IMG/VR virus record: IMGVR_UViG_3300032315_000202
Coordinates: 1 to 64,000 of that record
Direction: 5' to 3' (one strand)
From: a virus
Length of the DNA: 64,000 nucleotides
Shown here: one piece after another, positions 1 to 64,000 of the stretch
How positions within the stretch are numbered: position 1 is the stretch's first letter
Layout of the letters: every line of letters begins with the position of its first letter
Notes under the pieces: model-generated
Database searches by the model: none
Told to the model about the DNA's origin: nothing
Seen by the model: only the letters and a program-made list of their open reading frames with translations
Position numbers and translations under genes: made by a program

Positions 1-3000
1 AGTACCAGTGACATTAGCACCTGCAATAGCACTCAGCCCGCTACCGTTACCTGTAAACACACCGGTGTTAGCAGTGAATGCCGGAGCAGTTATTGTTCCG
101 CTTGAGTTCAACGATGTTAGAGTACCGACGCTTGTGATGTTTGGTTGTGCCGCAGTTGTTACTGTGCCTGCTGTTGTTGCTGCACCAGTCAGCGCACCAG
201 TAAACGTTGTTGCACTCACATTACCTGCACTGATATTGCCTGCTACTGATAGGCTTGTTAGTGTACCAACAGATGTGATGTTTGGTTGTGCATTAGTTGT
301 GACTGTAGCAGCAGTAGTTGCAGCACCTGTCAACGCACCAACAAATGTGGTTGAAGTGACACTAGATAGACCTGCTACTGTAGTGACTGTAGAACCTAGT
401 GTTAGTGCGGTACTACCCAACGTTACACTAGCATTTGCCAATCTTGCTTGAGCAAGTGTGCCGCTTGACACGTTACTTGCGTTTAGGTTTGTTAGGTTAG
501 CGCCGCTACCTGCAAACAACGTAGCACTTACAAGAGCGACACCGTTAATATTTGAGTCAGTGCCTGACATCGTGATATCAGCATTTGCTGCTAACGTCAA
601 TCCAGTCAATGTGCCGACAGATGTGATATTTGGTTGTGCTGCTGTAGTTACAGTACCGGCTGTAGTCGCCGATCCTACCGTACCAGTTACGTTAGCGCCT
701 ACGATTGAACTTAAGCCGTTGCCATTACCAGTGAACACGCCCGTGTTAGCAGTGAACGCTACTGCTGTAACTGTTCCGTTCACGCTCAAAGATGTTAGGG
801 TACCAACTGATGTAATATTAGGCTGTGCAGCAGTTGTCACAGTACCGGCTGTGGTTGCTGAAGATACTGCACCGCTGACATTTCCACCTTGGATATTACT
901 GATATTCCCGCCGTCGCCTTGTAGCTGACCGGCAGTTACTTTATTTGTTACTAGTAATGCAGATAGAGTACCAACGCTTGTGATGTTTGGCTGAGCATTA
1001 GTCGTGACTGTAGCAGCAGTAGTTGCGCTCGTCGCAGTACCGCTCAATGCACCAACGAATGTTGTCGCAGTAATAGACGCATTGCCTAAGTTAGCACTGA
1101 TGCCTGTATTAATTACCGCACTTGAGTTGCCATTGGCACTGCTTGTACTGAATGTCGGATAGACAGTTGTTGCAGTTGAAGTGTTTTGCAATAAAGCTGC
1201 TGCATTAGTTGCACTAGTGACGGTTCCTACGATGTTTGCAGCAGGAATGTTTGATAGACTGTTTGCGTTTCCCGAGAACAGGTTAGCAGTAATAGTACCC
1301 GAAGGAGAAGAAATGTTACCCGCGTTGATATTACCACTGACGATCAATGAAGACAGCGTACCAACACTAGTGATGTTTGGTTGTGCGTTTGTAGCTATAG
1401 TACCTGCAAGTAATGAAGCTCCGATCGTGCCTGAGTTAGAATAGATATTTCCGGCTGTGATGTTATTAGTTACAGTAACTCCGCCCGGGACACTTAAGTT
1501 GCCTGTGCCTTTATTAAAACTAAATCCTGTATTGGCCCCGAGGCTACTACTATCATTGAAGATGATTTGAGCATTAGAACCCGGTGCTGTCGTGACGTTA
1601 GCAGGGGTTACCCACTGTAGGCCGCCGGCTCCATTTGATACCAAGAACTGATTAACTGTGCCGCCGGTGAGTGTTACGTTACCTACGGGACCTAAGTTAG
1701 TTGGACCGCTAACAGTTAAGCCAGTCAACGCACCGAGCGTAGTAATATTTGATTGGGTGTTTGATGCTGCGGTCAATGAACCAGTGATCAAAGTAGCAAC
1801 TATGTTAGCTGCACTTACGTTTCCTGAAACGTTTGCGTTACCAGTAATATTCGCACTATTTGAAGATACTACTAATACATTGCTAGTACCGGCTACCCCA
1901 ACTCTCACGTTTGCGCTAGCATCAACTACGACATTAGATGTACCGTTAACAATAGAAGTACCTCCGGTTACCGCAACATTGGTAAGAAGACTGCCGTCCC
2001 CTTGGAAGAAGTTAGCTCTAGCAAGATTGCCTAGATTTGCGTTTCCGCTCGTGATGTTCCCAGTAACACTTAAGCTTGTTAATGTTCCCACCGATGTGAT
2101 GTTTGGTTGTGCGTTGGTTGTTAGTGTGCCAGTCAAGAACGTAGCACTAAGCAAATTACCACCAGAGATACTGTTAGACGCTCCCACAGTGATATTGTTC
2201 AGCGTACCCAATGATGTGATGTTGGGTTGTGCTGCTGTAGTTACAGTACCTGCAGTTGTCGCACTACCTGCGCTCACTGCGGATGTTGCATTAGCTACTG
2301 CACCGCTGACATTTCCCCCCGGAATGTTGTTTAGTCCTGCACCGTTACCAATGAACGTACCGGTGTTTGCTATGATGTTAGCGGCTGTGATATTTCCGTT
2401 CACACCTAGCGATGTAAGAGTGCCGACTGATGTGATATTTGGCTGTGCGTTAGTATACACTGTACCTGCAACTAGAGCATTTGCTACCTGTCCGCTTACG
2501 TTAGCTCCCGCGACAGAATTGGCAGAACTTGCTGTACCAGAATTTACTGAATAGTTTGCATTAGCAACAGTACCGCTTACGTTAGCACCGGCTACTGCGT
2601 TAGCTGTTGTTGCGAATGTGGCAAGACCAACTGCACCACTTACATTTGCACCTGCTACTGCGTTGGCTGTTGTTGCGAATGATACTGCACCAGATACATT
2701 ACCGCCAGCTACTGAGTTAGCTGTTGTTGCGAATGATACTGCACCACTTACATTCGCACCTGCAACACTATTGGCTGTTGTTGCGAACGATACTGCACCA
2801 GATACGTTAGCACCAGCTACTGCGTTGGCTGTTGTTGCGAATGATACTGCACCGCTGACATTTCCACCTTGAATGTTACTGAGATTGCCACCGTCGCCCT
2901 GAAGTTGTCCTGCGGTTACTTTACCGGTTACCGTTAATGCTGCGAGTGTCCCAACAGATGTGATATTTGGTTGTGCTGCTGTTGTTACAGTACCGGCCGT

Positions 3001-4371
3001 TGTTGCACTAGCAGCACTAGTTGCAGCGCCGCTCAATGCACCAACAAATGTCGTTGCTGTTATAGATGAGTTTGCTAAGTTAGCACTGATTCCTGTATTG
3101 ATTACAACCGAAGCGTTACCATTAGCACTTGAAGTTGTAAATGTAGGATAAACTGTAGTAGCAGAAGATGTGTTCTGTAATACCGCTGCTGCGTTAGTAG
3201 CACTAGGAACAGTGCCGGACACATTAGCGCCAGCCACTGAGTTAGCTGTAGTTGCAAATGATACTGCACCGCTTACATTTGCACCTGCTACTGCGTTGGC
3301 TGTGGTTGCAAATGATACTGCACCAGATACGTTAGCGCCAGCTACTGCGTTGGCTGTGGTTGCAAAAGCGACTTCACCAGATACGTTAGCGCCAGCTACT
3401 GCGTTGGCTGTAGTTGCGAATGCTACTGCACCGCTTACATTTGCACCAGTGATTGATGAAAGAGAAGAACCATTACCACTCACGTTGGTGAACACACCCT
3501 GTGTTGCGCCAATGTTGCCTACGTTAGCATTACCTGTTCCAGTATTCAATGTACCTGCAACATTGACACCTGTTCCCGTAACAACTACGACATTAGAATT
3601 GCCTGCTACTGAGATTCCTATGTTTCCTGAAGCAACAGGGATGTTGATATTTGATGTGCCATTCGCAAGAGTAGGACCAGGAACAGCGATAACACCGGTC
3701 AATAAACTACCATTACCTGAGAAAAAGTTAGCTACTGCTAGGTTACCAAGATCGGCATTGCCTGATCTAAGATTTGCAATAATGTTAGCGTTAGCCGTGA
3801 CATTCAAGTTACCAGTAACGTTTGCGTTTGCACCCACTGTTAATAGATTTCCAGCCGATACGTTGTTAGCATTTAGATTTGCAGTAACGTTAGCATTCCC
3901 GGTAACGCTTAGTACTCCGGAAGTTATAAGATTTCCACCTGTAATATTTCCGACTGCGGTAATAGTATTAGATGACGCAATAGTTAGATTGGCAGTGATG
4001 GAATTAGCAGTAAAAGTGTTTCCTATAGTGATGTTTGAAACACCGGTGATATTAGCCGGCAAGTCGATGAATAGAGTTTGTGAAGAATTAGTTAGAGTAG
4101 CATATTGTCCACCGTTGGCACTCACCCCAATACTTAATGTATTAGTGTAAACTTGGACGTTTGAAATATTCGCATTGACTACTACGTTGCCAAACGGAGA
4201 ACTGACAGTAATACCCAGACCGGGTGTTCTGTTAACCGAAACAACTCTCTGTGCAGCGATTCCGGAGAATAGTTCTGTAAAGTTTTCCTGAACCTTTTGG
4301 AATGCGGCGCGAATTGCATCTGCATTTGGATCATTGGGAAACGTACCGAAATCAATATTTTGCTGTGCCAG
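1..4371 (-). CDS. Giant repeat-rich tail fibre protein, N-terminal 1,457 codons (partial)
   Basis: The minus frame is open from 4371 to the window edge, so the C-terminus is missing. The N-terminus reads (M)AQQNIDFG followed by an AF-K-V-NF-LF pattern, also seen at the start of the protein at 57707-58270. Most of the rest is fibre repeats: about a dozen copies of QPNITSVGTLTSL and two blocks of the 18-residue unit SGAVSFATTANAVAGANV. Such repeats are typical of phage tail fibres, so a role in host attachment or as a fibre shaft is inferred. No ATG, GTG or TTG fits: an in-frame TAG lies ten codons upstream, and a GGAG ribosome site is 8 nt before a CTG at 4371, taken as the start. A late promoter box lies at 4408-4415. 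Many plus-strand open frames here are only antisense to this gene. Confidence 0.85.
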   Translation of the reverse strand, partial: MAQQNIDFGTFPNDPNADAIRAAFQKVQENFTELFSGIAAQRVVSVNRTPGLGITVSSPFGNVVVNANISNVQVYTNTLSIGVSANGGQYATLTNSSQTLFIDLPANITGVSNITIGNTFTANSITANLTIASSNTITAVGNITGGNLITSGVLSVTGNANVTANLNANNVSAGNLLTVGANANVTGNLNVTANANIIANLRSGNADLGNLAVANFFSGNGSLLTGVIAVPGPTLANGTSNINIPVASGNIGISVAGNSNVVVVTGTGVNVAGTLNTGTGNANVGNIGATQGVFTNVSGNGSSLSSITGANVSGAVAFATTANAVAGANVSGEVAFATTANAVAGANVSGAVSFATTANAVAGANVSGAVSFATTANSVAGANVSGTVPSATNAAAVLQNTSSATTVYPTFTTSSANGNASVVINTGISANLANSSITATTFVGALSGAATSAASATTAGTVTTAAQPNITSVGTLAALTVTGKVTAGQLQGDGGNLSNIQGGNVSGAVSFATTANAVAGANVSGAVSFATTANSVAGANVSGAVSFATTANSVAGGNVSGAVSFATTANAVAGANVSGAVGLATFATTANAVAGANVSGTVANANYSVNSGTASSANSVAGANVSGQVANALVAGTVYTNAQPNITSVGTLTSLGVNGNITAANIIANTGTFIGNGAGLNNIPGGNVSGAVANATSAVSAGSATTAGTVTTAAQPNITSLGTLNNITVGASNSISGGNLLSATFLTGTLTTNAQPNITSVGTLTSLSVTGNITSGNANLGNLARANFFQGDGSLLTNVAVTGGTSIVNGTSNVVVDASANVRVGVAGTSNVLVVSSNSANITGNANVSGNVSAANIVATLITGSLTAASNTQSNITTLGALTGLTVSGPTNLGPVGNVTLTGGTVNQFLVSNGAGGLQWVTPANVTTAPGSNAQIIFNDSSSLGANTGFSFNKGTGNLSVPGGVTVTNNITAGNIYSNSGTIGASLLAGTIATNAQPNITSVGTLSSLIVSGNINAGNISSPSGTITANLFSGNANSLSNIPAANIVGTVTSATNAAALLQNTSTATTVYPTFSTSSANGNSSAVINTGISANLGNASITATTFVGALSGTATSATTAATVTTNAQPNITSVGTLSALLVTNKVTAGQLQGDGGNISNIQGGNVSGAVSSATTAGTVTTAAQPNITSVGTLTSLSVNGTVTAVAFTANTGVFTGNGNGLSSIVGANVTGTVGSATTAGTVTTAAQPNITSVGTLTGLTLAANADITMSGTDSNINGVALVSATLFAGSGANLTNLNASNVSSGTLAQARLANASVTLGSTALTLGSTVTTVAGLSSVTSTTFVGALTGAATTAATVTTNAQPNITSVGTLTSLSVAGNISAGNVSATTFTGALTGAATTAGTVTTAAQPNITSVGTLTSLNSSGTITAPAFTANTGVFTGNGSGLSAIAGANVTGT
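2625..2870 (-). repeat. Tandem 54-bp coding repeats, block 1
   Basis: Four to five near-identical 54-bp units encode the 18-residue motif SGAVSFATTANAVAGANV inside the fibre gene. Successive copies of the same site fall exactly 54 nt apart (for example 2677 and 2731). The units differ at a few synonymous and Ala/Ser or Ala/Gly positions. Confidence 0.85.
3215..3450 (-). repeat. Tandem 54-bp coding repeats, block 2
   Basis: A second array of about four 54-bp units of the same family as block 1 (equivalent sites at 3256, 3310 and 3364), separated from it by QPNITSVGTLTSL-type repeats. It is in the same reading frame of the fibre gene. Confidence 0.85.
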
Positions 4372-4407
4372 GGGAAATTCTCCTATAGGTTTACTATTCT
4401 ACCACAG

Positions 4408-4415
4408 TATTTATC
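4408..4415 (-). promoter_or_regulatory. Late promoter box GATAAATA (tail fibre)
   Basis: T4-type late box on the minus strand, 36 nt before the proposed CTG start at 4371. The leader contains a GGAG ribosome site. Confidence 0.7.
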
Positions 4416-4449
4416 TTTTCAGCGCAGTTCTCCGTATGGCAATGCAGGG

Positions 4450-4484
4450 AAAACAAAAGCGGGTAGTAGTTTCCCACAGCCCGC
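4450..4484 (-). terminator. Probable intrinsic terminator after the 1,630-aa gene
   Basis: On the minus strand GCGGG (4484-4480) pairs with CCCGC (4463-4459), followed by TTTTGTTTT. The stem is short with a 16-nt loop, so strength is uncertain. It lies just upstream of the fibre late promoter. Confidence 0.5.
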
Positions 4485-4491
4485 CTCGTTT

Positions 4492-4576
4492 AGTTTAGTT
4501 GTCTTCGTCACTTGGGCTTTCGCCTGAGATCATCCGGCACACCCCTTGTAAGAGGGTCGCATGGTGCGCCGGTGTG
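4492..4576 (-). other. Structured 3' untranslated segment
   Basis: The stretch immediately after the stop of the 1,630-aa gene can fold strongly. CCGGCGCACC pairs with GGTGTGCCGG (one G-U) around an inner CCCT/AGGG hairpin, and is followed by a GGC-GAAA-GCC tetraloop hairpin. It precedes the terminator. I do not recognise a known riboswitch or ribozyme. Confidence 0.4.
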
Positions 4577-7500
4577 TTATTCGCCGTAGAAACTGGGTAC
4601 ACTAGGAGGTGTAAGCATAGCCGCAAGTTCGAAGCCGATATGTGCTAGGTCAGGGTGAGGGATGCCAAAGTGGTTCAAAACATGCCTGTATAAGAGTTCA
4701 TACTTACCAAGAAACTCGGCCGCTGTCCAGAACGCCTTTTTTGCATCGCGCACTAGTTTATCCAAACTTTCATCTAAAGCCTCTGCGTTTGAGTTTCCTG
4801 TCTTTGAGAATTCAGGAGCGATCTGCCCGTTAGCATCAAGAATCTCATAAGCCCTTATGAACTTATCAACGTTTGCTGCGATCTCTTCGGCTGATGGGGC
4901 GGGTAATCCCTTAGCAGCAGCCTCCTGTGCGGCTATACTAACCGCGTCAACGCCGGGAAGGCCGTCACCGTCATCGTCTTCAGTTAGACCTGCTAGCCTT
5001 CTTATCTCGTTCAAGTCGCGCGACTCGTAGGTATCAAAGACCGGCTGGGTACCCAATAGTGGGAAGGCCCTGCCGTAATAGCCCGGCGCACCGGGTTCTG
5101 GGTTTCCGAAGAGGGTCTCCCAAGGGTGGTACAGCATAGGAACATCAAAGCCTAACAGGTTAGCCAGCGCTCCCGCCAAAAGATACGCCCCAAACCATTT
5201 GGCTCCTTTACTAAAATTTCTTTTTGCCTGGTCGATCTTGGAACCCAAACTTTCATCTATGGCTTCTGCGTTTCCTGCCTTTGAGTTTCCTGTCTTTGAG
5301 AATTCAGGAGCGATCTGCCCGTGAGCATCAAGAAAATCAAAAAGCTGTTTCATCTCAGCAACTTTTTTTGCAATCTCTTCGGCTGATGGAGCGGGTAATC
5401 CCTTAGCAGCAGCGGCTTTCGCAGCTATGCTAACCGCATCAACGCCGGGAAGGCCATCGCCGTCGTCGTCTTCATTGAGACCTGCTAACCTTTTCATTTC
5501 TGAGATTGACTCGCTCCAGAACGCCGACGGCTTTTCGCGATAAAACCACCGGTTAAAAGCCTTATGGGAAGAGCAATAGCGTACGATGCTAAAAGCACTG
5601 AAGCCGGTGTCGGCAGCAATTCTTAAGGCGATGTTATCGGCTTCGCCGACAAGCGTATTATATCTGGCACCGTCTTCTTCGTCTTCCTTCTTGCTTACTA
5701 TTGATGTTAGATCATCATAGAGAGGATGGCTGTCGATTTCGGGATGGTCCCGACCGTCGTCTGCGTTTCGACCTCCGCGAAGTGATTTAATATGCGATTC
5801 AATATTCTCATTAATACTAGTAGTATTGCGTGAAGCTAGTCTGTTAAGCTGTGAAGCGACAACAGGAATAGTAGCCTGCCCTGTTGACTTCCGCTTATTC
5901 AACCCACCCGAGATATCGTTAACCATGAAGTCAATACTTTGTTGAAACGAAGCATCAGTTCCCTTACCAGGACCTTTACCTACTTGGTTTGCCCACTCAT
6001 CAACTTTTTCTTTATTGCCGGGAGCTGGATTGGCTGTCGTTTTTGTATACTGACGCTGTCTTGCCGGACTCATGTAAGGAGGCGGAGCTTGTAACCGTTT
6101 AGCCATCGCCTGCTCGGCGCCTTGATTAAACTTATCTTGCTTGCTCTTATTAAAGTTATACTGTTGGTCTCTAGCCTTGATGACCATTGCTAATTCAGGA
6201 ATATCGCTGACCTTGATAAGGCTCGTCTGAGCTGGATCGGAGGAAACTTCGTCGTCTATACTAAGATATGTCGCTGCATGGTCAGGATTTTTAATCGAAA
6301 TAGGTTTCCCCCCACCGCTGCGCCGATAATAGTAGGTTTTACCGCTCATGAATTTAACATCATTCGGAGCCTGATATTTTCGTTTATCCGGTGAAGAAGC
6401 TGTTGCTGCTCTTTTTAATAATTCAGGTGACAACTCGTCAAGCTGTTCGGCTTCTTCCGACAACATTGCTAACTTCTTATATAGGTTAACAAATGATTCT
6501 TTTACATCTTTATCTTTCACATCATTTTCCTTTTCTTCGGGTTCGTCCTTGACTCTACGCAGAGCCGGTGGGCCTATCTCATCTCGCATGTTCTTTTCAT
6601 ATTCTTGCTTACGCAAGAATGCAGGCTTGTCTGAACCATCCATCCAAGGTTCTAAATCTTCTTCAACAGCTTGATCTTGCATTCCATCTTCGATATCTTG
6701 ACCTGCATCTGCCCTTGCTAATGCTGAGTTAGCTGCTGCATTGCCCTGCATATCGTTTGATGAGTTATGAGCACCGCTGTCTGGAGCATTAGCTTCAGCG
6801 ACCTTGAATTCCATTTGATCTTCTGATTCAACTTCATCCAATACTTCGTCGTGGCCACCGCATTTTGATTCCATCATGCCGCATTCATTACAACGTGCCT
6901 CTGACATTTTTTCGTCATCACAACCACAAGGACTGTTCCCGCATTCTTCGCAACCGCAGTCTTCTTCTTCGTAGTCAGCATTAGTACCTTCGATGCCTGA
7001 CAGCTTCTTCATAAGACCTAACATACCGTCGTGGTCATCAACAACTTCAATTCCGCCCGGAGAGTTGATTTCTGAACGGCCACCTACTTCAGGTGACCCG
7101 TAATCAGAGCCATCATCTCCGCCGAAGATTCCCATGCCTGCTTGCTTTACGAGAGAAAGCAACATGTCTGCTTCAGCATCAGTCGCATTTACATTTACTG
7201 AATCCGGTGAATTTGGTTCACCCTTAGAGATTGAAACAGAAAATCCTTCGTTGATAAGAGAATTAAGCTGTCTGTCCCATGCTTCAAATGCGAAGTCGCC
7301 TTCTCCTAAATTAGAAGTATCAGTGTATGACCTTCCGCCCATTGAGAACTTACCACCCTTTGGAGTTCTCGCAAGTGCGCCAGTGAATGCATTGCCTTCT
7401 TGAGTGAAGTCCGAGAATCCCTGACCAATACCCGGTCTATTGTTATTTTTGAAATCAGCAGAAGCTTCAGCTTGTGTTTTTTCCTGACCAGTCATTACAA

Positions 7501-9469
7501 CTTTGCCTTTAGCGTCAACAACATCGTACCTGTTCCCCATGTAGTTCCCTTTTGCTGGAACGGCTCGATAGGGTCCTCTTGAAGAGCCTGCTTCATCGAA
7601 CATCTCATCTTCAGGTAACACGCCTTTTGGTTTACCTAATGGATATTGGTCAGGATAATAACCTGGCTCTCCCTTTTTCATTGCTTTGTAGTCATTTGGA
7701 GACTTAGCAATCTCACCTGGTCTGCGACGACCTAATACGTCTTGTGGCCTTGAGTTATCAGGTTTATAAGAGAACATTTCATCCATGTCGATCATCTCAT
7801 CGAGCGGAGTGTCTAGAGAGTTTTGGGCCATTCCACGAGTTGTAGCTGGCATACGAGCTTCTCTCTTAAGACCTACGATTGGAGACATGCCGTAGCATTC
7901 ATCAAGACCTTCTTTGTAACCTTCGTGATATGCTCTGCCTTCTTCCATGTCTTCGTAGTGCTTACCGTTGTGAGCGTGGCCCTTGAGACCGTGTGCTTTA
8001 CCCTCTAGGCGGGCAGCCTGAATGCGATTGTTCATATTTTCTTTAACTGCCTTTTTCTTTTTATCGACTGCTGCCTTCTTCATTGGTTCTTTCCTATTAC
8101 CGTCTTTGTCGAGGTCTAAGAAGTCTGGCTTCTTACCTTCACTAAGTTCTTTTATTCTTGCATATGCAGGAGCTTTTGATTTGGGATATTTCTTACCAAT
8201 CAAATCTTTATAGTTTTCTCTGTTGAAGGCATTATCAATAACTTCAACTTGAGGTTCTTTTGCTTCTAATGTTGTCATACTACGACCGGCACCTAAACCA
8301 GCACCTCTAGTATCAATTCCTGATGTAGGAGCGATGTCACCTTCTTTAACTTTTTTCTTGTTCTTATTGTCAAGCATACCGCGCTTGTTAGCAGTTGCCC
8401 ATGCAATGTCTTGTGCTTCGCCTTTTGATTTGCCTGATTTCTTTTCAGACTTTTCAATGTGCTTGACCATGCGATCAACTTTTGCGCCTTCTTCAAGATT
8501 CTCGTCCGAAGGCTGAGCCACGTACGGGTATTTTTTTCGTATCATGAGGTTGTAAGCTGCATCCTTAGCTTGTCCGGCTCTCATTTGCTTACGTGCATCG
8601 CCTGGCTTAGACTTAAAAGCTGCTCTATCTAGCATGTAATCAAGTTCTTTAGCATTGTACTTTTTGAATTTTTCTTCAGCTTCATCGCCGGTGTTTGCTT
8701 CATCAAGATCAACTTTTGCGCCTTCTTTGATCGGCGAATCAAAGGTCCATCCATTTCGCTCGGCAATTTTGATGACATCGGGCAGTAGATCCTTGACCAT
8801 TTCGTCATCTAGATCATAATAATCACGGTCGAGAAGTTCAGCTACCTGTGCGCCTAAATACGCATTAAGTTCACCTTGAACTTCACTAGTCGAAAGGGCT
8901 TCCTCTTGGTCGCAAGGCTGATTGAACTCTGGGAACTTTTCAGCCACGAATGCTTCAGCCCCGCCCTTCTCGAAATCGTGGAAAACTTCAGCCTCTGCAT
9001 TTTCTTCAGCATCCGCCGCACGGCCGGCCTCATAACTGGTAGGATCGCCATATTCTACGAGGTCGTCATCTTCTTGCACCGGTTGATTTGGCTGATTGCT
9101 AGTCTGCATTTGATTTGGGTTGGGTTGACCAGCAGCAGTAGGTTGAGATTGTCCTGGTTGCGTTTGCCCGGGAGCTTGAACGATTTGAACGTCCTTTTGA
9201 TCAAATGTATTTAGTAGATCGGCTACAGCAGGATTAGTGCTTGTTAAAAACCCCATACCAGCTTGCTTGTTATTTGGATCCATTACTGGAAGTGGCTTCG
9301 CACCGGCGGGAATAGATTCGCTCAATTCACGGAACACATCTTTCAGTGATCTCTTTGATGTGGTAGTTGCTACAGGAGCAGGTGAAGACTCATTAAGTAC
9401 CTGCCTAGCTTTTGGAGCAGGCAATGCTTCTAGCTGGCTCATTTTGTTTAATAAGTCTTTCATGCTCAT
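4577..9469 (-). CDS. Large acidic putative virion protein with C-terminal duplication (1,630 aa)
   Basis: Function unknown; position among tail and head genes suggests a virion or prohead-associated protein. The protein is strongly acidic with low-complexity Gln/Pro/Asn stretches near residues 95-130. A cysteine cluster (CGCEECGNSPCGC and CNECGMMESKCGG) looks metal-binding. A Lys-rich segment contains AWATANKRGMLDNKNKKK, a string I remember from other T4-like plankton phages. The C-terminal 350 residues hold a tandem duplication: RLAGL(N/T)EDDDGDGLPG followed by APSAEEIA and GQIAPEFSKTGNS occurs twice. DDDGDG resembles an EF-hand or thrombospondin-3 calcium loop. Several L-x-E tripeptides resemble T4 gp21 prohead-protease sites. 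Ribosome site AAAGGA precedes the ATG at 9469; the next ATG two codons later is also possible. The gene starts just after the upstream stop at 9474. Confidence 0.75.
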   Translation of the reverse strand: MSMKDLLNKMSQLEALPAPKARQVLNESSPAPVATTTSKRSLKDVFRELSESIPAGAKPLPVMDPNNKQAGMGFLTSTNPAVADLLNTFDQKDVQIVQAPGQTQPGQSQPTAAGQPNPNQMQTSNQPNQPVQEDDDLVEYGDPTSYEAGRAADAEENAEAEVFHDFEKGGAEAFVAEKFPEFNQPCDQEEALSTSEVQGELNAYLGAQVAELLDRDYYDLDDEMVKDLLPDVIKIAERNGWTFDSPIKEGAKVDLDEANTGDEAEEKFKKYNAKELDYMLDRAAFKSKPGDARKQMRAGQAKDAAYNLMIRKKYPYVAQPSDENLEEGAKVDRMVKHIEKSEKKSGKSKGEAQDIAWATANKRGMLDNKNKKKVKEGDIAPTSGIDTRGAGLGAGRSMTTLEAKEPQVEVIDNAFNRENYKDLIGKKYPKSKAPAYARIKELSEGKKPDFLDLDKDGNRKEPMKKAAVDKKKKAVKENMNNRIQAARLEGKAHGLKGHAHNGKHYEDMEEGRAYHEGYKEGLDECYGMSPIVGLKREARMPATTRGMAQNSLDTPLDEMIDMDEMFSYKPDNSRPQDVLGRRRPGEIAKSPNDYKAMKKGEPGYYPDQYPLGKPKGVLPEDEMFDEAGSSRGPYRAVPAKGNYMGNRYDVVDAKGKVVMTGQEKTQAEASADFKNNNRPGIGQGFSDFTQEGNAFTGALARTPKGGKFSMGGRSYTDTSNLGEGDFAFEAWDRQLNSLINEGFSVSISKGEPNSPDSVNVNATDAEADMLLSLVKQAGMGIFGGDDGSDYGSPEVGGRSEINSPGGIEVVDDHDGMLGLMKKLSGIEGTNADYEEEDCGCEECGNSPCGCDDEKMSEARCNECGMMESKCGGHDEVLDEVESEDQMEFKVAEANAPDSGAHNSSNDMQGNAAANSALARADAGQDIEDGMQDQAVEEDLEPWMDGSDKPAFLRKQEYEKNMRDEIGPPALRRVKDEPEEKENDVKDKDVKESFVNLYKKLAMLSEEAEQLDELSPELLKRAATASSPDKRKYQAPNDVKFMSGKTYYYRRSGGGKPISIKNPDHAATYLSIDDEVSSDPAQTSLIKVSDIPELAMVIKARDQQYNFNKSKQDKFNQGAEQAMAKRLQAPPPYMSPARQRQYTKTTANPAPGNKEKVDEWANQVGKGPGKGTDASFQQSIDFMVNDISGGLNKRKSTGQATIPVVASQLNRLASRNTTSINENIESHIKSLRGGRNADDGRDHPEIDSHPLYDDLTSIVSKKEDEEDGARYNTLVGEADNIALRIAADTGFSAFSIVRYCSSHKAFNRWFYREKPSAFWSESISEMKRLAGLNEDDDGDGLPGVDAVSIAAKAAAAKGLPAPSAEEIAKKVAEMKQLFDFLDAHGQIAPEFSKTGNSKAGNAEAIDESLGSKIDQAKRNFSKGAKWFGAYLLAGALANLLGFDVPMLYHPWETLFGNPEPGAPGYYGRAFPLLGTQPVFDTYESRDLNEIRRLAGLTEDDDGDGLPGVDAVSIAAQEAAAKGLPAPSAEEIAANVDKFIRAYEILDANGQIAPEFSKTGNSNAEALDESLDKLVRDAKKAFWTAAEFLGKYELLYRHVLNHFGIPHPDLAHIGFELAAMLTPPSVPSFYGE

Positions 9470-9473
9470 TGTC

Positions 9474-10100
9474 TTATCCTTTATTTGCGCCAGTTTGTGG
9501 CTTTGCCGGTCTTGAAATCTTACTCATCGGGCTATCTTTGCCCATTGACGCAAACTGAGTTTCTGGTTTGAACGGATCAAACGCATTCTTTGTCTTAGCT
9601 CCTGCATAAGGAATATCCATCTTGTCATCTTTAGTTTGCTCTTTGATGCTGTCTAAATATGAATTACCGTATGCTTTGGCTGCGTCTTTAGCACCAGGCT
9701 GTTCTTCCATTTCTTCATGTGTAAGAACAGGGCTGTGCTTCATCTCGTTCTCATAACCATCTAATTCACTATTAATGCTATCGTCATACGAAGTCTTGAC
9801 AACACGAACATAGTCTACATTATGTCCAAGCAACTGTGCCATTTGCTGAATCATTGGCTCATTTGCAGGGTAACGGAACTTACCCTTGATGATTGTGACC
9901 GATTGGTTAGCTAGATTCGGAAAGCCATACGGGTCCTTCTGAATCGGAGTTGATTTTGGATTTGAGAGTTCAACAGGATCAAACTTCTTGAGATTGAAAA
10001 GGAAAAGTTCTAAGAAATTCTTAGTAACGTCTCCGGCAATCTTAATCGTGTAATCATATGTATGAACACTTTCAGCAATGTAATGTCTTAAACTACGCAT
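9474..10100 (-). CDS. Conserved putative virion protein (208 aa)
   Basis: Unknown function. I chose the ATG at 10100 (MRSLRHYIAES) over an upstream ATG at 10175, because AGGG lies 6 nt before it and a late box (10126-10133) sits between the two. The first half, with ITIIKGKFRYP-like beta strands and a YVRVV segment, looks compact; the last third is charged and disordered. The N-terminus MRSLRHYIAE contains I-A-E, which fits the (L/I)-x-E cleavage rule of the T4 prohead protease, so it could be a head-internal protein; this is inference. It lies directly downstream of the small terminase gene. Confidence 0.7.
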   Translation of the reverse strand: MRSLRHYIAESVHTYDYTIKIAGDVTKNFLELFLFNLKKFDPVELSNPKSTPIQKDPYGFPNLANQSVTIIKGKFRYPANEPMIQQMAQLLGHNVDYVRVVKTSYDDSINSELDGYENEMKHSPVLTHEEMEEQPGAKDAAKAYGNSYLDSIKEQTKDDKMDIPYAGAKTKNAFDPFKPETQFASMGKDSPMSKISRPAKPQTGANKG

Positions 10101-10125
10101 ATGGATCCCTGCTATTCTTATATTA

Positions 10126-10133
10126 TATTTATC
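10126..10133 (-). promoter_or_regulatory. Late promoter box GATAAATA
   Basis: The box overlaps the stop-codon region of the gp16 gene and lies 25 nt upstream of the ATG at 10100. The leader carries AGGG. Confidence 0.6.
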
Positions 10134-10617
10134 ATTGATCGTTATTTTTGCGAGTAAAGGCCTTGAGTAGTTCATTGCGATCCAATGACTGACCTTCTCC
10201 TAACGGAATACTATCAATTTCTTCATTTTTACTTGCAGTCTTTTGATCTAAGGCAGCTTTCTTTAACTGTAAGTCGAGCATCTTTAACTTCTTGTTGATC
10301 TTAGCTGTCTTCGCAGTGATCGCATGACCGAGCATTGTCCCCGCACTGTTGAATATTTCTGAACTAAATCGTGCTTCAACTTGCATACCTAAATCCATCA
10401 AGTCTTTGTAGCTGTTCGTAGCTAATTCAGCTAGATCATCCATCTCGTTATCGGCAGCTTCTAGCCCCCTGACTTGCGGAAGGGCAGCTTCAATCTTTTC
10501 TAGATTGCTTAAAGCTGTTTCTGTTACTTCTTGAGTTTGTTCAGGTAGAGGCTCAGTTAGGTAATTGCCCTCATTAGACGAGGCCAGTTCAAACAGGTCT
10601 TCAAGTTTTTTGCTCAT
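10132..10617 (-). CDS. gp16: Terminase small subunit (gp16-like)
   Basis: Candidate small terminase: recognises concatemeric DNA and stimulates gp17 during packaging. At 161 residues it matches T4 gp16 (164). The centre is a long helical region (SYKDLMDLGMQ ... AKINKKLKMLDLQLKK) that parallels the coiled-coil oligomerisation core of gp16, flanked by an acidic N-terminus and a flexible C-terminus. Identification is by length, helix pattern and proximity to gp4; it is not certain. Unlike T4, it is about 43 kb from gp17. The ATG lies exactly 5 nt after a late box, with no ribosome site. Confidence 0.65.
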   Translation of the reverse strand: MSKKLEDLFELASSNEGNYLTEPLPEQTQEVTETALSNLEKIEAALPQVRGLEAADNEMDDLAELATNSYKDLMDLGMQVEARFSSEIFNSAGTMLGHAITAKTAKINKKLKMLDLQLKKAALDQKTASKNEEIDSIPLGEGQSLDRNELLKAFTRKNNDQ

Positions 10618-10622
10618 GCAAC

Positions 10623-10630
10623 TATTTAGT
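10623..10630 (-). promoter_or_regulatory. Late promoter box ACTAAATA, 5 nt before ATG
   Basis: Five nucleotides (10618-10622) separate the box from the gp16 ATG, so transcription at T4 spacing would begin on the start codon. Confidence 0.65.
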
Positions 10631-11064
10631 TACTTGCGCCCATTATAGAACAAATCATCTTCCGTAATTACGCGAAAGGTTAGTCCTTGTGCCTTACAGT
10701 AAGCATTAGCAGCAGCCCATTTGGCGTGGTTAATCGCTACTACTACACGATCTCGTGCGCTTGCTACCTTGCTCTCAATGATACTTTGTTTTTTGGGCTT
10801 GATCTCTACGATCTCGGCTACTTTCTGACCGCGCTTGTTTTCATATAGCACGAAAAAATCTGGAATGTAATTAGTTGGTTTGCCAGTCAACGGATGACGA
10901 TATTTGATAACAAGTGATTCACTGGCCCACTGCAATACGCTGGTGTTATTATCACAAAATTGCATGAACGCTAGTTCCCAACCTGAACGATACTTAGGTT
11001 TGTGGTTGCCTACATACTTCTGGGGGTTTTTGGGGATGAATATACCTTGCGCCCACTTAGCCAT
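10630..11064 (-). CDS. gp4: Head completion protein, TnsA-like nuclease fold (gp4)
   Basis: Homologue of T4 gp4 (gp50/gp65 family), which finishes packaged heads and has a Tn7 TnsA/PD-(D/E)XK-like fold. 144 residues, close to T4 gp4 (150). The sequence has the family layout: a start MAKWAQGIFIPKNPQKY, then RSGWELAFMQFCD, YIPDFFVLYENK and VAEIVEIKPKKQ. In it the E of WELAF, the D of PDFF and the E-x-K of EIKPK match the nuclease active-site pattern. Its ATG is 1 nt after the upstream stop (11066) with no obvious ribosome site, so it probably relies on coupling. Confidence 0.85.
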   Translation of the reverse strand: MAKWAQGIFIPKNPQKYVGNHKPKYRSGWELAFMQFCDNNTSVLQWASESLVIKYRHPLTGKPTNYIPDFFVLYENKRGQKVAEIVEIKPKKQSIIESKVASARDRVVVAINHAKWAAANAYCKAQGLTFRVITEDDLFYNGRK

Positions 11065-11065
11065 T

Positions 11066-11422
11066 TTATAGGACGACGTTGCGTTGCACTGCCTGATTTG
11101 GATTAGGAATCTGGCTTATACCATACAGAGATGCTTTTGATTTGAAGGTGTTTAGATAATAACAAATAGTTGCATTCATCTCAAGTTGGTTGTTAGTACC
11201 CTTCAATGCTCCGAGCATGTCGACCACATTGTATCTACCGTCTTGTGCAATTCTAAATAGTATTGCTGTAAAATTACCTGCGATGTTTGGATTATCACTA
11301 ACACCAAGGAAGTAAGAATACACTATATCGTATTCTGAAGCATTTACAACAAGATTGATGTTGTAAAAACTATCGAATACTGTCACTGTTTGGTTAGTTG
11401 AGTTTTTATTTGCTGTTGCCAT
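11066..11422 (-). CDS. Conserved small virion protein (118 aa), function unknown
   Basis: Not recognised by name. A beta-rich protein with an N-terminal Thr/Asn tail, then TVFDSFYNINLVVNASEYDIVYSYFL and a C-terminal helix ending in PNPNQAVQRNVVL. Placed between gp4 and a tube-fold protein and driven by its own late box, so a tail or neck component is likely. The ATG lies 5 nt after the late box with no ribosome site, as in gp16 and gp17. Confidence 0.75.
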   Translation of the reverse strand: MATANKNSTNQTVTVFDSFYNINLVVNASEYDIVYSYFLGVSDNPNIAGNFTAILFRIAQDGRYNVVDMLGALKGTNNQLEMNATICYYLNTFKSKASLYGISQIPNPNQAVQRNVVL

Positions 11423-11427
11423 AGCAC

Positions 11428-11435
11428 TATTTATC
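11428..11435 (-). promoter_or_regulatory. Late promoter box GATAAATA, 5 nt before ATG
   Basis: Box on the minus strand with 5 nt (11423-11427) to the ATG at 11422; predicted leaderless transcript. Confidence 0.7.
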
Positions 11436-12762
11436 CCCCTGTGAGTTGGGGGTTAAAAGGTGTATCAGCAGCTAATCCTCTAGCAAAAGGACCCGTTAAA
11501 CTGTTTCCTGTAAATTGCTGTCCAACCGGAGCGTTGACTTGATTCTCTAAGCCAATAGTGGTCGGAACCGGCGCGCCGCCCGGGGTAGTCGCCTGATAGG
11601 TGACTCCGTCTGAAGTGACTGACCCCTGAGAAGTAACCGTCTTGGGACCAAACGCCACTCCGATTGTCGCCGCGCTGGCTGTACCAACGAAGCTCGGGGA
11701 CGATGCTGCTGATGGAAGATTGAATAGACCAGGTCTGTTTATCGGAGAATTTTGAATAGCACTACGCAATCCTGCGTTCAGTATAGCATTTGCTATACCG
11801 CTATTTCTTCCTGCCGAAGTTAAATCATTCACCGTGTTCACGACTGCGCTTGCATTTGCAATCGCACCTAACACATTTCCGCTCGTCAGGCTACGGATGG
11901 CACCGCCCGCTGCTTGTATCAGCCCACCTTGACCTAATACAACTCCGTTTGAACCGCCGACCGCGATAGGACTCACTTGTCTATCGTAGGTAGCGTTGTC
12001 GCCAAAACCAGTAACAATATCACCTGGACTTCTACCATCTAAATTACCGTAGTTATAAACTACAGTCTCGTAGTCAATCGACATTCTGTTAGTCATGACT
12101 CCACCGCCTTCAGCATAGTTGTAAGTGTCATGCCCGAAACTAGTAATAACAGGATTCACTAGGGTGTATGCAGTGAAGTTGTGTTGATTGAATCCGAATA
12201 CGGTGATGTTCTTGAAGAACGGTTTCTTGATTCCAGTCGAGGTTGTTTGTCCGCCGTTGAAGCCCCAGTCGAGATTTTCCGAAAGATCACGGTTGTAAAT
12301 ATTTCTACTGTTGTAATCCTGAGTGTTGTCATCTACAGGTGTATTTGCGTTTCCGGGCAGCACGTTTCCTGTTTTAAATGCGTCATTGTAGTAGTATCTG
12401 TAGTATGATTCCCAAAGCTGAGTTACCTGATTAGCATTATCATCATGGAATGTGATGTCGATTGGTTCATATTTAATTTTAGTTTGAATAATTCTCTTTC
12501 TATTGTACTGATTCATAGTTAGATTATTAAACGAAAACTGCGGAAGTTTTACTTCTTTGACAAGTAAACCAAAATTAGCGTTAGTCGGATATCCAACGGG
12601 ATTTATACTAAAGTAAGTATGAAAGAGAAACTTTAGCTTAGGGGCGTTCTGGTACGAATTAGTACGAAACGTTTTTGATGCGTGAGTGTAGTCCCTAAGG
12701 ATGGCGTTGCCGAAGAAAGCTTCGGCAACGTCATTTAGTAGGTTTTGATTAAAGCCCGACAC
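11431..12762 (-). CDS. Tail-tube-fold protein, possible tube initiator (gp54-like) (443 aa)
   Basis: Residues 1-260 have the pattern of T4 gp19/gp54 tube-fold proteins: FLFHTYFSINP, VKEVKLPQFSF, a KIKYEPIDITFHDD strand and SYYRYYYND. These correspond to tube strands and the region contacting the next ring. Residues 260-443 are an Ala/Gly/Ser-rich, probably disordered tail. It follows the gp19 gene, so it may be a second tube-like protein at the baseplate or tail terminus. Start is GTG at 12762 with AGG 7 nt upstream; no ATG is suitably placed. Confidence 0.65.
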   Translation of the reverse strand: MSGFNQNLLNDVAEAFFGNAILRDYTHASKTFRTNSYQNAPKLKFLFHTYFSINPVGYPTNANFGLLVKEVKLPQFSFNNLTMNQYNRKRIIQTKIKYEPIDITFHDDNANQVTQLWESYYRYYYNDAFKTGNVLPGNANTPVDDNTQDYNSRNIYNRDLSENLDWGFNGGQTTSTGIKKPFFKNITVFGFNQHNFTAYTLVNPVITSFGHDTYNYAEGGGVMTNRMSIDYETVVYNYGNLDGRSPGDIVTGFGDNATYDRQVSPIAVGGSNGVVLGQGGLIQAAGGAIRSLTSGNVLGAIANASAVVNTVNDLTSAGRNSGIANAILNAGLRSAIQNSPINRPGLFNLPSAASSPSFVGTASAATIGVAFGPKTVTSQGSVTSDGVTYQATTPGGAPVPTTIGLENQVNAPVGQQFTGNSLTGPFARGLAADTPFNPQLTGG

Positions 12763-12786
12763 TGGAACCTGTTAATCTAAAATCAA

Positions 12787-13434
12787 TTACGATGTCGTGC
12801 CGCCGATACCTGTCACGGAACCAGTTGAACCACTTGCGATACGATTGATTGGTGAACCAACGCCTGATCCAAGCGGTGCTTGAATTGCATTGTCGTAGCG
12901 CAGAGTTAGTGAAATTTTTACTACTTCGTTGCCACCGTAGTTTAGAGTGTCGTAGTTCGCAGTCTGTACGAAGCAACCATATAGTTCCCAAGTTTCAAGC
13001 ACTACTGGAGCAGCAGTACCGTTACCACCGTCTAGAATCTGAATGTTAGTTTGGAACTTGTAGTCTTGACCAGTTGCAGCAGATGCCTGCTCAACGAAGT
13101 CAAGCTGCTTCTGAAGCTGCTGACCAACTGCTTTCGAAACGCTGCCTGATGCATCGTCACGGATGTTGACTGCAAGTGTCTGCCACTGATGCTTGCCTGC
13201 AAGATATAGAGTAGAGTTATAAACAGGAAGCGTGATTTCCTGAAACTGTACCTGAGGTCTTGCACAGTCGATTACTTGCTTAGTTAATGCTAGACCTGCA
13301 GTTGACCCAACACCAAAGTTCAAGAAGTTGACTCTGAATCTGAACTGTAGCTTTGGCATCAACAGGCCCTGATTACCACCTGCGTTGTCAGACGCGACAG
13401 TCATGTTGAACAATGATTGTGAGGCTGTTGCCAT
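12787..13434 (-). CDS. gp19: Tail tube protein (gp19)
   Basis: Major tail tube subunit that polymerises inside the sheath and conducts DNA. 215 residues versus 163 in T4; the extra residues are a Gly/Ser tail at the C-terminus and a slightly longer N-terminus. Family features are LMPKLQFRFRVNFLNFG, CARPQVQFQEITLPVYNS, the WQTLAVNIRDD strand and ETWELYGCFVQ followed by KISLTLRYDNA. It lies directly downstream of the sheath gene as in T4. AGGAG lies 8 nt before the ATG; its own late box is at 13456-13463. Confidence 0.9.
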   Translation of the reverse strand: MATASQSLFNMTVASDNAGGNQGLLMPKLQFRFRVNFLNFGVGSTAGLALTKQVIDCARPQVQFQEITLPVYNSTLYLAGKHQWQTLAVNIRDDASGSVSKAVGQQLQKQLDFVEQASAATGQDYKFQTNIQILDGGNGTAAPVVLETWELYGCFVQTANYDTLNYGGNEVVKISLTLRYDNAIQAPLGSGVGSPINRIASGSTGSVTGIGGTTS

Positions 13435-13455
13435 TTTAATTTCTCCTGTTATAAG

Positions 13456-13463
13456 TATTTATC
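13456..13463 (-). promoter_or_regulatory. Late promoter box GATAAATA (gp19)
   Basis: Between the sheath-tube hairpin and the gp19 ATG; 21-nt spacer containing AGGAG. Confidence 0.75.
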
Positions 13464-13466
13464 TTT

Positions 13467-13498
13467 TAGAGTGAGTGTCTCGGAAGACACTCACTCTA
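13467..13498 (-). terminator. Perfect 14-bp hairpin between gp18 and gp19
   Basis: Arms 13467-13480 and 13485-13498 are perfectly complementary with a TCCG loop on the minus strand. There is no U-tract, so it may terminate weakly, stabilise the sheath mRNA 3' end, or be processed. It sits just upstream of the gp19 late box. Confidence 0.6.
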
Positions 13499-13505
13499 AT
13501 TATAG

Positions 13506-16500
13506 TTAAGCCTGATTGCCTAGTTCACCGGTGTTCAGAATACGAACTGGGATATAGATGAACTCGACAGCCTTAACAGGCTCGATAGCACAGTCTACCC
13601 AAAGCTCATTTCGGTCGATTCTCGCTGGGGTATTGTTTGACTCATCACAGACGACCAAGAAGTCGTAAACTCCGCGCTTCGCAACAAGATCAACAAAGAG
13701 TGATTGGATAACACCAGTAATCTGTTGACGAGTTAATGCATCGTTGGGTTCGAATACGAATGGTCTTGCAGCGATTGTCAATTGACGACGAATGTAAGCT
13801 ACAAGTCTTGCTACGTTAATTCGATCAAGCGCAGATTGTGATGCAAAGCTTGACTTATTACCATAGTTCAACAATCCGTTACCAGTGAAGAACACTAGTG
13901 GGTTGATTTCATTAGTGTAGAGTACGTCACGCAGACCGATGTTGGTCTTGAATGATTGGAACTCACCAGTTACTGAGTTAATGTAGCCGATGTTCGTTGC
14001 GTTGTCAATGATACCGCGACGAGTTCCTGCTGGTGCAAACCAAGGGAAAGCAACAGTGTCGTTACGCAGAATAGTTCTGATCATCATGTGCGATGGGGGA
14101 ACTGCAACAAGATTTCCGCTCAAGTCTGAAGTGATACCTGATGGGTAGAACAAGCCCATATAACTATTGCGGCTGACGAGACCTAGTTCACCGGTTGCAT
14201 CAGCATTTGCATCGTTGTTTGCCCATGCAGTGATTGCAGTTGCATCAGGTGGAAGTCTCATCGGAGTATCACCGACGATGAAGCCAGTGTCGCCCCTATC
14301 ATTGTTGAGTACAATCATGTTAGGCTGTAGCTCAGCATAGTTTGGTGTAGCAATCAAGTTGAACTCGTTGTCTTCATCACGAATTGCAGTATTGGTATCA
14401 ATTACTTCTCTCAGTGCCTTAACAACCATATTGCGTTGTGCTTGACGACCCATATAAGGTGAACCGTTGCCCTTCAGTCCCGATACACTCAACCATGTGT
14501 CAGTTTCAGTTGGTAAGACCATGTCAGGGAAGCGAATGCTGTTGAAGTAGTTAACACGGTACTGCTTGACATTATATCCTGAGCGACGAGTGTTGAACAA
14601 CAACATACCTACTGGGTAGATTGAGTTCTCCGGAGCGTCGGGGTCAAGATAATTGCTAGATAGCAAACTCTTGATGCTTGGGATAGGATCGTTCGCTGGA
14701 TTCGTTGTGCCATTAGTTGCCCAACGTGCATCTGCAAACAATACACCAGACGGTGAAGTTTGATCAGCGTTGTCGATCAACACCCACTGATCTGTACCGT
14801 CCCTGAACTGCCAACGATTGATCAATGGATAGTTCTCAAGATCAGAAGTGTTGATCCAAATGTCACCGTATACTAGAGCAGTACCATCTGATTGCACGGT
14901 TGGTGCGGTTGAAGCAACCAACGGGCCGTTAGGGTCAGTCGCAGGTGATCCGGATGGTGCAGGGAAGCCATTTGAATCGTAGCTTACAGTTCTGTAACCC
15001 TGCCAACCTGATGAGGTGTTTACCATGATATCTACTTCATCAACAACTGAATAGAACCAGTTAGTGAGGTCTGTTGGTGCTACAGTAGGAGCACCTTCGT
15101 TAGCAGTCATGTTAAATTCTACCCAGTTAGAAAGCTGAGTAGTGTACATCAACGAGCCTGCGCCTGCGAAATATTGAATTGAAGTTACAACGCCACCTGC
15201 GCTTACGCTCAATACTTTAACTTGTAAGTTATTTGCAGGGGTAGCGCCGCCCAAAGAAGCACCGGGGAATGTGACGACCTCACCTACTACATAACCGGTT
15301 CCTGCAGCATCGAAGGCAAGACTGTCTACTTGGTAGTTTTGGTAGCTGTTAGTTACATTTGGAATCAAGCCAGTGCCTGATCCTGTAGTAGCACTCTGTA
15401 CTGGGTTGAAAACAAGATCGTAGAAGAATGGACCTTCTTTAACTCCTTGGGTAACACCGATATCGAACCCTGCTTCTGACATCAAGCCCGTGCTGAAGCC
15501 AGTTGCTTGATTCAGATCGTTAACAACAATCACACCGCCTTCAGTATGCTGGATTTGAAGCTCACCGGTATCTAGAACGACTGCACTAGTGAAGGGTGCA
15601 CCTGCTGCTGCCCATGCTGTGACAAAATCAGTTGCGTCTGTGTTATCGGCTAGCGTCATCGTATAAGCTGAGCTTAGTGAGCTTGAGCCAGGAATCGAAG
15701 TTTGAATAGTTACTGTGTACGGTCCTTCCGTGAATGAAGGATTAGTATTAGTGCCGGTCACGATAGTTGCACCTGCTGCAATGCGTTCCCAATAATAGAT
15801 CGGCGCGCCGGGTGCAGTTGATGGCATTGAATTAGCAGGGTTGTAATTAAAGTTGTACTGTGCATAGACACTTCCTGCAGGAATTGCCTTCCCGCCTGTT
15901 GCATCTATAGCACCAATTGCTTGCCAGTCGCTGTTTGCAAAGCTAACAGTTTCTGGAACCCAAACTGAACTTAATCCGCTCCACTGTGAAATTACAGGGT
16001 TGTAACCATTACCCGCCGCGCCAATCTTGATCCAAACTGAACCAGATGGTCTTGGGTAAGTCTGACCGGCTTGCCATAGCGGCTGTTGTGAAGAAGTACC
16101 ATAAAACACTGCAGGCTGATAGTAAGTACCTGCTGCGATTCCTAAATCAGCTAGAACGGTGCCTGTGCCAGCAGCAATAGTGATATAGGGAGGAGTAGTT
16201 TTAGTAAAAGCCTGACCTGTCTGCGCTGAATAAATCTGCAACTTGCCACCGACTACTTCTGCTGATAGATATGGAATACCCAAATTGTTGATCGATGCAG
16301 CAACGATTGAAACTACGTTATTTGGATTTCCTTGGATAGTGATAGTTTGCGCGGCTGACCCGTTGACTGAAATAGTGAAAGTGTCGGTAGCTGTCAACGT
16401 TGGGTTTGCATTTGAACCTTGAATGGTTGGATTTGCATTTAACCAATCCGAATCTCCGACTCTTGTCCAAGTGTTATCAGATGCCTTGAAGAAGTACATG

Positions 16501-17105
16501 CCCGAAGTTGAAGCACTCGCGTAATCGTAAGTCGGGATTGCGATAACTGCATATTGCCCGATTGACCCGATACTCGCTAGAGGATAACCAGCAGACAACT
16601 GGTTAGGGTCAGTAATTACGATTGGAGTCTGAAGTGCGAACTGACCAGTTGAAGCATTAAATGCAAAGATACCCCAAGTTGAAGTAGCTGAGTCTAACCA
16701 CCAAGTGCCATCTGCAGGTGAACCAGTTGGACGACCTGTCTCACCAACTAAAGCTGCAAGATCAATGTCTGCTCTCAAAGTGTAAACACGATTAGTCACA
16801 CCGAGTGCAGAATAAGCAGCAAGAAGTCCGTATTCATTGAGTTCATAACCCTGAATAGGAGTACCAGCAGAAGTGGTATAGAAGAATGGATTACCGTATA
16901 GAGTGACAAGGTCACGCTGGCTAGTAACTTGATAAAGCTTACCGGCATTAGCAGGAAGTGTTCCTGCTGCTACAGCAGTTCCGGTAGGATCGGCTTTGTT
17001 GCTTGCCGTAGCAAGAACAATGAGTGGGATAGAGTTAGTTGGGGCCGGAAGATACTGACTCTGATCAATGATCGTAACTTCTACACCTGGTGAATTTAAT
17101 GGCAT
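13506..17105 (-). CDS. gp18: Tail sheath protein, greatly enlarged (gp18)
   Basis: Contractile sheath subunit, 1,199 residues versus 659 in T4. The N-terminus MPLNSPGVEVTIIDQS is the classical sheath start. The C-terminal third is canonical: DMVLPTETDTWLSVSG, a long FNLIATPNYAELQPNM region, TRRGIIDNATNIGYIN and FVFEPNDALTRQQI, ending in IEPVKAVEFIYIPVRI. The middle (about 120-750) holds extra Ser/Thr/Gly-rich beta repeats, including DTFTISVNGSAAQTITIQG, probably surface domains. I use the ATG at 17105, with AAAGGAAAA upstream; a GTG 36 nt further upstream is open but lacks a ribosome site. A late box lies 69 nt upstream. Confidence 0.93.
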   Translation of the reverse strand: MPLNSPGVEVTIIDQSQYLPAPTNSIPLIVLATASNKADPTGTAVAAGTLPANAGKLYQVTSQRDLVTLYGNPFFYTTSAGTPIQGYELNEYGLLAAYSALGVTNRVYTLRADIDLAALVGETGRPTGSPADGTWWLDSATSTWGIFAFNASTGQFALQTPIVITDPNQLSAGYPLASIGSIGQYAVIAIPTYDYASASTSGMYFFKASDNTWTRVGDSDWLNANPTIQGSNANPTLTATDTFTISVNGSAAQTITIQGNPNNVVSIVAASINNLGIPYLSAEVVGGKLQIYSAQTGQAFTKTTPPYITIAAGTGTVLADLGIAAGTYYQPAVFYGTSSQQPLWQAGQTYPRPSGSVWIKIGAAGNGYNPVISQWSGLSSVWVPETVSFANSDWQAIGAIDATGGKAIPAGSVYAQYNFNYNPANSMPSTAPGAPIYYWERIAAGATIVTGTNTNPSFTEGPYTVTIQTSIPGSSSLSSAYTMTLADNTDATDFVTAWAAAGAPFTSAVVLDTGELQIQHTEGGVIVVNDLNQATGFSTGLMSEAGFDIGVTQGVKEGPFFYDLVFNPVQSATTGSGTGLIPNVTNSYQNYQVDSLAFDAAGTGYVVGEVVTFPGASLGGATPANNLQVKVLSVSAGGVVTSIQYFAGAGSLMYTTQLSNWVEFNMTANEGAPTVAPTDLTNWFYSVVDEVDIMVNTSSGWQGYRTVSYDSNGFPAPSGSPATDPNGPLVASTAPTVQSDGTALVYGDIWINTSDLENYPLINRWQFRDGTDQWVLIDNADQTSPSGVLFADARWATNGTTNPANDPIPSIKSLLSSNYLDPDAPENSIYPVGMLLFNTRRSGYNVKQYRVNYFNSIRFPDMVLPTETDTWLSVSGLKGNGSPYMGRQAQRNMVVKALREVIDTNTAIRDEDNEFNLIATPNYAELQPNMIVLNNDRGDTGFIVGDTPMRLPPDATAITAWANNDANADATGELGLVSRNSYMGLFYPSGITSDLSGNLVAVPPSHMMIRTILRNDTVAFPWFAPAGTRRGIIDNATNIGYINSVTGEFQSFKTNIGLRDVLYTNEINPLVFFTGNGLLNYGNKSSFASQSALDRINVARLVAYIRRQLTIAARPFVFEPNDALTRQQITGVIQSLFVDLVAKRGVYDFLVVCDESNNTPARIDRNELWVDCAIEPVKAVEFIYIPVRILNTGELGNQA

Positions 17106-17174
17106 GTCATTTTTCCTTTGTATGATTTTGAGGTTTACCACCTGCCTAGTAATGATTACTAAGTTTCTAATGAT

Positions 17175-17182
17175 TATTTAGC
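17175..17182 (-). promoter_or_regulatory. Late promoter box GCTAAATA (gp18)
   Basis: Minus-strand box 69 nt before the gp18 ATG; the leader has AAAGG near the start. Confidence 0.6.
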
Positions 17183-17230
17183 ATAGAACTTAAAAAAGCA
17201 GGTGCAGGCGTGCCTTTAAAGGTAAATATG

Positions 17231-17238
17231 CATAAATA
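17231..17238 (+). promoter_or_regulatory. Late promoter box CATAAATA, 5 nt before ATG (HNH protein)
   Basis: Plus-strand box; 17239-17243 separate it from the ATG at 17244. No ribosome site; predicted leaderless. Confidence 0.7.
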
Positions 17239-17243
17239 CTCGT

Positions 17244-17594
17244 ATGCTGAAAAGACCTATATGCAAAGACTGTAATAAGAACTACTCTGCGATAAACTAT
17301 ATCCGCAAAGGTAAGACCTATTACCGTCGCCTGTGTGATAGTTGCGGGAAATTAAAAGCCAAGAAAAAACCCAGAGTTTTGCTCTGGGAGAAAGCAGGCT
17401 ATAAAAAGAAACCGCAATGTGACTTGTGCGGCTTCAAGAGTCTATATGCTAGCCAGATGACCGTCTTTCATATTGACGGTGATTTGAATAATGTAGCGTT
17501 TAGTAATCTCAGAACGATCTGCCTAAATTGTGTTGAGATCGTGAAGCGCAAGGAAGTTACCTGGCGTCGGGGAGATTTAACTGTTGATTACTGA
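17244..17594 (+). CDS. HNH-type zinc-ribbon protein (116 aa)
   Basis: Two cysteine pairs C7-C10 and C31-C34 form an N-terminal zinc ribbon. A second set, C59-C62 and C93-C96, brackets FHIDGD (H76) and the N-rich stretch NNVAFSNLRTICLNC. H-x-D-G ... N ... N-L-x-x-x-C-x-x-C matches the HNH/endonuclease VII-like fold. The protein may be a free-standing nuclease or a DNA-binding recombination factor; there is no intron or split gene here to mark it as homing. It is on the opposite strand to its neighbours and overlaps the 3' end of the dNMP kinase gene by 18 bp. Confidence 0.7.
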   Translation: MLKRPICKDCNKNYSAINYIRKGKTYYRRLCDSCGKLKAKKKPRVLLWEKAGYKKKPQCDLCGFKSLYASQMTVFHIDGDLNNVAFSNLRTICLNCVEIVKRKEVTWRRGDLTVDY

Positions 17595-18209
17595 CGCAAT
17601 CTGCTTGTGTAGATCATCAATCGTGCTGTTGTTGTCAAGATGATGGTCATAGTCCAACCCCACGCTGCTATACTCGCTAGCATGAACGTTATAATACTTC
17701 AGCTTTGATATATACAGTTCACGCTGTCCAGCATTCTGCGTTGTATTGTATCGTTCAGCATAGTAATACCATTCAGGATTCTCGCCACGATGACAACGCA
17801 TGGTGATACCACCTGCACCCTTGATAGCAGCAATTTCGTTGGGGAATCGACAATCGGTTATCACGATATTATCCTTGATGCCGCGCAGTCGATTCTCCAC
17901 GTTTGCTACCCAAATATCGTTGTGAAAGTGCTTACGAGCAACATCAGTTCCCCACTGTTGCAATACCCAACGAGGAGTAAGATCGGGAATTCCTAGACGA
18001 TCTGCCCACCAAGTGTCAACTTCTTCTCGCCATTCTCGGCTAGTCTTAGTTGAACCTTCAAGAAGTTCACGGTCCCAATTAAAGATGACTGCCACAGCAT
18101 CTTTAAGCGCACCAGCAAAGCTCATACGCTTGAATCCATGAAACGTGCAGAGATAATCAGCGGCAGTATCTTTGCCGCTACCGATGAGTCCTGTAATTCC
18201 TATGATCAT
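17577..18209 (-). CDS. gp1: Deoxynucleoside monophosphate kinase (gp1-like)
   Basis: Phosphorylates dNMPs to dNDPs with ATP, feeding phage dNTP synthesis together with ThyA, DHFR and MazG elsewhere in the window. P-loop GLIGSGKDT at residues 6-14, then FKRMSFAGALKDAVAVIF, the WVLQQWGTDVAR segment, IVITDCRFPNE and a C-terminal dNMP-binding part. 210 residues, compared with 241 in T4 gp1. I use the ATG at 18209; a TTG 18 nt upstream is open but falls inside the -10 region of the promoter. A sigma70-like promoter places transcription start at this ATG. Confidence 0.88.
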   Translation of the reverse strand: MIIGITGLIGSGKDTAADYLCTFHGFKRMSFAGALKDAVAVIFNWDRELLEGSTKTSREWREEVDTWWADRLGIPDLTPRWVLQQWGTDVARKHFHNDIWVANVENRLRGIKDNIVITDCRFPNEIAAIKGAGGITMRCHRGENPEWYYYAERYNTTQNAGQRELYISKLKYYNVHASEYSSVGLDYDHHLDNNSTIDDLHKQIASVINS

Positions 18210-18215
18210 TCTTAT

Positions 18216-18244
18216 AATATAACACAAGAAGTGTGTGTTGTCAA
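18216..18244 (-). promoter_or_regulatory. Early sigma70-like promoter (dNMP kinase)
   Basis: TTGACA (18244-18239), 17-nt spacer, TATATT (18221-18216), then 6 nt to the ATG at 18209. Predicted leaderless mRNA. Confidence 0.75.
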
Positions 18245-18251
18245 GCCTTAA

Positions 18252-19037
18252 TTAGCCTTGAACCCAAGTCAGAGGCTGCGAGCCATCTACGTAGTTCTTG
18301 AGTTCCAGTAGTAACTGTTCTTGAAGTGCCTTAGATTCAGCTTTCATTGCAGTACCGTTCAATGTAGTGCCGCCGCCTGGACCGGCTATGGTTCCAAACT
18401 TTTCACGAGCTTCGCCGATGATGCCCTTTAGAATAGCGATGATAAAGTCAGCGATCCATACCCCGGCGTAAGGGTCTTGCAGCAAGATTGCTTCCGGTCG
18501 CTGAATATCAGCCCAGATCAGAATACGCTCACCTGTTCCTTTAAAGTCACGGACGACACGTAGAACCTTAGTGACTGGGTCAAACGTATAAGTGACGTAG
18601 CCACCGAACATACGAGCAGCCAGTTCAACGTAACCGGCATAAAAGTCGTATGTTGCCATACCACCTGTGTAGTTATAGTTCAACAGATAGGTGTTGAGAA
18701 TAGCACTTGAGAATGGGTCGAATGATGATGATGAAGGGCCCGTCTCAAGTCCCACTGTGCGTCTGAACAACGCACGAACGTTGATGAAGTCCGAAGGAAG
18801 TGTGTATGTATCTACGTTCTTAACGACAGTCAACAGTGTGTATGACTCTTGCGTGGCGTTCTGCGCTCTCTGTCGATAGATTTTGATAGCGTAGTTGTAC
18901 GCAGCCTCATAGTGTTGAGGGTCAAGTTCTAGATCAATGATATCGCCGCCCATACGCAAACGGACGTTCTCAAACAGAGCCTGCTTGAGTTCTTCTAGGT
19001 TAAGACTGGTAGGCGTTGATAGAATATCTGCGGTCAT
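18252..19037 (-). CDS. gp13: Neck protein (gp13-like)
   Basis: Head-tail connector protein that together with gp14 closes the packaged head. The N-terminal helix pattern LEELKQALFENVRLRMGG followed by IIDLELDPQHYEAAYNYAIKIYRQR matches the gp13 adaptor start (acidic residues before a helical bundle). Next come VDTYTLPSDFINVRALFRR and Trp/Tyr-rich sheets. 261 residues against 309 in T4. Its partner gp14 is on the other strand at 21363. Ribosome site AAGGAAA and late box at 19058-19065 support the ATG at 19037. Confidence 0.7.
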   Translation of the reverse strand: MTADILSTPTSLNLEELKQALFENVRLRMGGDIIDLELDPQHYEAAYNYAIKIYRQRAQNATQESYTLLTVVKNVDTYTLPSDFINVRALFRRTVGLETGPSSSSFDPFSSAILNTYLLNYNYTGGMATYDFYAGYVELAARMFGGYVTYTFDPVTKVLRVVRDFKGTGERILIWADIQRPEAILLQDPYAGVWIADFIIAILKGIIGEAREKFGTIAGPGGGTTLNGTAMKAESKALQEQLLLELKNYVDGSQPLTWVQG

Positions 19038-19057
19038 GTGCGTTTCCTTGCTATATC

Positions 19058-19065
19058 TATTTAGT
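19058..19065 (-). promoter_or_regulatory. Late promoter box ACTAAATA (gp13)
   Basis: Minus-strand box 20 nt before the gp13 ATG; leader contains AAGGAAA. Confidence 0.65.
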
Positions 19066-19088
19066 CAGGAAACACTTGACCTCAATAG

Positions 19089-19502
19089 TTAAAGATCGCC
19101 ATCCTTGCGGTTCTCACTATAGTGAGCATCAAACTTACCGCCAGGATATCGGTCTTGTAGCTTATGCACGTTTTCTGCAAGCACTTCGTTAGGATCAAGC
19201 CCAAGTGCGTTACAAGCATTAACCCAGTACCAAGCAATGTCACCGAGTTCACGCTTCATATGGAAGATGTTGTCTTCGTTAAGCGGTTTGCCTTGGAACA
19301 ATACCTTCTTCACGATTTCCTGAAACTCGCCACCTTCACTACCGAGTCCGGTGCTTGCAGTCATAAGCAATGCAAGATTGACATTGGTGCTAGCGTCAAG
19401 CTCTTGTAGACGCTCGATAAGTGCAGAAAGGTCCTTGCTTGGTCCAGAGCATACAGTAAGAACGAAGTCTGCGTATTTGTTTAGATCAATTTGGTTTGTC
19501 AT
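19089..19502 (-). CDS. mazG: MazG-like nucleotide pyrophosphohydrolase
   Basis: All-alpha NTP pyrophosphohydrolase of 137 residues. The metal-binding signature is visible: SEGGEFQEIVKKVLF (E-x-x-E) followed by HMKRELGDIAWYW (E-x-x-D), as in MazG/MazG-like enzymes, then LAENVHKLQDRYPGG. It may hydrolyse non-canonical nucleotides or (p)ppGpp-related substrates; in marine phages MazG is commonly carried but its substrate is debated. AAAGGAAC precedes the ATG; 11 nt after the stop of the upstream gene, so it is in an operon with it. Confidence 0.88.
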   Translation of the reverse strand: MTNQIDLNKYADFVLTVCSGPSKDLSALIERLQELDASTNVNLALLMTASTGLGSEGGEFQEIVKKVLFQGKPLNEDNIFHMKRELGDIAWYWVNACNALGLDPNEVLAENVHKLQDRYPGGKFDAHYSENRKDGDL

Positions 19503-19513
19503 ATAGGTTCCTT

Positions 19514-20764
19514 TTAAAATGCCTTGAGAATGATGAGGTCAGCGTTGAAGCGTCCGTTCGGCACAGCTTCAACAGCCTTGATCTCCTTGAAATACTTACG
19601 TGCAGCGGGCCTGCTGCCGGTGAGAGCCTTGATTTGTTCAACGGGCTTACGCAGCGTCTTAATGCTGCTCTCGCGTGTGTCAAATCCAAGAAGTGTGTTA
19701 CCCTTAACGATCAGGCAGTTGCTGTACTGATCTGCAACGTAATGGTGCATCTTGCGCTTACGAGTGTCGTAGACCCAAGCTTCCTGCGCATTGTGCAGCT
19801 TCTCGGGGGACAGTCCCACAAGATCCAGTTTGAGAACTTCATCCTTGAAGGACCGAAGATGCTTCAACTTAGAAACGACCTTAGCAACCGGAACTGCTTT
19901 GCGAACACGCGGGGCGCGAGTTGCTTGCTTGATCGCAACGTATGCAGTCAAGTTTTCAATGATCTGATCGGCAAACTTAATCATGCTATTAAGCTGGGTG
20001 CGAGTGTACTTCGCGTATCCCTCGCTCAATTGAGGGCACTTACCTTCTTTAGCTTCCTCATATTCAGCCTTGAGAGCTTCCCAGTGCTTGACGTAACTGT
20101 TGAGGTGTTGAGGGAGAACTTTCTGCTCGCTCAGAAAACCCATCACCGCGTCCTTAGTTGCATACTCCTTAGGATAGCCTGCAATCATGAAGTCGTCGGC
20201 GATACCTTCAATCTCCCCGAAAGCGTCACTAGCCCGTTCACGCATCCGCTCTTGGATGTTCTGACGGAACACGGGCTTCGCAATCTTATCAGCTTCTACT
20301 TTATTTTCTTCTTCGACGATTTTAGCACCGTCTGAGATCGCTGCCGCGACACGGTCCTTGATGAACGTAGTCATAGGATTCAGAACGGGACCTGTGCCCG
20401 AAAGTGCTTCCCAATAGTCCGCTTCTGCCTGATTGTGATCGGGGCAACCAGTGTGCAACAGCTTGCAAGTGATAGCATGCCAGACATTGAGAGAATGAAG
20501 ACCCTTCGAGGCTTTAGCGTTGCGAATGTCTTGAGCGGAGTAGTTGTTGTCCTTCATCCACTTCCAAATCTCAGGGAGCAGATCGGCTTCCTGAAAATTC
20601 TCATAGTAAAAATACTTTGCGTTGGTCTTGAACTTGTTGAACTGCTGGCCAGTCATTTTCTCCCAGCCAGTGAAGTCAGGACCAGTCATCTTCCGCCCGC
20701 GACGAATCGGGGCAGCACGAGCGACTTTCTTTTTGGTATTAACAAGAGAGGGACGACGAGCCAT
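19514..20764 (-). CDS. Conserved early protein of unknown function (416 aa)
   Basis: Not recognised. A basic N-terminus (residues 1-25, Arg/Lys-rich) is followed by aromatic segments (KYFYYENF, EIWKWMKDNN) and a His/Cys patch (HAITCKLLHTGCPDHNQ). Then come a long charged helical region and a second basic segment (ATRAPRVRKAVPVAKVV). The C-terminal part has YDTRKRKMHHYVADQYSNCLIVKGNTL, which looks like a small beta-barrel or SH3-like fold. Nucleic-acid binding is plausible from charge but unproven. The promoter at 20796-20824 (TTGACT-N17-TATATT) indicates early expression, and MazG follows in the same transcript. Confidence 0.75.
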   Translation of the reverse strand: MARRPSLVNTKKKVARAAPIRRGRKMTGPDFTGWEKMTGQQFNKFKTNAKYFYYENFQEADLLPEIWKWMKDNNYSAQDIRNAKASKGLHSLNVWHAITCKLLHTGCPDHNQAEADYWEALSGTGPVLNPMTTFIKDRVAAAISDGAKIVEEENKVEADKIAKPVFRQNIQERMRERASDAFGEIEGIADDFMIAGYPKEYATKDAVMGFLSEQKVLPQHLNSYVKHWEALKAEYEEAKEGKCPQLSEGYAKYTRTQLNSMIKFADQIIENLTAYVAIKQATRAPRVRKAVPVAKVVSKLKHLRSFKDEVLKLDLVGLSPEKLHNAQEAWVYDTRKRKMHHYVADQYSNCLIVKGNTLLGFDTRESSIKTLRKPVEQIKALTGSRPAARKYFKEIKAVEAVPNGRFNADLIILKAF

Positions 20765-20795
20765 ATGAGTCTCCTAAATTTCAGATTACTTATAT

Positions 20796-20824
20796 AATAT
20801 ACAAAAAGGCCCGACAAAAGTCAA
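20796..20824 (-). promoter_or_regulatory. Early promoter embedded in a hairpin
   Basis: TTGACT (20824-20819), 17-nt spacer, TATATT (20801-20796). The -35 and spacer overlap the hairpin at 20803-20831. GGAG lies before the ATG at 20764. Confidence 0.7.
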
Positions 20825-20831
20825 GCCTTTT
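20803..20831 (-). terminator. Hairpin/terminator overlapping the next promoter
   Basis: Minus strand AAAAGGC-TT-GAC-TTTT-GTC-GG-GCCTTTTT: GGC/GCC and GAC/GTC stems with A-rich left and T-rich right flanks. It could end transcripts of the small upstream gene. Confidence 0.55.
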
Positions 20832-20853
20832 ATTTCCTATTGAAAACAACAAA

Positions 20854-20973
20854 TTATACTGAGACGAGAATTTTGCGGCAGGAAAGCTTTTGCTCCTGCT
20901 TCTTTTTATCAGGCATGACCCTAGGCTTGTTGAACTTGAACATGTTCTTGTGAACGTGATTACGAGTTTTCAT
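20854..20973 (-). CDS. Small basic protein (39 aa)
   Basis: Small gene starting MKTRNHVHKNMFKFNKPRV, rich in Lys, Arg and His. The pattern MKTRN-x-V-x-K-x-x-x-K-F-N resembles a family of very small basic proteins found in many phages (a DUF7230-type protein, from memory). Strong signals support it: a perfect TATAAATA late box at 20993-21000, AGGAG 8 nt before the ATG, and a hairpin after the stop. Function unknown; its charge suggests RNA or DNA contact. Confidence 0.8.
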   Translation of the reverse strand: MKTRNHVHKNMFKFNKPRVMPDKKKQEQKLSCRKILVSV

Positions 20974-20992
20974 TGCCTTGCTCCTCATCATG

Positions 20993-21000
20993 TATTTATA
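20993..21000 (-). promoter_or_regulatory. Late promoter box TATAAATA (perfect T4 consensus)
   Basis: The only exact TATAAATA I noted in the window; 19 nt before the ATG at 20973. Confidence 0.75.
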
Positions 21001-21022
21001 ATAGCATGACTCTTATCCAAAG

Positions 21023-21301
21023 TCAACCAAATTTCACCGGCTCTAGTGAAAGAATACAATAATCTCGGTCAAGTGCCGCAGACGAGAATGCACATGGCGT
21101 ATCACGAGACGTAATGTAGGTAATCTTCATACACATCTCGTCCCCGGTGTACTTGCCTGCGAACGGGTCGTATTCCTGTAGTGTGAGAATATCGCCAACC
21201 TTATACTGGCGATCCTTGAGGTCTCGCATATCGTGCTTTTTCTCCCCGCGCTTGAACGCTTGAAAGAAAGGAATCCAACTTTTTACATTATGTTCAGTCA
21301 T
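21023..21301 (-). CDS. DUF3850-type ASCH/PUA-like protein (92 aa)
   Basis: The layout H-N-V-K-x-W-I-P-F-F-x-A-x-K-x-G-x-K-K, then RDLKDRQYKVGDILTLQEYDP, GKYTGDE and MKITYIT is characteristic of DUF3850, a small PUA/ASCH-like beta-barrel family thought to bind RNA or modified nucleotides. The function in phages is unknown. A strong sigma70-like promoter (21309-21337) lies immediately upstream, so it is an early gene. It is divergent from the late gp14 gene, with only 61 bp between the two starts. Confidence 0.8.
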   Translation of the reverse strand: MTEHNVKSWIPFFQAFKRGEKKHDMRDLKDRQYKVGDILTLQEYDPFAGKYTGDEMCMKITYITSRDTPCAFSSAALDRDYCILSLEPVKFG

Positions 21302-21308
21302 ACTTTAA

Positions 21309-21337
21309 CTAATAACACCGTCCGTTGAGAGTGTCAA
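21309..21337 (-). promoter_or_regulatory. Early sigma70-like promoter (DUF3850 gene)
   Basis: TTGACA (21337-21332), 17-nt spacer, TATTAG (21314-21309), then 7 nt to the ATG at 21301; predicted leaderless. Confidence 0.75.
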
Positions 21338-21349
21338 CCTATTTCGTAC

Positions 21350-21357
21350 GATAAATA
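21350..21357 (+). promoter_or_regulatory. Late promoter box GATAAATA, 5 nt before ATG (gp14)
   Basis: Plus strand; 21358-21362 separate the box from the gp14 ATG. No ribosome site. Forms a compact divergent region with the early promoter at 21309-21337. Confidence 0.75.
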
Positions 21358-21362
21358 AAGAT

Positions 21363-23120
21363 ATGCCACGTTTGTCACTTTATCGTCCGAATAAACAGAA
21401 CGATTATCGCTTCTTTGATAGAACGATATCAGAACAATTCACTGTGGGCGGAACTGACTTGTATATTCACAAATATGCGGGTGTAACTAATCAGGGACCG
21501 TCGATTGACCCTACTCAACCACAGTATCTAGAACCCAATCCTACACAAATTCAAGACTTGCTGTTTTTAGAAAACAGAGATAGAAAGTATGATACTAACA
21601 TCTATCGTTTGAGAGGGCATTATAACGTTCAGAATTTAGACTTCGATCTAAGTCAATTTGGGTTGTTCCTAAATAACGATATCATCTTTGTTACTGTACA
21701 CTACAATGATATGATTGACATCATTGGTAGAAAGTTAATGGTGGGTGACGTTCTCGAACTTCCTCATAGGATTGACTACAATCCATTAGATGAGACTATT
21801 CCAATAGCATTAAAGCATTTCATGCAAATCACAGATGCTAACTACGCGAGTGAAGGTTTTTCTCAAACCTGGTACCCGCATCTGTGGCGTATCAAGTGCG
21901 AACCTCTCGTCAACAGCGAAGAATTTGCAGATATTCTTAATGCTCCTACTAACCAGGACAACTATCTTGGTGATTTTGATCCTGCTAAGACTTATCCTCC
22001 TGGCTACACAGTCACTTATGGTGGTAAAATTTACAAGTCAATCATCGAGGTTCCTCCTGGAATCACTCCACCAGACGCAACTTACTGGCAGGTAGAGGCG
22101 AACAGTAGTATTGCAGATATTCTTTCTACATACAACAAGAATATTGAGATCAACAATGCTGCTCTACGTGAAGCACAGCGGTTAGTTCCTCTTTCGGGAT
22201 ACGACACTAGTAAGCTGTATATTGTTCCTACATATGGTACATTTCAATCTAACGGTGTTCCGTCTGGTAAGTTGAATCAACCTGCCCCGCCGATAGGCAT
22301 CAACACACAACCCGGAACTACTCCCGGTCCTCCTGCAGTTGGTACGGTTATGATGATTAAAAATCCTCGTTACAGAAATACTGCTTCCGGAATCAAAATC
22401 AAGAAGTCAGTTCTTGAAAGCATCTGGGACATGACTGCCGATTCTATCGGCTTCAATGACAAGATTGATAAGTTTGTCCAAGCTCAGCTTTCAGTCATTG
22501 AGCAAGCACCTCAAAAAACAGACGGTGGTTCAGGTTCAGTAGAAACAGACAAGATTCTAAACGTACAATCATTTGGCATCGTGACTGGTCCGTACGGGAC
22601 CGCGGATAACACCTATGCAACTGCGGATCAGAATCCAGAAGCTCCTGGCTTCATCGGAGATATCACGATTAACATGGACTATCGTGCTGACTGTATCCCA
22701 GGCTTTCAGTACATTGCTCGTGCAAGTCCACGCTCATTTGGCTACACCACTGGATATATGTCAGGCGACGGTCAACCACCAAACGGCTTCCCGCTAGGAA
22801 CAGCAGGTTTAGAAGAAGGAAGGCTATCAACAACAGGTGCAGGTATCACTTTCCCGGAAAATCCACAAGTAGGTGAATACTTCTTACGTATTGACTATCT
22901 ACCTCAATTATTGTATCGCTGGGACGGCTTGATGTGGATCAGGATCAGTGATAAAGTCAGGACTGATACAGGCTTTGGCATCGAAGACCGCTCGTTGAAA
23001 TCGTTATTTATTAATGATAGCGATCAAATCTATCTAAATAGTGAAGAGAAACTGGTTCCCGAAGCTCAGCCGTTGTCATCGATATTGCAGCCTAAGCCAG
23101 ACGTTCTACCACCGGAGTAA
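21363..23120 (+). CDS. gp14: Neck protein (gp14), enlarged
   Basis: Connector protein completing the head with gp13. The N-terminal 190 residues carry the family signature: DLYIHKYAG, PTQIQDLLFLENRDRKYD, RGHYNVQNLDFDLSQFGLF and GRKLMVGDVLELPH. The protein is 585 residues, more than twice T4 gp14 (256). An insert at about 200-245 (YPPGYTVTYGGKIYKS ... YWQVE) has the Trp/Tyr-Gly spacing of carbohydrate-binding CBM5/12 domains. The C-terminus PENPQVGEYFLRIDYLP with RWDGLMWIRI is a conserved end module. The ATG lies 5 nt after the late box. Confidence 0.88.
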   Translation: MPRLSLYRPNKQNDYRFFDRTISEQFTVGGTDLYIHKYAGVTNQGPSIDPTQPQYLEPNPTQIQDLLFLENRDRKYDTNIYRLRGHYNVQNLDFDLSQFGLFLNNDIIFVTVHYNDMIDIIGRKLMVGDVLELPHRIDYNPLDETIPIALKHFMQITDANYASEGFSQTWYPHLWRIKCEPLVNSEEFADILNAPTNQDNYLGDFDPAKTYPPGYTVTYGGKIYKSIIEVPPGITPPDATYWQVEANSSIADILSTYNKNIEINNAALREAQRLVPLSGYDTSKLYIVPTYGTFQSNGVPSGKLNQPAPPIGINTQPGTTPGPPAVGTVMMIKNPRYRNTASGIKIKKSVLESIWDMTADSIGFNDKIDKFVQAQLSVIEQAPQKTDGGSGSVETDKILNVQSFGIVTGPYGTADNTYATADQNPEAPGFIGDITINMDYRADCIPGFQYIARASPRSFGYTTGYMSGDGQPPNGFPLGTAGLEEGRLSTTGAGITFPENPQVGEYFLRIDYLPQLLYRWDGLMWIRISDKVRTDTGFGIEDRSLKSLFINDSDQIYLNSEEKLVPEAQPLSSILQPKPDVLPPE

Positions 23121-23129
23121 TATCAAACT

Positions 23130-24506
23130 ATGGCCCAATTTTTCTACGACAATCAGGTCCGTCGTTTTCTGATTCAATTTGCCAAGATATTTTCAAACTG
23201 GTATGTCACCAGAGGCAAGGATCCCAACGGTAATGAAATCCTAGTACGTATACCAATCATGTACGGTGATTCAAGCAGACAAGCAGCTACTATCATTGCT
23301 AACAACTCTGCTAGTAATCTTCCATCAGCACCTTTGATCACATATTATATCACCGGGATTGAGTATAATCAGAAATGGACACAGGATCCTACGTTCGTCG
23401 ATAAACTAAACGTTAGACAACGTGCATATAATCAAGATACACAAAGCTATGAGACTACACAAGGACAAGCGTTTACAGTTGAACGCTTGATGCCTGTTCC
23501 TTATACGTTAAGAGTTAATGTAGACTTTTGGACTACTAACTATCAGCAGAAGCTAGAAATCTTCGAACAGCTAGCGACTCTATTCAACCCTGCTCTTGAA
23601 ATACAAAGCACTGATAACTTTATCGACTGGACTTCGTTGTCCGCAGTATTTCAAGACGGCATAACATTCTCAAGCAGAACTATTCCAGTTGGAACTAACA
23701 ACCCGATCGATGTCATGACTTGGAAGTTCTATATGCCTATCTGGATCAGCACTAGTTCTAAGCTCAAGAAGATGGGAGTCATCCAAAAGATCATCGCCTC
23801 TATCTACAAAGGTTCTGCTCTACTGGATGTCCAAGACGATCAGTTGTTGCTTGGCACTAGACAAAAGATTACACCTTATGGTTATAAAGTATTGTTGTTA
23901 GGTAATAGACTACAATTACTTCCTGCCAATGAAGCATTTAACCCATCCAACGACGCATTAGCGTTACCCGATAGTCCTAATACTAACCTATATTGGTCTG
24001 CGCTGCTGAACGTATACGGCGCCATCAAGCCCGGCATCTCTCAGATTTGGCTACAGAATCCATACATGAATGACGACATTGTAGGTACCATTGTTCCTGA
24101 TCCAACGGATGATAGATTCTTGATCTACAATATCGACCAAGACACCCTACCTCAAAACACGCTAGCTCCCGTGAACAGTATCATTAACCCCCAATTAACC
24201 GGGCCCAATGCAGGATTGCCAGGCCCGATGCCAGGAGTACGGTATCTAATTGTAGAAGATATCGGCAGTGCGGGTGCTACCACTGTTTCATGGGGAGGAC
24301 TAGTCGCAAATGCTAATGACATTGTTCAGTTTAACGCCAACACCGGACAGTGGTTTGTATCTTTTGACTCTCAAGCTTCAACTACTGTGCAGTTTGTCAC
24401 TAATTTAACGACTAGTGTGCAGTATCGCTACGTGAATGCCGATGGAATGTGGATGAAGTCATACGAAGGTTGGTATGATCAGGGCGATTATAGTATCGTC
24501 ATCTAA
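23130..24506 (+). CDS. gp15: Tail sheath stabiliser/terminator (gp15)
   Basis: Forms the hexameric ring ending the tail tube and sheath. The start MAQFFYDNQVRRFLIQFAKIFSNW and RIPIMYGDSSRQAA match gp15, as do IEYNQKWTQDPTFVDKL, VPYTLRVNVDFWTTNYQQK and a DVMTWKFYMPIWI strand. 458 residues against 272 in T4; the additional C-terminal 180 residues are beta-rich and probably decorate the neck. Starts 9 nt after gp14, co-transcribed. Confidence 0.9.
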   Translation: MAQFFYDNQVRRFLIQFAKIFSNWYVTRGKDPNGNEILVRIPIMYGDSSRQAATIIANNSASNLPSAPLITYYITGIEYNQKWTQDPTFVDKLNVRQRAYNQDTQSYETTQGQAFTVERLMPVPYTLRVNVDFWTTNYQQKLEIFEQLATLFNPALEIQSTDNFIDWTSLSAVFQDGITFSSRTIPVGTNNPIDVMTWKFYMPIWISTSSKLKKMGVIQKIIASIYKGSALLDVQDDQLLLGTRQKITPYGYKVLLLGNRLQLLPANEAFNPSNDALALPDSPNTNLYWSALLNVYGAIKPGISQIWLQNPYMNDDIVGTIVPDPTDDRFLIYNIDQDTLPQNTLAPVNSIINPQLTGPNAGLPGPMPGVRYLIVEDIGSAGATTVSWGGLVANANDIVQFNANTGQWFVSFDSQASTTVQFVTNLTTSVQYRYVNADGMWMKSYEGWYDQGDYSIVI

Positions 24507-24507
24507 A

Positions 24508-24912
24508 ATGTCTCATCAAGCAGTCGGCGTCTTCTTCTATAGCAAATCTAGTGCTAGATATCTGTATCTACTCAGGTCGGATATGAGAAATCCAACGTGG
24601 AGTATTCCCGGAGGAAAACTTGAGGATAACGAAACATTACTAGATGGGATTCAAAGAGAATGCACTGAAGAAATAGGGTTCTTCGATCCCACTCTAAAAT
24701 TTGTTCCTATTCAAAAATTCGTGAATAATACGTTCGTGTATCATACGTTCTTCTGCGAAGTGGGAGATGAATTCATTCCTAAATTAAACGATGAACATGT
24801 GGGTTATGCTTGGGTAGGAGATGGATTATATCCCAAGCCATTACACCCCGGATTGTTTAGTACTGTCAACATTGACGTTGTTCAAGAAAAGCTAGATATA
24901 TTAACTGGTTAA
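24508..24912 (+). CDS. NUDIX hydrolase
   Basis: A complete Nudix box spans residues 36-58: G36, E42, R50-E51, E54-E55 and G57 follow G-x5-E-x7-R-E-U-x-E-E-x-G-U. The protein (134 residues) hydrolyses a nucleoside diphosphate linked to X; substrate not predictable. The ATG at 24508 follows the gp15 stop by 1 nt, so translation is coupled. An earlier in-frame start inside gp15 is unlikely. It ends 9 bp from the convergent gene at 24921. Confidence 0.9.
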   Translation: MSHQAVGVFFYSKSSARYLYLLRSDMRNPTWSIPGGKLEDNETLLDGIQRECTEEIGFFDPTLKFVPIQKFVNNTFVYHTFFCEVGDEFIPKLNDEHVGYAWVGDGLYPKPLHPGLFSTVNIDVVQEKLDILTG

Positions 24913-24920
24913 TAACCGTA

Positions 24921-25238
24921 TCACATTCCAACTAGTTTTTGTATTGTGTCGAAACCTAATGCGCCTGCTAACACACCTGCACCCATAAGCATCCAGCGCC
25001 ATTTTTCTAGCGCAGAAATCTTCTTATTAACCTCGTCGTGCTGGGCGTTGTTTTCATCCTGAAACCCTTTGATTAGATCATGTGTTTCTTGTATTTGCGT
25101 TTTGATCTCATTGCGAAAGTCCTTCAGGTCAGCCTTTAGATCATCAACTTTTTCATTGATATTTCCATACTGAACCTGAAGGACCGCAATTTCGGTCTCA
25201 GCTTGCTTGAGTTGTTGAACGGAAGAAGTCTGAGCCAT
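24921..25238 (-). CDS. Coiled-coil membrane-anchored protein (XhlA/holin-like)
   Basis: About 105 residues. Residues 5-80 form a heptad-rich coiled coil (VDDLKADLKDFRNEIKTQI, VNKKISALEKWRW). One hydrophobic segment, WMLMGAGVLAGALGF, lies near the C-terminus. This layout resembles XhlA-type haemolysin/holin accessory proteins; a lysis or membrane-tether role is possible but unproven. Two ATGs are available (25244 and 25238). AAGG lies 8 nt before the second, used here. It follows the virion gene at 25250. Confidence 0.6.
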   Translation of the reverse strand: MAQTSSVQQLKQAETEIAVLQVQYGNINEKVDDLKADLKDFRNEIKTQIQETHDLIKGFQDENNAQHDEVNKKISALEKWRWMLMGAGVLAGALGFDTIQKLVGM

Positions 25239-25249
25239 AGTCATCTACC

Positions 25250-26632
25250 TTATGCGTTGTTGATAGTTACGATTGGGTTCGGCTGACCATTGTCTACGTT
25301 CGCAACAGCGGCTGCGTTGAACGATGAAATGACATCCGGGTTAACGTTAGCCAATACCGCAAGACCTGTACCGGAAGCAGTTCCAGTAGCAGTGAATGTG
25401 ATACCAGTCATGTTAGCCATAGCACCGACCGAAGTCCAGTTTGTTGTACCTGCGCTGTAAATTGTGTATACAGTACCGATTACTAGTGAACCAGGAGCAA
25501 CTGTTGCTGGGAATAGTTCACTATCATAGTTGTTGATGCTTGAAACATACTGTGTACCGGAAGCTGCATTAGTTGCGATGATAGACATCGTGTTTGGTGT
25601 CAATGCAGTGTTCGCAACGTTAGCAGTATAAGCTGCACCAGTGATGTTAGTTACTGCACCAGTTACGAGATACTTTGTCTTTCCCTTTTGACGGACAATA
25701 TAGCCCGCTTCTGGAAGTGCCTGAATGAATGGATCACCTAGACCAGTTGGTCCTGTTGCGTTGTTTGCTGATACAGCACCTAAAACAACACGGTTCTGAA
25801 CAGCGTTTGGTGTACCTGTAGCATCTGATAAATCTACTTCTGCGCCACCGCGTGTTGCAGAAACAGTAAAGGCAGCTGCGTTAGCAATTGCCTTAACAAA
25901 GTATGTAGTACCTGTTACTAGACCACCTAAGTTAGCAGTAAATGCAACTGGTGTATTTACTGTCAATGTTTGTGAATTGCCACTTGTACCGATGATGTTA
26001 CCGGTGTTAGCTGTGTTAGCAACTGCAATAGTCAAGTTACCTTTTGTTGCTGTACCGGTACCTAATAGATTTACGTTATTACTTGCATCAATTGCAAACA
26101 AGATAGAACCTGTTGCCAAATTTGCGAAGTCAGTACCAAGACCAACTACAACGTTGCTCCCAGTGTCAGCATAGACTGTACCGGTGCCATTGACACCAAA
26201 TGCCACGTTACAAAGAACTTGCTTACCGTAGATACCTGTGTTGCCACCGACTACGCCGTATGTGTTAGAGTTCGTTGCCGGGAAACCTGCGCCGCCGACT
26301 GGGTTGTTGAAGTATGCATCAACTACTGCGACTGATGCAGCTACAGAACCACCTGATGAGTCTGTTAGTGTTGCCATGACTTGAGGCTGAACACTTAGCT
26401 CTGTTGCAGAAACGTCAAATGTGTTGTTGGATAGAATTGAATTGATATAATAAATTGTACCGGCTACAAGTCCACCGACTGTAGTAGCAACGATGAATGG
26501 CATACCAGCGGCTACGCCGACAGTAGGTGAAGTAGTTAAATTATCTGATACTGTTACGATACTGCCTGCTTCGGCTGTATCAGTGATGGTCAAGATTGCT
26601 TGAGCCTTCGCGATTTTTAGTGGGCGTCCCAT
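25250..26632 (-). CDS. Beta-rich virion decoration or fibre protein (460 aa)
   Basis: Ser/Thr/Gly/Ala-rich with repeated strand units such as GLVAGTIYYINSIL, GLVTGTTYFVKAI and VIGTVYTIYSAG, followed by TNWTSVGA and TGITFTATG. These resemble repeats of head-decoration or fibre proteins in T4-like marine phages. No catalytic motif. AAGGAG lies before the ATG at 26632; a late box at 26713-26720 and a short leader reading frame precede it. Confidence 0.7.
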   Translation of the reverse strand: MGRPLKIAKAQAILTITDTAEAGSIVTVSDNLTTSPTVGVAAGMPFIVATTVGGLVAGTIYYINSILSNNTFDVSATELSVQPQVMATLTDSSGGSVAASVAVVDAYFNNPVGGAGFPATNSNTYGVVGGNTGIYGKQVLCNVAFGVNGTGTVYADTGSNVVVGLGTDFANLATGSILFAIDASNNVNLLGTGTATKGNLTIAVANTANTGNIIGTSGNSQTLTVNTPVAFTANLGGLVTGTTYFVKAIANAAAFTVSATRGGAEVDLSDATGTPNAVQNRVVLGAVSANNATGPTGLGDPFIQALPEAGYIVRQKGKTKYLVTGAVTNITGAAYTANVANTALTPNTMSIIATNAASGTQYVSSINNYDSELFPATVAPGSLVIGTVYTIYSAGTTNWTSVGAMANMTGITFTATGTASGTGLAVLANVNPDVISSFNAAAVANVDNGQPNPIVTINNA

Positions 26633-26658
26633 TTGTTTTCTCCTTATGGTTGCGAGTT

Positions 26659-26685
26659 CTAGTCGCTACGCAGTGGGTGCTGCAT
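26659..26685 (-). other. Possible 8-codon leader reading frame (MQHPLRSD)
   Basis: Located between the late box and the virion gene at 26632. AAGGAG lies 5 nt before its ATG, as good a ribosome site as the main gene has. It ends with TAG 26 nt before the main ATG. Confidence 0.35.
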
Positions 26686-26712
26686 AAGTTCTCCTTGTGA
26701 GAACGTATGATG

Positions 26713-26720
26713 TATTTAGC
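26713..26720 (-). promoter_or_regulatory. Late promoter box GCTAAATA
   Basis: Minus-strand box 80 nt before the ATG at 26632. Confidence 0.6.
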
Positions 26721-26736
26721 TTTATTGCGTAAAAAC

Positions 26737-27294
26737 TTATTGAGTTGGTCCCCCGTTTGCCGGAGTCGCGAGAACACCAGAAGTACCGGTATTAGCATGA
26801 GGAGCACCAAGTTCAGTGATGGTAAACAAACTATTTGCACCTGCAACAGATAGATATGATACCACGTTTCCCTGTCCAACAATCACGCTATTGAGAGTAG
26901 TGTTGGGTGGAACAAACTGACTATTAGCGTTTGCTACACTATAAGCAACACCGTATGGGTTATATCTTGCATTAGCTCCGCTGATCGCTACTAAAGCGTT
27001 AGCAGCTAGTACTAAGCTAGTGTTGTTAGCAATTGATTGTACGATACCCACCGAGTTACCACCTGTGTTTCCGATCCATGCACCCACATTTAACTCAGTA
27101 GTGAACGATGTACCTGACCCTGTAATTACGTTGCTGTTTGTAGCGCAAGTGACTGTACCAGTCAGTGCTACGTTCGGGAAACTAGTAGTGTACTGAATCC
27201 CAACATTTGATGTAGCAATCCTCACCCTATCCGTAGCAATGTTTGCTGATGCTGACGGCGAAGCTGAGTTTGCTGTATATGCGTATGATGCCAT
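26737..27294 (-). CDS. Small beta-rich virion protein (185 aa)
   Basis: Rich in Ala, Asn, Ser, Thr and Val with no charged core, as in marine phage virion proteins. It contains GTVTCATNSNVITGSGTSFTTELNVGAWI, a beta-hairpin type common in fibre and decoration proteins (GTSF-T-x-L-x-V-G). Proteins of this size and composition are common next to fibre genes. AAAGGA before the ATG; the start is 17 nt after the stop of the fibre gene at 27312, so co-transcribed. Confidence 0.65.
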   Translation of the reverse strand: MASYAYTANSASPSASANIATDRVRIATSNVGIQYTTSFPNVALTGTVTCATNSNVITGSGTSFTTELNVGAWIGNTGGNSVGIVQSIANNTSLVLAANALVAISGANARYNPYGVAYSVANANSQFVPPNTTLNSVIVGQGNVVSYLSVAGANSLFTITELGAPHANTGTSGVLATPANGGPTQ

Positions 27295-27311
27295 TTTATT
27301 ATCCTTTTAAA

Positions 27312-29006
27312 TTAAGCGAACGTTGCGCCAACAGTGTACCATTGAGTGCCACTAGTCGCGTAATATTGTATACTTGCACCCGAAACGTGTGAATATGCAG
27401 CATTCGTTGAACCGCTATTAACGGCTCCACCTGTTGCCGGGTAAACATTAAGAGTATTAGCACTGGTATTATTAACAATTAATACTATACCGGCGACTGC
27501 GGTTGGAAGCAATACTCCGTTTGCCCCAGAAGAAACTGTACTGACAACATTAATCTCTTTGGTCAATGCTGTTGCAGTACCCTGTGTTGAGCCTGCTGCC
27601 GTAATGCCAGTTGTGATCGAACGAATATGATAAGAAGTCGCTACTAGGTTACCGCCTGTTATGTTGCCGTTCACTGCTAACGTTTGGGTGGTCAAAAGTC
27701 CAGTTGCTGCATTGAAAGAAATGTTAGCGTTAGATGCAAGTGCGTAGTTTGCACTAGTGTTGGCGCTCACAAATACCGGGTAGAAGGTACCGGTTGTCTG
27801 CGTAGTCACTGCGCCGAAATCTGAAACATTTGCATGTGCGACATTGAGGTTCGCTACACGAGTAGTTGACACGACTTGAATAGGGGCAGTACCAGTATCT
27901 GCAATGTTTGAAAATAACCTAGTTCCAGTCACGAGACCGGCTGAGTTCAAGTTGCCAACGTTTGCATTGCCGTTAACAGTTAATAATGTTGCAACGCTAT
28001 CATACGTGAGAGCAGCACTACCTGCCAAAGTTCCCCCGCTGTTAAACTGAATCGCGTTAGCAGGAGGGGAAGCAGCAAGAACTCCGCCGGACCCACCCAC
28101 GTTAGCGATAGCTCTACCCCCTTGTTGATAAACATTGGCTGTTAAACCGCTGGTAGTTTGTAAAGAAAGGATGTTTGAAGCATTCCCGTCAGCAGACGTT
28201 GCGATTCTTATTGTAGTTCCGGTTGGCTTGTCATACACATAGTATGTGGTGTTTGCGGTAATACCGCTAGTTGACATGTTGCCGATGAAGGACACTGCTG
28301 CATTAGCAGTGAACTGTGTTGAATTTCCTATTGTAACTCGATTAGTAGTTACTGTTGTTGCACTGACGTTAGTATATGCATATGCAGAGTATGCGGACGA
28401 GTCTACCGGAGTGCTTAATCCAGAGTCAGAATAGAGTGAGAATGTGTTTGAAGTAAGCACATTGGCGTAATAAGAATTACCATTTAGTTCAACCATTCCC
28501 TGTGCATCGGTGATCGTTACCCTAGAACCATCAGTGAAGAAGTTGTTTCCTGTCGTGGTAACAACAGCGGGGTTAGCTTTTGTTACGTTCTCGATGCCGG
28601 CAGTGATTGTTGCTTTGGGCGTCCAAGAAAGATTACCTGTACCGTCAGTCTGCAACACATAGCCACTGGCGCCGCCGTCGAGCTTAACATTACTCGCATC
28701 ACCTAGTGTGATCAGCCCGCCGGCGTTCCCGCCGCGATTTACCCAATTGGTGCCGTCGAACGCTAGGACTTCTCCGTTAGCAAGAGAAGATGCAGTAATG
28801 TTGATATTTCCTACAGCACCGTCAATCTGGCTAAAACTGATAGCGGAATACCCAGTAAGTACTTCAACGTTTTCATTCGGTGTTATCTTACCGATGAAAA
28901 GGCGTTTCTGGTCTGACGCCCAACCAAATTCGGCTTCATCTAATTGCGGTAGGTCTACTAAGTTACCCGACCGCTGCTGTATCTTCGAAATTTGTAAAAT
29001 CGCCAT
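27312..29006 (-). CDS. Tail fibre protein (564 aa)
   Basis: The first 45 residues, MAILQISKIQQRSGNLVDLP then EAEFGWASDQKRLFIGK, form the conserved attachment module of many phage fibres and tropism proteins. The rest is fibre-type repeats, including SGYVLQTDGTGNLSWTPK, GNSTQFTANAAVSF and NGNANVGNLNSAGLV. The C-terminus GASIQYYATSGTQWYTVGAT is a trimer-tip-like end. Probably a host-binding fibre. A late box lies 30 nt upstream (29037-29044). Confidence 0.8.
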   Translation of the reverse strand: MAILQISKIQQRSGNLVDLPQLDEAEFGWASDQKRLFIGKITPNENVEVLTGYSAISFSQIDGAVGNINITASSLANGEVLAFDGTNWVNRGGNAGGLITLGDASNVKLDGGASGYVLQTDGTGNLSWTPKATITAGIENVTKANPAVVTTTGNNFFTDGSRVTITDAQGMVELNGNSYYANVLTSNTFSLYSDSGLSTPVDSSAYSAYAYTNVSATTVTTNRVTIGNSTQFTANAAVSFIGNMSTSGITANTTYYVYDKPTGTTIRIATSADGNASNILSLQTTSGLTANVYQQGGRAIANVGGSGGVLAASPPANAIQFNSGGTLAGSAALTYDSVATLLTVNGNANVGNLNSAGLVTGTRLFSNIADTGTAPIQVVSTTRVANLNVAHANVSDFGAVTTQTTGTFYPVFVSANTSANYALASNANISFNAATGLLTTQTLAVNGNITGGNLVATSYHIRSITTGITAAGSTQGTATALTKEINVVSTVSSGANGVLLPTAVAGIVLIVNNTSANTLNVYPATGGAVNSGSTNAAYSHVSGASIQYYATSGTQWYTVGATFA

Positions 29007-29036
29007 AAGAGTAATCTTCGTCCATTGATATACTCT

Positions 29037-29044
29037 TATTTATG
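29037..29044 (-). promoter_or_regulatory. Late promoter box CATAAATA (fibre)
   Basis: Minus-strand box 30 nt before the ATG at 29006; it may serve the three genes to 25250. Confidence 0.65.
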
Positions 29045-29063
29045 CTTTACGTATTCGAAATCC

Positions 29064-29777
29064 TCATAAGAATTTGGTGTAGTATTGTTCTAATCTTTTG
29101 TACCACATGTCAGTGTACTTGTCAAACTCGTTGCCCTCAACGATGAACTCTAAGTATTCAGGTTTAGTCAACAAACCGGCTACTAGTTCGGGCTTGACAC
29201 ACATAAAGATAACGCCCTTGCGTATCTTCGTGTTGTAGACTTCGTTGTGTGCTAGAGCATATGCACAGGTCTGAACAAAGTAGTCATCGATCCATTCTCG
29301 CTTCTTTACTTTGTTTGATTGCTTGTGGTCCATAATGGCTTCATCGCCGTCATGTATTCCACACAAGTCTGTGGTTCCTGCATAGACTTCGGGAAAATAC
29401 AAAGAGACTTCAGTACCCCAAAACTCATCGCACTTAGTCAACCCCTGTTCGATGATTTGAGTAGCCATCAGATGACTCTGCTGACTGTAAGGATTGCTGC
29501 CGGGTTCGCCGCGTTTGTCTTCTCTGATGAAGTCTTCGATCCACTTATGCATACGAGTCCCCCTGCCCGCTGCTTCAGTGGTGATCTCCTGCGCTTTTTT
29601 GTGACCAACTCGCTTTCGCCAGTTTTCTAATGCTTGCTTAGATTCTTCTGACTTAGTTGCGTCTAGGATAGTCGTTACGCTGGGAACTTTAAACCCGTCG
29701 GGAGTGATATATCTGCGAGAGCCGTCGATGTTTACTTTGTTTAATTGTTGATACGGGAACTTATTTGTTATTGCCAT
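29064..29777 (-). CDS. PD-(D/E)XK exonuclease (RecB/Cas4-like)
   Basis: 237 residues. VPSVTTILDATKSEESKQ and GRGTRMHKWIEDF form the RecB-family N-terminal motif. YAGTTDLCGIHDGDEAIMDHKQS gives the catalytic D ... D-x-K, and QTCAYALAH is motif QxxxY. Such single-domain nucleases in phages act in recombination or degradation of host DNA. A good sigma70-like promoter ends 5 nt before the ATG, so it is early and apparently leaderless, although it lies among late genes. Confidence 0.88.
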   Translation of the reverse strand: MAITNKFPYQQLNKVNIDGSRRYITPDGFKVPSVTTILDATKSEESKQALENWRKRVGHKKAQEITTEAAGRGTRMHKWIEDFIREDKRGEPGSNPYSQQSHLMATQIIEQGLTKCDEFWGTEVSLYFPEVYAGTTDLCGIHDGDEAIMDHKQSNKVKKREWIDDYFVQTCAYALAHNEVYNTKIRKGVIFMCVKPELVAGLLTKPEYLEFIVEGNEFDKYTDMWYKRLEQYYTKFL

Positions 29778-29782
29778 GTGTT

Positions 29783-29810
29783 ATTATATCACAGCTAGTT
29801 AAAAAATCAA
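29783..29810 (-). promoter_or_regulatory. Early promoter (exonuclease)
   Basis: TTGATT (29810-29805), 16-nt spacer, consensus TATAAT (29788-29783), then 5 nt to the ATG at 29777. Confidence 0.75.
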
Positions 29811-29819
29811 CTGAATTGG

Positions 29820-30152
29820 TTAAGTTTTCATCGCGCGTTTAGCCATATTTGCAACTATCTTATCGTTGTCTGGAGTGGCTGGTTTATCTATAGTGTCTTC
29901 TTTTTGGCCTTTGAATACCACGCGGTCACCTTGAATATTCTTAATCAACCCTTTGAGCGGGGGAGTCTTGATCATGTTGTATAGATCGTTGACATCTAGA
30001 ATAACGTCGTAATCCTGAAAGTAATCCAAAAGCTCATCCACGGTGTAATCGTCTCCGATCTCGCCGTTGTCCAAATCATCTTTTAATTGATTGGTAAGAG
30101 CGACGATCTTCGCCACAGTAGCGTTGTCTTCGTCGAATTCAAAGAGGCGCAT
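29820..30152 (-). CDS. Small acidic conserved protein (110 aa)
   Basis: Begins MRLFEFDEDNATVAKIVAL, then acidic helices and YDVILDVNDLYNMIKTPPLKGLIKNI. Position next to the acidic 235-residue protein suggests head assembly, for example a prohead core part; this is inference. Starts 2 nt after the stop at 30155 with no clear ribosome site. Confidence 0.65.
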   Translation of the reverse strand: MRLFEFDEDNATVAKIVALTNQLKDDLDNGEIGDDYTVDELLDYFQDYDVILDVNDLYNMIKTPPLKGLIKNIQGDRVVFKGQKEDTIDKPATPDNDKIVANMAKRAMKT

Positions 30153-30154
30153 TG

Positions 30155-30862
30155 TTATCGCTTTGCGCGGCCAACATTACCTGTCTGCATGTCTGGCTCT
30201 TCTTCCGGAACAGGTGGAAGTTCTTCCGGAGCAGGCGGAAGTTCAGCCATTGCATCAGCACCCGCTGCTGCATCTACATCCATCTCGTCTTCTACGCTAT
30301 CTAAGCCTGAATCGAAGCCGGAATCGAAGCCAGCATCGGCTTGGCCTGTGAGGCCGTTCAACGCAGATTGTAGTGCATTCTTAGTTTCCAATAGTGTAGT
30401 GTTAAGAGTAGCCAGAGAACCTGACACTTGTCCGTTGAATTGAGTGCTTTCGTTGGCACCGATTTCTGATTGAATCGAATCGACAAGAGCAGGAAGTTCC
30501 TTAACAAGCATGTCATTGGTGTCTTCGTACATCTTCTGAATTGAGTCAACCATGTCTTGAGCAGCAAGGATGACCTGTGATCTTTCTACTTCTTCGTTTT
30601 CGAAAACAATGCGAGGAGTCTTGATAGTTCTGAGATATTGAGTTAGAGCCTGTTCCATGAACAATGCCTTCAGATATGCGGGATTATTCTGAGTCTTATA
30701 GAAGTTTGCTGACTTCTTTGACTCTCTGAGCAAGTTGGTTACTTTGTTCAGCATAGCGCGGGCGCGAGGTCCGTTCAATGCAGATACGTCAACTCCAAGA
30801 GCAAAGTTTTCCTTCAGTGCCCTTGCTGCAACATTCTTGTTATCTAAATCATTAAGTTTCAT
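30155..30862 (-). CDS. Putative prohead core/scaffold-like protein (235 aa)
   Basis: Unknown, but architecture resembles T4 core proteins. An N-terminal MKLNDLDNKNVAARALKENF (L-K-E, a possible protease site) leads into a helical middle. The C-terminal 60 residues are very acidic (DSGFDSGLDSVEDEMDVD, then PPAPEELPPVPEEEPD). Late box at 30888-30895, GGAAGAG 7 nt before ATG. Followed after 2 nt by the 110-aa gene, co-expressed. Confidence 0.65.
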   Translation of the reverse strand: MKLNDLDNKNVAARALKENFALGVDVSALNGPRARAMLNKVTNLLRESKKSANFYKTQNNPAYLKALFMEQALTQYLRTIKTPRIVFENEEVERSQVILAAQDMVDSIQKMYEDTNDMLVKELPALVDSIQSEIGANESTQFNGQVSGSLATLNTTLLETKNALQSALNGLTGQADAGFDSGFDSGLDSVEDEMDVDAAAGADAMAELPPAPEELPPVPEEEPDMQTGNVGRAKR

Positions 30863-30887
30863 GGTTGGCTCTTCCGTTTTGATAATG

Positions 30888-30895
30888 TATTTATC
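30888..30895 (-). promoter_or_regulatory. Late promoter box GATAAATA
   Basis: 25 nt before the ATG at 30862; leader contains GGAAGAG. Confidence 0.7.
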
Positions 30896-31376
30896 ACAGA
30901 CATCTAAGTTTTGTTTGGTTAGTCCGATTAAACTTGCTAGTCTGTATCATCTTAGAACTATTTATATAAGATTTGATCTCGTCTAGGATTTGCCTTCTTT
31001 TTCGAGTACCCTCTTGCAACTTGACCACGTAAAGCCATTTAGAATCTTGGCCCAAATGCTTACGCAACAGTTGTCTATGTATTAGCAACTCAGTATAAAT
31101 GCTAGACAACTGTAAGTCTAAGGCTTGCACCCTGTTAGCTTCTCGTGTCTTGCCCGCATGATGCAAGGTGCACCAGGCTACTGCATTACGTATAGTTTCA
31201 AACTCAATCGTGACACCTTTACTAAAAACTTTAAGCCATCCTTGATTAGTAGGTACAATAGTGTATTTTCCAAACAGAGAATATCTGCCGGTTTGATCCT
31301 TAGTAATCAATACTTCTTTAAGATCAGACTTCAACTCGTCTTCGAAAAATTGATTTAGCTTGATTTCAGTTTTCAT
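30894..31376 (-). CDS. Conserved hypothetical protein (160 aa)
   Basis: Not recognised. Mixed alpha/beta with YSLFGKYTIVPTNQGWLKVF, AVAWCTLHHAGKTREANRV and a long C-terminal helix rich in Lys/Arg. I recall similar proteins (W-C-x-x-H-x-x-K motif) in T4-like plankton phages, without function. Its ATG shares one base with the stop of the upstream gene (TAATG), and GGTAAGG is nearby, so it is translationally coupled. Confidence 0.65.
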   Translation of the reverse strand: MKTEIKLNQFFEDELKSDLKEVLITKDQTGRYSLFGKYTIVPTNQGWLKVFSKGVTIEFETIRNAVAWCTLHHAGKTREANRVQALDLQLSSIYTELLIHRQLLRKHLGQDSKWLYVVKLQEGTRKRRQILDEIKSYINSSKMIQTSKFNRTNQTKLRCL

Positions 31377-31819
31377 TACCTTACCTCAAAATAAATGTTT
31401 TTTAGCTCTTCGGTAGTATCCATATAAGTAGGTAAATTACCTACTTGATTTGGACAGAGTATCATAGGAACACCGTTGCAGTCACTATACAGTGACCCTA
31501 AGGGTTCTGTCCCTTTATCAAATACGCTAGTGTGTTGAACTTCAAATTCAAAATTCCAGCAATAGCTAATGGTATCTTCGTTTGGAGTGTAGAGAAATCC
31601 AAAGAGATTGAATTCATGATCAGTCATTTCTATTCTAGCAGGAAATCTAACGACTTCAGGCTGAGAACGCATAGAAACGACTTGTAATATGGTATCAAAA
31701 TTACACTGAGTGTTGCGCTTTCGCAACCATCCCTCAATATCATCCTGATTTGGTTTGGAACGATTCATCACCCCAGTCTGGGTTATGTCAAAAAGAGTAT
31801 AACAACACAGGCGATGCAT
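31376..31819 (-). CDS. Conserved hypothetical protein (147 aa)
   Basis: MHRLCCYTLFDITQTGV starts the protein; then DIEGWLRKRNTQCNFDTILQVV, a beta-rich middle and FLYTPNEDTISYCWNFEFEV. I use the ATG at 31819, since the upstream in-frame alternative lies inside the late box. The box TCTAAATA ends 5 nt before this ATG; no ribosome site. Function unknown; late expression suggests a virion or assembly role. Confidence 0.72.
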   Translation of the reverse strand: MHRLCCYTLFDITQTGVMNRSKPNQDDIEGWLRKRNTQCNFDTILQVVSMRSQPEVVRFPARIEMTDHEFNLFGFLYTPNEDTISYCWNFEFEVQHTSVFDKGTEPLGSLYSDCNGVPMILCPNQVGNLPTYMDTTEELKNIYFEVR

Positions 31820-31824
31820 TTTAG

Positions 31825-31832
31825 TATTTAGA
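31825..31832 (-). promoter_or_regulatory. Late promoter box TCTAAATA, 5 nt before ATG
   Basis: 31820-31824 separate the box from the ATG at 31819; predicted leaderless. A strong terminator lies just upstream. Confidence 0.7.
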
Positions 31833-31835
31833 GCC

Positions 31836-31868
31836 AAAAAAACCCGGGGATAAATTAATACCCCCGGG
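31836..31868 (-). terminator. Intrinsic terminator after the 31895 gene
   Basis: CCCGGGG (31868-31862 side) and CCCCGGG (31849-31843) form a 7-bp GC stem followed by T7 (31842-31836). It isolates the next late promoter from upstream transcription. Confidence 0.85.
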
Positions 31869-31894
31869 TCTTATTGTAGTAGATGTACTAACTA

Positions 31895-32305
31895 TTAGTT
31901 AGTGAAAGCTGCGGTAGCTGAACCAGTTGTTGTGTTTGCGACACCGGCTGCTGTCAATGCTGCATTGATAGCAGCAACAACGTTTGAGCTTGCACCGAGT
32001 GAGTTGTCTACTGCCCATGAACCAGTTGGGTAAACAGCGAATGCAACAGTATCAGTAGAAGTGTCAGTATACTCATAGATGTAAACAGTTGCAAGCTGCT
32101 GAACTGTTTGAACCATTACGTTCACTTGTGCGCCAGTGAAACCAGATCCGCTCGCTGCTGAGATCGTGAAGAAGTCGAGCTTTGGACCCTGCGGCTGAAC
32201 AGTTGCGCCGGATTGAACTGCGTTTAGACCTGAGTTAGTGTATGATGCTGCGTCTAAGCGTAGAACTGGTAGATAGTCACCGTTTGTTTTTGTAAATTGT
32301 GCCAT
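31895..32305 (-). CDS. Small virion protein (136 aa)
   Basis: MAQFTKTNGDYLPVLRLDAAS start, then Ala/Thr/Val-rich strands (VNVMVQTVQQLATVYIYEYTD, VAFAVYPTGSWAVD) and an Ala-rich end. Composition and late box point to an abundant virion protein, perhaps a head decoration or tail protein. The ATG at 32305 has AAAAGGAAAA upstream; an ATG 42 nt earlier is exactly 5 nt from the late box but would add an unlikely basic extension. Confidence 0.72.
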   Translation of the reverse strand: MAQFTKTNGDYLPVLRLDAASYTNSGLNAVQSGATVQPQGPKLDFFTISAASGSGFTGAQVNVMVQTVQQLATVYIYEYTDTSTDTVAFAVYPTGSWAVDNSLGASSNVVAAINAALTAAGVANTTTGSATAAFTN

Positions 32306-32348
32306 TTTAATTTTCCTTTTAATGTGTGAGATCATTGTCTCATACATT

Positions 32349-32356
32349 TATTTATG
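32349..32356 (-). promoter_or_regulatory. Late promoter box CATAAATA
   Basis: 43 nt before the ATG at 32305; leader contains AAAAGGAAAA. Confidence 0.68.
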
Positions 32357-32392
32357 CTAGGATGAAAAAAAGTCGGTTTTGGGCGCTAGTCT

Positions 32393-33607
32393 CTATGGTT
32401 TAATATTATATTTCTGTGCTAATTTTGGATTAGCCTTAGCTAGAGCTTTTAGTTTTTCTTCTGCTGTATCGGCGCCTTTCGCCGCCGATGTTTGTCCTGT
32501 CTTAGATGCGCCGCTGCCGGATACACCAAAGTCTGTTATACCGTCGGCTGCGACTGGGTTGCCGGCGGGCTGCTGGTTCGTCGCATTAGCTAAGCCTTCT
32601 GGTGAAGTTGATCCTGCAGCCGAGATTGCGTATGCTGCCTTAGCTAACTGCTGGATTGCTCCCTTCCAGTTACCCTTTGGGTAATTAGTTTCAATGGCGC
32701 TAATCAAAGATTTAACTTGTTGCTCTCTCCCGCTCCAGTTAACTCCTTTCATCCATTTCCCAAACCAAGTCATCAAATAGGTAGAAATACTTTGATCAGC
32801 TTCACCGGATTGACTCTCAAATAGTTCAGTAATAATTCCTTCAAAAACAAGGTCCATTTTCTTGAATTCGGTGGTCGCAACTGGGATTGGATTACAACGA
32901 CTTAAGAATACACCTGAGTTCCTAGCACCTTCGTAAAGACGAATTCGAAGACCTAAATTGTCCCATGTTAGCCCGTGTTCTCTGAGCATGTTAGTAATTG
33001 CACGATATACGCTCTGCGTTAAGAATCTTTCGCCAGCTTTACTACTTGCATTCCAAGTAGGAGCGAGTTCACTTACGTCATATCCAGCGTTAGCAAACTT
33101 AAGAATCTTGTTTGCAGCATGAGTCCCGCTCTCTTTATCACCTTTAGCTAGTTTAGCCATGTCACTGTTCAGTTCTGTAGCAAAATTAGCTGGAAGAGGC
33201 TTTGCTCCGGGTTTCGGTTGGAGCCGACGCATTTGTCCTTTAAGATTTTCATAAGGATCAGTTGCGGCTGCATTTTTACCACCGGCAGGAGCAGCAGGGG
33301 GAGCACCGGCAGGAGCAGCAGGGGGAGCCGTGGGCGCTACTTTGGCGGCAGTGTCAGCGTTGTTAGCGGTGTCGGCAGGCGGTGCCTTCGTTGCGGTACC
33401 CGGAACAACTATACCTGATTTAACTGCATTTTGCAAGGAAACAATTGCATCAGCAACAAAGTCTTTAAGGAACAGATCAGACTGTAGTTGAGCTTGTTGA
33501 GTCACCCCCGGCTGGAACATGCTCTTAAGACCGGCCGAGTACACATCAAGGTCTTCGCCCAGAGCTCCTTCATTAAGTTGTGGGTTTTTGAGTTCACTAA
33601 TCTTCAT
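32393..33607 (-). CDS. Putative virion/head protein with Ala-Pro linkers (404 aa)
   Basis: MKISELKNPQLNEGALGEDL start (L-N-E resembles a prohead protease site), then a helical segment, then an Ala/Pro/Gly linker (APPAAPAGAPPAAPAGG). A folded middle has VYRAITNMLREHGLTWDNLG and STYLMTWFGKWMKGVNW. A second disordered Ala/Gly/Ser region precedes a Lys-rich C-terminus. Function unknown; internal head or prohead component is inferred. GAGGAAA before the ATG; the start overlaps the 81-aa gene by 11 nt. Confidence 0.65.
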   Translation of the reverse strand: MKISELKNPQLNEGALGEDLDVYSAGLKSMFQPGVTQQAQLQSDLFLKDFVADAIVSLQNAVKSGIVVPGTATKAPPADTANNADTAAKVAPTAPPAAPAGAPPAAPAGGKNAAATDPYENLKGQMRRLQPKPGAKPLPANFATELNSDMAKLAKGDKESGTHAANKILKFANAGYDVSELAPTWNASSKAGERFLTQSVYRAITNMLREHGLTWDNLGLRIRLYEGARNSGVFLSRCNPIPVATTEFKKMDLVFEGIITELFESQSGEADQSISTYLMTWFGKWMKGVNWSGREQQVKSLISAIETNYPKGNWKGAIQQLAKAAYAISAAGSTSPEGLANATNQQPAGNPVAADGITDFGVSGSGASKTGQTSAAKGADTAEEKLKALAKANPKLAQKYNIKP

Positions 33608-33842
33608 GTTTTTTCCTCAAGCTCTTAGAAAATCTTGCTTGGTCCTTGCTCTTGATAGCACTCAAGAGTTTCTTTTCAAGAAGCTCGGCCTTTTCGGAAG
33701 AATAGTGTTTTTGCATCAACTCAATAAGATGAATTGCACTGGCAATGACATTCGACGCCCGGCTCTCAATGACATGGGAAATGTCACGAGTATCACCGTA
33801 CGCTTGTAGTTCTTCTAAAAGGCTCTTAGTCTTTTTTTGCAT
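33597..33842 (-). CDS. Small helical conserved protein (81 aa)
   Basis: Entirely helical and charged: MQKKTKSLLEELQAYG, VIESRASNVIASAIHLIELM and LLEKKLLSAIKSKDQARF. I recall closely similar proteins in other T4-like plankton phages but no function. AGGA lies before the ATG at 33842. Transcribed from the late box at 33864-33871 with the 404-aa gene. Confidence 0.7.
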   Translation of the reverse strand: MQKKTKSLLEELQAYGDTRDISHVIESRASNVIASAIHLIELMQKHYSSEKAELLEKKLLSAIKSKDQARFSKSLRKKHED

Positions 33843-33863
33843 AGTTTAAGGATCCTATAGTCT

Positions 33864-33871
33864 TATTTAGT
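33864..33871 (-). promoter_or_regulatory. Late promoter box ACTAAATA
   Basis: 21 nt before the ATG at 33842, just downstream of the gp41 stop. Confidence 0.65.
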
Positions 33872-33885
33872 CTAAGAACTTAAAA

Positions 33886-35289
33886 TTATTTCTTTAGAGA
33901 GTTCAACAATGACTTGAGTTTAGCTGATTGTGCATCTACTACTGGTCTTTCTGTCTGTTCTATCGCATCCTGCACAGCATTGTTCACTGCTCCTACCTGA
34001 CTAGTAGTCCTGATCTTATCCATTATTTGAGAAGGAGTTGCTTGAGTGTTCTTGTCCCCGTCTGGATCATCGTCTGTAATACGCATAGTCTCGATGTTAT
34101 ATTCTAGATCGATCTTCATACCTACACCCGTAGAACTACGAGACTTCATACACTGAATCTGATACTTACCTCTCTCCTTCATAGAGCGTGAAGTAAAGAT
34201 ACCGAACACGTAGTCAGCAGTATTGATCTTAGAGATACCACCTGCGATGTGACTGTGGTCGAACTCGATTTCCTCGACTGCTGAACGATTCAACTGAGAT
34301 GCAGTAATCATTAGAACACCTAGCTCTTTAGAAAGATTTCGGAGTTCTTCTGAAACATACTTGTCCTTGATGAACTGATCGCTCGGATTGACCTTGATAC
34401 TGACCGGCATGACCAGATCAAGATAGTCAATCATCACAAAGTCAATCTTGATGCCAGTCTGAATCTGTACTTCCTTGATGTATGCCCGAATCGCATTCAC
34501 GTTAGACTGTGCTGGAAGACCCTTCACACGATACTGACCCATCTTCTTACCAGCCATCTTTACCTTCAGTTCAGCATCGTCAAGGTTCTTACGAATATCC
34601 TTCGTACTCATGCTAGTAAGCATGGCGTCAGTACGCAGAGAAGTCAATTCTTCTGAAAGTTCTAGAGTAACATAGACTCCACTCAAGCCCTGCTTCAACC
34701 AGTTAAGTGCGATGTTCATCATGACCAACGACTTACCAGAACCCGAACCACCTGCAAAGATATTCAGTTCGCCACGGGACATGCCACCATACATAACACG
34801 ATCAAGCTGTGGCCAACCAGTTGACACCTGTCCGCCTTGATTGAAGTACTTGTTGAGACGTTCCTTAGGATCAGCAAAGTAGTCTGTGCCCATGTCACGT
34901 TGTAGCGAGATTTGAACAGCGTCCTTGATCAGCTTTTCAACTGGATCGAAGTCACCCTTCTCAAGCAAATCTGCTGCTTTGAGAATAGCTCGTTCAAGTT
35001 CCTGACGTTTAGTGAACTGTTCAAATTCTTCCAAGAACCAGTCATAATGCCCTTCATCAAGTTCAGGGATAGCTTCAACTTCGACTCCGGTCGTCGCTTT
35101 GATCTGGATCGGATCAGGCATAATACTATATTTTGTAGTATGCTCTACCATAAACTCCGCGACTGGACGAAGCGTTCTATCAAAGTTTTCCGCATTCATG
35201 ATGTTCATAACACGAGTATACAACTCCGCGTTAGTTACCATCATTCTCAAGAATAGCGCCTGTACGTCTGTATTATATTCTTTTATCAA
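33886..35289 (-). CDS. gp41: Replicative DNA helicase (gp41)
   Basis: Hexameric 5'-3' helicase of the DnaB/RecA-fold type, partner of the gp61 primase. Walker A GGSGSGKS at residues 180-187, then ALNWLKQGLSGVYVTLELSEE (motif 1a), FVMIDYLDLVMP (Walker B), LGVLMITASQLNRSA (motif 3) and KSRSSTGVG near the C-terminus. 467 residues (T4: 475). Starts at TTG (35289), overlapping gp61 by 17 nt; the first ATG would remove an N-terminal helix (VQALFLRMM) that aligns with the T4 N-terminus. Confidence 0.93.
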   Translation of the reverse strand: MIKEYNTDVQALFLRMMVTNAELYTRVMNIMNAENFDRTLRPVAEFMVEHTTKYSIMPDPIQIKATTGVEVEAIPELDEGHYDWFLEEFEQFTKRQELERAILKAADLLEKGDFDPVEKLIKDAVQISLQRDMGTDYFADPKERLNKYFNQGGQVSTGWPQLDRVMYGGMSRGELNIFAGGSGSGKSLVMMNIALNWLKQGLSGVYVTLELSEELTSLRTDAMLTSMSTKDIRKNLDDAELKVKMAGKKMGQYRVKGLPAQSNVNAIRAYIKEVQIQTGIKIDFVMIDYLDLVMPVSIKVNPSDQFIKDKYVSEELRNLSKELGVLMITASQLNRSAVEEIEFDHSHIAGGISKINTADYVFGIFTSRSMKERGKYQIQCMKSRSSTGVGMKIDLEYNIETMRITDDDPDGDKNTQATPSQIMDKIRTTSQVGAVNNAVQDAIEQTERPVVDAQSAKLKSLLNSLKK

Positions 35290-36244
35290 GTTTAGTTCTC
35301 GCTATCTGAATTTTAATCTTACTGTTCGTCGCTGCTTGCAATATACTTAGTAGCGTCGGGAGTCTGCCGTATTTTACTACAGCATCGTTAACGTCTTTTA
35401 CGTCTGGCCCCCAGTCAGGTAAGCTGACCTGAAATCCTAATTCCAGAGCCTGATCACATATTGCTAATCCAGTCTTATCTTGATCGGGAACAACGATGAT
35501 CGTCTTATTTAGGTTTCTCAATAAGTCAGCTTGTGTCTCACCTATCGTATTCGTAGTCAACGCACACCCATTGATACTCAGCGCATCAAATATGCCTTCT
35601 ACTACGATACAGCACTCCCACTCCGGCTTTTGAAAATCATAACCGAATATATAACCGGACTGTTGATCCGATATGAACTTCGGGGTCCGATTGTCTAGAT
35701 ACCTGCTCGTGCTTCCTACTATCTTATTGTTGAATGTAAAAGGTATGATGACCCTGTTAGAGTTTCTACCTTCTTCATTCGGTGTTACCATATAGGGATA
35801 GTCGGTGTAATTTAACCCACGCGCCGCTAGATAGTCTATGAATACTTTATGATCAGGATTACTCGCATCGATTAGATCAGCCTCAGGAAGTTCTACTTCT
35901 TCAAACTTGACCTTCTTCTTTTGCTTGATCACCCTAGTCAAGTCTAGCAAGTCTTTATGTTGTAGACTTTCTAGATTCCACTTGTTTATCTGGTTCTCGT
36001 CGATACCTATCCATTTCAATAGCAGCTTAGTGTTGCCGGTAAGCGGTCTACCCAAAGCGAAGCCGCACTTGAAGTTGCAGTTGAAGCAGTGATAAGACCA
36101 ATTTTCCCCGTTCGACTTGACACCGCCGCGCATACGCTTGTCTTGCTTATGCCCGCGATGATGGCAGCACGGGGCGTTGAAACTAATCCAACCGCTGCTC
36201 GTGCTTTTCTTCTTTCCCGGAATGATAGATAGGATATCAAACAT
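35273..36244 (-). CDS. gp61: DNA primase (gp61)
   Basis: Makes RNA primers for lagging-strand synthesis within the gp41-gp61 primosome. An N-terminal zinc site is visible: C26-C27-H28 with C53 and C56 (YHCFNCNFKCGF). The Toprim core shows CIVVEGIFDALSI and IIVVPDQDKTG with the acidic triad, and WGPDVKDVNDAV near the C-terminus. 323 residues (T4: 342). A consensus -10 lies 5 nt before the ATG at 36244, so it appears leaderless and early. Confidence 0.93.
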   Translation of the reverse strand: MFDILSIIPGKKKSTSSGWISFNAPCCHHRGHKQDKRMRGGVKSNGENWSYHCFNCNFKCGFALGRPLTGNTKLLLKWIGIDENQINKWNLESLQHKDLLDLTRVIKQKKKVKFEEVELPEADLIDASNPDHKVFIDYLAARGLNYTDYPYMVTPNEEGRNSNRVIIPFTFNNKIVGSTSRYLDNRTPKFISDQQSGYIFGYDFQKPEWECCIVVEGIFDALSINGCALTTNTIGETQADLLRNLNKTIIVVPDQDKTGLAICDQALELGFQVSLPDWGPDVKDVNDAVVKYGRLPTLLSILQAATNSKIKIQIARTKLDKRI

Positions 36245-36249
36245 GAGTC

Positions 36250-36277
36250 ATTATAACATGCTTGACATAAAAATCAA
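36250..36277 (-). promoter_or_regulatory. Early promoter (gp61-gp41)
   Basis: TTGATT (36277-36272), 16-nt spacer, TATAAT (36255-36250), 5 nt to ATG. A CTTGA/TCAAG inverted repeat spans the -35 and the spacer (36261-36278) and might be an operator. Confidence 0.75.
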
Positions 36278-36290
36278 GTGTTACGGTTAA

Positions 36291-37076
36291 TTAACGGGAC
36301 AATATGTTTGTAACGGCGCCGGCATTGCTAGTGAATGTCATGCGAACGAAGGGGTGAAACCCTCTGACGACATATCCTATAGTTTCAGTTACATTAGCTA
36401 GATCAACCTGTGCCTCGATAGGATACCAGTCTACGTCAGGCTGACAAGAACCTTCGATCAACACATTACCGTAATAATCAGTATAACGAGCTTGAATGCT
36501 CAACACAGGATTGTTGTTAGTGTAGATAGGACTCGTGTGATATTCCATATACTGTCCGTTACCGAAATAGTCTAGGTTAGCTTGACTCAGATTAGGGAAA
36601 GCCTGTCCAGTAGGAATAGTAACAGTAGAAGAAGGTACGAAGGAAGGAAGGACCGAATTAACGATATTCATATCGCCTCTTGCACCTGCATTTTGATCAA
36701 CGAACACAGGATAGTCGAATTCTTGTACTGGAATTTCAAGAGAGTAATGTGCTTTTTGGGGGTCAATGCCTTCAATCTCAGCAGGACTTACGTTCAATAC
36801 AGCAATACCGGTGAGCGGTAACTGCAAGGTTAATGCCTTGTTCAGTAAGACCTCAGACCCGTCATAATTGATAAGTCTGAAAGTGATGACCTTTCCAGTA
36901 ATGTCCACTGGCTTCTGCTCTTGATTTAAGAACTGAAACTGAATCTGATTGTCTACGCCCTTATTTAGGGTTAGTGTTTTAGCATACTGTGGCATATAGG
37001 CTCTCGGTGAATATCCTGAAAGGAGAACAACAATCTGACGCTGCGTGTAAATGAAAACTTGTGTACTGTAAGCCAT
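36291..37076 (-). CDS. Virion protein with BppU-like N-terminal domain (261 aa)
   Basis: The segment LNKGVDNQIQFQFLNQEQKP then VDITGKVITFRLINYDGSEV follows the BppU/baseplate upper protein N-terminal pattern seen in many phages. The remainder is beta-rich (HYSLEIPVQEFDYPVFVD, VRGFHPFVRMTF). Probably a baseplate or fibre-connecting protein. Late box at 37103-37110 with a 26-nt leader; no strong ribosome site. Located between replication genes. Confidence 0.65.
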   Translation of the reverse strand: MAYSTQVFIYTQRQIVVLLSGYSPRAYMPQYAKTLTLNKGVDNQIQFQFLNQEQKPVDITGKVITFRLINYDGSEVLLNKALTLQLPLTGIAVLNVSPAEIEGIDPQKAHYSLEIPVQEFDYPVFVDQNAGARGDMNIVNSVLPSFVPSSTVTIPTGQAFPNLSQANLDYFGNGQYMEYHTSPIYTNNNPVLSIQARYTDYYGNVLIEGSCQPDVDWYPIEAQVDLANVTETIGYVVRGFHPFVRMTFTSNAGAVTNILSR

Positions 37077-37102
37077 GCAATGCTGCTGTCCCTATTATCT
37101 TG

Positions 37103-37110
37103 TATTTATC
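37103..37110 (-). promoter_or_regulatory. Late promoter box GATAAATA
   Basis: 26 nt before the ATG at 37076. Confidence 0.65.
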
Positions 37111-37162
37111 ATCCTATCGCATCTTGTTGACTAATATTAAAAATTACCTTTGGGTTTCCAAA

Positions 37163-37170
37163 ACTAAATA
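37163..37170 (+). promoter_or_regulatory. Late promoter box ACTAAATA, 9 nt before ATG
   Basis: Plus strand; predicted transcript would have a leader of about 4 nt and no ribosome site. Confidence 0.65.
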
Positions 37171-37179
37171 AAGTAAGAT

Positions 37180-37557
37180 ATGCACAACGAATTTTTCAGA
37201 AAACTTAGTGAGAATCACCCTTTCATTTCTATATGTTCCTATGCCAGTCAAGACTACGTGGGTATCATTCAAAACCGAGACGACCTAGTTACTACTATGT
37301 ACGATTACGGTGCGATTGTTCCTGCTGAGCTTAAGGCTAGGTTCTTAGAATTGGGAGAGGTATGGTGGTGGGAATCTAATAGAACAATACCCATCAATTT
37401 GTTTCTAAAAGATGACTGGGCCGTATTCAAGCCCTTTATCAGGACCTTCAACAATAAGAGTTTAGCCGTGCTTCATGGACCAGTCGTAAGTATGACAGAC
37501 TTTACTAAGAAGAGAACAAAGCGAAGATCAATTACTCTAGTTAAGCGGATGCCCTAG
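37180..37557 (+). CDS. Conserved late protein of unknown function (125 aa)
   Basis: Contains YVGIIQNRDDLVTTMYDYG, WWWESNRTIPINLFL and a strongly basic C-terminus (TKKRTKRRSITLVKRMP). The WWWESNR-IPIN-FLK string is one I remember from many T4-like cyanophages and marine phages, with no function assigned. A lone plus-strand gene with its own late box. It overlaps the 3' end of the convergent peptide deformylase gene by 17 bp. Confidence 0.75.
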   Translation: MHNEFFRKLSENHPFISICSYASQDYVGIIQNRDDLVTTMYDYGAIVPAELKARFLELGEVWWWESNRTIPINLFLKDDWAVFKPFIRTFNNKSLAVLHGPVVSMTDFTKKRTKRRSITLVKRMP

Positions 37558-38050
37558 ACTTCTTCTTTAGTTCTTTCTTCCGTTTTTCTTTAGCCATCAT
37601 CAATGTAGTATCACCTGCTCGTTGATCAAATGTTACGCCCATTAAATGATCAAACTCGTGTAAGAATACCCGAGATTCCATTCCAGTCAATTCACGCTCA
37701 AACTTGATCCCTTCGGTGCTATAGTATTGAACTATGCAAGAAGACGAACGCTTGACCTTCATAAACAAATCGGGGAACGAAAGACATCCTTCAAGATCAG
37801 TCAATCTATCTTCTGATAGCGACACGATCATAGGATTGATACAAGCTACCAACTTCATGAAATTACCCATGATGAAGATGCGCTTCTTGATACCGACCTG
37901 AGGTGCAGCAAGCCCAACGCCGCCGTTAGCAGTCATAAATTTTGCCATAGCTGTGACAAGTTCAGTAGGATCACCGTCGACCTCAAAATCCCAGAGGTCG
38001 GAAACTTCTAGTAACTGTGGGTCGTTTTCTTTGAGTAATTCTAAATTCAT
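37541..38050 (-). CDS. def: Peptide deformylase
   Basis: Removes the formyl group from nascent N-terminal methionine. All three motifs are present: GVGLAAPQ (44-51), EGCLS (87-91, metal Cys) and HEFDH (131-135, two metal His and catalytic Glu). 169 residues with a short basic tail. Phage deformylases are common in marine T4-like phages and may favour translation or protein turnover during infection. Overlaps the upstream gene by ATGA, last gene of the operon descending from about 43.1 kb. Confidence 0.95.
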   Translation of the reverse strand: MNLELLKENDPQLLEVSDLWDFEVDGDPTELVTAMAKFMTANGGVGLAAPQVGIKKRIFIMGNFMKLVACINPMIVSLSEDRLTDLEGCLSFPDLFMKVKRSSSCIVQYYSTEGIKFERELTGMESRVFLHEFDHLMGVTFDQRAGDTTLMMAKEKRKKELKKKSRASA

Positions 38051-38292
38051 GTAGTCCTCACTTCTTTGAATGTCATTTCGTCTACTAGTTCAATGTCACT
38101 GTCGGTTTCAATCCACGCTCTTGCGCCGCACTTCAATTGATCACCGGTGTAGACTAGCTTACTAGGGCCATTGATAATGACCTCACGGGCATACAAGGTC
38201 TTCCCCTTGTTTTTGATAGTATAGACAGGACGATTCTTACCATCCTTTGCGTTCATAGCAATGTGCTGTCGATTAACATGGATAATTTTCAC
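38047..38292 (-). CDS. Conserved small protein (81 aa)
   Basis: Beta-rich: MKIIHVNRQHIAMNAKDG, VYTIKNKGKTLYAREVII, then GPSKLVYTGDQLKCGARAWIETDSDI. The string CGARAWIET is familiar from T4-like cyanophages; no function known. GTG start overlapping the stop of the preceding gene (GTGA). Translationally coupled within the early operon. Confidence 0.75.
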   Translation of the reverse strand: MKIIHVNRQHIAMNAKDGKNRPVYTIKNKGKTLYAREVIINGPSKLVYTGDQLKCGARAWIETDSDIELVDEMTFKEVRTT

Positions 38293-38561
38293 GCGCCGAC
38301 CCCTTTCACAATTCCATAAATTAACACAGTGAGAATAAAGAGATTGCAGGTTAATAGTGCAGTGTCTCTTCCTTTATATGCAGCATACGCCCACAGCGCG
38401 GTTCCCATAGACCCAACAATCATGTCTTCAACATGGTAACCAAACGCACGAAGAATGGCTGCGACAATAACTCCGATCGTTCCTAACCACTTAACTACTG
38501 TCAGTGGCGTCAATGATCTTACCGTAACGTCGATCTTTCCTAGCAACTTAGCTACTTTCAT
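38289..38561 (-). CDS. Small membrane protein (90 aa)
   Basis: Predicted inner-membrane protein with about three hydrophobic segments: VVKWLGTIGVIVAAILRAFG, IVGSMGTALWAYAAY and LLTCNLFILTVLIYGIV. A short N-terminal cytoplasmic stretch precedes them. Function unknown. It lies between coupled genes in the early operon, with AAAAGAGAA before the ATG, overlapping the upstream gene by 14 nt. Confidence 0.65.
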   Translation of the reverse strand: MKVAKLLGKIDVTVRSLTPLTVVKWLGTIGVIVAAILRAFGYHVEDMIVGSMGTALWAYAAYKGRDTALLTCNLFILTVLIYGIVKGVGA

Positions 38562-39132
38562 TGGTGTTCTCTTTTAAAAGATTCATGTGTACTACTACGA
38601 GTTGACTGTAACTAATTGCGTGGCTTTTTTTGAATGTGTACCCGGACTGATCTTTGTCCCATACAGTCTCGTTAATCTCTTTCCACTTCTTGCCGAGAAG
38701 ATGACGTTTGGCAGGACGAATAGCTGCAAGGAACATAGCAAGACGAGGGATACTATCTATGGGTTCTGGCATTCTACGTATTAGATCATACGAGTTGCCC
38801 AAGTGAATCAGTTGCTCTACTATTGCCTTATCTTTCAGCACAGACCAGTCTGGGTCCCGCATCAGACGCAATAGATGTTCTTCATCCTTGACTTGACTAT
38901 AGACATGCACGTTCAATAAGTCTAGCTTGAAGTATCCTCTGTTTTCTGCTTCTGCATAGTGCAGAGAAGACATGTCATACATAGGATCGTAGGGTATGTC
39001 AGTAATATAAACACCAGTTGGATGCTTGCGAATTGGATTGACATTCCGCATAGACGCAGGGATATGCTTGATGACCGCTAACAGCTTGTCGCGGTCTCCC
39101 AAATCAATATCAATGTCAGAATCAATTCTCAT
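38548..39132 (-). CDS. Miniature DNA polymerase III alpha (C-family)-like protein (194 aa)
   Basis: Five blocks in the same order as in bacterial DnaE can be seen. DSDIDIDLGDRDKLLAVI (5-21) corresponds to the DnaE DxD palm motif; KHPTGVYI (36-43) to the KHAGGVVIA loop. GYFKLDLL (66-73) holds the third catalytic Asp (D71), as in GLVKFDFLGL. LIRRMPEPIDSIPRLAMFLAAIRP (117-140) resembles the finger region ending in FRPGP, and YTFKKSHAISY (165-175) resembles GFNKSHSAAY. The PHP, helix-hairpin-helix, beta-binding and OB parts of DnaE (about 1,160 residues) are absent. Whether it polymerises is unknown. It is coupled to a DexA-like exonuclease gene two positions upstream. Confidence 0.75.
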   Translation of the reverse strand: MRIDSDIDIDLGDRDKLLAVIKHIPASMRNVNPIRKHPTGVYITDIPYDPMYDMSSLHYAEAENRGYFKLDLLNVHVYSQVKDEEHLLRLMRDPDWSVLKDKAIVEQLIHLGNSYDLIRRMPEPIDSIPRLAMFLAAIRPAKRHLLGKKWKEINETVWDKDQSGYTFKKSHAISYSQLVVVHMNLLKENTNESS

Positions 39133-39402
39133 TCATTTCCACTTTAGTAAGAAGAATGTATATAGCTTTTCATCAACAATGTCAAACTTATCGGATATCG
39201 CACCGTTAATCGTATGTAGCTTGATGCCATAATTATCTTTCATGTATTCGACAAAATCAAGCTGGCCAGCGACAGGCGGGGAGTTTGCCAAAGCTTCAGT
39301 TCGGATTTTCTTAAGTATACCCCAATATTCCCAACGTGTGTTTCGAAACTCAATATCAGGATCATCTGGATCGAAGTCTTCGAAGCGGTTAGGAACTTTC
39401 AT
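39133..39402 (-). CDS. Small protein of the aromatic-LxW family (89 aa)
   Basis: Unknown function. Begins MKVPNRFEDFDPDDPDIEFR, includes YWGILKKIRTEALANSPPVAG and GIKLHTINGAISDKFDIVDEK, and ends YTFFLLKWK. The C-terminal pattern is shared with five other small proteins in this window (40068, 40325, 40561, 61729, 62009). Overlaps the exonuclease stop by ATGA; its own stop directly abuts the next ATG. Confidence 0.7.
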   Translation of the reverse strand: MKVPNRFEDFDPDDPDIEFRNTRWEYWGILKKIRTEALANSPPVAGQLDFVEYMKDNYGIKLHTINGAISDKFDIVDEKLYTFFLLKWK

Positions 39403-39953
39403 CGAAGATGAGTGAATCCAGCTGAGATGAGTTTCTGATAGGCCTTCTGCACAACAATAGCCTGACGCTCTGCGTCTTCAAGTGCTTTGTGTGAGGTCAC
39501 ATGTCCGCCGTCTTTCAGAGAGACGCCGGCAAGATCATAGATAGTGCGACAGTCACGGATATTCCAAAACTGCCAAGGATTCTTGATTTCCAATTCTCGG
39601 AAAGCATGTTCGGCAATCATGATGTCAAAGACAGAACCGTTGCTCCAAACCTTATCAGCACGATTCCAGCAGAACTTGTAAAGTTTCTCCATGCATTCCC
39701 TATAAGAAATGCGATTCTGATCACCCATCGCCTCTTGAATAGCTTCGGGGCTTTGCTCGCTCCACCAGCGGAGAGTATCATCGCTAATGCTACGACCGTA
39801 AACGTCAGTCTGTTCTTCCATCGTAGGACGAAGTTCGATGCGGTCGATCATGCCTTCCCCTTGTGGATCGAACAAAACTGCACCGATAGTGAGGATCACA
39901 GTTGACGATGAGGTGTCAAGCGTTTCCATGTCGATCATAATATGATTAGCCAT
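39399..39953 (-). CDS. dexA: DEDD-type 3'-5' exonuclease (DexA-like)
   Basis: 184 residues. IMIDMETLDTSSSTVILTIGAV gives motif I (D-x-E), SNGSVFDIMIAEHAF motif II (D), and HKALEDAERQA motif III (H-x5-D). FWNIRDCRTIYDLAG resembles the FWNQRDIRT region of T4 DexA, supporting that assignment. Probably degrades host or single-stranded DNA ends. Its first codons overlap the 41-aa gene upstream by 8 nt. Confidence 0.85.
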   Translation of the reverse strand: MANHIMIDMETLDTSSSTVILTIGAVLFDPQGEGMIDRIELRPTMEEQTDVYGRSISDDTLRWWSEQSPEAIQEAMGDQNRISYRECMEKLYKFCWNRADKVWSNGSVFDIMIAEHAFRELEIKNPWQFWNIRDCRTIYDLAGVSLKDGGHVTSHKALEDAERQAIVVQKAYQKLISAGFTHLR

Positions 39954-40071
39954 TAGAACTCCAAATATTGTCTAGCTTTTTAACTTCTTCTACTATATCA
40001 CCGTTTAGGTAATTAAGCAAGGATACGGGTCGTGATTCGGGTAAATAATCTGGTATATTCAGTAAGTTCAT
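39946..40071 (-). CDS. Small protein in operon (41 aa)
   Basis: MNLLNIPDYLPESRPVSLLN starts a 41-residue protein ending in KKLDNIWSSNG. Its ATG overlaps the stop of the upstream gene as ATGA, its stop lies inside the start of the exonuclease gene, and GGAAG precedes it. Those couplings on both sides argue that it is real. No family recognised. Confidence 0.7.
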   Translation of the reverse strand: MNLLNIPDYLPESRPVSLLNYLNGDIVEEVKKLDNIWSSNG

Positions 40072-40349
40072 TCACATAGCTTCCAAAAAACATAGGTCTT
40101 TTCATCAAGTATGATATAGCCCGCGATCTTGAACCACTTGCCCAAGTACTCAGGATTACCTAATCTTTCGCGGCACCATTTCTCTAATTCGCCTGGGCCT
40201 CGGCTGTCTGGACCAATAGGAATACGGATGAACGTCCTGTCTTCCCAAACATCATTCACAGCAATCTTCTTCTTGATCTTCTGCGTCTGCGGGACTACAT
40301 CAATTATTTCGTCTTGATAGGGTCTTAGCCCCATGTTAGCTTGAACCAT
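40068..40349 (-). CDS. Small protein of the aromatic-LxW family (93 aa)
   Basis: Unknown function. The middle (RIPIGPDSRGPGELEKWCRERLG) looks like a small folded unit, and the C-terminus YIILDEKTYVFWKLCE parallels EKLYTFFLLKW of the 39133 gene. Overlaps the upstream gene by 25 nt in another frame. Confidence 0.7.
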   Translation of the reverse strand: MVQANMGLRPYQDEIIDVVPQTQKIKKKIAVNDVWEDRTFIRIPIGPDSRGPGELEKWCRERLGNPEYLGKWFKIAGYIILDEKTYVFWKLCE

Positions 40350-40570
40350 ATAAAATCCCTTTCATATCTAAACTTATAGTGTAGATCATTGTCGCTACAA
40401 TACCATCTACAGTGGTGTTCACACTTGCCGATGTGACCATAAATCCAGTCAACCATCTCAGTATGTCTTTTTACGCCTTTGAATGGATTAGGTTCGTATA
40501 TACGAACTTCGTACCAACCCGGTTTAGTTAATTCCCAACCATTTTTTGAGTCATAGTGATTCACATCCAT
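40325..40570 (-). CDS. Small protein of the aromatic-LxW family (81 aa)
   Basis: Contains GWYEVRIYEPNPFKGV, MVDWIYGHIGKCEHHCRWYC and ends FIWFKLTWG. The HCRWYC cluster and Trp-rich content suggest a small aromatic core. Overlaps the upstream gene by 10 nt. Part of the small-paralogue run 40773-39133. Confidence 0.7.
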   Translation of the reverse strand: MDVNHYDSKNGWELTKPGWYEVRIYEPNPFKGVKRHTEMVDWIYGHIGKCEHHCRWYCSDNDLHYKFRYERDFIWFKLTWG

Positions 40571-40773
40571 CTCAATTTAAACCAGGATACACTTTCCTGT
40601 GTCTCAAAGGAATAGGCATAAATCATATCATCACTCGATGAAACATCAGACACATCAGTCATTGTTAAGCCAATAAAGTCAGGTAGGTTTCTGGCCCATT
40701 CTTCAATCTCTTCCGGATTAGTAGGATCCGAAAGCAGAACAGTATAAGGACTTGAGTATCTAACTGTTGACAC
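40561..40773 (-). CDS. Small protein of the aromatic-LxW family (70 aa)
   Basis: MSTVRYSSPYTVLLSDPTNP start, then EEIEEWARNLPDFIGLTM, ending SVSWFKLRWM. Short beta-strand/helix/strand layout similar to its neighbours, which appear to be diverged paralogues. Shares one base with the stop of the zinc-finger gene upstream. Confidence 0.7.
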   Translation of the reverse strand: MSTVRYSSPYTVLLSDPTNPEEIEEWARNLPDFIGLTMTDVSDVSSSDDMIYAYSFETQESVSWFKLRWM

Positions 40774-41474
40774 TAATATCCAGCCTGATTTAGCAAATCC
40801 TTTACCTGGGTCACGGCGCTCGCACTACGCTTGAACTTGATGGCCCATTGCTCGGGGTTGATGTAATCTATGATCATCTTTTGTTGAGATTCGTCCAAAT
40901 CTTCAATCATCTTGATGCCGCTCTCGCTGTGATACAACATCCACGGACTGATCTTACCAGCAGTTATAGAATAGACTAGCCTGTTTCGATTTGCGTATCG
41001 TAGACAGTCTTTCGTTTCGATTCCTGCTGCCTTTGCAAGTTCAATCGTGTTCTCGATACTACGAGCAACAGCATCCATTGGATCTTCATCCTTTAGATAC
41101 TGAATGAGAAACTTAGTGTAGTTAGAGTCACTGCACCAGCTGTCGATCTTCACGTTGTTCTTGAGCAACCAGTCAGCATAGCGATTGACATTTAGACAAT
41201 GTATGTTCACACAGTAATGCCCGAACTTGACAAATGCAAGGTAATACGCTGACTTACTAAAGTCTAGATATGTCTTCTGCTTTTTGGTTGTAGTGTTCTT
41301 TGCATAAAAGCGAAGCCAAGACTGAAAGCCGATGCGATTGCCTGGCAAGTCTTTATCTTGCCAGCGGCGTTTGTTCTCGCAAAGATGTTTCATCATGGTT
41401 GTCTCACGCTGAAACGATCTGTTGCAAAACTCGCAACTAAATTCTGAGGGCTTAATTTCCCCAGTCTTCTTCAT
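40773..41474 (-). CDS. Zinc-finger protein conserved in T4-like plankton phages (233 aa)
   Basis: An N-terminal C2H2/C2HC-type finger is clear: SCEFCNRSFQRETTMMKHLCE (C-x2-C ... H-x-x-C). Then GFQSWLRFYAKN and DFSKSAYYLAFVKFGHYC, and a helical C-terminal region with GKISPWMLYHSESG. I recall the same layout (finger, then AFVKFG, then KISPWxLY) in cyanophages, unnamed. Nucleic-acid binding is inferred. ATG at 41474 chosen; a GTG 33 nt upstream is possible. Overlaps the probable gp62 gene by 23 nt. Confidence 0.78.
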   Translation of the reverse strand: MKKTGEIKPSEFSCEFCNRSFQRETTMMKHLCENKRRWQDKDLPGNRIGFQSWLRFYAKNTTTKKQKTYLDFSKSAYYLAFVKFGHYCVNIHCLNVNRYADWLLKNNVKIDSWCSDSNYTKFLIQYLKDEDPMDAVARSIENTIELAKAAGIETKDCLRYANRNRLVYSITAGKISPWMLYHSESGIKMIEDLDESQQKMIIDYINPEQWAIKFKRSASAVTQVKDLLNQAGY

Positions 41475-42039
41475 ACTGTTTAATATCTTCGTCTGTAGTA
41501 AGGTCACTTAGTAACTCAATCTCATCAAATTTTAACTCGGGAAACTTCTTAGCAAGATACATCTTTTTCTTGTGGGTTTCAACATACACCTCGCTGAGAA
41601 GGGTTAGATCACCGTCATTGGTTTTAGGATATATCTTCTTGAAGTATTCTTTGATTTCTTTTTGCTTTGGGCTATCAAGCAATCGAGTTACACGTTCTCT
41701 AATATGAGGAATCCACTGATGAAACTGCTTACCCAATCCCGGGCTTGCAGCACACAACATAAGCCATTGCAGCTTGGGATGCTTTTGGACAGCTTCATTG
41801 AACAGATACTTGTTAGCGTGGTATTCAGTGCTTTGAAGATAATAAGACTGAACGTCTGCGCTAGCCCTCACTGCACTGATCCAATGAATCATCATGAACG
41901 GCACGAACTTCTTCCGCTGTTCGGGAGTCAATCTATCATAGTACGAGTAGTCCTTCTTGTCAATAGCCGCTAAGGCGTCAAACAAATCAAAGTCTTGACC
42001 TGTGAACTTTTCGTCTGCTGATAGTTTCTCTTTAGCCAT
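41452..42039 (-). CDS. gp62: Probable clamp loader small subunit (gp62-like)
   Basis: 195 residues (T4 gp62: 187). DLFDALAAIDKKDYSYYD, FVPFMMIHWISA, NKYLFNEAVQKHPKLQWLMLC and GLGKQFHQWI resemble the helical gp62 pattern in T4-like plankton phages, where this subunit joins four gp44 ATPases. The assignment is from memory of the pattern and location near replication genes; gp44 is not in the window. Starts where the previous gene stops (overlap of 1 nt). Confidence 0.55.
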   Translation of the reverse strand: MAKEKLSADEKFTGQDFDLFDALAAIDKKDYSYYDRLTPEQRKKFVPFMMIHWISAVRASADVQSYYLQSTEYHANKYLFNEAVQKHPKLQWLMLCAASPGLGKQFHQWIPHIRERVTRLLDSPKQKEIKEYFKKIYPKTNDGDLTLLSEVYVETHKKKMYLAKKFPELKFDEIELLSDLTTDEDIKQYEEDWGN

Positions 42040-42416
42040 TAAGAGCGCAACGCTTCCAAAGTGATAATGTGTTCGACCGTCTTCCCCAAATCATCAAAGT
42101 CAGTGATGATAGTCAGAGTAGGGCCTGGGCCGTCTTTAAACCGATCTAGCTTGTTATGTTCAATGATCCATCCGCCCGAAGCAGGATAGATAGCAAAGCG
42201 TACACTCGTCTTGGGAAGAGGAGTATCAGACTCTCGTGCCACAATATTTTCGCCGCGACTATTTTCCCAAGCTTCACGGGACCATTCCGCAAACTTTCTC
42301 TTAAACCAACCCATCTTCTTTTCCTTTTTGATATTAGTATATGCAATCTCTCCAGGCATGCTGCCAGCCATTGTTCTGGCGTACTTTGCTGGCGCCGGGG
42401 GCTTACCGTACGACAT
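42039..42416 (-). CDS. Conserved hypothetical protein (125 aa)
   Basis: The core MGWFKRKFAEWSREAWEN starts at codon 35; then VRFAIYPASGGWIIEHNKLD and TLTIITDFDDLGKTVEHII. FAIYPASGG-IEH is familiar from marine T4-like phages without a function. The full ORF begins at the TAATG overlap (42416); the family core begins 102 nt later, so either start is possible. Confidence 0.7.
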   Translation of the reverse strand: MSYGKPPAPAKYARTMAGSMPGEIAYTNIKKEKKMGWFKRKFAEWSREAWENSRGENIVARESDTPLPKTSVRFAIYPASGGWIIEHNKLDRFKDGPGPTLTIITDFDDLGKTVEHIITLEALRS

Positions 42417-42538
42417 TACTTCTTTCCTTCCTTAGGAAGAGTGACTTGAACGTTTCGATATAGAGTGCGTATCACGCCCATGATATCTGATTGCTTGTTA
42501 TTTTTCTTAAAAGTCTGGATAGCTACTTCTATGTTCAT
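42416..42538 (-). CDS. Small protein in operon (40 aa)
   Basis: MNIEVAIQTFKKNNKQSDIM start and Lys-rich end (LPKEGKK). GGGAGAGAACG precedes the ATG and the stop overlaps the next start as TAATG, so it is coupled on the 3' side. Unknown function. Confidence 0.72.
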   Translation of the reverse strand: MNIEVAIQTFKKNNKQSDIMGVIRTLYRNVQVTLPKEGKK

Positions 42539-42548
42539 CGTTCTCTCC

Positions 42549-43049
42549 CTAAAATGCTTGATTGTAGTCTACTACTTCGCAGTTTCTACTGACCTCTTTG
42601 ACGAAATAAACACATCTAGGTTTCTCACTATCATCAATAGGAACGCATAGAAACTGTCCATTGCGAAGTCTCGGGGCATACCAAGTGACATCTGGATAGA
42701 TATCTAGAATCTCGATTGGTAAGAATGTAGGCGAGGACGAACTCAGTGGATTAAATTGAAAAGCATTGAAGCCTCTGTCATTGAGGCTGGAGAGAGGAAG
42801 AGTTTCAAGATCACCGTGTTCTTGTTCCCCAATGAGTATCTGCCAATCAACGGGCATCTTAATAGACTTGTTACCGATCCTAAGAACTAGCGCAGGACTA
42901 TTGAATGTTTCCAAAAAGATCAGAGGGATATAGTAATAGTCAACGTTTGCGGGCGTTGAGTTGTCGAGAATAGCAAACCTAAGATCATCTATCTCTTCAG
43001 GAAGTGTTTCGAGGTTGTAGTATGTATTCTCTAATGTTAGGATGCGAAT
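42549..43049 (-). CDS. Conserved protein with apparent ATT start (166 aa)
   Basis: From ATT at 43049 the frame reads (M)RILTLENTYYNLETLPEEI, then ANVDYYYIPLIFLETFNSPA and LRIGNKSIKMPVDWQILIG. The YYYIPLIFLE-FN-PA string is familiar from T4-like phages and lies upstream of the first TTG (42914), so the gene must start earlier. GAGGAG lies 7 nt before the ATT, and no ATG, GTG or TTG is available in that region. Function unknown. First gene of the operon running to 37541. Promoter at 43091-43119. Confidence 0.65.
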   Translation of the reverse strand: MRILTLENTYYNLETLPEEIDDLRFAILDNSTPANVDYYYIPLIFLETFNSPALVLRIGNKSIKMPVDWQILIGEQEHGDLETLPLSSLNDRGFNAFQFNPLSSSSPTFLPIEILDIYPDVTWYAPRLRNGQFLCVPIDDSEKPRCVYFVKEVSRNCEVVDYNQAF

Positions 43050-43090
43050 TTTACTTCTCCTCTAATATAATAGTATGTGATCATGAGTTA

Positions 43091-43119
43091 ATCATAGCAC
43101 TTACCGTTGTCAAGGTCAA
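43091..43119 (-). promoter_or_regulatory. Early promoter for the 43049-37541 operon
   Basis: TTGACC (43119-43114), 17-nt spacer, TATGAT (43096-43091); about 40-nt leader with GAGGAG. Divergent from the late box of the GIY-YIG gene. Confidence 0.7.
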
Positions 43120-43128
43120 TGTAAAAGG

Positions 43129-43136
43129 GCTAAATA
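43129..43136 (+). promoter_or_regulatory. Late promoter box GCTAAATA (GIY-YIG gene)
   Basis: 60 nt before the ATG at 43197; leader contains TAGGAG. Confidence 0.6.
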
Positions 43137-43196
43137 AAGATGTAGTTCGCGGGACGGGAATCCCCAACTACTCTAACGCTTATAGGAGCAATCAGC

Positions 43197-43796
43197 ATGA
43201 CTATTTATTACGTATACGCATACCTACGCAAATCAACTCTTACTCCATATTACATCGGAAAAGGTAAAAATAAACGGGCATACGGTAAGCATCCCGGAAT
43301 TGTGGTTCCGAAGGATAGGTCTAGAATTGTATTCTTAGAATGTAATTTGACTGAATTAGGTGCTTTAGCTTTAGAGCGGCGGTACATTCGCTGGTATGGC
43401 CGCAAAAATGACCCCAACAATCTAGGAATACTACGCAACAAAACCGAAGGCGGTGAGGGTGTATCGGGCTTCAAAAGAACTGAAGAAAGTAATAGAAAAG
43501 TAAGCGTAGCAAAAAAAGGTACCACTGCTTGGAACAAAGGCCTAACTGGTGTATATACCCAAACTCCTGAGGCTAATAAAGTCAGATCGGAGAAACTCAA
43601 AGGAAGACCGTGTCCAAACAAAGGTAAGATGTCCGGAGAAAGCAATCCTATGTATGGTAAATCTGTTATAGACTTTATGACTGATGAGGAAATATTAAAA
43701 TGGAAAGAATCTCTCAAGAAACGTGTACCATGGAATAAAGGAAAGAAAGGCGTTCAGGTGGCTTGGAATAAAGGATTACATAGACCTTCTCAATAA
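43197..43796 (+). CDS. GIY-YIG homing endonuclease with NUMOD-type repeats
   Basis: Residues 1-90 form a GIY-YIG nuclease: YYVYAYLRKST and YYIGKGKNKRAYGKH, with R/E residues in ALALERRYIRWYG. The C-terminal half contains NUMOD3-like DNA-binding repeats (GFKRTEESNRKVSVAKKG, NKGKMSGESNPMYGK) and WNKG motifs repeated four times. This layout is that of free-standing phage homing endonucleases (Seg type). It overlaps the end of the convergent uvsW gene by 7 bp. TAGGAG precedes the ATG. Confidence 0.88.
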   Translation: MTIYYVYAYLRKSTLTPYYIGKGKNKRAYGKHPGIVVPKDRSRIVFLECNLTELGALALERRYIRWYGRKNDPNNLGILRNKTEGGEGVSGFKRTEESNRKVSVAKKGTTAWNKGLTGVYTQTPEANKVRSEKLKGRPCPNKGKMSGESNPMYGKSVIDFMTDEEILKWKESLKKRVPWNKGKKGVQVAWNKGLHRPSQ

Positions 43797-45247
43797 TCTA
43801 TCTTTTCAATTACAAAGGGATATTGAGCTTCTTTGTAGAATTGCTTGCGTTGAGCAAGATGCCTTTTTGCAAACTTGCAAGTACTAGTGAGGTCCCAAAT
43901 TTCTACATGGTCCTTGTCTTCTGCTTTTCGCAGACCTCTACCGATTGACTGGATAACTCGTACAAATGATTTTCCAGGTTCAATCAATACTATGTTGAAT
44001 AATCTCGGCACATTGATACCAACTGCGGCCACACCATAGGTGCATATTAGGATCTTGTCATCCATAATGGCGACTTCATCATATTCTTCCTTTCGTTCTG
44101 TAAGCTTCGTGCCACCGTTAACGAAAACAGATCCTGGTATTCTGCTGACCAACTCTTTACCTGCATTGACACGATCAACAAGCACAAGCGTGTTGCCTGT
44201 CTCGTTAACCTTCATGATGAGTGCAGCCATCTTATCAAGGCGGCGATCATCTTCTAGTAGATGCTTCAGTTCACTTTGATAGTTATTGAACTCAACAGTG
44301 TCCTTGAGTTGAACGATGTTCACGTGGCACTTAGCAAGAACGCCCCTGTCTTGTAGTTCACTTGCTGCTAACTTACCGATAACAGGTCCAAGTGAGACTA
44401 GGATGGATATCCGATCCATCTCTGCCTTAGGAATCGTGCCGGTCAGTCCCCAGCGAATAGGAACACATGATAGCACCCCGGTTAGCAACGCCTTTAATAC
44501 GTCAGCTTTGGCCATATGAACTTCGTCAACGATGACGCAGCCGACACCTTCGAAAAACGATTCTGCTAGTTCAGGATCACCGTCGTCTCCCTTTGTATTC
44601 TTGAGAAGATTGTTGAGAGATTGCCATGTGCAGATAGTATGTGTCTTGCCATAGTCCTTGCGATCACCGAAGTAGACGCCAACGTCAAGTCCTAGATTTA
44701 TGTAATCTGCTTCTGTCTGTACGACTAGAGACTTGTTAGGAACGATCACAAGCGATCTACCGTAAGGTTCAGCACACAAAGACAGTGCTGCTGTCATCAC
44801 AGTCTTGCCTGCCCCTGTTGCGATCTCTTGCAGTGATTGAGGATTAGCTAAGAAATTGTTGATGATTTCAATCTGATAGTCACGAAGCACGACAGGTTGA
44901 CCCTCCCGCTCGTGCCCTTTAGGCCAGCAAATGTGAGAGAATGTGTCTGCTGTTACCTGCTCAAACGTGAGTTCAGCGTGTGCTTGGCGTAAGTCTTGAA
45001 GTTCAATGTCATATCCTTTATCATAGAGATAAGGAATGATCTGATCTAACAGATTAAGATATGTGCTACCAGCTAATGAGAAATAACTGATCTTGCCGTT
45101 CCATCTTCCCAATCGTACTGCCGGAAGATACCGAGCACCTGGCATTTCGTACTCGAACATCTTCATCAATGCACGACGATCACCTACTTCTAAGCCCTCG
45201 ATCTTTGCGTTAACCTCATCTTTAATTATTATTTTTGCTTCACTCAT
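43790..45247 (-). CDS. uvsW: UvsW ATP-dependent DNA helicase
   Basis: Superfamily 2 helicase that unwinds branched DNA and R-loops and shuts off origin replication late in T4. The N-terminal domain (YLPAVRLGRWNGKISYF) is followed by the Q-motif-like LRDYQIEIINNFL, Walker A ATGAGKT at 142-149, CVIVDEVHMAKAD (DEVH box), RWGLTGTIPK (motif III) and NTLVLVDRVNAGKEL (motif IV). RVIQSIGRGLRK is motif VI. 485 residues (T4: 502). ATGA overlap with the upstream gene. Confidence 0.93.
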   Translation of the reverse strand: MSEAKIIIKDEVNAKIEGLEVGDRRALMKMFEYEMPGARYLPAVRLGRWNGKISYFSLAGSTYLNLLDQIIPYLYDKGYDIELQDLRQAHAELTFEQVTADTFSHICWPKGHEREGQPVVLRDYQIEIINNFLANPQSLQEIATGAGKTVMTAALSLCAEPYGRSLVIVPNKSLVVQTEADYINLGLDVGVYFGDRKDYGKTHTICTWQSLNNLLKNTKGDDGDPELAESFFEGVGCVIVDEVHMAKADVLKALLTGVLSCVPIRWGLTGTIPKAEMDRISILVSLGPVIGKLAASELQDRGVLAKCHVNIVQLKDTVEFNNYQSELKHLLEDDRRLDKMAALIMKVNETGNTLVLVDRVNAGKELVSRIPGSVFVNGGTKLTERKEEYDEVAIMDDKILICTYGVAAVGINVPRLFNIVLIEPGKSFVRVIQSIGRGLRKAEDKDHVEIWDLTSTCKFAKRHLAQRKQFYKEAQYPFVIEKIDY

Positions 45248-46281
45248 TTTACCTCTACTGGTCGTGAATTTTTCAGCACGACGATTTTATCGATATTGTA
45301 ATTTACGTAAGTATTTAAGCGGCTGTTTAAATGACTATGAGCTTGCAGCAAGAAAGACCTGGGAGGCATAGGACTATCACGTTTAAAATCATGGCCCGTT
45401 GACGGCACTACAGAAATCCCTGTAAATGCTGCTTCAATCTCTGAGCGAAAATTCCTACCCGTAGGCAGCACTCTGTTTAGATCCGTAGACAGCACTCTGT
45501 CTAGCAGGACCCTTTGAACTTTCAACTGTCTCATCCAGTTTGCCACTTGAACAAGGTTATCTACGTCAACTTCAGTCACGTATTCATATGCAAACCTCAA
45601 TTCAGGGGAATCACCGTAAAAATCAGGATGTGCCGGAAACTGGTAGCGAGATAGTTTATAAAGAGTATCAGTAGTAATGTTCAAATCAATGTTACTGATA
45701 TGGTCTATAGCAGCAGGATTAGCTGCGCCCATGACGATCCTGCCGTTGATATTCATCAACGTCGGTTCCCAGATCAACCCTTCATACTGCTTCAAATCGG
45801 TTAATATGCTACCCAGCGTGTCGCAGTACTTTACAATCTTGAAGTATTTGGGTAGAGTATGATACAGCAATTTAAACGCGGCTGTACTGAACGGCGCTCG
45901 GTACAGTTTTTCTTCCTTGATCCACGTAAAGGGATTACCTTTGACCTCACGAAAGAAAGAAATAAACGTCTTGTTGAACGGGACCTTGAGAGTGATAACA
46001 TCTTCGAACAAAGATACATTTGCACCTGTATATTCAGATGTGCTTTCAACGACCATAGTCTTCCAAGGAAGATCCTTCAAGTCTTCCTTGATCGGAACTG
46101 TCTTAGACAGTTGCTTTGCATACTTGCTGATCAACTTATCGAATAAGTCAACCTGATTGGAAGTAACTCTCATCTTGTTTTGGATGATAGTCTGTAGGTT
46201 AGCCATGAACTTGTAGTCATACTGACTCAAGCTAATCTTACCCTGCAGGAAGAAGTGAAGTAGGTGTTCTTTACAATCCAT
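45244..46281 (-). CDS. Protein coupled to UvsW, possible HARP-like domain (345 aa)
   Basis: Unknown. The segment DVITLKVPFNKTFISFFREV then FTWIKEEKLYRAPFSTAAF and LPKYFKIV resembles the HARP-type annealing module (iPF-x-x-x-F, W-x-x-x-x-K-x-W/Y-x-a-p) seen next to SNF2-like helicases. The fit is weak. Arg-rich C-terminal stretches (RVLLDRVLSTDLNRVLPTGR) suggest DNA contact. It ends with ATGA overlap into uvsW, so the two are co-translated. The start is at 46281, 5 nt after a -10 hexamer. Confidence 0.65.
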   Translation of the reverse strand: MDCKEHLLHFFLQGKISLSQYDYKFMANLQTIIQNKMRVTSNQVDLFDKLISKYAKQLSKTVPIKEDLKDLPWKTMVVESTSEYTGANVSLFEDVITLKVPFNKTFISFFREVKGNPFTWIKEEKLYRAPFSTAAFKLLYHTLPKYFKIVKYCDTLGSILTDLKQYEGLIWEPTLMNINGRIVMGAANPAAIDHISNIDLNITTDTLYKLSRYQFPAHPDFYGDSPELRFAYEYVTEVDVDNLVQVANWMRQLKVQRVLLDRVLSTDLNRVLPTGRNFRSEIEAAFTGISVVPSTGHDFKRDSPMPPRSFLLQAHSHLNSRLNTYVNYNIDKIVVLKNSRPVEVK

Positions 46282-46286
46282 GTCTT

Positions 46287-46315
46287 ATCATAGTGCCTTA
46301 TGTTGATTTTAGCAA
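46287..46315 (-). promoter_or_regulatory. Early promoter (uvsW operon)
   Basis: TTGCTA (46315-46310), 17-nt spacer, TATGAT (46292-46287), then 5 nt to the ATG at 46281; predicted leaderless. -35 is weak. Confidence 0.6.
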
Positions 46316-46325
46316 TTATAAAGGT

Positions 46326-46348
46326 AAAAAAAGGGGGCCGAAGCCCCC
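46326..46348 (-). terminator. Intrinsic terminator after the AAA+ gene
   Basis: GGGGGC-TTCG-GCCCCC stem-loop (46348-46333) followed by seven T (46332-46326), a textbook rho-independent terminator with a UUCG tetraloop, just after the stop at 46372. Confidence 0.95.
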
Positions 46349-46371
46349 TAATAGTTTAGGAGAATGTTGAG

Positions 46372-47394
46372 TTACGTGTGCTTCATCACCGTGTTCTCGG
46401 CGAGAGACTGCCACTTCGTCGGAGACATCTTGATAAGATCAGCGATCTTGAGAGCCATACGAATCGACAGTTCACGCAGACGACCGATGTGCTGTTCCAT
46501 GTAAGCAAACACCTGATCGCCCTCGTCTTCGGCGAAGCGATAGTCCGCGAACAGACCGCCTTCAGCGTCACGATCAACCTGACGAATGCGAAGCATCTTG
46601 TCACGCTGAGTGTCAATCGTCAAGTCAATGAAGTGACACCGGCTTTCAAGCGCCTCGAGATGATCCTGCAACTTCTTAGAGCGAACGTTCTGGAACTTCA
46701 GGTTAGTGATGAAGATCGCAGAACCGTTGAAGTTGAAGCTGTTCGGAATGCCCTCGTCACGCAGCAGACGAGAATCCGAATTCCAGCAGATGCGACGACG
46801 CTTGCCGCTGTCAAGTGCAGCCTTGAGAATGTTCAGGGTGAGTTCGTCGCCGAACACGCTGTCGCAGTCATCGAACACGAGAATGTTCTTCTTGTCGCTA
46901 TACTTGTAAAGCAGTGCATACAGACCGAGTGCAGTCATTGCACCCTTGACAACTTCAAAGCGAGGGCGATTGCCGGCAATATGATCGAACATCGCAGCTT
47001 TCTCAAGCTGACGCTCGACACCGAACGACTTGCCAACTCCCGGAGGACCAGAGACGATCATCGCACGAACATCACCGCGAATGCAAGCGGATGCCATCTC
47101 GTCGAGAATCTCGAAACGAGTAGCAATGCGGTCCATCGCTTCTTCATCAGTCTCTGCGACCTTAACAACAGGCGCGACCGGCTCCAACATCGGCTCACCG
47201 TCGACAAATTCAATATCGGAAATGTGGTTCACTTTGATTTTAATCTCATCGATTGCAACAGGGAAATGGCCTTCGTTCTTTACGGTCACGTAGCTGCCCT
47301 TCTTGCCAGTATGAAAGCCTTTTACGAGCTTGAATTGTTTGTTGATGACAGGCTGATTACGATACTCGCCGAACTTGATAATTACTGTAGACAT
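46372..47394 (-). CDS. AAA+ ATPase (340 aa)
   Basis: Walker A GPPGVGKS at residues 116-123, Walker B ILVFDDCDS at 171-179, then a sensor-like AIFITNLKFQNV and an Arg-containing ESRCHFIDL region. The N-terminal 90 residues are a beta-rich domain. This looks like a remodelling ATPase of the type some annotate in marine phages as CobS-like, and a VWA/metallopeptidase-like protein (62471) in the same window could be a partner; both points are inference. ATG at 47394 with GGAG 7 nt upstream; a TTG 24 nt earlier is less likely. Own promoter and strong terminator make it a single-gene unit. Confidence 0.85.
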   Translation of the reverse strand: MSTVIIKFGEYRNQPVINKQFKLVKGFHTGKKGSYVTVKNEGHFPVAIDEIKIKVNHISDIEFVDGEPMLEPVAPVVKVAETDEEAMDRIATRFEILDEMASACIRGDVRAMIVSGPPGVGKSFGVERQLEKAAMFDHIAGNRPRFEVVKGAMTALGLYALLYKYSDKKNILVFDDCDSVFGDELTLNILKAALDSGKRRRICWNSDSRLLRDEGIPNSFNFNGSAIFITNLKFQNVRSKKLQDHLEALESRCHFIDLTIDTQRDKMLRIRQVDRDAEGGLFADYRFAEDEGDQVFAYMEQHIGRLRELSIRMALKIADLIKMSPTKWQSLAENTVMKHT

Positions 47395-47425
47395 GTGCGC
47401 TCCGTATGTGCGTTTCAATATAGCT

Positions 47426-47454
47426 ACTGTAGCTAGGCTTCAGGTAGAAGTCAA
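47426..47454 (-). promoter_or_regulatory. Early promoter (AAA+ gene)
   Basis: TTGACT (47454-47449), 17-nt spacer, TACAGT (47431-47426); about 25-nt leader with GGAG. Confidence 0.65.
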
Positions 47455-47469
47455 GTCTTATTTTCAAAA

Positions 47470-47706
47470 TTACTTGAACATTCTCTTCTTGGGCTTCACA
47501 GAGTTATTTTCTTTTTTAATTTCTTCCAACTCGGTTTTTAAACGAGAAACCTGTTCTTGAAGGTCGTCTCGCTGAGAAATAACATCTTCAAGTACACTCA
47601 CTGTCATAGAAAGAGAATTCACGAAGGTGTTGTTGCGTTCATTAGCCGAAACTCCGCCGAGAATGCTTTTGATGGAAGTGAGCAGAATACGTTCTACGTT
47701 GGTCAA
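47470..47706 (-). CDS. Small coiled-coil protein (78 aa)
   Basis: Charged helical protein: VSVLEDVISQRDDLQEQVSR then LKTELEEIKKENN, a coiled coil with a Lys-rich end (KPKKRMFK). TTG start at 47706 preceded by AAGGA; no ATG suitable. Function unknown; early promoter at 47739-47767. Confidence 0.6.
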   Translation of the reverse strand: MTNVERILLTSIKSILGGVSANERNNTFVNSLSMTVSVLEDVISQRDDLQEQVSRLKTELEEIKKENNSVKPKKRMFK

Positions 47707-47738
47707 AGTATCAATCCTTTGTTCTAGCTAGGTGATTT

Positions 47739-47767
47739 GATATAATAGATCGGATAGATGATGTCAA
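47739..47767 (-). promoter_or_regulatory. Early promoter (coiled-coil gene)
   Basis: TTGACA (47767-47762), 17-nt spacer, TATATC (47744-47739). Confidence 0.7.
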
Positions 47768-47794
47768 GGCACTTTTTCTAAATTTCATAAATTT

Positions 47795-48001
47795 TTATGA
47801 AGTCTTGATCACAGCAAAAACAGAATTTTTTAGTTCTGCGGATTCCTCATACGAGAGGTAGAAGTCAGTAGTCGGGTCCCAATAGGCGCCTTCCTTGGGG
47901 TCATAGTAAGTCACTCGACCGCTGGGGTAGAAGAAAGGACCCTCAAGACCCTTGCGGGGCTGATACTTAGCATCACGCTCACGCAGAATACGATAACCCA
48001 T
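47795..48001 (-). CDS. Small hypothetical protein (68 aa)
   Basis: MGYRILRERDAKYQPRKGLE then GPFFYPSGRVTYYDPKEGAYWD: Tyr/Pro-rich, compact. No family recognised. AAGG lies 7 nt before the ATG at 48001, 9 nt after the stop at 48011, so it is in one transcript with the membrane protein upstream. Confidence 0.65.
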   Translation of the reverse strand: MGYRILRERDAKYQPRKGLEGPFFYPSGRVTYYDPKEGAYWDPTTDFYLSYEESAELKNSVFAVIKTS

Positions 48002-48010
48002 GATGAAACC

Positions 48011-48268
48011 TTACTGATTGGCCGTATTAGCAGTTTCGTTATAGCCCTTCGACGCTTCGCCGAGAAGTTGTCCTGCTTCTCGTGCGACAGCATTCGGATC
48101 AGAAATAACACTGTAAAAAGTGTACCCGACCAGGCTGAAAACAGTCAGTACGCCGACAAACACAATAAGGAACCATACCTTGAAGAACAGAGGCATGCTA
48201 GAGAAAAATCCTTCTGGGAGTTCCTTGACGCGATTACGGTAACGGTATTGGTGAGTGCGATTAGTCAT
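48011..48268 (-). CDS. Small membrane protein (85 aa)
   Basis: A basic N-terminal stretch (MTNRTHQYRYRNRVKELP) is followed by one transmembrane segment, LFFKVWFLIVFVGVLTVFSLVGYTF, then an exterior or periplasmic tail ending in TANQ. GGAG lies upstream of the ATG at 48268; a longer start with no ribosome site overlaps the promoter. Function unknown; early expressed. Confidence 0.65.
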   Translation of the reverse strand: MTNRTHQYRYRNRVKELPEGFFSSMPLFFKVWFLIVFVGVLTVFSLVGYTFYSVISDPNAVAREAGQLLGEASKGYNETANTANQ

Positions 48269-48296
48269 AGTGTGTCTCCGTTGTTGTCTATGATTC

Positions 48297-48325
48297 TTTG
48301 TAGCAAAATGGGTACCCGAAGTCAA
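48297..48325 (-). promoter_or_regulatory. Early promoter (membrane-protein operon)
   Basis: TTGACT (48325-48320), 17-nt spacer, TACAAA (48302-48297). Confidence 0.6.
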
Positions 48326-48344
48326 CCGAAAAATTGCCAAAAAG

Positions 48345-49079
48345 TTAGATAATCAAAGTCCAAGTGTTAGCCCTGTAATATTCTAATGTATCCTTACGTG
48401 CAGCCTTAAAGTAACCCTTGACTGCAATGTTGTTATTACTAGTTAGGTAATGATCGAACAAGTCAGCCAGAGGACTGCGGGCTTCCACACTCAACATAAA
48501 GCGATCATCTTTATGATCACTAAACCAGTACTCATGTGGGTTTCGGGCCTTGCGATAAGACATGATTTTCTTGATGAAGGTTAGCTTCTGCTGTTCAGTT
48601 TCGTAGTTAAGTACATCCCCTTTAAGAGAATGATACTCGCCGTCAAATACTGGCTGAAGTTCCTTATCGTAGTGATAGAAATAAGGCAGCTTGTACAGCA
48701 TGCCAGTATACTTAGAAGAAAATTGGTGTTTTCCATCAACTGTCTTAGTATCGCTGCTCAGGAAGCAAGCCAGGTCTTGGCGAAACGGAGTGATGCGATC
48801 ACCTCTCAATGTAGTCAAAACAATCTTATCATTATAATGTCTACGAATGGTCGCTGCAAGAACTCGATCTTCGTCGGTTATCTGTTTTTGGATTAACGTA
48901 GACATGAAATCATGTCTAACCGTGGTATCAGGGTCTTGTATAGTTAGTCGATGATGAGCGCAACTAAGAAGCAACGGGTCCTCATCGGTTTTGACGTTTG
49001 GCTCTGCCGCTTTAGCAAAGACATCCGCCCAGTCCGGGGCGACAACGTCAACAGTTTGTAGTTTACTAAGTTGAATCAC
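48345..49079 (-). CDS. Conserved hypothetical protein (244 aa)
   Basis: Not recognised. Contains LLLSCAHHRLTIQDPDTTV, YTGMLYKLPYFYHYDKELQ and ARNPHEYWFSDHKDDRFML with several His and aromatic residues. GTG start at 49079 with AGGAG 7 nt upstream; no better ATG. It follows UvsY and is probably the last gene of the uvsX-uvsY operon. Confidence 0.65.
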   Translation of the reverse strand: MIQLSKLQTVDVVAPDWADVFAKAAEPNVKTDEDPLLLSCAHHRLTIQDPDTTVRHDFMSTLIQKQITDEDRVLAATIRRHYNDKIVLTTLRGDRITPFRQDLACFLSSDTKTVDGKHQFSSKYTGMLYKLPYFYHYDKELQPVFDGEYHSLKGDVLNYETEQQKLTFIKKIMSYRKARNPHEYWFSDHKDDRFMLSVEARSPLADLFDHYLTSNNNIAVKGYFKAARKDTLEYYRANTWTLII

Positions 49080-49134
49080 TTGTATCTCCTATGACTTCAC
49101 ATTAAAGGATTGTGAGTAGAAAGCAAGCCGCAGC

Positions 49135-49593
49135 TTACCCAATTGTGATATCTTCCATACCAGCAGTTCTTAGACGAACAATGTGACCCAACTGCCACTG
49201 CTTAGTATCAATTCCTTTTAGGATACCCAACCACCTATTACGCACCAGTGCAACTTCGTTAATAAGAACTTCAAAGTCGATAACTTCTTGCTCACCGTCA
49301 ACATACTTTTCGGCGTCTCGTGAGGTTAGGGCACGATTGTAATTTTCTAAATATTTTTGAAAATGCTTCCTACGAATCTTTCTCAATTGAATGTTAAGGA
49401 AGTTGAGTACCGCTTCAATCTCTTGTAATTGATTGAAGCGGTACTCAGTGATACCTGGAAGGGCAGCGATGTTAGCCTCTACCTTTCCGTACACTTTGAC
49501 TTCGGCTCTTGCCTTCAGCAACTCACCTTCGTAGTAAGTGATGAAGTCAGGTAGTACCCCTAAATCATCAGTGATTTTGTTGTACCAGGTCAT
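49135..49593 (-). CDS. uvsY: UvsY recombination mediator
   Basis: Loads UvsX on gp32-coated single strands. 152 residues (T4: 137), helical throughout: GELLKARAEVKVYGKVEANI, RFNQLQEIEAVLNFLNIQLR and KHFQKYLENYNRALTSRDAE. The C-terminal helix is DTKQWQLGHIVRLRTAGME. It lies just downstream of uvsX. ATGA overlap with the 90-aa gene. Confidence 0.85.
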   Translation of the reverse strand: MTWYNKITDDLGVLPDFITYYEGELLKARAEVKVYGKVEANIAALPGITEYRFNQLQEIEAVLNFLNIQLRKIRRKHFQKYLENYNRALTSRDAEKYVDGEQEVIDFEVLINEVALVRNRWLGILKGIDTKQWQLGHIVRLRTAGMEDITIG

Positions 49594-49862
49594 TCGTAAT
49601 CGTCATCGTCGTCATCAAGATCAACGTCAGCATCAAAGAGGTCTTCCTCTTTGTGATAGTGTCCGTCTTCCGGACTTTCTAGGTAAAACTCTAGCGCACC
49701 CTTGATATAAGAATCGCCCTTAAAAGCATTCTTAATCTCATTGGGTGAGTAATCTTCTTCAATCAAATAGTTGACAAGAAGTTCTGCGGCACCATCCGGG
49801 TCACCTATCTCAATGCTTGCTTTGAGTGTCTTCCATACTTCATGAATAAGCCCTACGCTCAT
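49590..49862 (-). CDS. Small acidic protein between uvsX and uvsY (90 aa)
   Basis: VWKTLKASIEIGDPDGAAELLVNYLIEEDYS then a helix, ending in a run of acidic residues (DADVDLDDDDDDYE). Overlaps both neighbours as ATGA. Position between UvsX and UvsY suggests a role in recombination, perhaps as a DNA mimic or regulator; I know of no demonstrated function. Confidence 0.75.
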   Translation of the reverse strand: MSVGLIHEVWKTLKASIEIGDPDGAAELLVNYLIEEDYSPNEIKNAFKGDSYIKGALEFYLESPEDGHYHKEEDLFDADVDLDDDDDDYE

Positions 49863-50932
49863 TGTTCACCGTTCTCCTGTTCATCAGTAACGATACTTAG
49901 CTCAGGTTCTGGCTTTTTATCAAACTCATTCATCATGATGTCAAGGCAACCATCGGTGTTTGCTTCCCAAGCCTTGCGGAACTTCTTGATGATAGTTCCG
50001 TCTAGCGCGGTGTAAACGAGAGAGTTGCCTTCTTTCTTTAATCGTCCCATACCTTCAAACATGTCAAGCAACCCTGAATAAGGATTCATGCCTGTGCTGT
50101 ATGGGATTTTGACCTGCACCGTTTCAAAGGGCTTTGCATAACGAGTCTTCATGACCTTACACATTGCACGAATGCCTCGCACTTCGCTGATCTTATTGCC
50201 GTCCTCGTCTTCCTTGAGCTTGAGCTTCTTCATGGCAACAACGATACTTGATGCGTACACGAAGCCCTGTCCACCGCTGATCTTATCGTCAGGGTCAAAC
50301 ATATCCTGTGAAGCATACGTGTGATTGGTTGCAACAAGCCCTACGTTGTGACTGCCGAACATGTTAACGCAATTACGAACAAGTGCGGTTAGTGCCTTAG
50401 GCTTGCGACCCATGTCACCCTTCATGTCACCTGCTTCAAACTGATTAACGTCAGTGGGCGTCAGCAACATCCCTAGACTGTCAATGACAAAGAGAACCTT
50501 AGGCTTCTCGCCTTCAGGCAGTGTCTTGTACTCTTTCATGAATTCGCTGATAGTCTTAGCAACGTCATCGATCATTGCCATATTCAGCTTGAGCAGCTTG
50601 CTTTCGCTAGTGTCAACGCCGAGAGCATGAAGCCATGATTCATCCAATGCGTTTTCGCTGTCAACTAGAACAACATAGATACCCTGCTCTTGTGCGTGAC
50701 GCACTAGATTGCCGGAACAGATATAGGATTTCCCTGAACCCGACTCTCCAGCAAAGACAGTAACTTTACCAAGAGGAATACCTTTGTTAAAGTCGTCACT
50801 AATACGATAGTTGAGGGCATAATTGCCTGTACTCACCCAGTCTGTCGGGTCATTGAATCCGATGCTAAGACCGTCGATAGCTTTGGTGATGCCGCGACGG
50901 AACTTGCTGATGTCAAATGGTTTGGTTGTCAT
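49859..50932 (-). CDS. uvsX: UvsX recombinase (RecA-like)
   Basis: Strand-exchange protein. Walker A GESGSGKS at 62-69; YVVLVDSENALDE, KVLFVIDSLGMLLTP (Walker B), NVGLVATNHTYASQD and GQGFVYASSIVV follow the RecA core. The C-terminus is acidic. 357 residues (T4: 391). The ATG at 50932 lies 7 nt after the stop of the small gene upstream. Confidence 0.95.
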   Translation of the reverse strand: MTTKPFDISKFRRGITKAIDGLSIGFNDPTDWVSTGNYALNYRISDDFNKGIPLGKVTVFAGESGSGKSYICSGNLVRHAQEQGIYVVLVDSENALDESWLHALGVDTSESKLLKLNMAMIDDVAKTISEFMKEYKTLPEGEKPKVLFVIDSLGMLLTPTDVNQFEAGDMKGDMGRKPKALTALVRNCVNMFGSHNVGLVATNHTYASQDMFDPDDKISGGQGFVYASSIVVAMKKLKLKEDEDGNKISEVRGIRAMCKVMKTRYAKPFETVQVKIPYSTGMNPYSGLLDMFEGMGRLKKEGNSLVYTALDGTIIKKFRKAWEANTDGCLDIMMNEFDKKPEPELSIVTDEQENGEQ

Positions 50933-50939
50933 TATATTC

Positions 50940-51173
50940 CTATCTGTTTACTTGTTTCAAAACTCTATCAGAGAACGCAGCTTTGTCAAGTAATTCGGGA
51001 CTGTTGTTTGCGATCTGATCTAAATCATAATCTGTTGGAAAATGTCTCAGAATCCCACGTGCGCGGTCACGAATGATGCTTGGTGTCCTAGGCGTCTTGC
51101 CCGGATCACAAAGTTCCTCTAGCAACTTCTTGCTTTGCTTTAATGCTCTGAATCTTTCGTCTGGTGATGTCAT
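50940..51173 (-). CDS. BPSL0761-like small protein (77 aa)
   Basis: MTSPDERFRALKQSKKLLEEL then RTPSIIRDRARGILRHFPTDYDLDQIA matches a small family seen in proteobacteria and phages (annotated BPSL0761), from memory. Function unknown. AAGGAG precedes the ATG; first gene of the uvsX operon. Confidence 0.75.
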   Translation of the reverse strand: MTSPDERFRALKQSKKLLEELCDPGKTPRTPSIIRDRARGILRHFPTDYDLDQIANNSPELLDKAAFSDRVLKQVNR

Positions 51174-51195
51174 GGTTCTACTCCTTGCAAGAACA

Positions 51196-51215
51196 GGGGG
51201 AGGTTTCCCTCCCCC
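51196..51215 (-). terminator. GC-rich hairpin after gp32
   Basis: GGGGGAGG-GAAA-CCTCCCCC, perfect 8-bp stem with a GNRA-type loop, followed by TGTTCTT (weak U-tract). It lies after the gp32 stop and may end or stabilise the gp32 mRNA. Confidence 0.8.
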
Positions 51216-51221
51216 GATTCA

Positions 51222-52214
51222 TTAGGCCTTGTTATTCTGTCTAGCCTTGATCATGGCTAGAATGTCGGCGGCCTTGTCACTTGAAGTAGACTGTGCCTTA
51301 GGCACAACTACCGGTTCTGAAGTTTCGAACGGGATATCATCGTCAGGAATAGGTTGTGAATGTGCACCATGAACAGGTTCAGCGTCAACGATTGTCGGCG
51401 AGGCCGACTGGTTAGAAGGAGCAGCAAGGCCGTAAGGACGATAGTATGCACTCCACTTGTCGCTGTCATACGGACGACCATCGACTGATGCTTCAAACAT
51501 TTCCTTGATGATGCGGAGTTCAGCCTCAGATGGCTTCTTCGGCAAGAAGTCAGCAAGATTGAAGAGACCATGCGCTTCGATAGCAGCCTGTTCAGCTTCG
51601 GTCAACGGAGACTCTTTGCGTGACCAGTTAGAAGTCGAGTAGTCAGCATAACCGCCCTTGCTAGTCTTCTTGATGCTAAAATCAAGGCCGCGAACATAGT
51701 CAGTCGGCAATTCTTCGATATCCGGATCCATCAAAGAACCCTTGATAACAGTCTGAATCTGAGGGGAGATAATGAAGCGACGGATAGGGTTAGCAGGGGT
51801 AGCATCGTCACCGATAGGATTCTGCCGAACGAAGCCCTGATAGATATAAGAACGCTTCTTCCAATACTTGTTAGCGAGTTCCTTAAGAGTGTCGTCCTTA
51901 TACCAAGGGCGAACTTCTGCAAGAACTGGACAGTTTTCACCGTACATCTCTACGCAAGGAACCTGAACTGTGATTTGTTTTACGTTAGGATCACCCTTGA
52001 TGCCGTTGAAGGGCAGCTTGATGATTTGACGCTCTACCCAAAAGAACGTGTTCTCTGCGTTACCATCGGGAAGGAAGCGAACTGATGCGCTTGAACCCTC
52101 GTCCATGTTCCAGTGAGCATAGATTGCATTATCTGATTGAGTATTCTGACCCTTGGTCTGGGCCTTATTTTCTTGTTCCGCGATCCGGGCACGGATTTCT
52201 GCTAGACTTGCCAT
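51222..52214 (-). CDS. gp32: Single-stranded DNA-binding protein (gp32)
   Basis: Helix-destabilising protein that coats ssDNA in replication and recombination. The N-terminus MASLAEIRARIAEQENK is the gp32 cooperativity (LAST-like) start. Then AHWNMDEGSSASVRFLPDG, TVQVPCVEMYGENCP (Cys residues of the zinc-like subdomain) and YIYQGFVRQNPIG. The acidic linker ends in KAADILAMIKARQNNKA. 330 residues (T4: 301). ATG at 52214 with AAAGGAG upstream. Confidence 0.93.
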   Translation of the reverse strand: MASLAEIRARIAEQENKAQTKGQNTQSDNAIYAHWNMDEGSSASVRFLPDGNAENTFFWVERQIIKLPFNGIKGDPNVKQITVQVPCVEMYGENCPVLAEVRPWYKDDTLKELANKYWKKRSYIYQGFVRQNPIGDDATPANPIRRFIISPQIQTVIKGSLMDPDIEELPTDYVRGLDFSIKKTSKGGYADYSTSNWSRKESPLTEAEQAAIEAHGLFNLADFLPKKPSEAELRIIKEMFEASVDGRPYDSDKWSAYYRPYGLAAPSNQSASPTIVDAEPVHGAHSQPIPDDDIPFETSEPVVVPKAQSTSSDKAADILAMIKARQNNKA

Positions 52215-52301
52215 TGTAAATTCTCCTTTATAAATGTGCCTAAGTTGAGCTTTGTAAGTGTTAAATGTTTCGCTGTCAGGAGACAACTACACATAAGTCG
52301 T

Positions 52302-52330
52302 AATATAACTCATGTGCAGTGTATTTACAA
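52302..52330 (-). promoter_or_regulatory. Promoter and long leader of gp32
   Basis: TTGTAA (52330-52325), 17-nt spacer, TATATT (52307-52302). The leader to 52214 would be about 80 nt, which leaves room for autoregulation as known for T4 gp32. -35 is weak. Confidence 0.5.
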
Positions 52331-52341
52331 CACAACTGGGC

Positions 52342-52367
52342 GCATAATATATTATTATATTACGCTA
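52342..52367 (-). repeat. Imperfect AT-rich palindrome between 52384 gene and gp32
   Basis: GCGTAATATA ... TATATTATGCGC forms an imperfect stem; may be a terminator or regulatory site. No U-tract. Confidence 0.35.
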
Positions 52368-52383
52368 CTTACCCAATTTGTTT

Positions 52384-53598
52384 CTATCTTTTGAATTTTG
52401 CCATTTCCATGATACGACCTAGTTCAGGGTCAATTTCATGTGATTCGCTTGCACCAACGAGCTTACCGATGTTGTTGTTCCTTACTTTTTCAGTAGGACC
52501 AAGTTGGCCGACTCGCTTTTGATTGGCGTCTAAATCTTCTTCTAAGTCTTCATCGGCGACGCCAATCTCATCTTCCATCTCTACTAGATTTTCATTGATG
52601 ACACTGTCTGCCCATTCGGCGAGAGCATCAACTTCTTTAACTTCAGAAACATTCTTGCGAAGGCGAGATAGAATTGGCATGACTGATTCGATGCGAGGGT
52701 CTACAGTTTCTTGTACGAACAATTCATTGATAGAATCATCCCCCTCATCTTCCATGAGAGTAGGGGTCCACGATTCAAAATAAGTATTATACCCACGATG
52801 ACCTGTCATTCTGCTAAGTGTTTCACGGAGATTTTTGTAGTGACTAGCACCTTCATTGATGAGTGCTTGAGCAGATTCATTGAACTGCTTGCCGCGAGTA
52901 GCACGAACGAATCCTGCCATCTTGTTATATTCTTCACAGATTGATTTGATATGTCCCCAACGTTCGTCGTTGGGCACTCCGCCTTCTGCAAGATGGCGAG
53001 CGTATACACGAGCAATACCAGGACGAGTTGTAGGAGCAAGGAACCTTTCTCCATCCATGTTCTCTAGGAAAATCTTAGCAACGTTACGATAACGCTGCTC
53101 ACCTTCCTCGATTGCACGACTATGTTGAATGACAATCTTCACATTAGGTACAGCGTCGTTGTAGCTGGCTTTCTTACCCATTGCGTGATAACTCTCTCCG
53201 AGTTTCTCTTTATTTTTGTAGTATGCTCTCTGTTTCATGTCGTCTCCGAGACGGTCTTTGTTCAAGAGGTCGAAACCGAGTTGTCTGCGTCCTCCCCATC
53301 GCTTTAAGTGTTTCAAGAAACCAGTCCAAGTATCATCATATTCCACACCCCGAGTGGGATTGTTAGGACTATCCTCTTGTTCCTCGCCAAAGTAGACTTT
53401 AATACTTTTGGAACCATCAAGCGTGACATAAGCCTTACCGTAATCTTTTCCGTCTTTAAAAAACGTAAGTTCGAACACATCAGCATTCTGAGAAGCCGCA
53501 ACTCTTTGGTTTTTGTTGTCTAGCGGAATAGGCTTGTACCCTCTCACTTTGAGAAGATCATAAAGTTCCTTATTGAATGATTCTGTGTCAAGTGCCAT
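52384..53598 (-). CDS. Conserved late protein of unknown function (404 aa)
   Basis: MALDTESFNKELYDLLKVRG then KDYGKAYVTLDGSKSIKVYFG, WTGFLKHLKRWGGRRQLGFD and an arginine- and glutamate-rich middle. The C-terminal third is acidic (EDEIGVADEDLEEDLDANQ). ATG at 53598 lies exactly 5 nt after a late box with no ribosome site. Position after gp17 suggests a virion or assembly role. Confidence 0.72.
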   Translation of the reverse strand: MALDTESFNKELYDLLKVRGYKPIPLDNKNQRVAASQNADVFELTFFKDGKDYGKAYVTLDGSKSIKVYFGEEQEDSPNNPTRGVEYDDTWTGFLKHLKRWGGRRQLGFDLLNKDRLGDDMKQRAYYKNKEKLGESYHAMGKKASYNDAVPNVKIVIQHSRAIEEGEQRYRNVAKIFLENMDGERFLAPTTRPGIARVYARHLAEGGVPNDERWGHIKSICEEYNKMAGFVRATRGKQFNESAQALINEGASHYKNLRETLSRMTGHRGYNTYFESWTPTLMEDEGDDSINELFVQETVDPRIESVMPILSRLRKNVSEVKEVDALAEWADSVINENLVEMEDEIGVADEDLEEDLDANQKRVGQLGPTEKVRNNNIGKLVGASESHEIDPELGRIMEMAKFKR

Positions 53599-53603
53599 GA
53601 TGA

Positions 53604-53611
53604 TATTTATG
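53604..53611 (-). promoter_or_regulatory. Late promoter box CATAAATA, 5 nt before ATG
   Basis: 53599-53603 separate the box from the ATG at 53598; predicted leaderless. Confidence 0.7.
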
Positions 53612-53616
53612 CCAAC

Positions 53617-55164
53617 CTAGTTAAAGACAGCAAAGAAGGGTAACGGAGCAATCATCTCATCGTGGTCCCTGATCTGGCTTTCAAGGTCACCGTGATAGTC
53701 TGCGAGTTGTGTCATCATTCTTACCGCTAGTAGTGCAGACATGACTAAATCGTCTGTGTCACCTACTTTAGCTGCATAACTGCCCCCGTGTGCGACAAAT
53801 GCCTTGAGTTCACTGATCAGGGAGCGACTGTTAACAGTCATCTTTTTTGATTCTAACAATGTCTTGAACTTGACACATGCAGCTAGCTTTGGCTTGTTAG
53901 AGGTATTGAATCCTCTTTTACCTCTTCCCGGCTCGCTAATGAAAATACCTTGAATATTTGACTCCCCGTATTCGTTTAGCGACACGATAGCAGCTTGACC
54001 TATGCCGTTATTTTCAATAGAATAGTAAAGATTATTAGGTTCACCTGTGATCTCGGTGATATATTTATTGATCTCTGCTAGTAGTTTAATCTGACTAGGA
54101 ATGTCTGTCTTGTTGTGTTTCCATTCACCGATCTGAGTAGTCGTGCTTGCTTCAAAAATCTGAATAGCAGCAGGATCACCCCCAGTACCCAATGAGGGGT
54201 CGAGAGCTACTACGTACAGCTTACCTTTCTCGGGAGTCTTATACCAGCGAACCTGTCCCATACGATGTGTAGGCTCACTGCCGTCAAGCATGATCAACGT
54301 GTTTGGATTGATCAATGTCTCGTCCGCGATGATGAATTCACAGCCGATTTCACGATTGAAACGATCATCACCTAGTTGGGCTTTCATCTGTTCAGCCCAA
54401 GTGTCATCTCTGCCGGGTTGTTCACGCCAGTAAGCACGATAGGCTTTAAAGCCGTTGACCCCTACGTCTGTCGTGTTACCAAATTCATCTTCAGTCTTGT
54501 TAGCCATCTTCCAGATTAGAGCGAACTGATCTTCGTCTGAGTTCGGGGTTGATGTGATGATCGCCTTACCACCAGTTGCTAGGGTGGGCGTGATAGAAGT
54601 CCAAAATTCTTTAGCGATGGAAGGGCGGACGAACGCAAATTCGTCAAGATATAGAAGTGTGATAGACATACCACGACCTGTGTTTTCAGTCGTAGTAGCA
54701 GACACGATGCGTGATCCGTTTTCAAAGTCAAGCGAACCTTTATTGTACGTGGTCACACCGGCTTTAATGTGGTCAGGGCAATTTTCGTATGCGTATCTGA
54801 TACGCTGCATGATTTCTTGTGCGCCGGTGTATTTGTGTGCTGCAATTAGAATAGTGGAATCAGGATTGAACATTGCGTACCAAAGAAGATAGCCAGCGGC
54901 AGATGTTGTCTTACCTGACTGTCTAGGCATGAGGCTGATACTAAAGCGATATTTGTGATATGTATCAATTAATCGTTCTTGGAACTCCCACGGGTGATAA
55001 TTCATACTGCCCTTAGTAGGGTGCTGAATCATAAAGAAGTTATCCATAAAATACAGATAACCCGTGTCTGGGTCACAACACTTGAGGAACTCATCAAGTT
55101 GCTGTTGATTCTTGAAGACCGTCTTCTTATACGGATCCTTGATTAGTGTTGGTGTGTTTGCCAT
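53617..55164 (-). CDS. gp17: Terminase large subunit (gp17)
   Basis: Packaging ATPase and nuclease. Walker A RQSGKT at 81-86; ITLLYLDEFAFV (Walker B), then ATGGKAIITSTPN (motif III). The nuclease domain shows VVALDPSLGTGGDPAAI with Asp and DTDDLVMSALLAVRM near the C-terminus. 515 residues (T4: 610). The ATG at 55164 is 5 nt after a late box, with no ribosome site. It is separate from gp16 (10132) by 43 kb, unlike T4. Confidence 0.95.
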   Translation of the reverse strand: MANTPTLIKDPYKKTVFKNQQQLDEFLKCCDPDTGYLYFMDNFFMIQHPTKGSMNYHPWEFQERLIDTYHKYRFSISLMPRQSGKTTSAAGYLLWYAMFNPDSTILIAAHKYTGAQEIMQRIRYAYENCPDHIKAGVTTYNKGSLDFENGSRIVSATTTENTGRGMSITLLYLDEFAFVRPSIAKEFWTSITPTLATGGKAIITSTPNSDEDQFALIWKMANKTEDEFGNTTDVGVNGFKAYRAYWREQPGRDDTWAEQMKAQLGDDRFNREIGCEFIIADETLINPNTLIMLDGSEPTHRMGQVRWYKTPEKGKLYVVALDPSLGTGGDPAAIQIFEASTTTQIGEWKHNKTDIPSQIKLLAEINKYITEITGEPNNLYYSIENNGIGQAAIVSLNEYGESNIQGIFISEPGRGKRGFNTSNKPKLAACVKFKTLLESKKMTVNSRSLISELKAFVAHGGSYAAKVGDTDDLVMSALLAVRMMTQLADYHGDLESQIRDHDEMIAPLPFFAVFN

Positions 55165-55169
55165 AATAG

Positions 55170-55177
55170 TATTTAGT
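55170..55177 (-). promoter_or_regulatory. Late promoter box ACTAAATA, 5 nt before ATG (gp17)
   Basis: 55165-55169 separate the box from the gp17 ATG; predicted leaderless. Confidence 0.72.
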
Positions 55178-55205
55178 TTGGGTAGATATTCAAACTACTA
55201 TTTAA

Positions 55206-56126
55206 TTACACCGGAGTCACTGTGACAATGATACTTGGACTTGCCGGATATCCAATTATGGCATTTCCTGCTATGGTTGGAAAGCTAAAAACAGTTGCAC
55301 TAGCTGCGTAGGCTATTTCATAATAGTCGCCTACGTTGGCCACATTGGCAAGAATGTTCCAACTTTGAACCACCTGAAGATTTTGATCTAATGTAATAAA
55401 GCCTGCTGTACTAGGAACGGCTGTGCCATTTTTCTTAAACCATATGTATGCCGAGGCAGTGGTACCTCCACCTAGAGCCTTGTCAACTTGTGCGCTGAAC
55501 TGAATATTATAAATTCCAGCTTGATTGATGATGATGCGACTATTACTAGCACCTGTTCCTAACGCTACATTGCTATTTGCATCGGCGTTGTTGAATGAAA
55601 AAAGATATTCAGTGTTGGGACTTGCTACAGTTTGTGAGGTATTGCTCCAAAATTGTCCACGTGCTGTAGCACCACTACCCTGAGTAGTCCAACTTAAATT
55701 ACCAGCACCGTCGGTGGTCAACGATTGTCCCGCGCTGCCGCCTGTGATTTTGACATTAGCATTTGAACTTAGATTGCTGATGCCAGATATTGTTATATTA
55801 CCGCCAATGATGTTCCCAGTAACATCGATACCGGTACCTGATACAACCACATTTGCAGTACCACCAAATAGATTGCCACCTGAATTGTATTGGATAGCTC
55901 CCACCGGTCCAGCTGGTTCTGAATTGCCGGAACCACCGCCTATGACTAAGAGGTTCAAGTTGCCATTGGTGTTACCAATGTATACATCGTTGTTATCAAG
56001 ATTAACTACAATTTCACCAGGACGAGCATTACCATCGTAGTTAGCGATAGTCTCTTCCTGATTGTCTTTCATTATTGTTCTGGTAATACCAGTAATGTTT
56101 GCGTACGGTGGGGGTGGGCTAGCCAT
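55206..56126 (-). CDS. Fibre protein with C1q/TNF-like tip (306 aa)
   Basis: N-terminal ARPGEIVVNLDNNDVYIGNT is the small fibre attachment motif; GAIQYNSGGNLFGGTANVVV is fibre shaft. The last 150 residues (SQTVASPNTEYLFSFN, RIIINQAGIYNIQFSAQVD, AYIWFKKNGTAVPS, QSWNILANVANVGDYYEI) have the pattern of a C1q/TNF-like jelly-roll, typical of trimeric fibre tips. ATG at 56126 follows the terminator-promoter overlap described separately; GAG at -13 is the only ribosome-site-like element. Confidence 0.8.
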   Translation of the reverse strand: MASPPPPYANITGITRTIMKDNQEETIANYDGNARPGEIVVNLDNNDVYIGNTNGNLNLLVIGGGSGNSEPAGPVGAIQYNSGGNLFGGTANVVVSGTGIDVTGNIIGGNITISGISNLSSNANVKITGGSAGQSLTTDGAGNLSWTTQGSGATARGQFWSNTSQTVASPNTEYLFSFNNADANSNVALGTGASNSRIIINQAGIYNIQFSAQVDKALGGGTTASAYIWFKKNGTAVPSTAGFITLDQNLQVVQSWNILANVANVGDYYEIAYAASATVFSFPTIAGNAIIGYPASPSIIVTVTPV

Positions 56127-56159
56127 AAAAAAATACTCTCACATTTCTATGAGAGTATT
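56127..56159 (-). terminator. Intrinsic terminator overlapping a late promoter
   Basis: AATACTCTCA / TGAGAGTATT, perfect 10-bp stem with an 8-nt loop (56132-56159), followed by T7 (56127-56133). It ends the methyltransferase transcript. Its left arm overlaps the GATAAATA box at 56156-56163. Confidence 0.85.
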
Positions 56160-56163
56160 TATC
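56156..56163 (-). promoter_or_regulatory. Late promoter box GATAAATA inside the terminator arm
   Basis: Predicted start at about 56150, past almost the whole left arm of the terminator stem, so late transcripts would lack it and not terminate. Confidence 0.7.
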
Positions 56164-56166
56164 TTT

Positions 56167-56874
56167 TTATTTGATATCTAAGGGTCTTGCTTTAGTAGCC
56201 ACGATGCAAAAGTACTTTTCAGTCATCTTCTTTGGTTCTTCATCTGGTTCTTCCGGATTAGGAACTGACAATTCAAACTCTAAATTGTTGAACTGATCGA
56301 TATTGAACCCACAACGAGTAAGTAACGCACTCAACTGCGTTGAACCAAAAATACTGTAGTGGTTTAGGTTGAACTCGTGTTTTCTTTCCCCGTCAGGAGC
56401 AGGGACTTCAATATAAATCTTAGAACCCTGCTTGAGAATACGATTGTATTCCATCAAGCTAAAGATAGGATACGGACTATGTTCTAGAGCGTGACGCAAG
56501 AAGATGAAGTCAACAGATTCATCATAATATCCATCTTTCTGCGGCAAGAAAGATAAGTCATAGCCCTTGACAGTGTGCCCCTTGCTTCTACAGATTTCCT
56601 GATCTCCGGGACTGAGTGTTACTCCGGTTAGATTAGTATAGCCCCTAGCAGCCATCTCATCAAGAAAATATCCCGGGCCGCAGCCTAGATCAAGAATGTG
56701 TGCATCTTTGGCAAGATTAAGAGGGTCAACATATGTCTCTACAACCTGAGTAGTCAAGACTTTGTGAAATTGACTGTCACCCTCATCGTGGATGTGGGCA
56801 GTGTAAAGCCATTCATTATAAAACTTGAGTTTAATCAAGTCGAGTGTTTGGTTGATATCGATTAAGTTTTGCAT
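56167..56874 (-). CDS. SAM-dependent methyltransferase (class I)
   Basis: ILDLGCGPGYFLDEMAARG is motif I of Rossmann methyltransferases, then GVTLSPGDQEICRSKG, FIFLRHALEHSPYPIFSLMEYNRIL (post-I and motif for DUF/Ubi-type), and YIEVPAPDGERKHEFNLNHY. Resembles methyltransferases that modify small molecules, sugars or lipids (HALEH, NHY); a role in glycan or nucleotide modification is inference. 235 residues. ATG lies 5 nt after CATAAGTA, a variant late box. Confidence 0.82.
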   Translation of the reverse strand: MQNLIDINQTLDLIKLKFYNEWLYTAHIHDEGDSQFHKVLTTQVVETYVDPLNLAKDAHILDLGCGPGYFLDEMAARGYTNLTGVTLSPGDQEICRSKGHTVKGYDLSFLPQKDGYYDESVDFIFLRHALEHSPYPIFSLMEYNRILKQGSKIYIEVPAPDGERKHEFNLNHYSIFGSTQLSALLTRCGFNIDQFNNLEFELSVPNPEEPDEEPKKMTEKYFCIVATKARPLDIK

Positions 56875-56879
56875 GAAAT

Positions 56880-56887
56880 TACTTATG
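56880..56887 (-). promoter_or_regulatory. Variant late box CATAAGTA, 5 nt before ATG
   Basis: Differs from the late consensus at one position; spacing to the ATG at 56874 is exactly 5 nt, as for other leaderless late genes. Confidence 0.45.
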
Positions 56888-56928
56888 CACTGGCAGAGTG
56901 AAGGAATTATTTTTCTTTTTGCTAGCTC

Positions 56929-57309
56929 TCACTTCTTATAACCCTTAAACGGATTTATCGGGCTTTTAGACTGGGTGCTATCTAACTCTCTACTTACTAG
57001 ATCACCTTTATTCAAATCCTTAAAGGGAACGCCTGCTGCTTTAAATGCTTTTTTTAACATTTTCTGCTCTACCTCAGTATAAGGATGTGCAGTATTTTGC
57101 TTACCTACCCAACTTTCTTGATCTATCTCAGGTTCAATTTCACCGTCAGTTGCTGCAACTGCCATCATAACTCTATTCAGGTCATACGTTCTATCGTACT
57201 GACTAATAGCAAAGACGTTTAAACCAACGGTGGATTGCTGTTGGCGTTTGGATAATTTGCCAGAAACAGAGCCGTTGTCCTGTTCCGTGATGAACTCGTA
57301 TGCTCTCAT
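56929..57309 (-). CDS. Putative internal head protein, MRAYEFITE type (126 aa)
   Basis: Begins MRAYEFITEQDNGSVSGKLS and ends SPINPFKGYKK. The N-terminal decapeptide, with I-T-E, resembles T4 capsid-targeting sequences cleaved by the gp21 protease after (L/I)-x-E. The middle holds a small folded segment (VGLNVFAISQYDRTYDLNRV, VEQKMLKKAFKAAG). Paralogue of the next upstream gene, with which it overlaps by ATGA. Function is inference. Confidence 0.65.
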   Translation of the reverse strand: MRAYEFITEQDNGSVSGKLSKRQQQSTVGLNVFAISQYDRTYDLNRVMMAVAATDGEIEPEIDQESWVGKQNTAHPYTEVEQKMLKKAFKAAGVPFKDLNKGDLVSRELDSTQSKSPINPFKGYKK

Positions 57310-57710
57310 CTTTTATAACCCTTAAAAGGCTTCATAGGTGAACCAGTACCCGTATCATCCATTTCATCGCTGCCCGAAGAGCTTACCTCTTTTTTACCAC
57401 TCTTACCTACTTTAGCTAATGCTTTATCGATTATCTTTCCCACATTAGGATCAAACGAACTCACAATCTGCTGTTCTCCCCAAGAAGTTTCCGCCCTAAA
57501 CTCTGGTTCATCTCCACTCATCACACCATCGTCAAGTCCCTGTTCACCGCGAACTGCCGCGATTGCAACACCAAAACGATACAACTCATAGAAATCATTG
57601 TTTTTCAATTCAGGAATGACATAGGTATTAGGCAAAGATTTATTTGCCACATCAAGTGCATCATGCACTTGATCTAACCGTTGTTCAGTAATGAATTCGT
57701 AAGCTCTCAT
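57306..57710 (-). CDS. Putative internal head protein, MRAYEFITE type (134 aa)
   Basis: Shares the MRAYEFITEQ start and the S-P-M-K-P-F-K-G-Y-K-R end with its neighbour at 56929, so the pair is a tandem duplication. ELYRFGVAIAAVRGEQGL parallels the neighbour's small folded core. The region before the C-terminus is Ser/Lys/Asp-rich. ATGA overlap with the gene upstream. Confidence 0.65.
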   Translation of the reverse strand: MRAYEFITEQRLDQVHDALDVANKSLPNTYVIPELKNNDFYELYRFGVAIAAVRGEQGLDDGVMSGDEPEFRAETSWGEQQIVSSFDPNVGKIIDKALAKVGKSGKKEVSSSGSDEMDDTGTGSPMKPFKGYKR

Positions 57711-58270
57711 GCGGATTGTTCAGTTGTGATAGGAACTGTTGTTTCTGTAACCAATGCAGAATTTGCACCGTATCCGTCTGGTGATATATACATTCCCATA
57801 ACGCTAGGACCCTCCCACATGATTTGTGAAGCAACGTAGTGAGTTAGGTCGTCAGAAGTCAAAGGATTGACTAAAATTTCGACATTACCTGTGAGATTGT
57901 TCACACTCATATCATATCTTGAGATTGCGTTGCCAAAGAAAGTTGAACCATATCCAGTAAACTTAATGTCTGTCTGATCGTTGTTGATCTGTGCGAACAA
58001 CTGAATAGACTGACTAACTAGTGTCCCGCCGTTCGTAGACTTGATGTAGAATTGTCCTTGGGTAAACGTATCTGCAGGGGTTTCGAAGATTACCTGTCCA
58101 GCAGTGTTACCAAATGAGTACGAAACAGTGGAGTTAAGAAACGTCTGAAATAGATTAGAGAAGTTATTGTTGACTTTGCTAAACGCAACACGTAATGGAT
58201 CGCCCTCGCCGTCGTTGGGATTGGCTCCGATATTGATAACTTCTTGTGAATAAAGTGGGGTTGTACTCAT
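57707..58270 (-). CDS. Virion protein with fibre-type N-terminus (187 aa)
   Basis: VINIGANPNDGEGDPLRVAF then KVNNNFSNLFQTF is the same module that begins the giant fibre at 1-4371. The remainder is beta-rich (QFYIKSTNGGTLVSQSIQL, MSVNNLTGNVEILVNPL) and ends in SALVTETTVPITTEQSA. A short fibre or baseplate connector is likely. Late box at 58293-58300; GGAAGG lies 6 nt before the ATG. Confidence 0.72.
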   Translation of the reverse strand: MSTTPLYSQEVINIGANPNDGEGDPLRVAFSKVNNNFSNLFQTFLNSTVSYSFGNTAGQVIFETPADTFTQGQFYIKSTNGGTLVSQSIQLFAQINNDQTDIKFTGYGSTFFGNAISRYDMSVNNLTGNVEILVNPLTSDDLTHYVASQIMWEGPSVMGMYISPDGYGANSALVTETTVPITTEQSA

Positions 58271-58292
58271 GTTAGCCTTCCATCTTGTTAAG

Positions 58293-58300
58293 TATTTATC
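58293..58300 (-). promoter_or_regulatory. Late promoter box GATAAATA
   Basis: 22 nt before the ATG at 58270; leader has GGAAGG. Confidence 0.7.
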
Positions 58301-58315
58301 AGCGGAAGACCCAAT

Positions 58316-58591
58316 TCACTTTTTGGTGGCGGCCTCGAATATTTCTTTTTGCCTAATATACCACTCGTTCCAACCTTCAACCTTGCGGCTGCATTCGTGA
58401 TAGAGCATGTAGTTGTCAACTACAGTCCTAGTGTATTGACTAAGTGTCATGTCTTCGGTAGCCTCCTGAAGGACAGCGCATCTTTCTTGTAAGGTCGCCG
58501 GAGCTTCTGGAAAAGTAGCAGTGACCGGAGCAGTGTGAATGGCACAGCCGGATAAAGCAAGAATCATAGGAAGAGCTACTAATTTCTTCAT
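58316..58591 (-). CDS. Outer-membrane spanin-like lipoprotein (Rz1-like)
   Basis: MKKLVALPMILALSGC is a lipoprotein signal with lipobox LSGC (Cys16); the mature protein has Pro-rich APVTATFPEAPATLQER then a helical body. ATGA overlap with the upstream coiled-coil membrane protein, the typical arrangement of a two-component spanin. It would span the periplasm to fuse inner and outer membranes during lysis. Implies a Gram-negative host. No endolysin seen nearby. Confidence 0.72.
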   Translation of the reverse strand: MKKLVALPMILALSGCAIHTAPVTATFPEAPATLQERCAVLQEATEDMTLSQYTRTVVDNYMLYHECSRKVEGWNEWYIRQKEIFEAATKK

Positions 58592-59049
58592 TCAGGTTCT
58601 CCGTCTAATCTAGCAGGGTCTAGCGTTGCTGCTGCATTATGAGCGCGAATGACTTCAGCAGGAACTTCACAGGTGTTATCATACTTGACAACTTCACGAT
58701 CAACATACTGAACGATAGTTTCGCCCTGCTGGCGAATTACACGAGTATCTTGTACGATTCTCTCGACTATTTCAGTATTTGTTTTCGCTGATCTTGCTTC
58801 AGCTTGGGCTAGCCTTACTTGTAGTTCCGACACCGATTTGGCAGTAGCTGCTTTGTAGTCTGATGCGCCCTGAAGATAGATACCGCACACGAGTAGAACC
58901 AAAGAAACAAGCTTGATTGGAAGATTGTATTGAGCGATGAGCGGAACCTTGCTCATAAACGAAGCTGCTAACAGCCCTACGATGCCAGCTACGATTAGCA
59001 GCGGGATGACGAAGTGTGGTAGAAATGCGATGATCCAAAGTACATTCAT
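58588..59049 (-). CDS. Inner-membrane spanin-like protein (Rz-like)
   Basis: Hydrophobic N-terminus with two segments (WIIAFLPHFVIPLLIVAGIVG and IKLVSLVLLVCGIYLQG), then a periplasmic coiled coil (LQVRLAQAEARSAKTNTEI, VERIVQDTRVIRQQGETIV) and a Pro/Ala-rich end. VDREVVKYDNTCEVPAEVI resembles phage spanin or Rz-like proteins I remember. Late box at 59092-59099. The overlapping lipoprotein downstream supports the spanin reading. Confidence 0.7.
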   Translation of the reverse strand: MNVLWIIAFLPHFVIPLLIVAGIVGLLAASFMSKVPLIAQYNLPIKLVSLVLLVCGIYLQGASDYKAATAKSVSELQVRLAQAEARSAKTNTEIVERIVQDTRVIRQQGETIVQYVDREVVKYDNTCEVPAEVIRAHNAAATLDPARLDGEPE

Positions 59050-59091
59050 GATATTAGTTATGCCCCTTTTGTACGTAAAAAGTATTAACTT

Positions 59092-59099
59092 TATTTATC
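59092..59099 (-). promoter_or_regulatory. Late promoter box GATAAATA (spanins)
   Basis: 43 nt before the ATG at 59049; consistent with late lysis timing. Confidence 0.65.
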
Positions 59100-59122
59100 A
59101 TGGACTCCGTTTAGATCAAAGT

Positions 59123-59314
59123 TTACACTTTAAATTCCATATAAGGAGCAACATCATTGTCAAATATCTGCGCCATCGTGTTATACAAGGCTTCGCGCTC
59201 ACGCTTAGTCATGCCTGACATAAGAGTGTAAATTCTATCGTCTTCACTAATTTCAAGTCCATAGTCATGACGAAAGGTCATGCACATGTTGTTGATAACT
59301 TGTTCACGGTTCAT
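59123..59314 (-). CDS. Small conserved protein (63 aa)
   Basis: MNREQVINNMCMTFRHDYGLE then MTKREREALYNTMAQIFDN. This small helical protein type (MNREQVI-x-M) is familiar beside thyA in T4-like plankton phages; function unknown. ATGA overlap with thyA. Confidence 0.7.
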   Translation of the reverse strand: MNREQVINNMCMTFRHDYGLEISEDDRIYTLMSGMTKREREALYNTMAQIFDNDVAPYMEFKV

Positions 59315-60225
59315 ACTGCCATCTCTGCCTTGATTGCTGCGTGACTCTTATAGTCAACTAGCATGATGTCAGTCATCGAGAATTTGTCAATATCTTTTAT
59401 CTCAGGATTTAGGGAAAGTGCAGGTAATGGGTATTCTTCTCTGCTCAACTGCTCTTGAACCTGATCAACATGGTTCTTATAGATATGAGTGTCACCGGTA
59501 GAGATAATTAACTCACCTACTTGCAAATCACATACCTGAGCAATCAGGTGAGTAAGCAAAGCATAAGATGCGATGTTGAACGGCAGGCCTAAGAACACAT
59601 CAACGCTGCGCTGATACATATGACAGCTTAACTTTCCATTACTCACATAGAATTGACTCATAACGTGGCACGGAGGTAAGGCCATCTGATCTAATTCACC
59701 GACGTTCCATGCAGTAAGGATGTGTCTACGTCCGTTCGGATCAGTCTTGAGTCCTTCAATCAGATTTGCAATCTGATCAATGTCGTTCATGATCTCAATT
59801 GGAGTAGAAAACCACGCTCCAAATTCATCCAGATGGACTACATCTTCGGCTGTGACGTTAGGTCCCTGTCTCCAATGCCGCCACTGTACCCCATACACCC
59901 TTCCCAAATCTCCGGAAAACTTTGCTTTAGGAGTCCAATAGTCTGCTGTAGCGTTTCCTGTCCAGATCGTACTACGCTCTATGTCTCTTGATCCGTGTAG
60001 AATTTCAGCAAGCCTTCTCTCATCACCGGTTCCTTCTAAAAACCACAACAGTTCACTAACGACGGATTTCCAAGCTAGCTTCTTAGTAGTAACAGCCGGG
60101 AAGCCTTTCGTCAAGTCAAATCGCAACTGACGGGCAAAGACGCTGATAGTACCTACGCCGGTGCGATCATCCTTCTCTTCACCGTTAGTTAAGATGTCTT
60201 GCAGTAAGGCATGATACTGTTTCAT
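59311..60225 (-). CDS. thyA: Thymidylate synthase (ThyA)
   Basis: Converts dUMP and methylene-THF to dTMP. Catalytic Cys is in PPCHVMSQF (Cys186); DDRTGVGT (folate/dUMP contact), GRVYGVQWRHW, RRHILTAWNV and PFNIASYALL follow the family. 304 residues. ATG at 60225 overlaps the DHFR stop (ATGA); a TTG 12 nt upstream is open. Works with DHFR and dNMP kinase to make dTTP. Confidence 0.96.
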   Translation of the reverse strand: MKQYHALLQDILTNGEEKDDRTGVGTISVFARQLRFDLTKGFPAVTTKKLAWKSVVSELLWFLEGTGDERRLAEILHGSRDIERSTIWTGNATADYWTPKAKFSGDLGRVYGVQWRHWRQGPNVTAEDVVHLDEFGAWFSTPIEIMNDIDQIANLIEGLKTDPNGRRHILTAWNVGELDQMALPPCHVMSQFYVSNGKLSCHMYQRSVDVFLGLPFNIASYALLTHLIAQVCDLQVGELIISTGDTHIYKNHVDQVQEQLSREEYPLPALSLNPEIKDIDKFSMTDIMLVDYKSHAAIKAEMAV

Positions 60226-60683
60226 TTTCTTTTCCAAATCTGATATTCGTGATCAGGGAACATCTCACTGTATGTCTGATCAAAGTTAGCTTCAATATAT
60301 AGCAAATCCACAAACGTATCACAAGTGTAATGGTCATGTACCTTAGTCAAGTGAACTTCATTGATCAAGTCCCGGCAACTTTCAATAAGTTTAGCGCCGC
60401 CTATCAGCCAAAACTCCACATCATCAGGACGGTTGAAACTCATATCCGGAGCACGAATCACATTATGATGTTCCTCGTCTAGTGGTCTAGAAGATACGAC
60501 AATGTTTATTCTTCCGGGCAGCGGTTTCTTTGGTAAGCTATCCCAAGTATTACGTCCCATGATAACTGTCTGTCCATCAGTGAGACGCTTGAATCTTGGC
60601 AAATCGCCCTGGATATTATTCCAGGGCAATCTGTTCTGATGTCCTATCCCACCGTTCGGATCGGTTGCAATGATAAGCCTCAT
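60222..60683 (-). CDS. frd: Dihydrofolate reductase
   Basis: Regenerates tetrahydrofolate used by ThyA. MRLIIATDPNGGIGHQNRLPW is the Met20 loop; IMGRNTWDSLP binds NADPH; the G-G-A of LIGGAKLI and the WxPD-like PDDVEFW are recognisable. 153 residues. ATG at 60683 (AAAGGG upstream, ATGA with the preceding gene); a longer start at 60734 has no ribosome site. Confidence 0.94.
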   Translation of the reverse strand: MRLIIATDPNGGIGHQNRLPWNNIQGDLPRFKRLTDGQTVIMGRNTWDSLPKKPLPGRINIVVSSRPLDEEHHNVIRAPDMSFNRPDDVEFWLIGGAKLIESCRDLINEVHLTKVHDHYTCDTFVDLLYIEANFDQTYSEMFPDHEYQIWKRK

Positions 60684-60976
60684 AGCCCTTTCAATAACTG
60701 ATCGGTTTCTGGTTGCACTGTTTCTGCTATACATTGCACGTTGAGAACAAACTCGATACCTGTTACCTCATCATCTAGGTCAGTAAGTACTTTACTTACT
60801 GCATCTTCTACCTGATCAGGATCAAGGCCGTCTTTCAAGAGACGTTCAATGTTGATAGTTCGTTGTCGTTTCCGTTCGAGTTTAAGAACTAACTTCTTGA
60901 TAAATTCGACTGGAATCTTTTGCTTATCAACACCCTCTAGTAAACGTTCCCATTTACTCATAAACTCGGGTGACAT
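60680..60976 (-). CDS. Conserved small helical protein (98 aa)
   Basis: MSKWERLLEGVDKQKIPVEFIKKLVLKLE then RQRTINIERLLKDGLDPDQVEDAV and VQPETDQLLKGL. Helical, charged; a pattern I recall from T4-like marine phages (K-W-x-R-L-L-x-G-V-D), no function. ATGA overlap with DHFR. Confidence 0.7.
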   Translation of the reverse strand: MSPEFMSKWERLLEGVDKQKIPVEFIKKLVLKLERKRQRTINIERLLKDGLDPDQVEDAVSKVLTDLDDEVTGIEFVLNVQCIAETVQPETDQLLKGL

Positions 60977-60988
60977 TCACTCTTTACC

Positions 60989-61663
60989 TTACGCTGCTAC
61001 TACTGGAGTTTTCTTAGTACGACCTTTTGTCTTAACAGGGGCAGCGACCACAGGATCAAGACTACGTGCTTGCTCTACCAGCCGCTGTGCTTCTACTAGA
61101 AGTCCGTTTGCCTCACGACTCATACGGTCGGCTTGCTGTCGTAGATTAGCAGCAAGTGCAGTGTCGCCTAATACGTCACCCGACGCTGCTTGAATTGGTG
61201 CGGCGTCTAGACTAGGAACTGCGTCGCCGCGCATACGTCTTGCTACAGCAGCAGGGTCTTGCATTCCCATCTGACTATCCATGTCAGCCAACTTCTTGAC
61301 TGCTTCCTCACCCATCTTCATTTCATCAAGAATCTTGTTAAGTTCATTCAACTTGATGCGAGTATTTGGAGCAGGGGTCATTACGATGAGTTCAGTCTGA
61401 ACCTTCTTTAACATGCCTTCAGCGTGAAGCTTTTGAAGGATAATTTGTCCGTCTGTAGTATAAGTACGGTTGAGAGCTTCGGCTAGATTTTCACTGCTCT
61501 GGCCGATGTCACTTTCAATACATTTTACAAGCGGGTCGTGAATGTTGCGATTTAGCGTTTCAGTGTAAACAACCAAGGCCATGTGCGGTTCGCCGGGAAC
61601 TTCGCGGAATACTACCGCTACTTTGCGGTCTCCTTGCTTACCTACGTGTCTTAAAAAAGCCAT
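60989..61663 (-). CDS. Conserved hypothetical protein (224 aa)
   Basis: MAFLRHVGKQGDRKVAVVFREVPGEPHMALVVY start, then NRNIHDPLVKCIESDIGQ, an EGMLKKV segment and NELNKILDEMKMGEEAVKKL. The last 80 residues are Ala/Arg-rich and end in a basic tail. The VPGE-HM-LVVY-ETL string is familiar from cyanophages without a known function. AAGGAG before the ATG; variant late box GTTAAATA at 61697-61704. Confidence 0.7.
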   Translation of the reverse strand: MAFLRHVGKQGDRKVAVVFREVPGEPHMALVVYTETLNRNIHDPLVKCIESDIGQSSENLAEALNRTYTTDGQIILQKLHAEGMLKKVQTELIVMTPAPNTRIKLNELNKILDEMKMGEEAVKKLADMDSQMGMQDPAAVARRMRGDAVPSLDAAPIQAASGDVLGDTALAANLRQQADRMSREANGLLVEAQRLVEQARSLDPVVAAPVKTKGRTKKTPVVAA

Positions 61664-61696
61664 TGTGTTTTCTCCTTAAGGTTTTTATAGCACAAG

Positions 61697-61704
61697 TATT
61701 TAAC
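61697..61704 (-). promoter_or_regulatory. Late box variant GTTAAATA
   Basis: 33 nt before the ATG at 61663; leader contains AAGGAG. Confidence 0.5.
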
Positions 61705-61728
61705 AGGAGAAAACGATGCTAAAATATT

Positions 61729-62028
61729 TTATGACCAACGCAATATGAATAGCATCAAGTGTTTCTCTTCACCAAACCAAAATACGTAGTCCGGCTCAGC
61801 CTGATAATTCCAAATCGTTTCCATACTGCTGATTCGATACCCGCGATCACCGAACGTAGCATAACACCAGTCGACCATTTCTTCCAACTCTGCAAACGAG
61901 TACATGATTGGATTGGCAAAATGTAAAGGTGTCCTTTTGTGGTCTAGGACAAATGTGCCTATACGTTTGGGCGTCGGTTCAACATCATCTATAATGATTG
62001 CAGTTGCTTTAACCCCACGTAAGTTCAT
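61729..62028 (-). CDS. Small protein of the aromatic-LxW family (99 aa)
   Basis: MNLRGVKATAIIIDDVEPTPK start, then FAELEEMVDWCYATFGDRG, a YRISSM strand and the end HLMLFILRWS. Like the 40 kb group it ends in an aromatic-Leu-x-Trp motif and has EEMVDW, matching TEMVDW in the 40325 protein. I use the ATG at 62028, which overlaps the preceding gene by 20 nt; longer starts lack a ribosome site. Confidence 0.65.
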   Translation of the reverse strand: MNLRGVKATAIIIDDVEPTPKRIGTFVLDHKRTPLHFANPIMYSFAELEEMVDWCYATFGDRGYRISSMETIWNYQAEPDYVFWFGEEKHLMLFILRWS

Positions 62029-62257
62029 AGAACATTGCTTCCTTTGGATCCTCAAATGTAGGAGTGTACTCGGTTTCAAAGACTGTACGGCGTTTGATAT
62101 GTGTAGAAAAGCGTCCACGCAGCCTTTCTAGAATCCATATCGTTGATTCAGGGGTAAGAGGAGTGGAAGTCTTGATGAAATGTTCGGGGTTTACCGCCAA
62201 CTCACGTTCAGTGAACCAAGTTTGTAGATTAATATTTTCAATTGTCTTCGTCATCAC
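62009..62257 (-). CDS. Small protein of the aromatic-LxW family (82 aa)
   Basis: Includes INLQTWFTERELAVNPEHF, WILERLRGRFSTHI and ends AMFYELTWG. Same type of ending as the 40325 protein (FKLTWG). Overlaps both neighbours. Unknown function. Confidence 0.68.
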   Translation of the reverse strand: MMTKTIENINLQTWFTERELAVNPEHFIKTSTPLTPESTIWILERLRGRFSTHIKRRTVFETEYTPTFEDPKEAMFYELTWG

Positions 62258-62474
62258 ACACTAATATGTAAAGTTCTTCCAGCTTAAGTAGCTGGTCATT
62301 AAGAGTAGGATTTGTTTCTGCTAGTTTGCAGATTTTTAGCAGGCGTTCTTTACGCTTCGCTAGACGATTGGCCTTCTCTAACCATTCATGCGTGTTAGGA
62401 AGGGCGCGGGATGACGATCCATGCCCTATTATTGCATAGACCATCATTCCCTTATCAGGCGAGTCGTTAGTCAC
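62238..62474 (-). CDS. Small hypothetical protein (78 aa)
   Basis: MVYAIIGHGSSSRALPN near the N-terminus, then a basic helix (EKANRLAKRKERLLKICKL) and an acidic end. GTG start at 62474 overlapping the stop of the VWA gene (GTGA); an internal ATG with AAGGG upstream (MMVYAII) is an alternative. Confidence 0.6.
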   Translation of the reverse strand: MTNDSPDKGMMVYAIIGHGSSSRALPNTHEWLEKANRLAKRKERLLKICKLAETNPTLNDQLLKLEELYILVCDDEDN

Positions 62475-63775
62475 TTACCCTTCCGGTGATCCGAATAGAT
62501 TGCGTAAGTACCGAAGGGCGGGTTCGGGTTCGGGTCACCGTGAATGATCCAAGTCGTATCACAGTATTCCGGATCACCCCAGCTACCAAACGGATACCCG
62601 TCAGTGAAGACGATCAGCCGATTGGGAACGATAGTTTCTTCCTTGAGATACCTGAAGATGCAGTCAAAGTCGGTGCCACCGCCGCCAGCCAGTTCGTAAT
62701 CATCAATCGTGTCAAGGTTCTCCGAAGTATAATCCTTCGCATTGTAAACCCGAGTGTCAAAGCAAGCGATATGGATCTTGAAACCATCAAAGATATCCAT
62801 CATACCGGCAACTTCGCTGATGAACTGCATACCCTGCTTGTTCGAGATAGAACCCGACATGTCGATCATGATAGTGACATCAATCTCTTCACCGGGGTTC
62901 ATGCCGGGCATGACAGCATCCATGTGCCAACCTCGACGAGAAGGACGCATCCAAGAGTAGTCTGACCTGATAGCAGAGGTCAGATTAGTCTGGATCAGTT
63001 CACGCCAGGGCATGACAGGATCAGTCATCTGCTTGATCATACGCTGAACGCCTGCGGGGATAGAACCCGCATCAGCTTGTTGTGCAGCGTTGATGATAGA
63101 CTGCTTCACTTCCTGACGGATTTGTTCCTTCTCGGCTTCTGACAGTTTCGGACGACCTTTGCCCTTCTTGTCGCTGCCTTCACCATCTTCGCCATCTTCA
63201 CCATCACCATCGCCCTCACCATCAAGGTGATCATCGAGCATCTTGTCGATGAGATCATCGATGCTGATATGCTGTGCATTCTTCATGAGGTCATCGTAGA
63301 TTTCCTCAGAAGGTACGCTGTCATACTTTGCTTCGAACAACGCAGGGACAGTAGTGATGAACTCGCCAATCTTGTGACGCTTCAAGTCAGCGTTTACAGC
63401 ATAGTCAACCGCGATGTTCCAGACTTGAGGATCACGATGATCACGGCGACCCATGTGATCATAGACAACGTGAAGTACCTCGTGACCGACAAGGAAGTCA
63501 ACTTCCTTCGGACGAAGCATCATGATGAAACGAGAGTTGTAGTAGAAGTTAAGACCGTCAGTAGCAGCGGTCGTGCACCACTCATCAGCGTTGATCAGCT
63601 TGAGGCGAGTAGCGAGGTTGCCGAAGAACGAGTGCTTGAGCAACAGGCTGATACGAGAAGTGATGATGCGTTCACGAGCGTCATTGTCAATCTTCGGATC
63701 AGTAGGACCCAAAAGGTTCTCGAACTTTTTGCTGCGAGAACGCTTTTTCTTATCGGGGGAAATAACACTGCTCAT
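62471..63775 (-). CDS. VWA-domain/metallopeptidase-like protein (DUF2201 type)
   Basis: N-terminal zinc-peptidase motif HEVLH at 98-102 (with YDHMGRRDHRD after it), an acidic Asp/Glu/Gly linker, then a VWA domain with MIDAS TIMIDMSGSIS, IHIACFDT and IVFTDGYP. About 434 residues from ATG 63775 (AAGG at -10). An ATG at 63799 lies 6 nt from a -10 hexamer and could be a leaderless start, giving 8 more residues. The architecture matches VWA-like partners of AAA+ ATPases; the only AAA+ candidate in the window is at 46372. Confidence 0.85.
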   Translation of the reverse strand: MSSVISPDKKKRSRSKKFENLLGPTDPKIDNDARERIITSRISLLLKHSFFGNLATRLKLINADEWCTTAATDGLNFYYNSRFIMMLRPKEVDFLVGHEVLHVVYDHMGRRDHRDPQVWNIAVDYAVNADLKRHKIGEFITTVPALFEAKYDSVPSEEIYDDLMKNAQHISIDDLIDKMLDDHLDGEGDGDGEDGEDGEGSDKKGKGRPKLSEAEKEQIRQEVKQSIINAAQQADAGSIPAGVQRMIKQMTDPVMPWRELIQTNLTSAIRSDYSWMRPSRRGWHMDAVMPGMNPGEEIDVTIMIDMSGSISNKQGMQFISEVAGMMDIFDGFKIHIACFDTRVYNAKDYTSENLDTIDDYELAGGGGTDFDCIFRYLKEETIVPNRLIVFTDGYPFGSWGDPEYCDTTWIIHGDPNPNPPFGTYAIYSDHRKGK

Positions 63776-63805
63776 TGGGATAGCCTTTTGTTTGATCATG
63801 TTGCT

Positions 63806-63834
63806 AATATAGTGTGAAGCAGGACCGAAGTCAA
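63806..63834 (-). promoter_or_regulatory. Early promoter (VWA gene)
   Basis: TTGACT (63834-63829), 17-nt spacer, TATATT (63811-63806), then 6 nt to an ATG at 63799. Confidence 0.72.
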
Positions 63835-63837
63835 GCC

Positions 63838-64000
63838 TCAATGTCGGGTATTCTTCGGGGAGAAGGCGTCGTCTTCAAGCCATTCAATCATATCGTCAGG
63901 AAGTTCATCAAGGTCCAACTCACCTAGCGGTACGGCATTCTCTAGCATCTCACCGCTGTCTACCATGCGGTTGATTTCCGCAAGGAGTTCGTCCATTTCT
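63838..64000 (-). CDS. Small acidic protein, possibly partial
   Basis: Minus-strand frame from 63996 (ATG) or from beyond the edge, ending in TGA at 63838: MDELLAEINRMVDSGEMLE, then LGELDLDELPDDMIEWLEDD. Strongly acidic. The upstream part is outside the window, so completeness cannot be judged. Confidence 0.55.
   Translation of the reverse strand, partial: EMDELLAEINRMVDSGEMLENAVPLGELDLDELPDDMIEWLEDDAFSPKNTRH

Follow-up and report, generated by a model that had tools for sequence, protein, structure and literature searches.

A 194-residue protein encoded in a tight operon of an uncultivated phage is most plausibly half of a split enzyme, the C-terminal part of a minimal DnaE-type DNA polymerase III alpha subunit, because in all near-complete relatives the GS-motif part of the polymerase has a gene of its own. 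The two halves probably come together in trans as a minimal accessory polymerase of the C family, a reading given roughly two chances in three. The window (the whole stretch of DNA analysed, 64,000 nucleotides) comes from a 67.5-kb fragment of a larger genome.

The split-enzyme reading is already known. Iyer et al. (2021) reported that jumbo phages of "group 2.2" encode a minimal Pol III alpha in split form, and suggested cooperation in one-strand synthesis or repair as well as an ancestral-polymerase model (PMC7824862). PHROG 11778 and CBB_328 belong to the family of this enzyme; a truncated Pol III alpha is recorded in the CBB paper (PMC5259590), and Pol III alpha and epsilon are recorded in the Atu_ph07 paper (PMC6102473). 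No enzymatic test or experimental work on the split enzyme after Iyer et al. (2021) was found in the open-licence literature. The present analysis locates the split point exactly, corrects the catalytic numbering, assigns the protein to the DnaE type, and adds statistics on pairing and selection, models of the structures and an inventory of losses. The protein shares with the published enzyme its C-terminal Mg2+- and template-binding unit, in a family marked by an N-terminal NTP-binding unit encoded separately and far away, a family B polymerase and no other Pol III domains. It differs in that its own partner lies outside the available sequence; it is 37-48% identical to the named-phage members and comes from an uncultivated phage fragment.

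Gene family and kinship to DnaE

The open reading frame that the earlier note had picked out is confirmed on the minus strand (Table 1), and its product matches PHROG 11778, annotated "DNA polymerase", over its full length (residues 5-189 of 194; E = 1.1e-55). Family matches occur in 90 GenBank phage records and at least 592 IMG/VR stretches. Measured against close relatives, dN/dS is 0.02-0.07, which indicates that the protein is under strong constraint. Conservation was read from two collections: a family alignment (A1) of 23 members, 37-87% identical to the 194-residue protein, which contains the most distant members and whose named phages were chosen without the DIDID pattern; and 76 family sequences (A4), whose underlying locus set was picked with that pattern.

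All five blocks that had been proposed to follow DnaE are present and keep DnaE order: D6-I-D-I-D10 with R14, H37-x-x-G40, G66-Y-F-K69-L-D71-L-L, A132-M...R139-P140 and F167-K-K-S-H171...Y175. Single-sequence searches with the protein against Pfam, NCBIfam and PDB sequences gave no match, nor did the A1 profile against PDB sequences. Aligned by hhalign with E. coli DnaE alone, A1 matched in the finger block only, so that an alignment of 11 DnaE sequences was required (A3; E. coli DnaE and ten from the phage-record collection). A1 matches A3 with E = 1.1e-10 and 97% probability over residues ~31-141, from before H37 to P140, and by this profile comparison the family's likeness to DnaE exceeds chance. 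Taken by itself, the FKKSH block hits PHROGs of phage DnaE (3e-9 at best among members), and phrog_405 matches it in 21 of 23 members.

Structure prediction agrees with the profile match. The AlphaFold2 model (pLDDT 92.3, pTM 0.77) recovers a Pol-beta-like palm fold, of which the single chain makes up one half: Pol III alpha chains fill the first nine places among the Foldseek matches in the PDB, with TMq reaching 0.55, and the matches that follow are unrelated and of low probability. The best Foldseek E-values for models of the two halves are modest (6.5e-3 and 2.8e-2). Profile and predicted fold together support the relationship with palm and fingers of the C family that had been claimed from the blocks; neither of the two outcomes that the earlier note had named as refuting it, an unrelated fold or a missing profile match, was obtained.

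Catalytic residues

The metal ligands of E. coli DnaE are D401, D403 and D555, and D405 is an extra aspartate that is retained in the DnaE groups and replaced by asparagine in PolC (PMC3919608). With E. coli positions checked in MG1655, D401, D403, D405 and D555 align with D6, D8, D10 and D71, and H511, K553, R639 and H760 likewise have equivalents within the collinear palm and finger blocks. The earlier note was right that three catalytic aspartates are retained, the triad being invariant, but the ligands are D6, D8 and D71 rather than D8, D10 and D71. D10 points to a protein of the DnaE type, as opposed to PolC.

In A1 the invariant residues are D6, D8, I9, D10, H37, G40, K69, D71, R139, P140, K142, W158, K168, H171, Y175 and N184, and the invariance of D6, D8, D10, H37, K69, D71, R139 and H171 extends down to 37% identity. 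D6, D8, D10, R14, H37, K69, D71, R139, P140 and H171 are invariant in the 76 sequences of A4, where conservation of D6, D8 and D10 is partly by construction because the loci were picked by the DIDID pattern. R14 is lost in Rak2-like members. Three loci initially appeared to be without DIDID; two of them (L213 and L268) do have it, and the third (L059) appears frameshifted.

The partner half

The 194-residue chain starts about five residues before D6, at E. coli position ~398, and is devoid of the GS motif, which holds the incoming nucleotide and is carried by the partner protein. A PF07733 search of the relatives' genomes revealed this second protein, of ~170 residues, in all eight complete jumbo phage genomes (PA5oct, Atu_ph07, Phosso, SCTP-2, GAP32, 121Q, PHA46 and XaC1) and in three IMG/VR contigs. 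All 11 partners match PF07733, above the cut-off in 11 genomes. The GRGS motif is invariant, and EFL(K/R)-stop closes the partner in nearly all of 76 sequences. The partner profile matches DnaE (E = 3e-11), aligning up to E. coli residue ~393, and picks out Pol III alpha chains among PDB sequences (E = 9e-4); the best PDB folds for the partner model (pLDDT 88) are also Pol III alpha. Since the partner ends at ~393 and the 194-residue protein begins at ~398, the split point lies inside the palm.

Both halves are carried by 14 of 22 large contigs, including all six of at least 240 kb, and the eight with one half only are all ~200 kb or shorter. The halves stand tens of kilobases apart in the relatives' genomes. 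The partner was not found in the 67.5-kb fragment, and the pairing is seen in relatives only. A fused form was sought among the fetched relatives and was not found. An 89-residue open reading frame lies upstream in frame with the 194-residue gene, separated from it by only TGA then ATG (39130-39135, minus strand); it was considered as supplier of the missing half and dropped, as it has no GS motif and the TGA|ATG junction is not general. Directly abutting stop codons at this junction occur in some relatives, not most.

Family B polymerase was found in 14 of 14 large genomes (the eight complete genomes and six IMG/VR contigs). The expectation that one is encoded elsewhere in the genome is thus borne out in relatives, but no gp43 was found in the 67.5-kb fragment itself.

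Domain losses

PHP and (HhH)2 are near universal in bacterial C-family members (PMC3919608). The absence of PHP, HhH and OB noted earlier is borne out, PHP and HHH_6 giving no match in the 14 large relative genomes, but the losses go further: also gone are the thumb, the palm half that bears the GS motif and the fingers segment with the arginines. In the comparison with A3, neither the thumb (E. coli ~420-510) nor the fingers segment with Q687, E688 and R709/R710 has a counterpart. Compared with E. coli DnaE, the 194-residue chain is thus without PHP, the GS half, the thumb, the R709/R710 finger segment, HhH, OB and the C-terminal domain. The rebuilt two-chain enzyme would still lack the thumb and the Q687, E688, R709/R710 segment, and keeps ~12 of the 22 columns that are invariant in the 11 DnaEs. 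PF17657 (fingers) gave only sub-threshold matches in relatives, mostly to the C-terminal half itself. With these results, the idea that the other domains of DnaE have genes of their own elsewhere was dropped.

A 559-residue, PHP-less, single-chain DnaE (L276, G019:C1:53500-58500, positions 1390-3069, plus strand; PF07733 1e-42, fingers 1e-16) is encoded on a contig, G019, that also encodes both split halves. It resembles the split enzyme in having a C-family palm without PHP, but it is a single chain with GS motif, catalytic aspartates and fingers above the Pfam cut-off; it was rejected as a fused form of the halves, being a separate protein. Its only close full-length relative found among phage records is in the 484-kb uncultured phage LR756508 (38%). 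L276 is a possible intermediate in DnaE reduction.

Genomic neighbourhood

The order UvsW, PHROG 11279, PHROG 11058 (zinc-finger-like), C-terminal half, PHROG 11637, primase, DnaB is essentially kept in the window and in all eight named phages (Table 1). In relatives, genes for a gp44-like clamp loader and a GroES-like protein are found near the partner. The synteny of the C-terminal half and the place of the partner near the clamp loader put both halves in replication and recombination neighbourhoods. The DexA-like exonuclease to which the earlier note had drawn attention is a real gene, but it stands at the same place in none of the eight relatives, and its candidacy as a proofreading partner was dropped on that ground. 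Like a peptide-deformylase-like gene and several small genes, this exonuclease is a local addition.

Table 1. Features of the split-polymerase locus in the window
Feature	Position	Strand	Remarks
C-terminal half of split minimal DnaE (PHROG 11778)	38548..39132	-	194 aa; second palm part (Pol-beta-like) and reduced fingers
D6-I-D-I-D10	39103..39117	-	metal-binding D6, D8 (E. coli D401, D403) and D10 (D405, DnaE-type)
K69-x-D71	38920..38928	-	third catalytic Asp (E. coli K553, D555)
FKKSHAISYS, residues 167-176	38605..38634	-	reduced fingers block (E. coli FNKSHSAAYA)
UvsW-like helicase	43790..45247	-	conserved neighbour; 45-56% identity in 8/8 relatives
PHROG 11058 protein	40773..41507	-	weak C2H2 zinc-finger match; conserved neighbour, 8/8 relatives
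DexA/Rv2179c-like 3'-5' exonuclease	39399..39953	-	local neighbour; position not conserved in relatives
PHROG 11637 gene	37180..37557	+	convergent 3' neighbour; conserved in 8/8 relatives
DnaG-type primase	35273..36244	-	conserved neighbour
DnaB/gp41-type replicative helicase	33886..35289	-	conserved neighbour

Proposed function and alternatives

The C-terminal half would be the metal-binding, template-facing part of a DnaE-type polymerase reduced to little beyond its catalytic palm, and the ~170-residue partner, encoded elsewhere, would supply the GRGS nucleotide-binding motif. Most likely the halves join non-covalently to form one Pol-beta-like palm in which three aspartates bind two metals. 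The assembled palm may then work alongside the family B replicase, as an accessory polymerase or a nucleotidyltransferase. Its most plausible job would be to extend RNA primers or recombination intermediates that gp43 then takes over, a suggestion that rests on the place of the C-terminal half between recombination/helicase and primase/DnaB genes and of the partner near the clamp loader. In its full form, the proposal is a tentative one: a thumbless C-family polymerase of ~360 residues, with most of the fingers gone and its palm built in trans, that extends primers or recombination intermediates and hands off to the family B replicase. Comparable hand-offs are made by DnaE to PolC in Bacillus and by Pol alpha in eukaryotes. 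If the halves form an active enzyme, it would probably rank as the smallest known polymerase of the C family, and its active site would be drawn from two chains with genes of their own. Such an enzyme would reveal the capabilities of a replicative palm stripped of thumb, PHP and most of the fingers, and it would mean that a bacterial-type and a T4-type polymerase operate together in one group of phages.

The missing thumb and the loss of much of the fingers leave room for two other uses of the assembled palm. The halves might form a catalytically silent, palm-like scaffold, a replisome subunit that binds clamp, primase or primer ends. The loss of the thumb and the R709/R710 region, the loss of R14 in Rak2-like members and the full family B polymerase that the host phages already own all fit such a scaffold. 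However, the three metal-binding aspartates, K69 and the partner's GRGS are invariant at 29-38% identity, and a dead scaffold would not need them; this makes a silent palm rather unlikely. The invariance of the triad and of GRGS likewise tells against the "inactive accessory" once listed for the 194-residue protein. Less probable again is an active nucleotidyltransferase that is not a DNA polymerase and whose NMP acceptors might, for example, be protein, RNA ends or small molecules. Template-independent transferases are common among proteins of the Pol-beta fold, and most of the DnaE grip on template and primer (thumb, HhH, OB) is missing, but the finger-type blocks AMFLAAIRP and FKKSH are retained and both genes are placed among replication genes.

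Two readings that treat the C-terminal half by itself fare worse. Its intact aspartate triad would suit a miniature polymerase or terminal transferase, both proposed at the outset, but as a stand-alone enzyme it would have neither the GS motif nor the preceding palm helices, which reside in the partner of every near-complete relative, so that this is very improbable; a decoy, also proposed, finds no support. A functionless, decaying fragment of a captured bacterial dnaE, as the truncation of the DnaE piece and the "truncated" label of the phage CBB version (PMC5259590) might suggest, is scarcely credible given dN/dS of 0.02-0.07, at least 592 related stretches and conserved length and synteny.

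Other features of the locus

Several further genes were noted around the operon. A peptide-deformylase-like gene, recognized by eye from its motifs (37541-38050, minus strand), lies between the C-terminal half and its convergent neighbour and is absent there in the eight named relatives. A GIY-YIG-like homing endonuclease candidate, also recognized by eye (43197-43796, plus strand), adjoins uvsW and is a possible gene-splitting agent in these phages.

Small, otherwise dissimilar open reading frames on the minus strand (39133-39402, 40068-40349, 40325-40570, 40561-40773 and 61729-62118) resemble each other at the C terminus, which reads approximately F-(W/L)-x-L-(R/K/T)-W; they form an apparent paralogous family around the split-polymerase operon; a similar ending occurs in L276. 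Another small protein of the operon (42039-42416, minus strand) has a 34% identical relative (2e-18) in a related jumbo phage (L127, 7507-7812, plus strand), where it directly precedes the gp44-like clamp loader and is close to the partner half.
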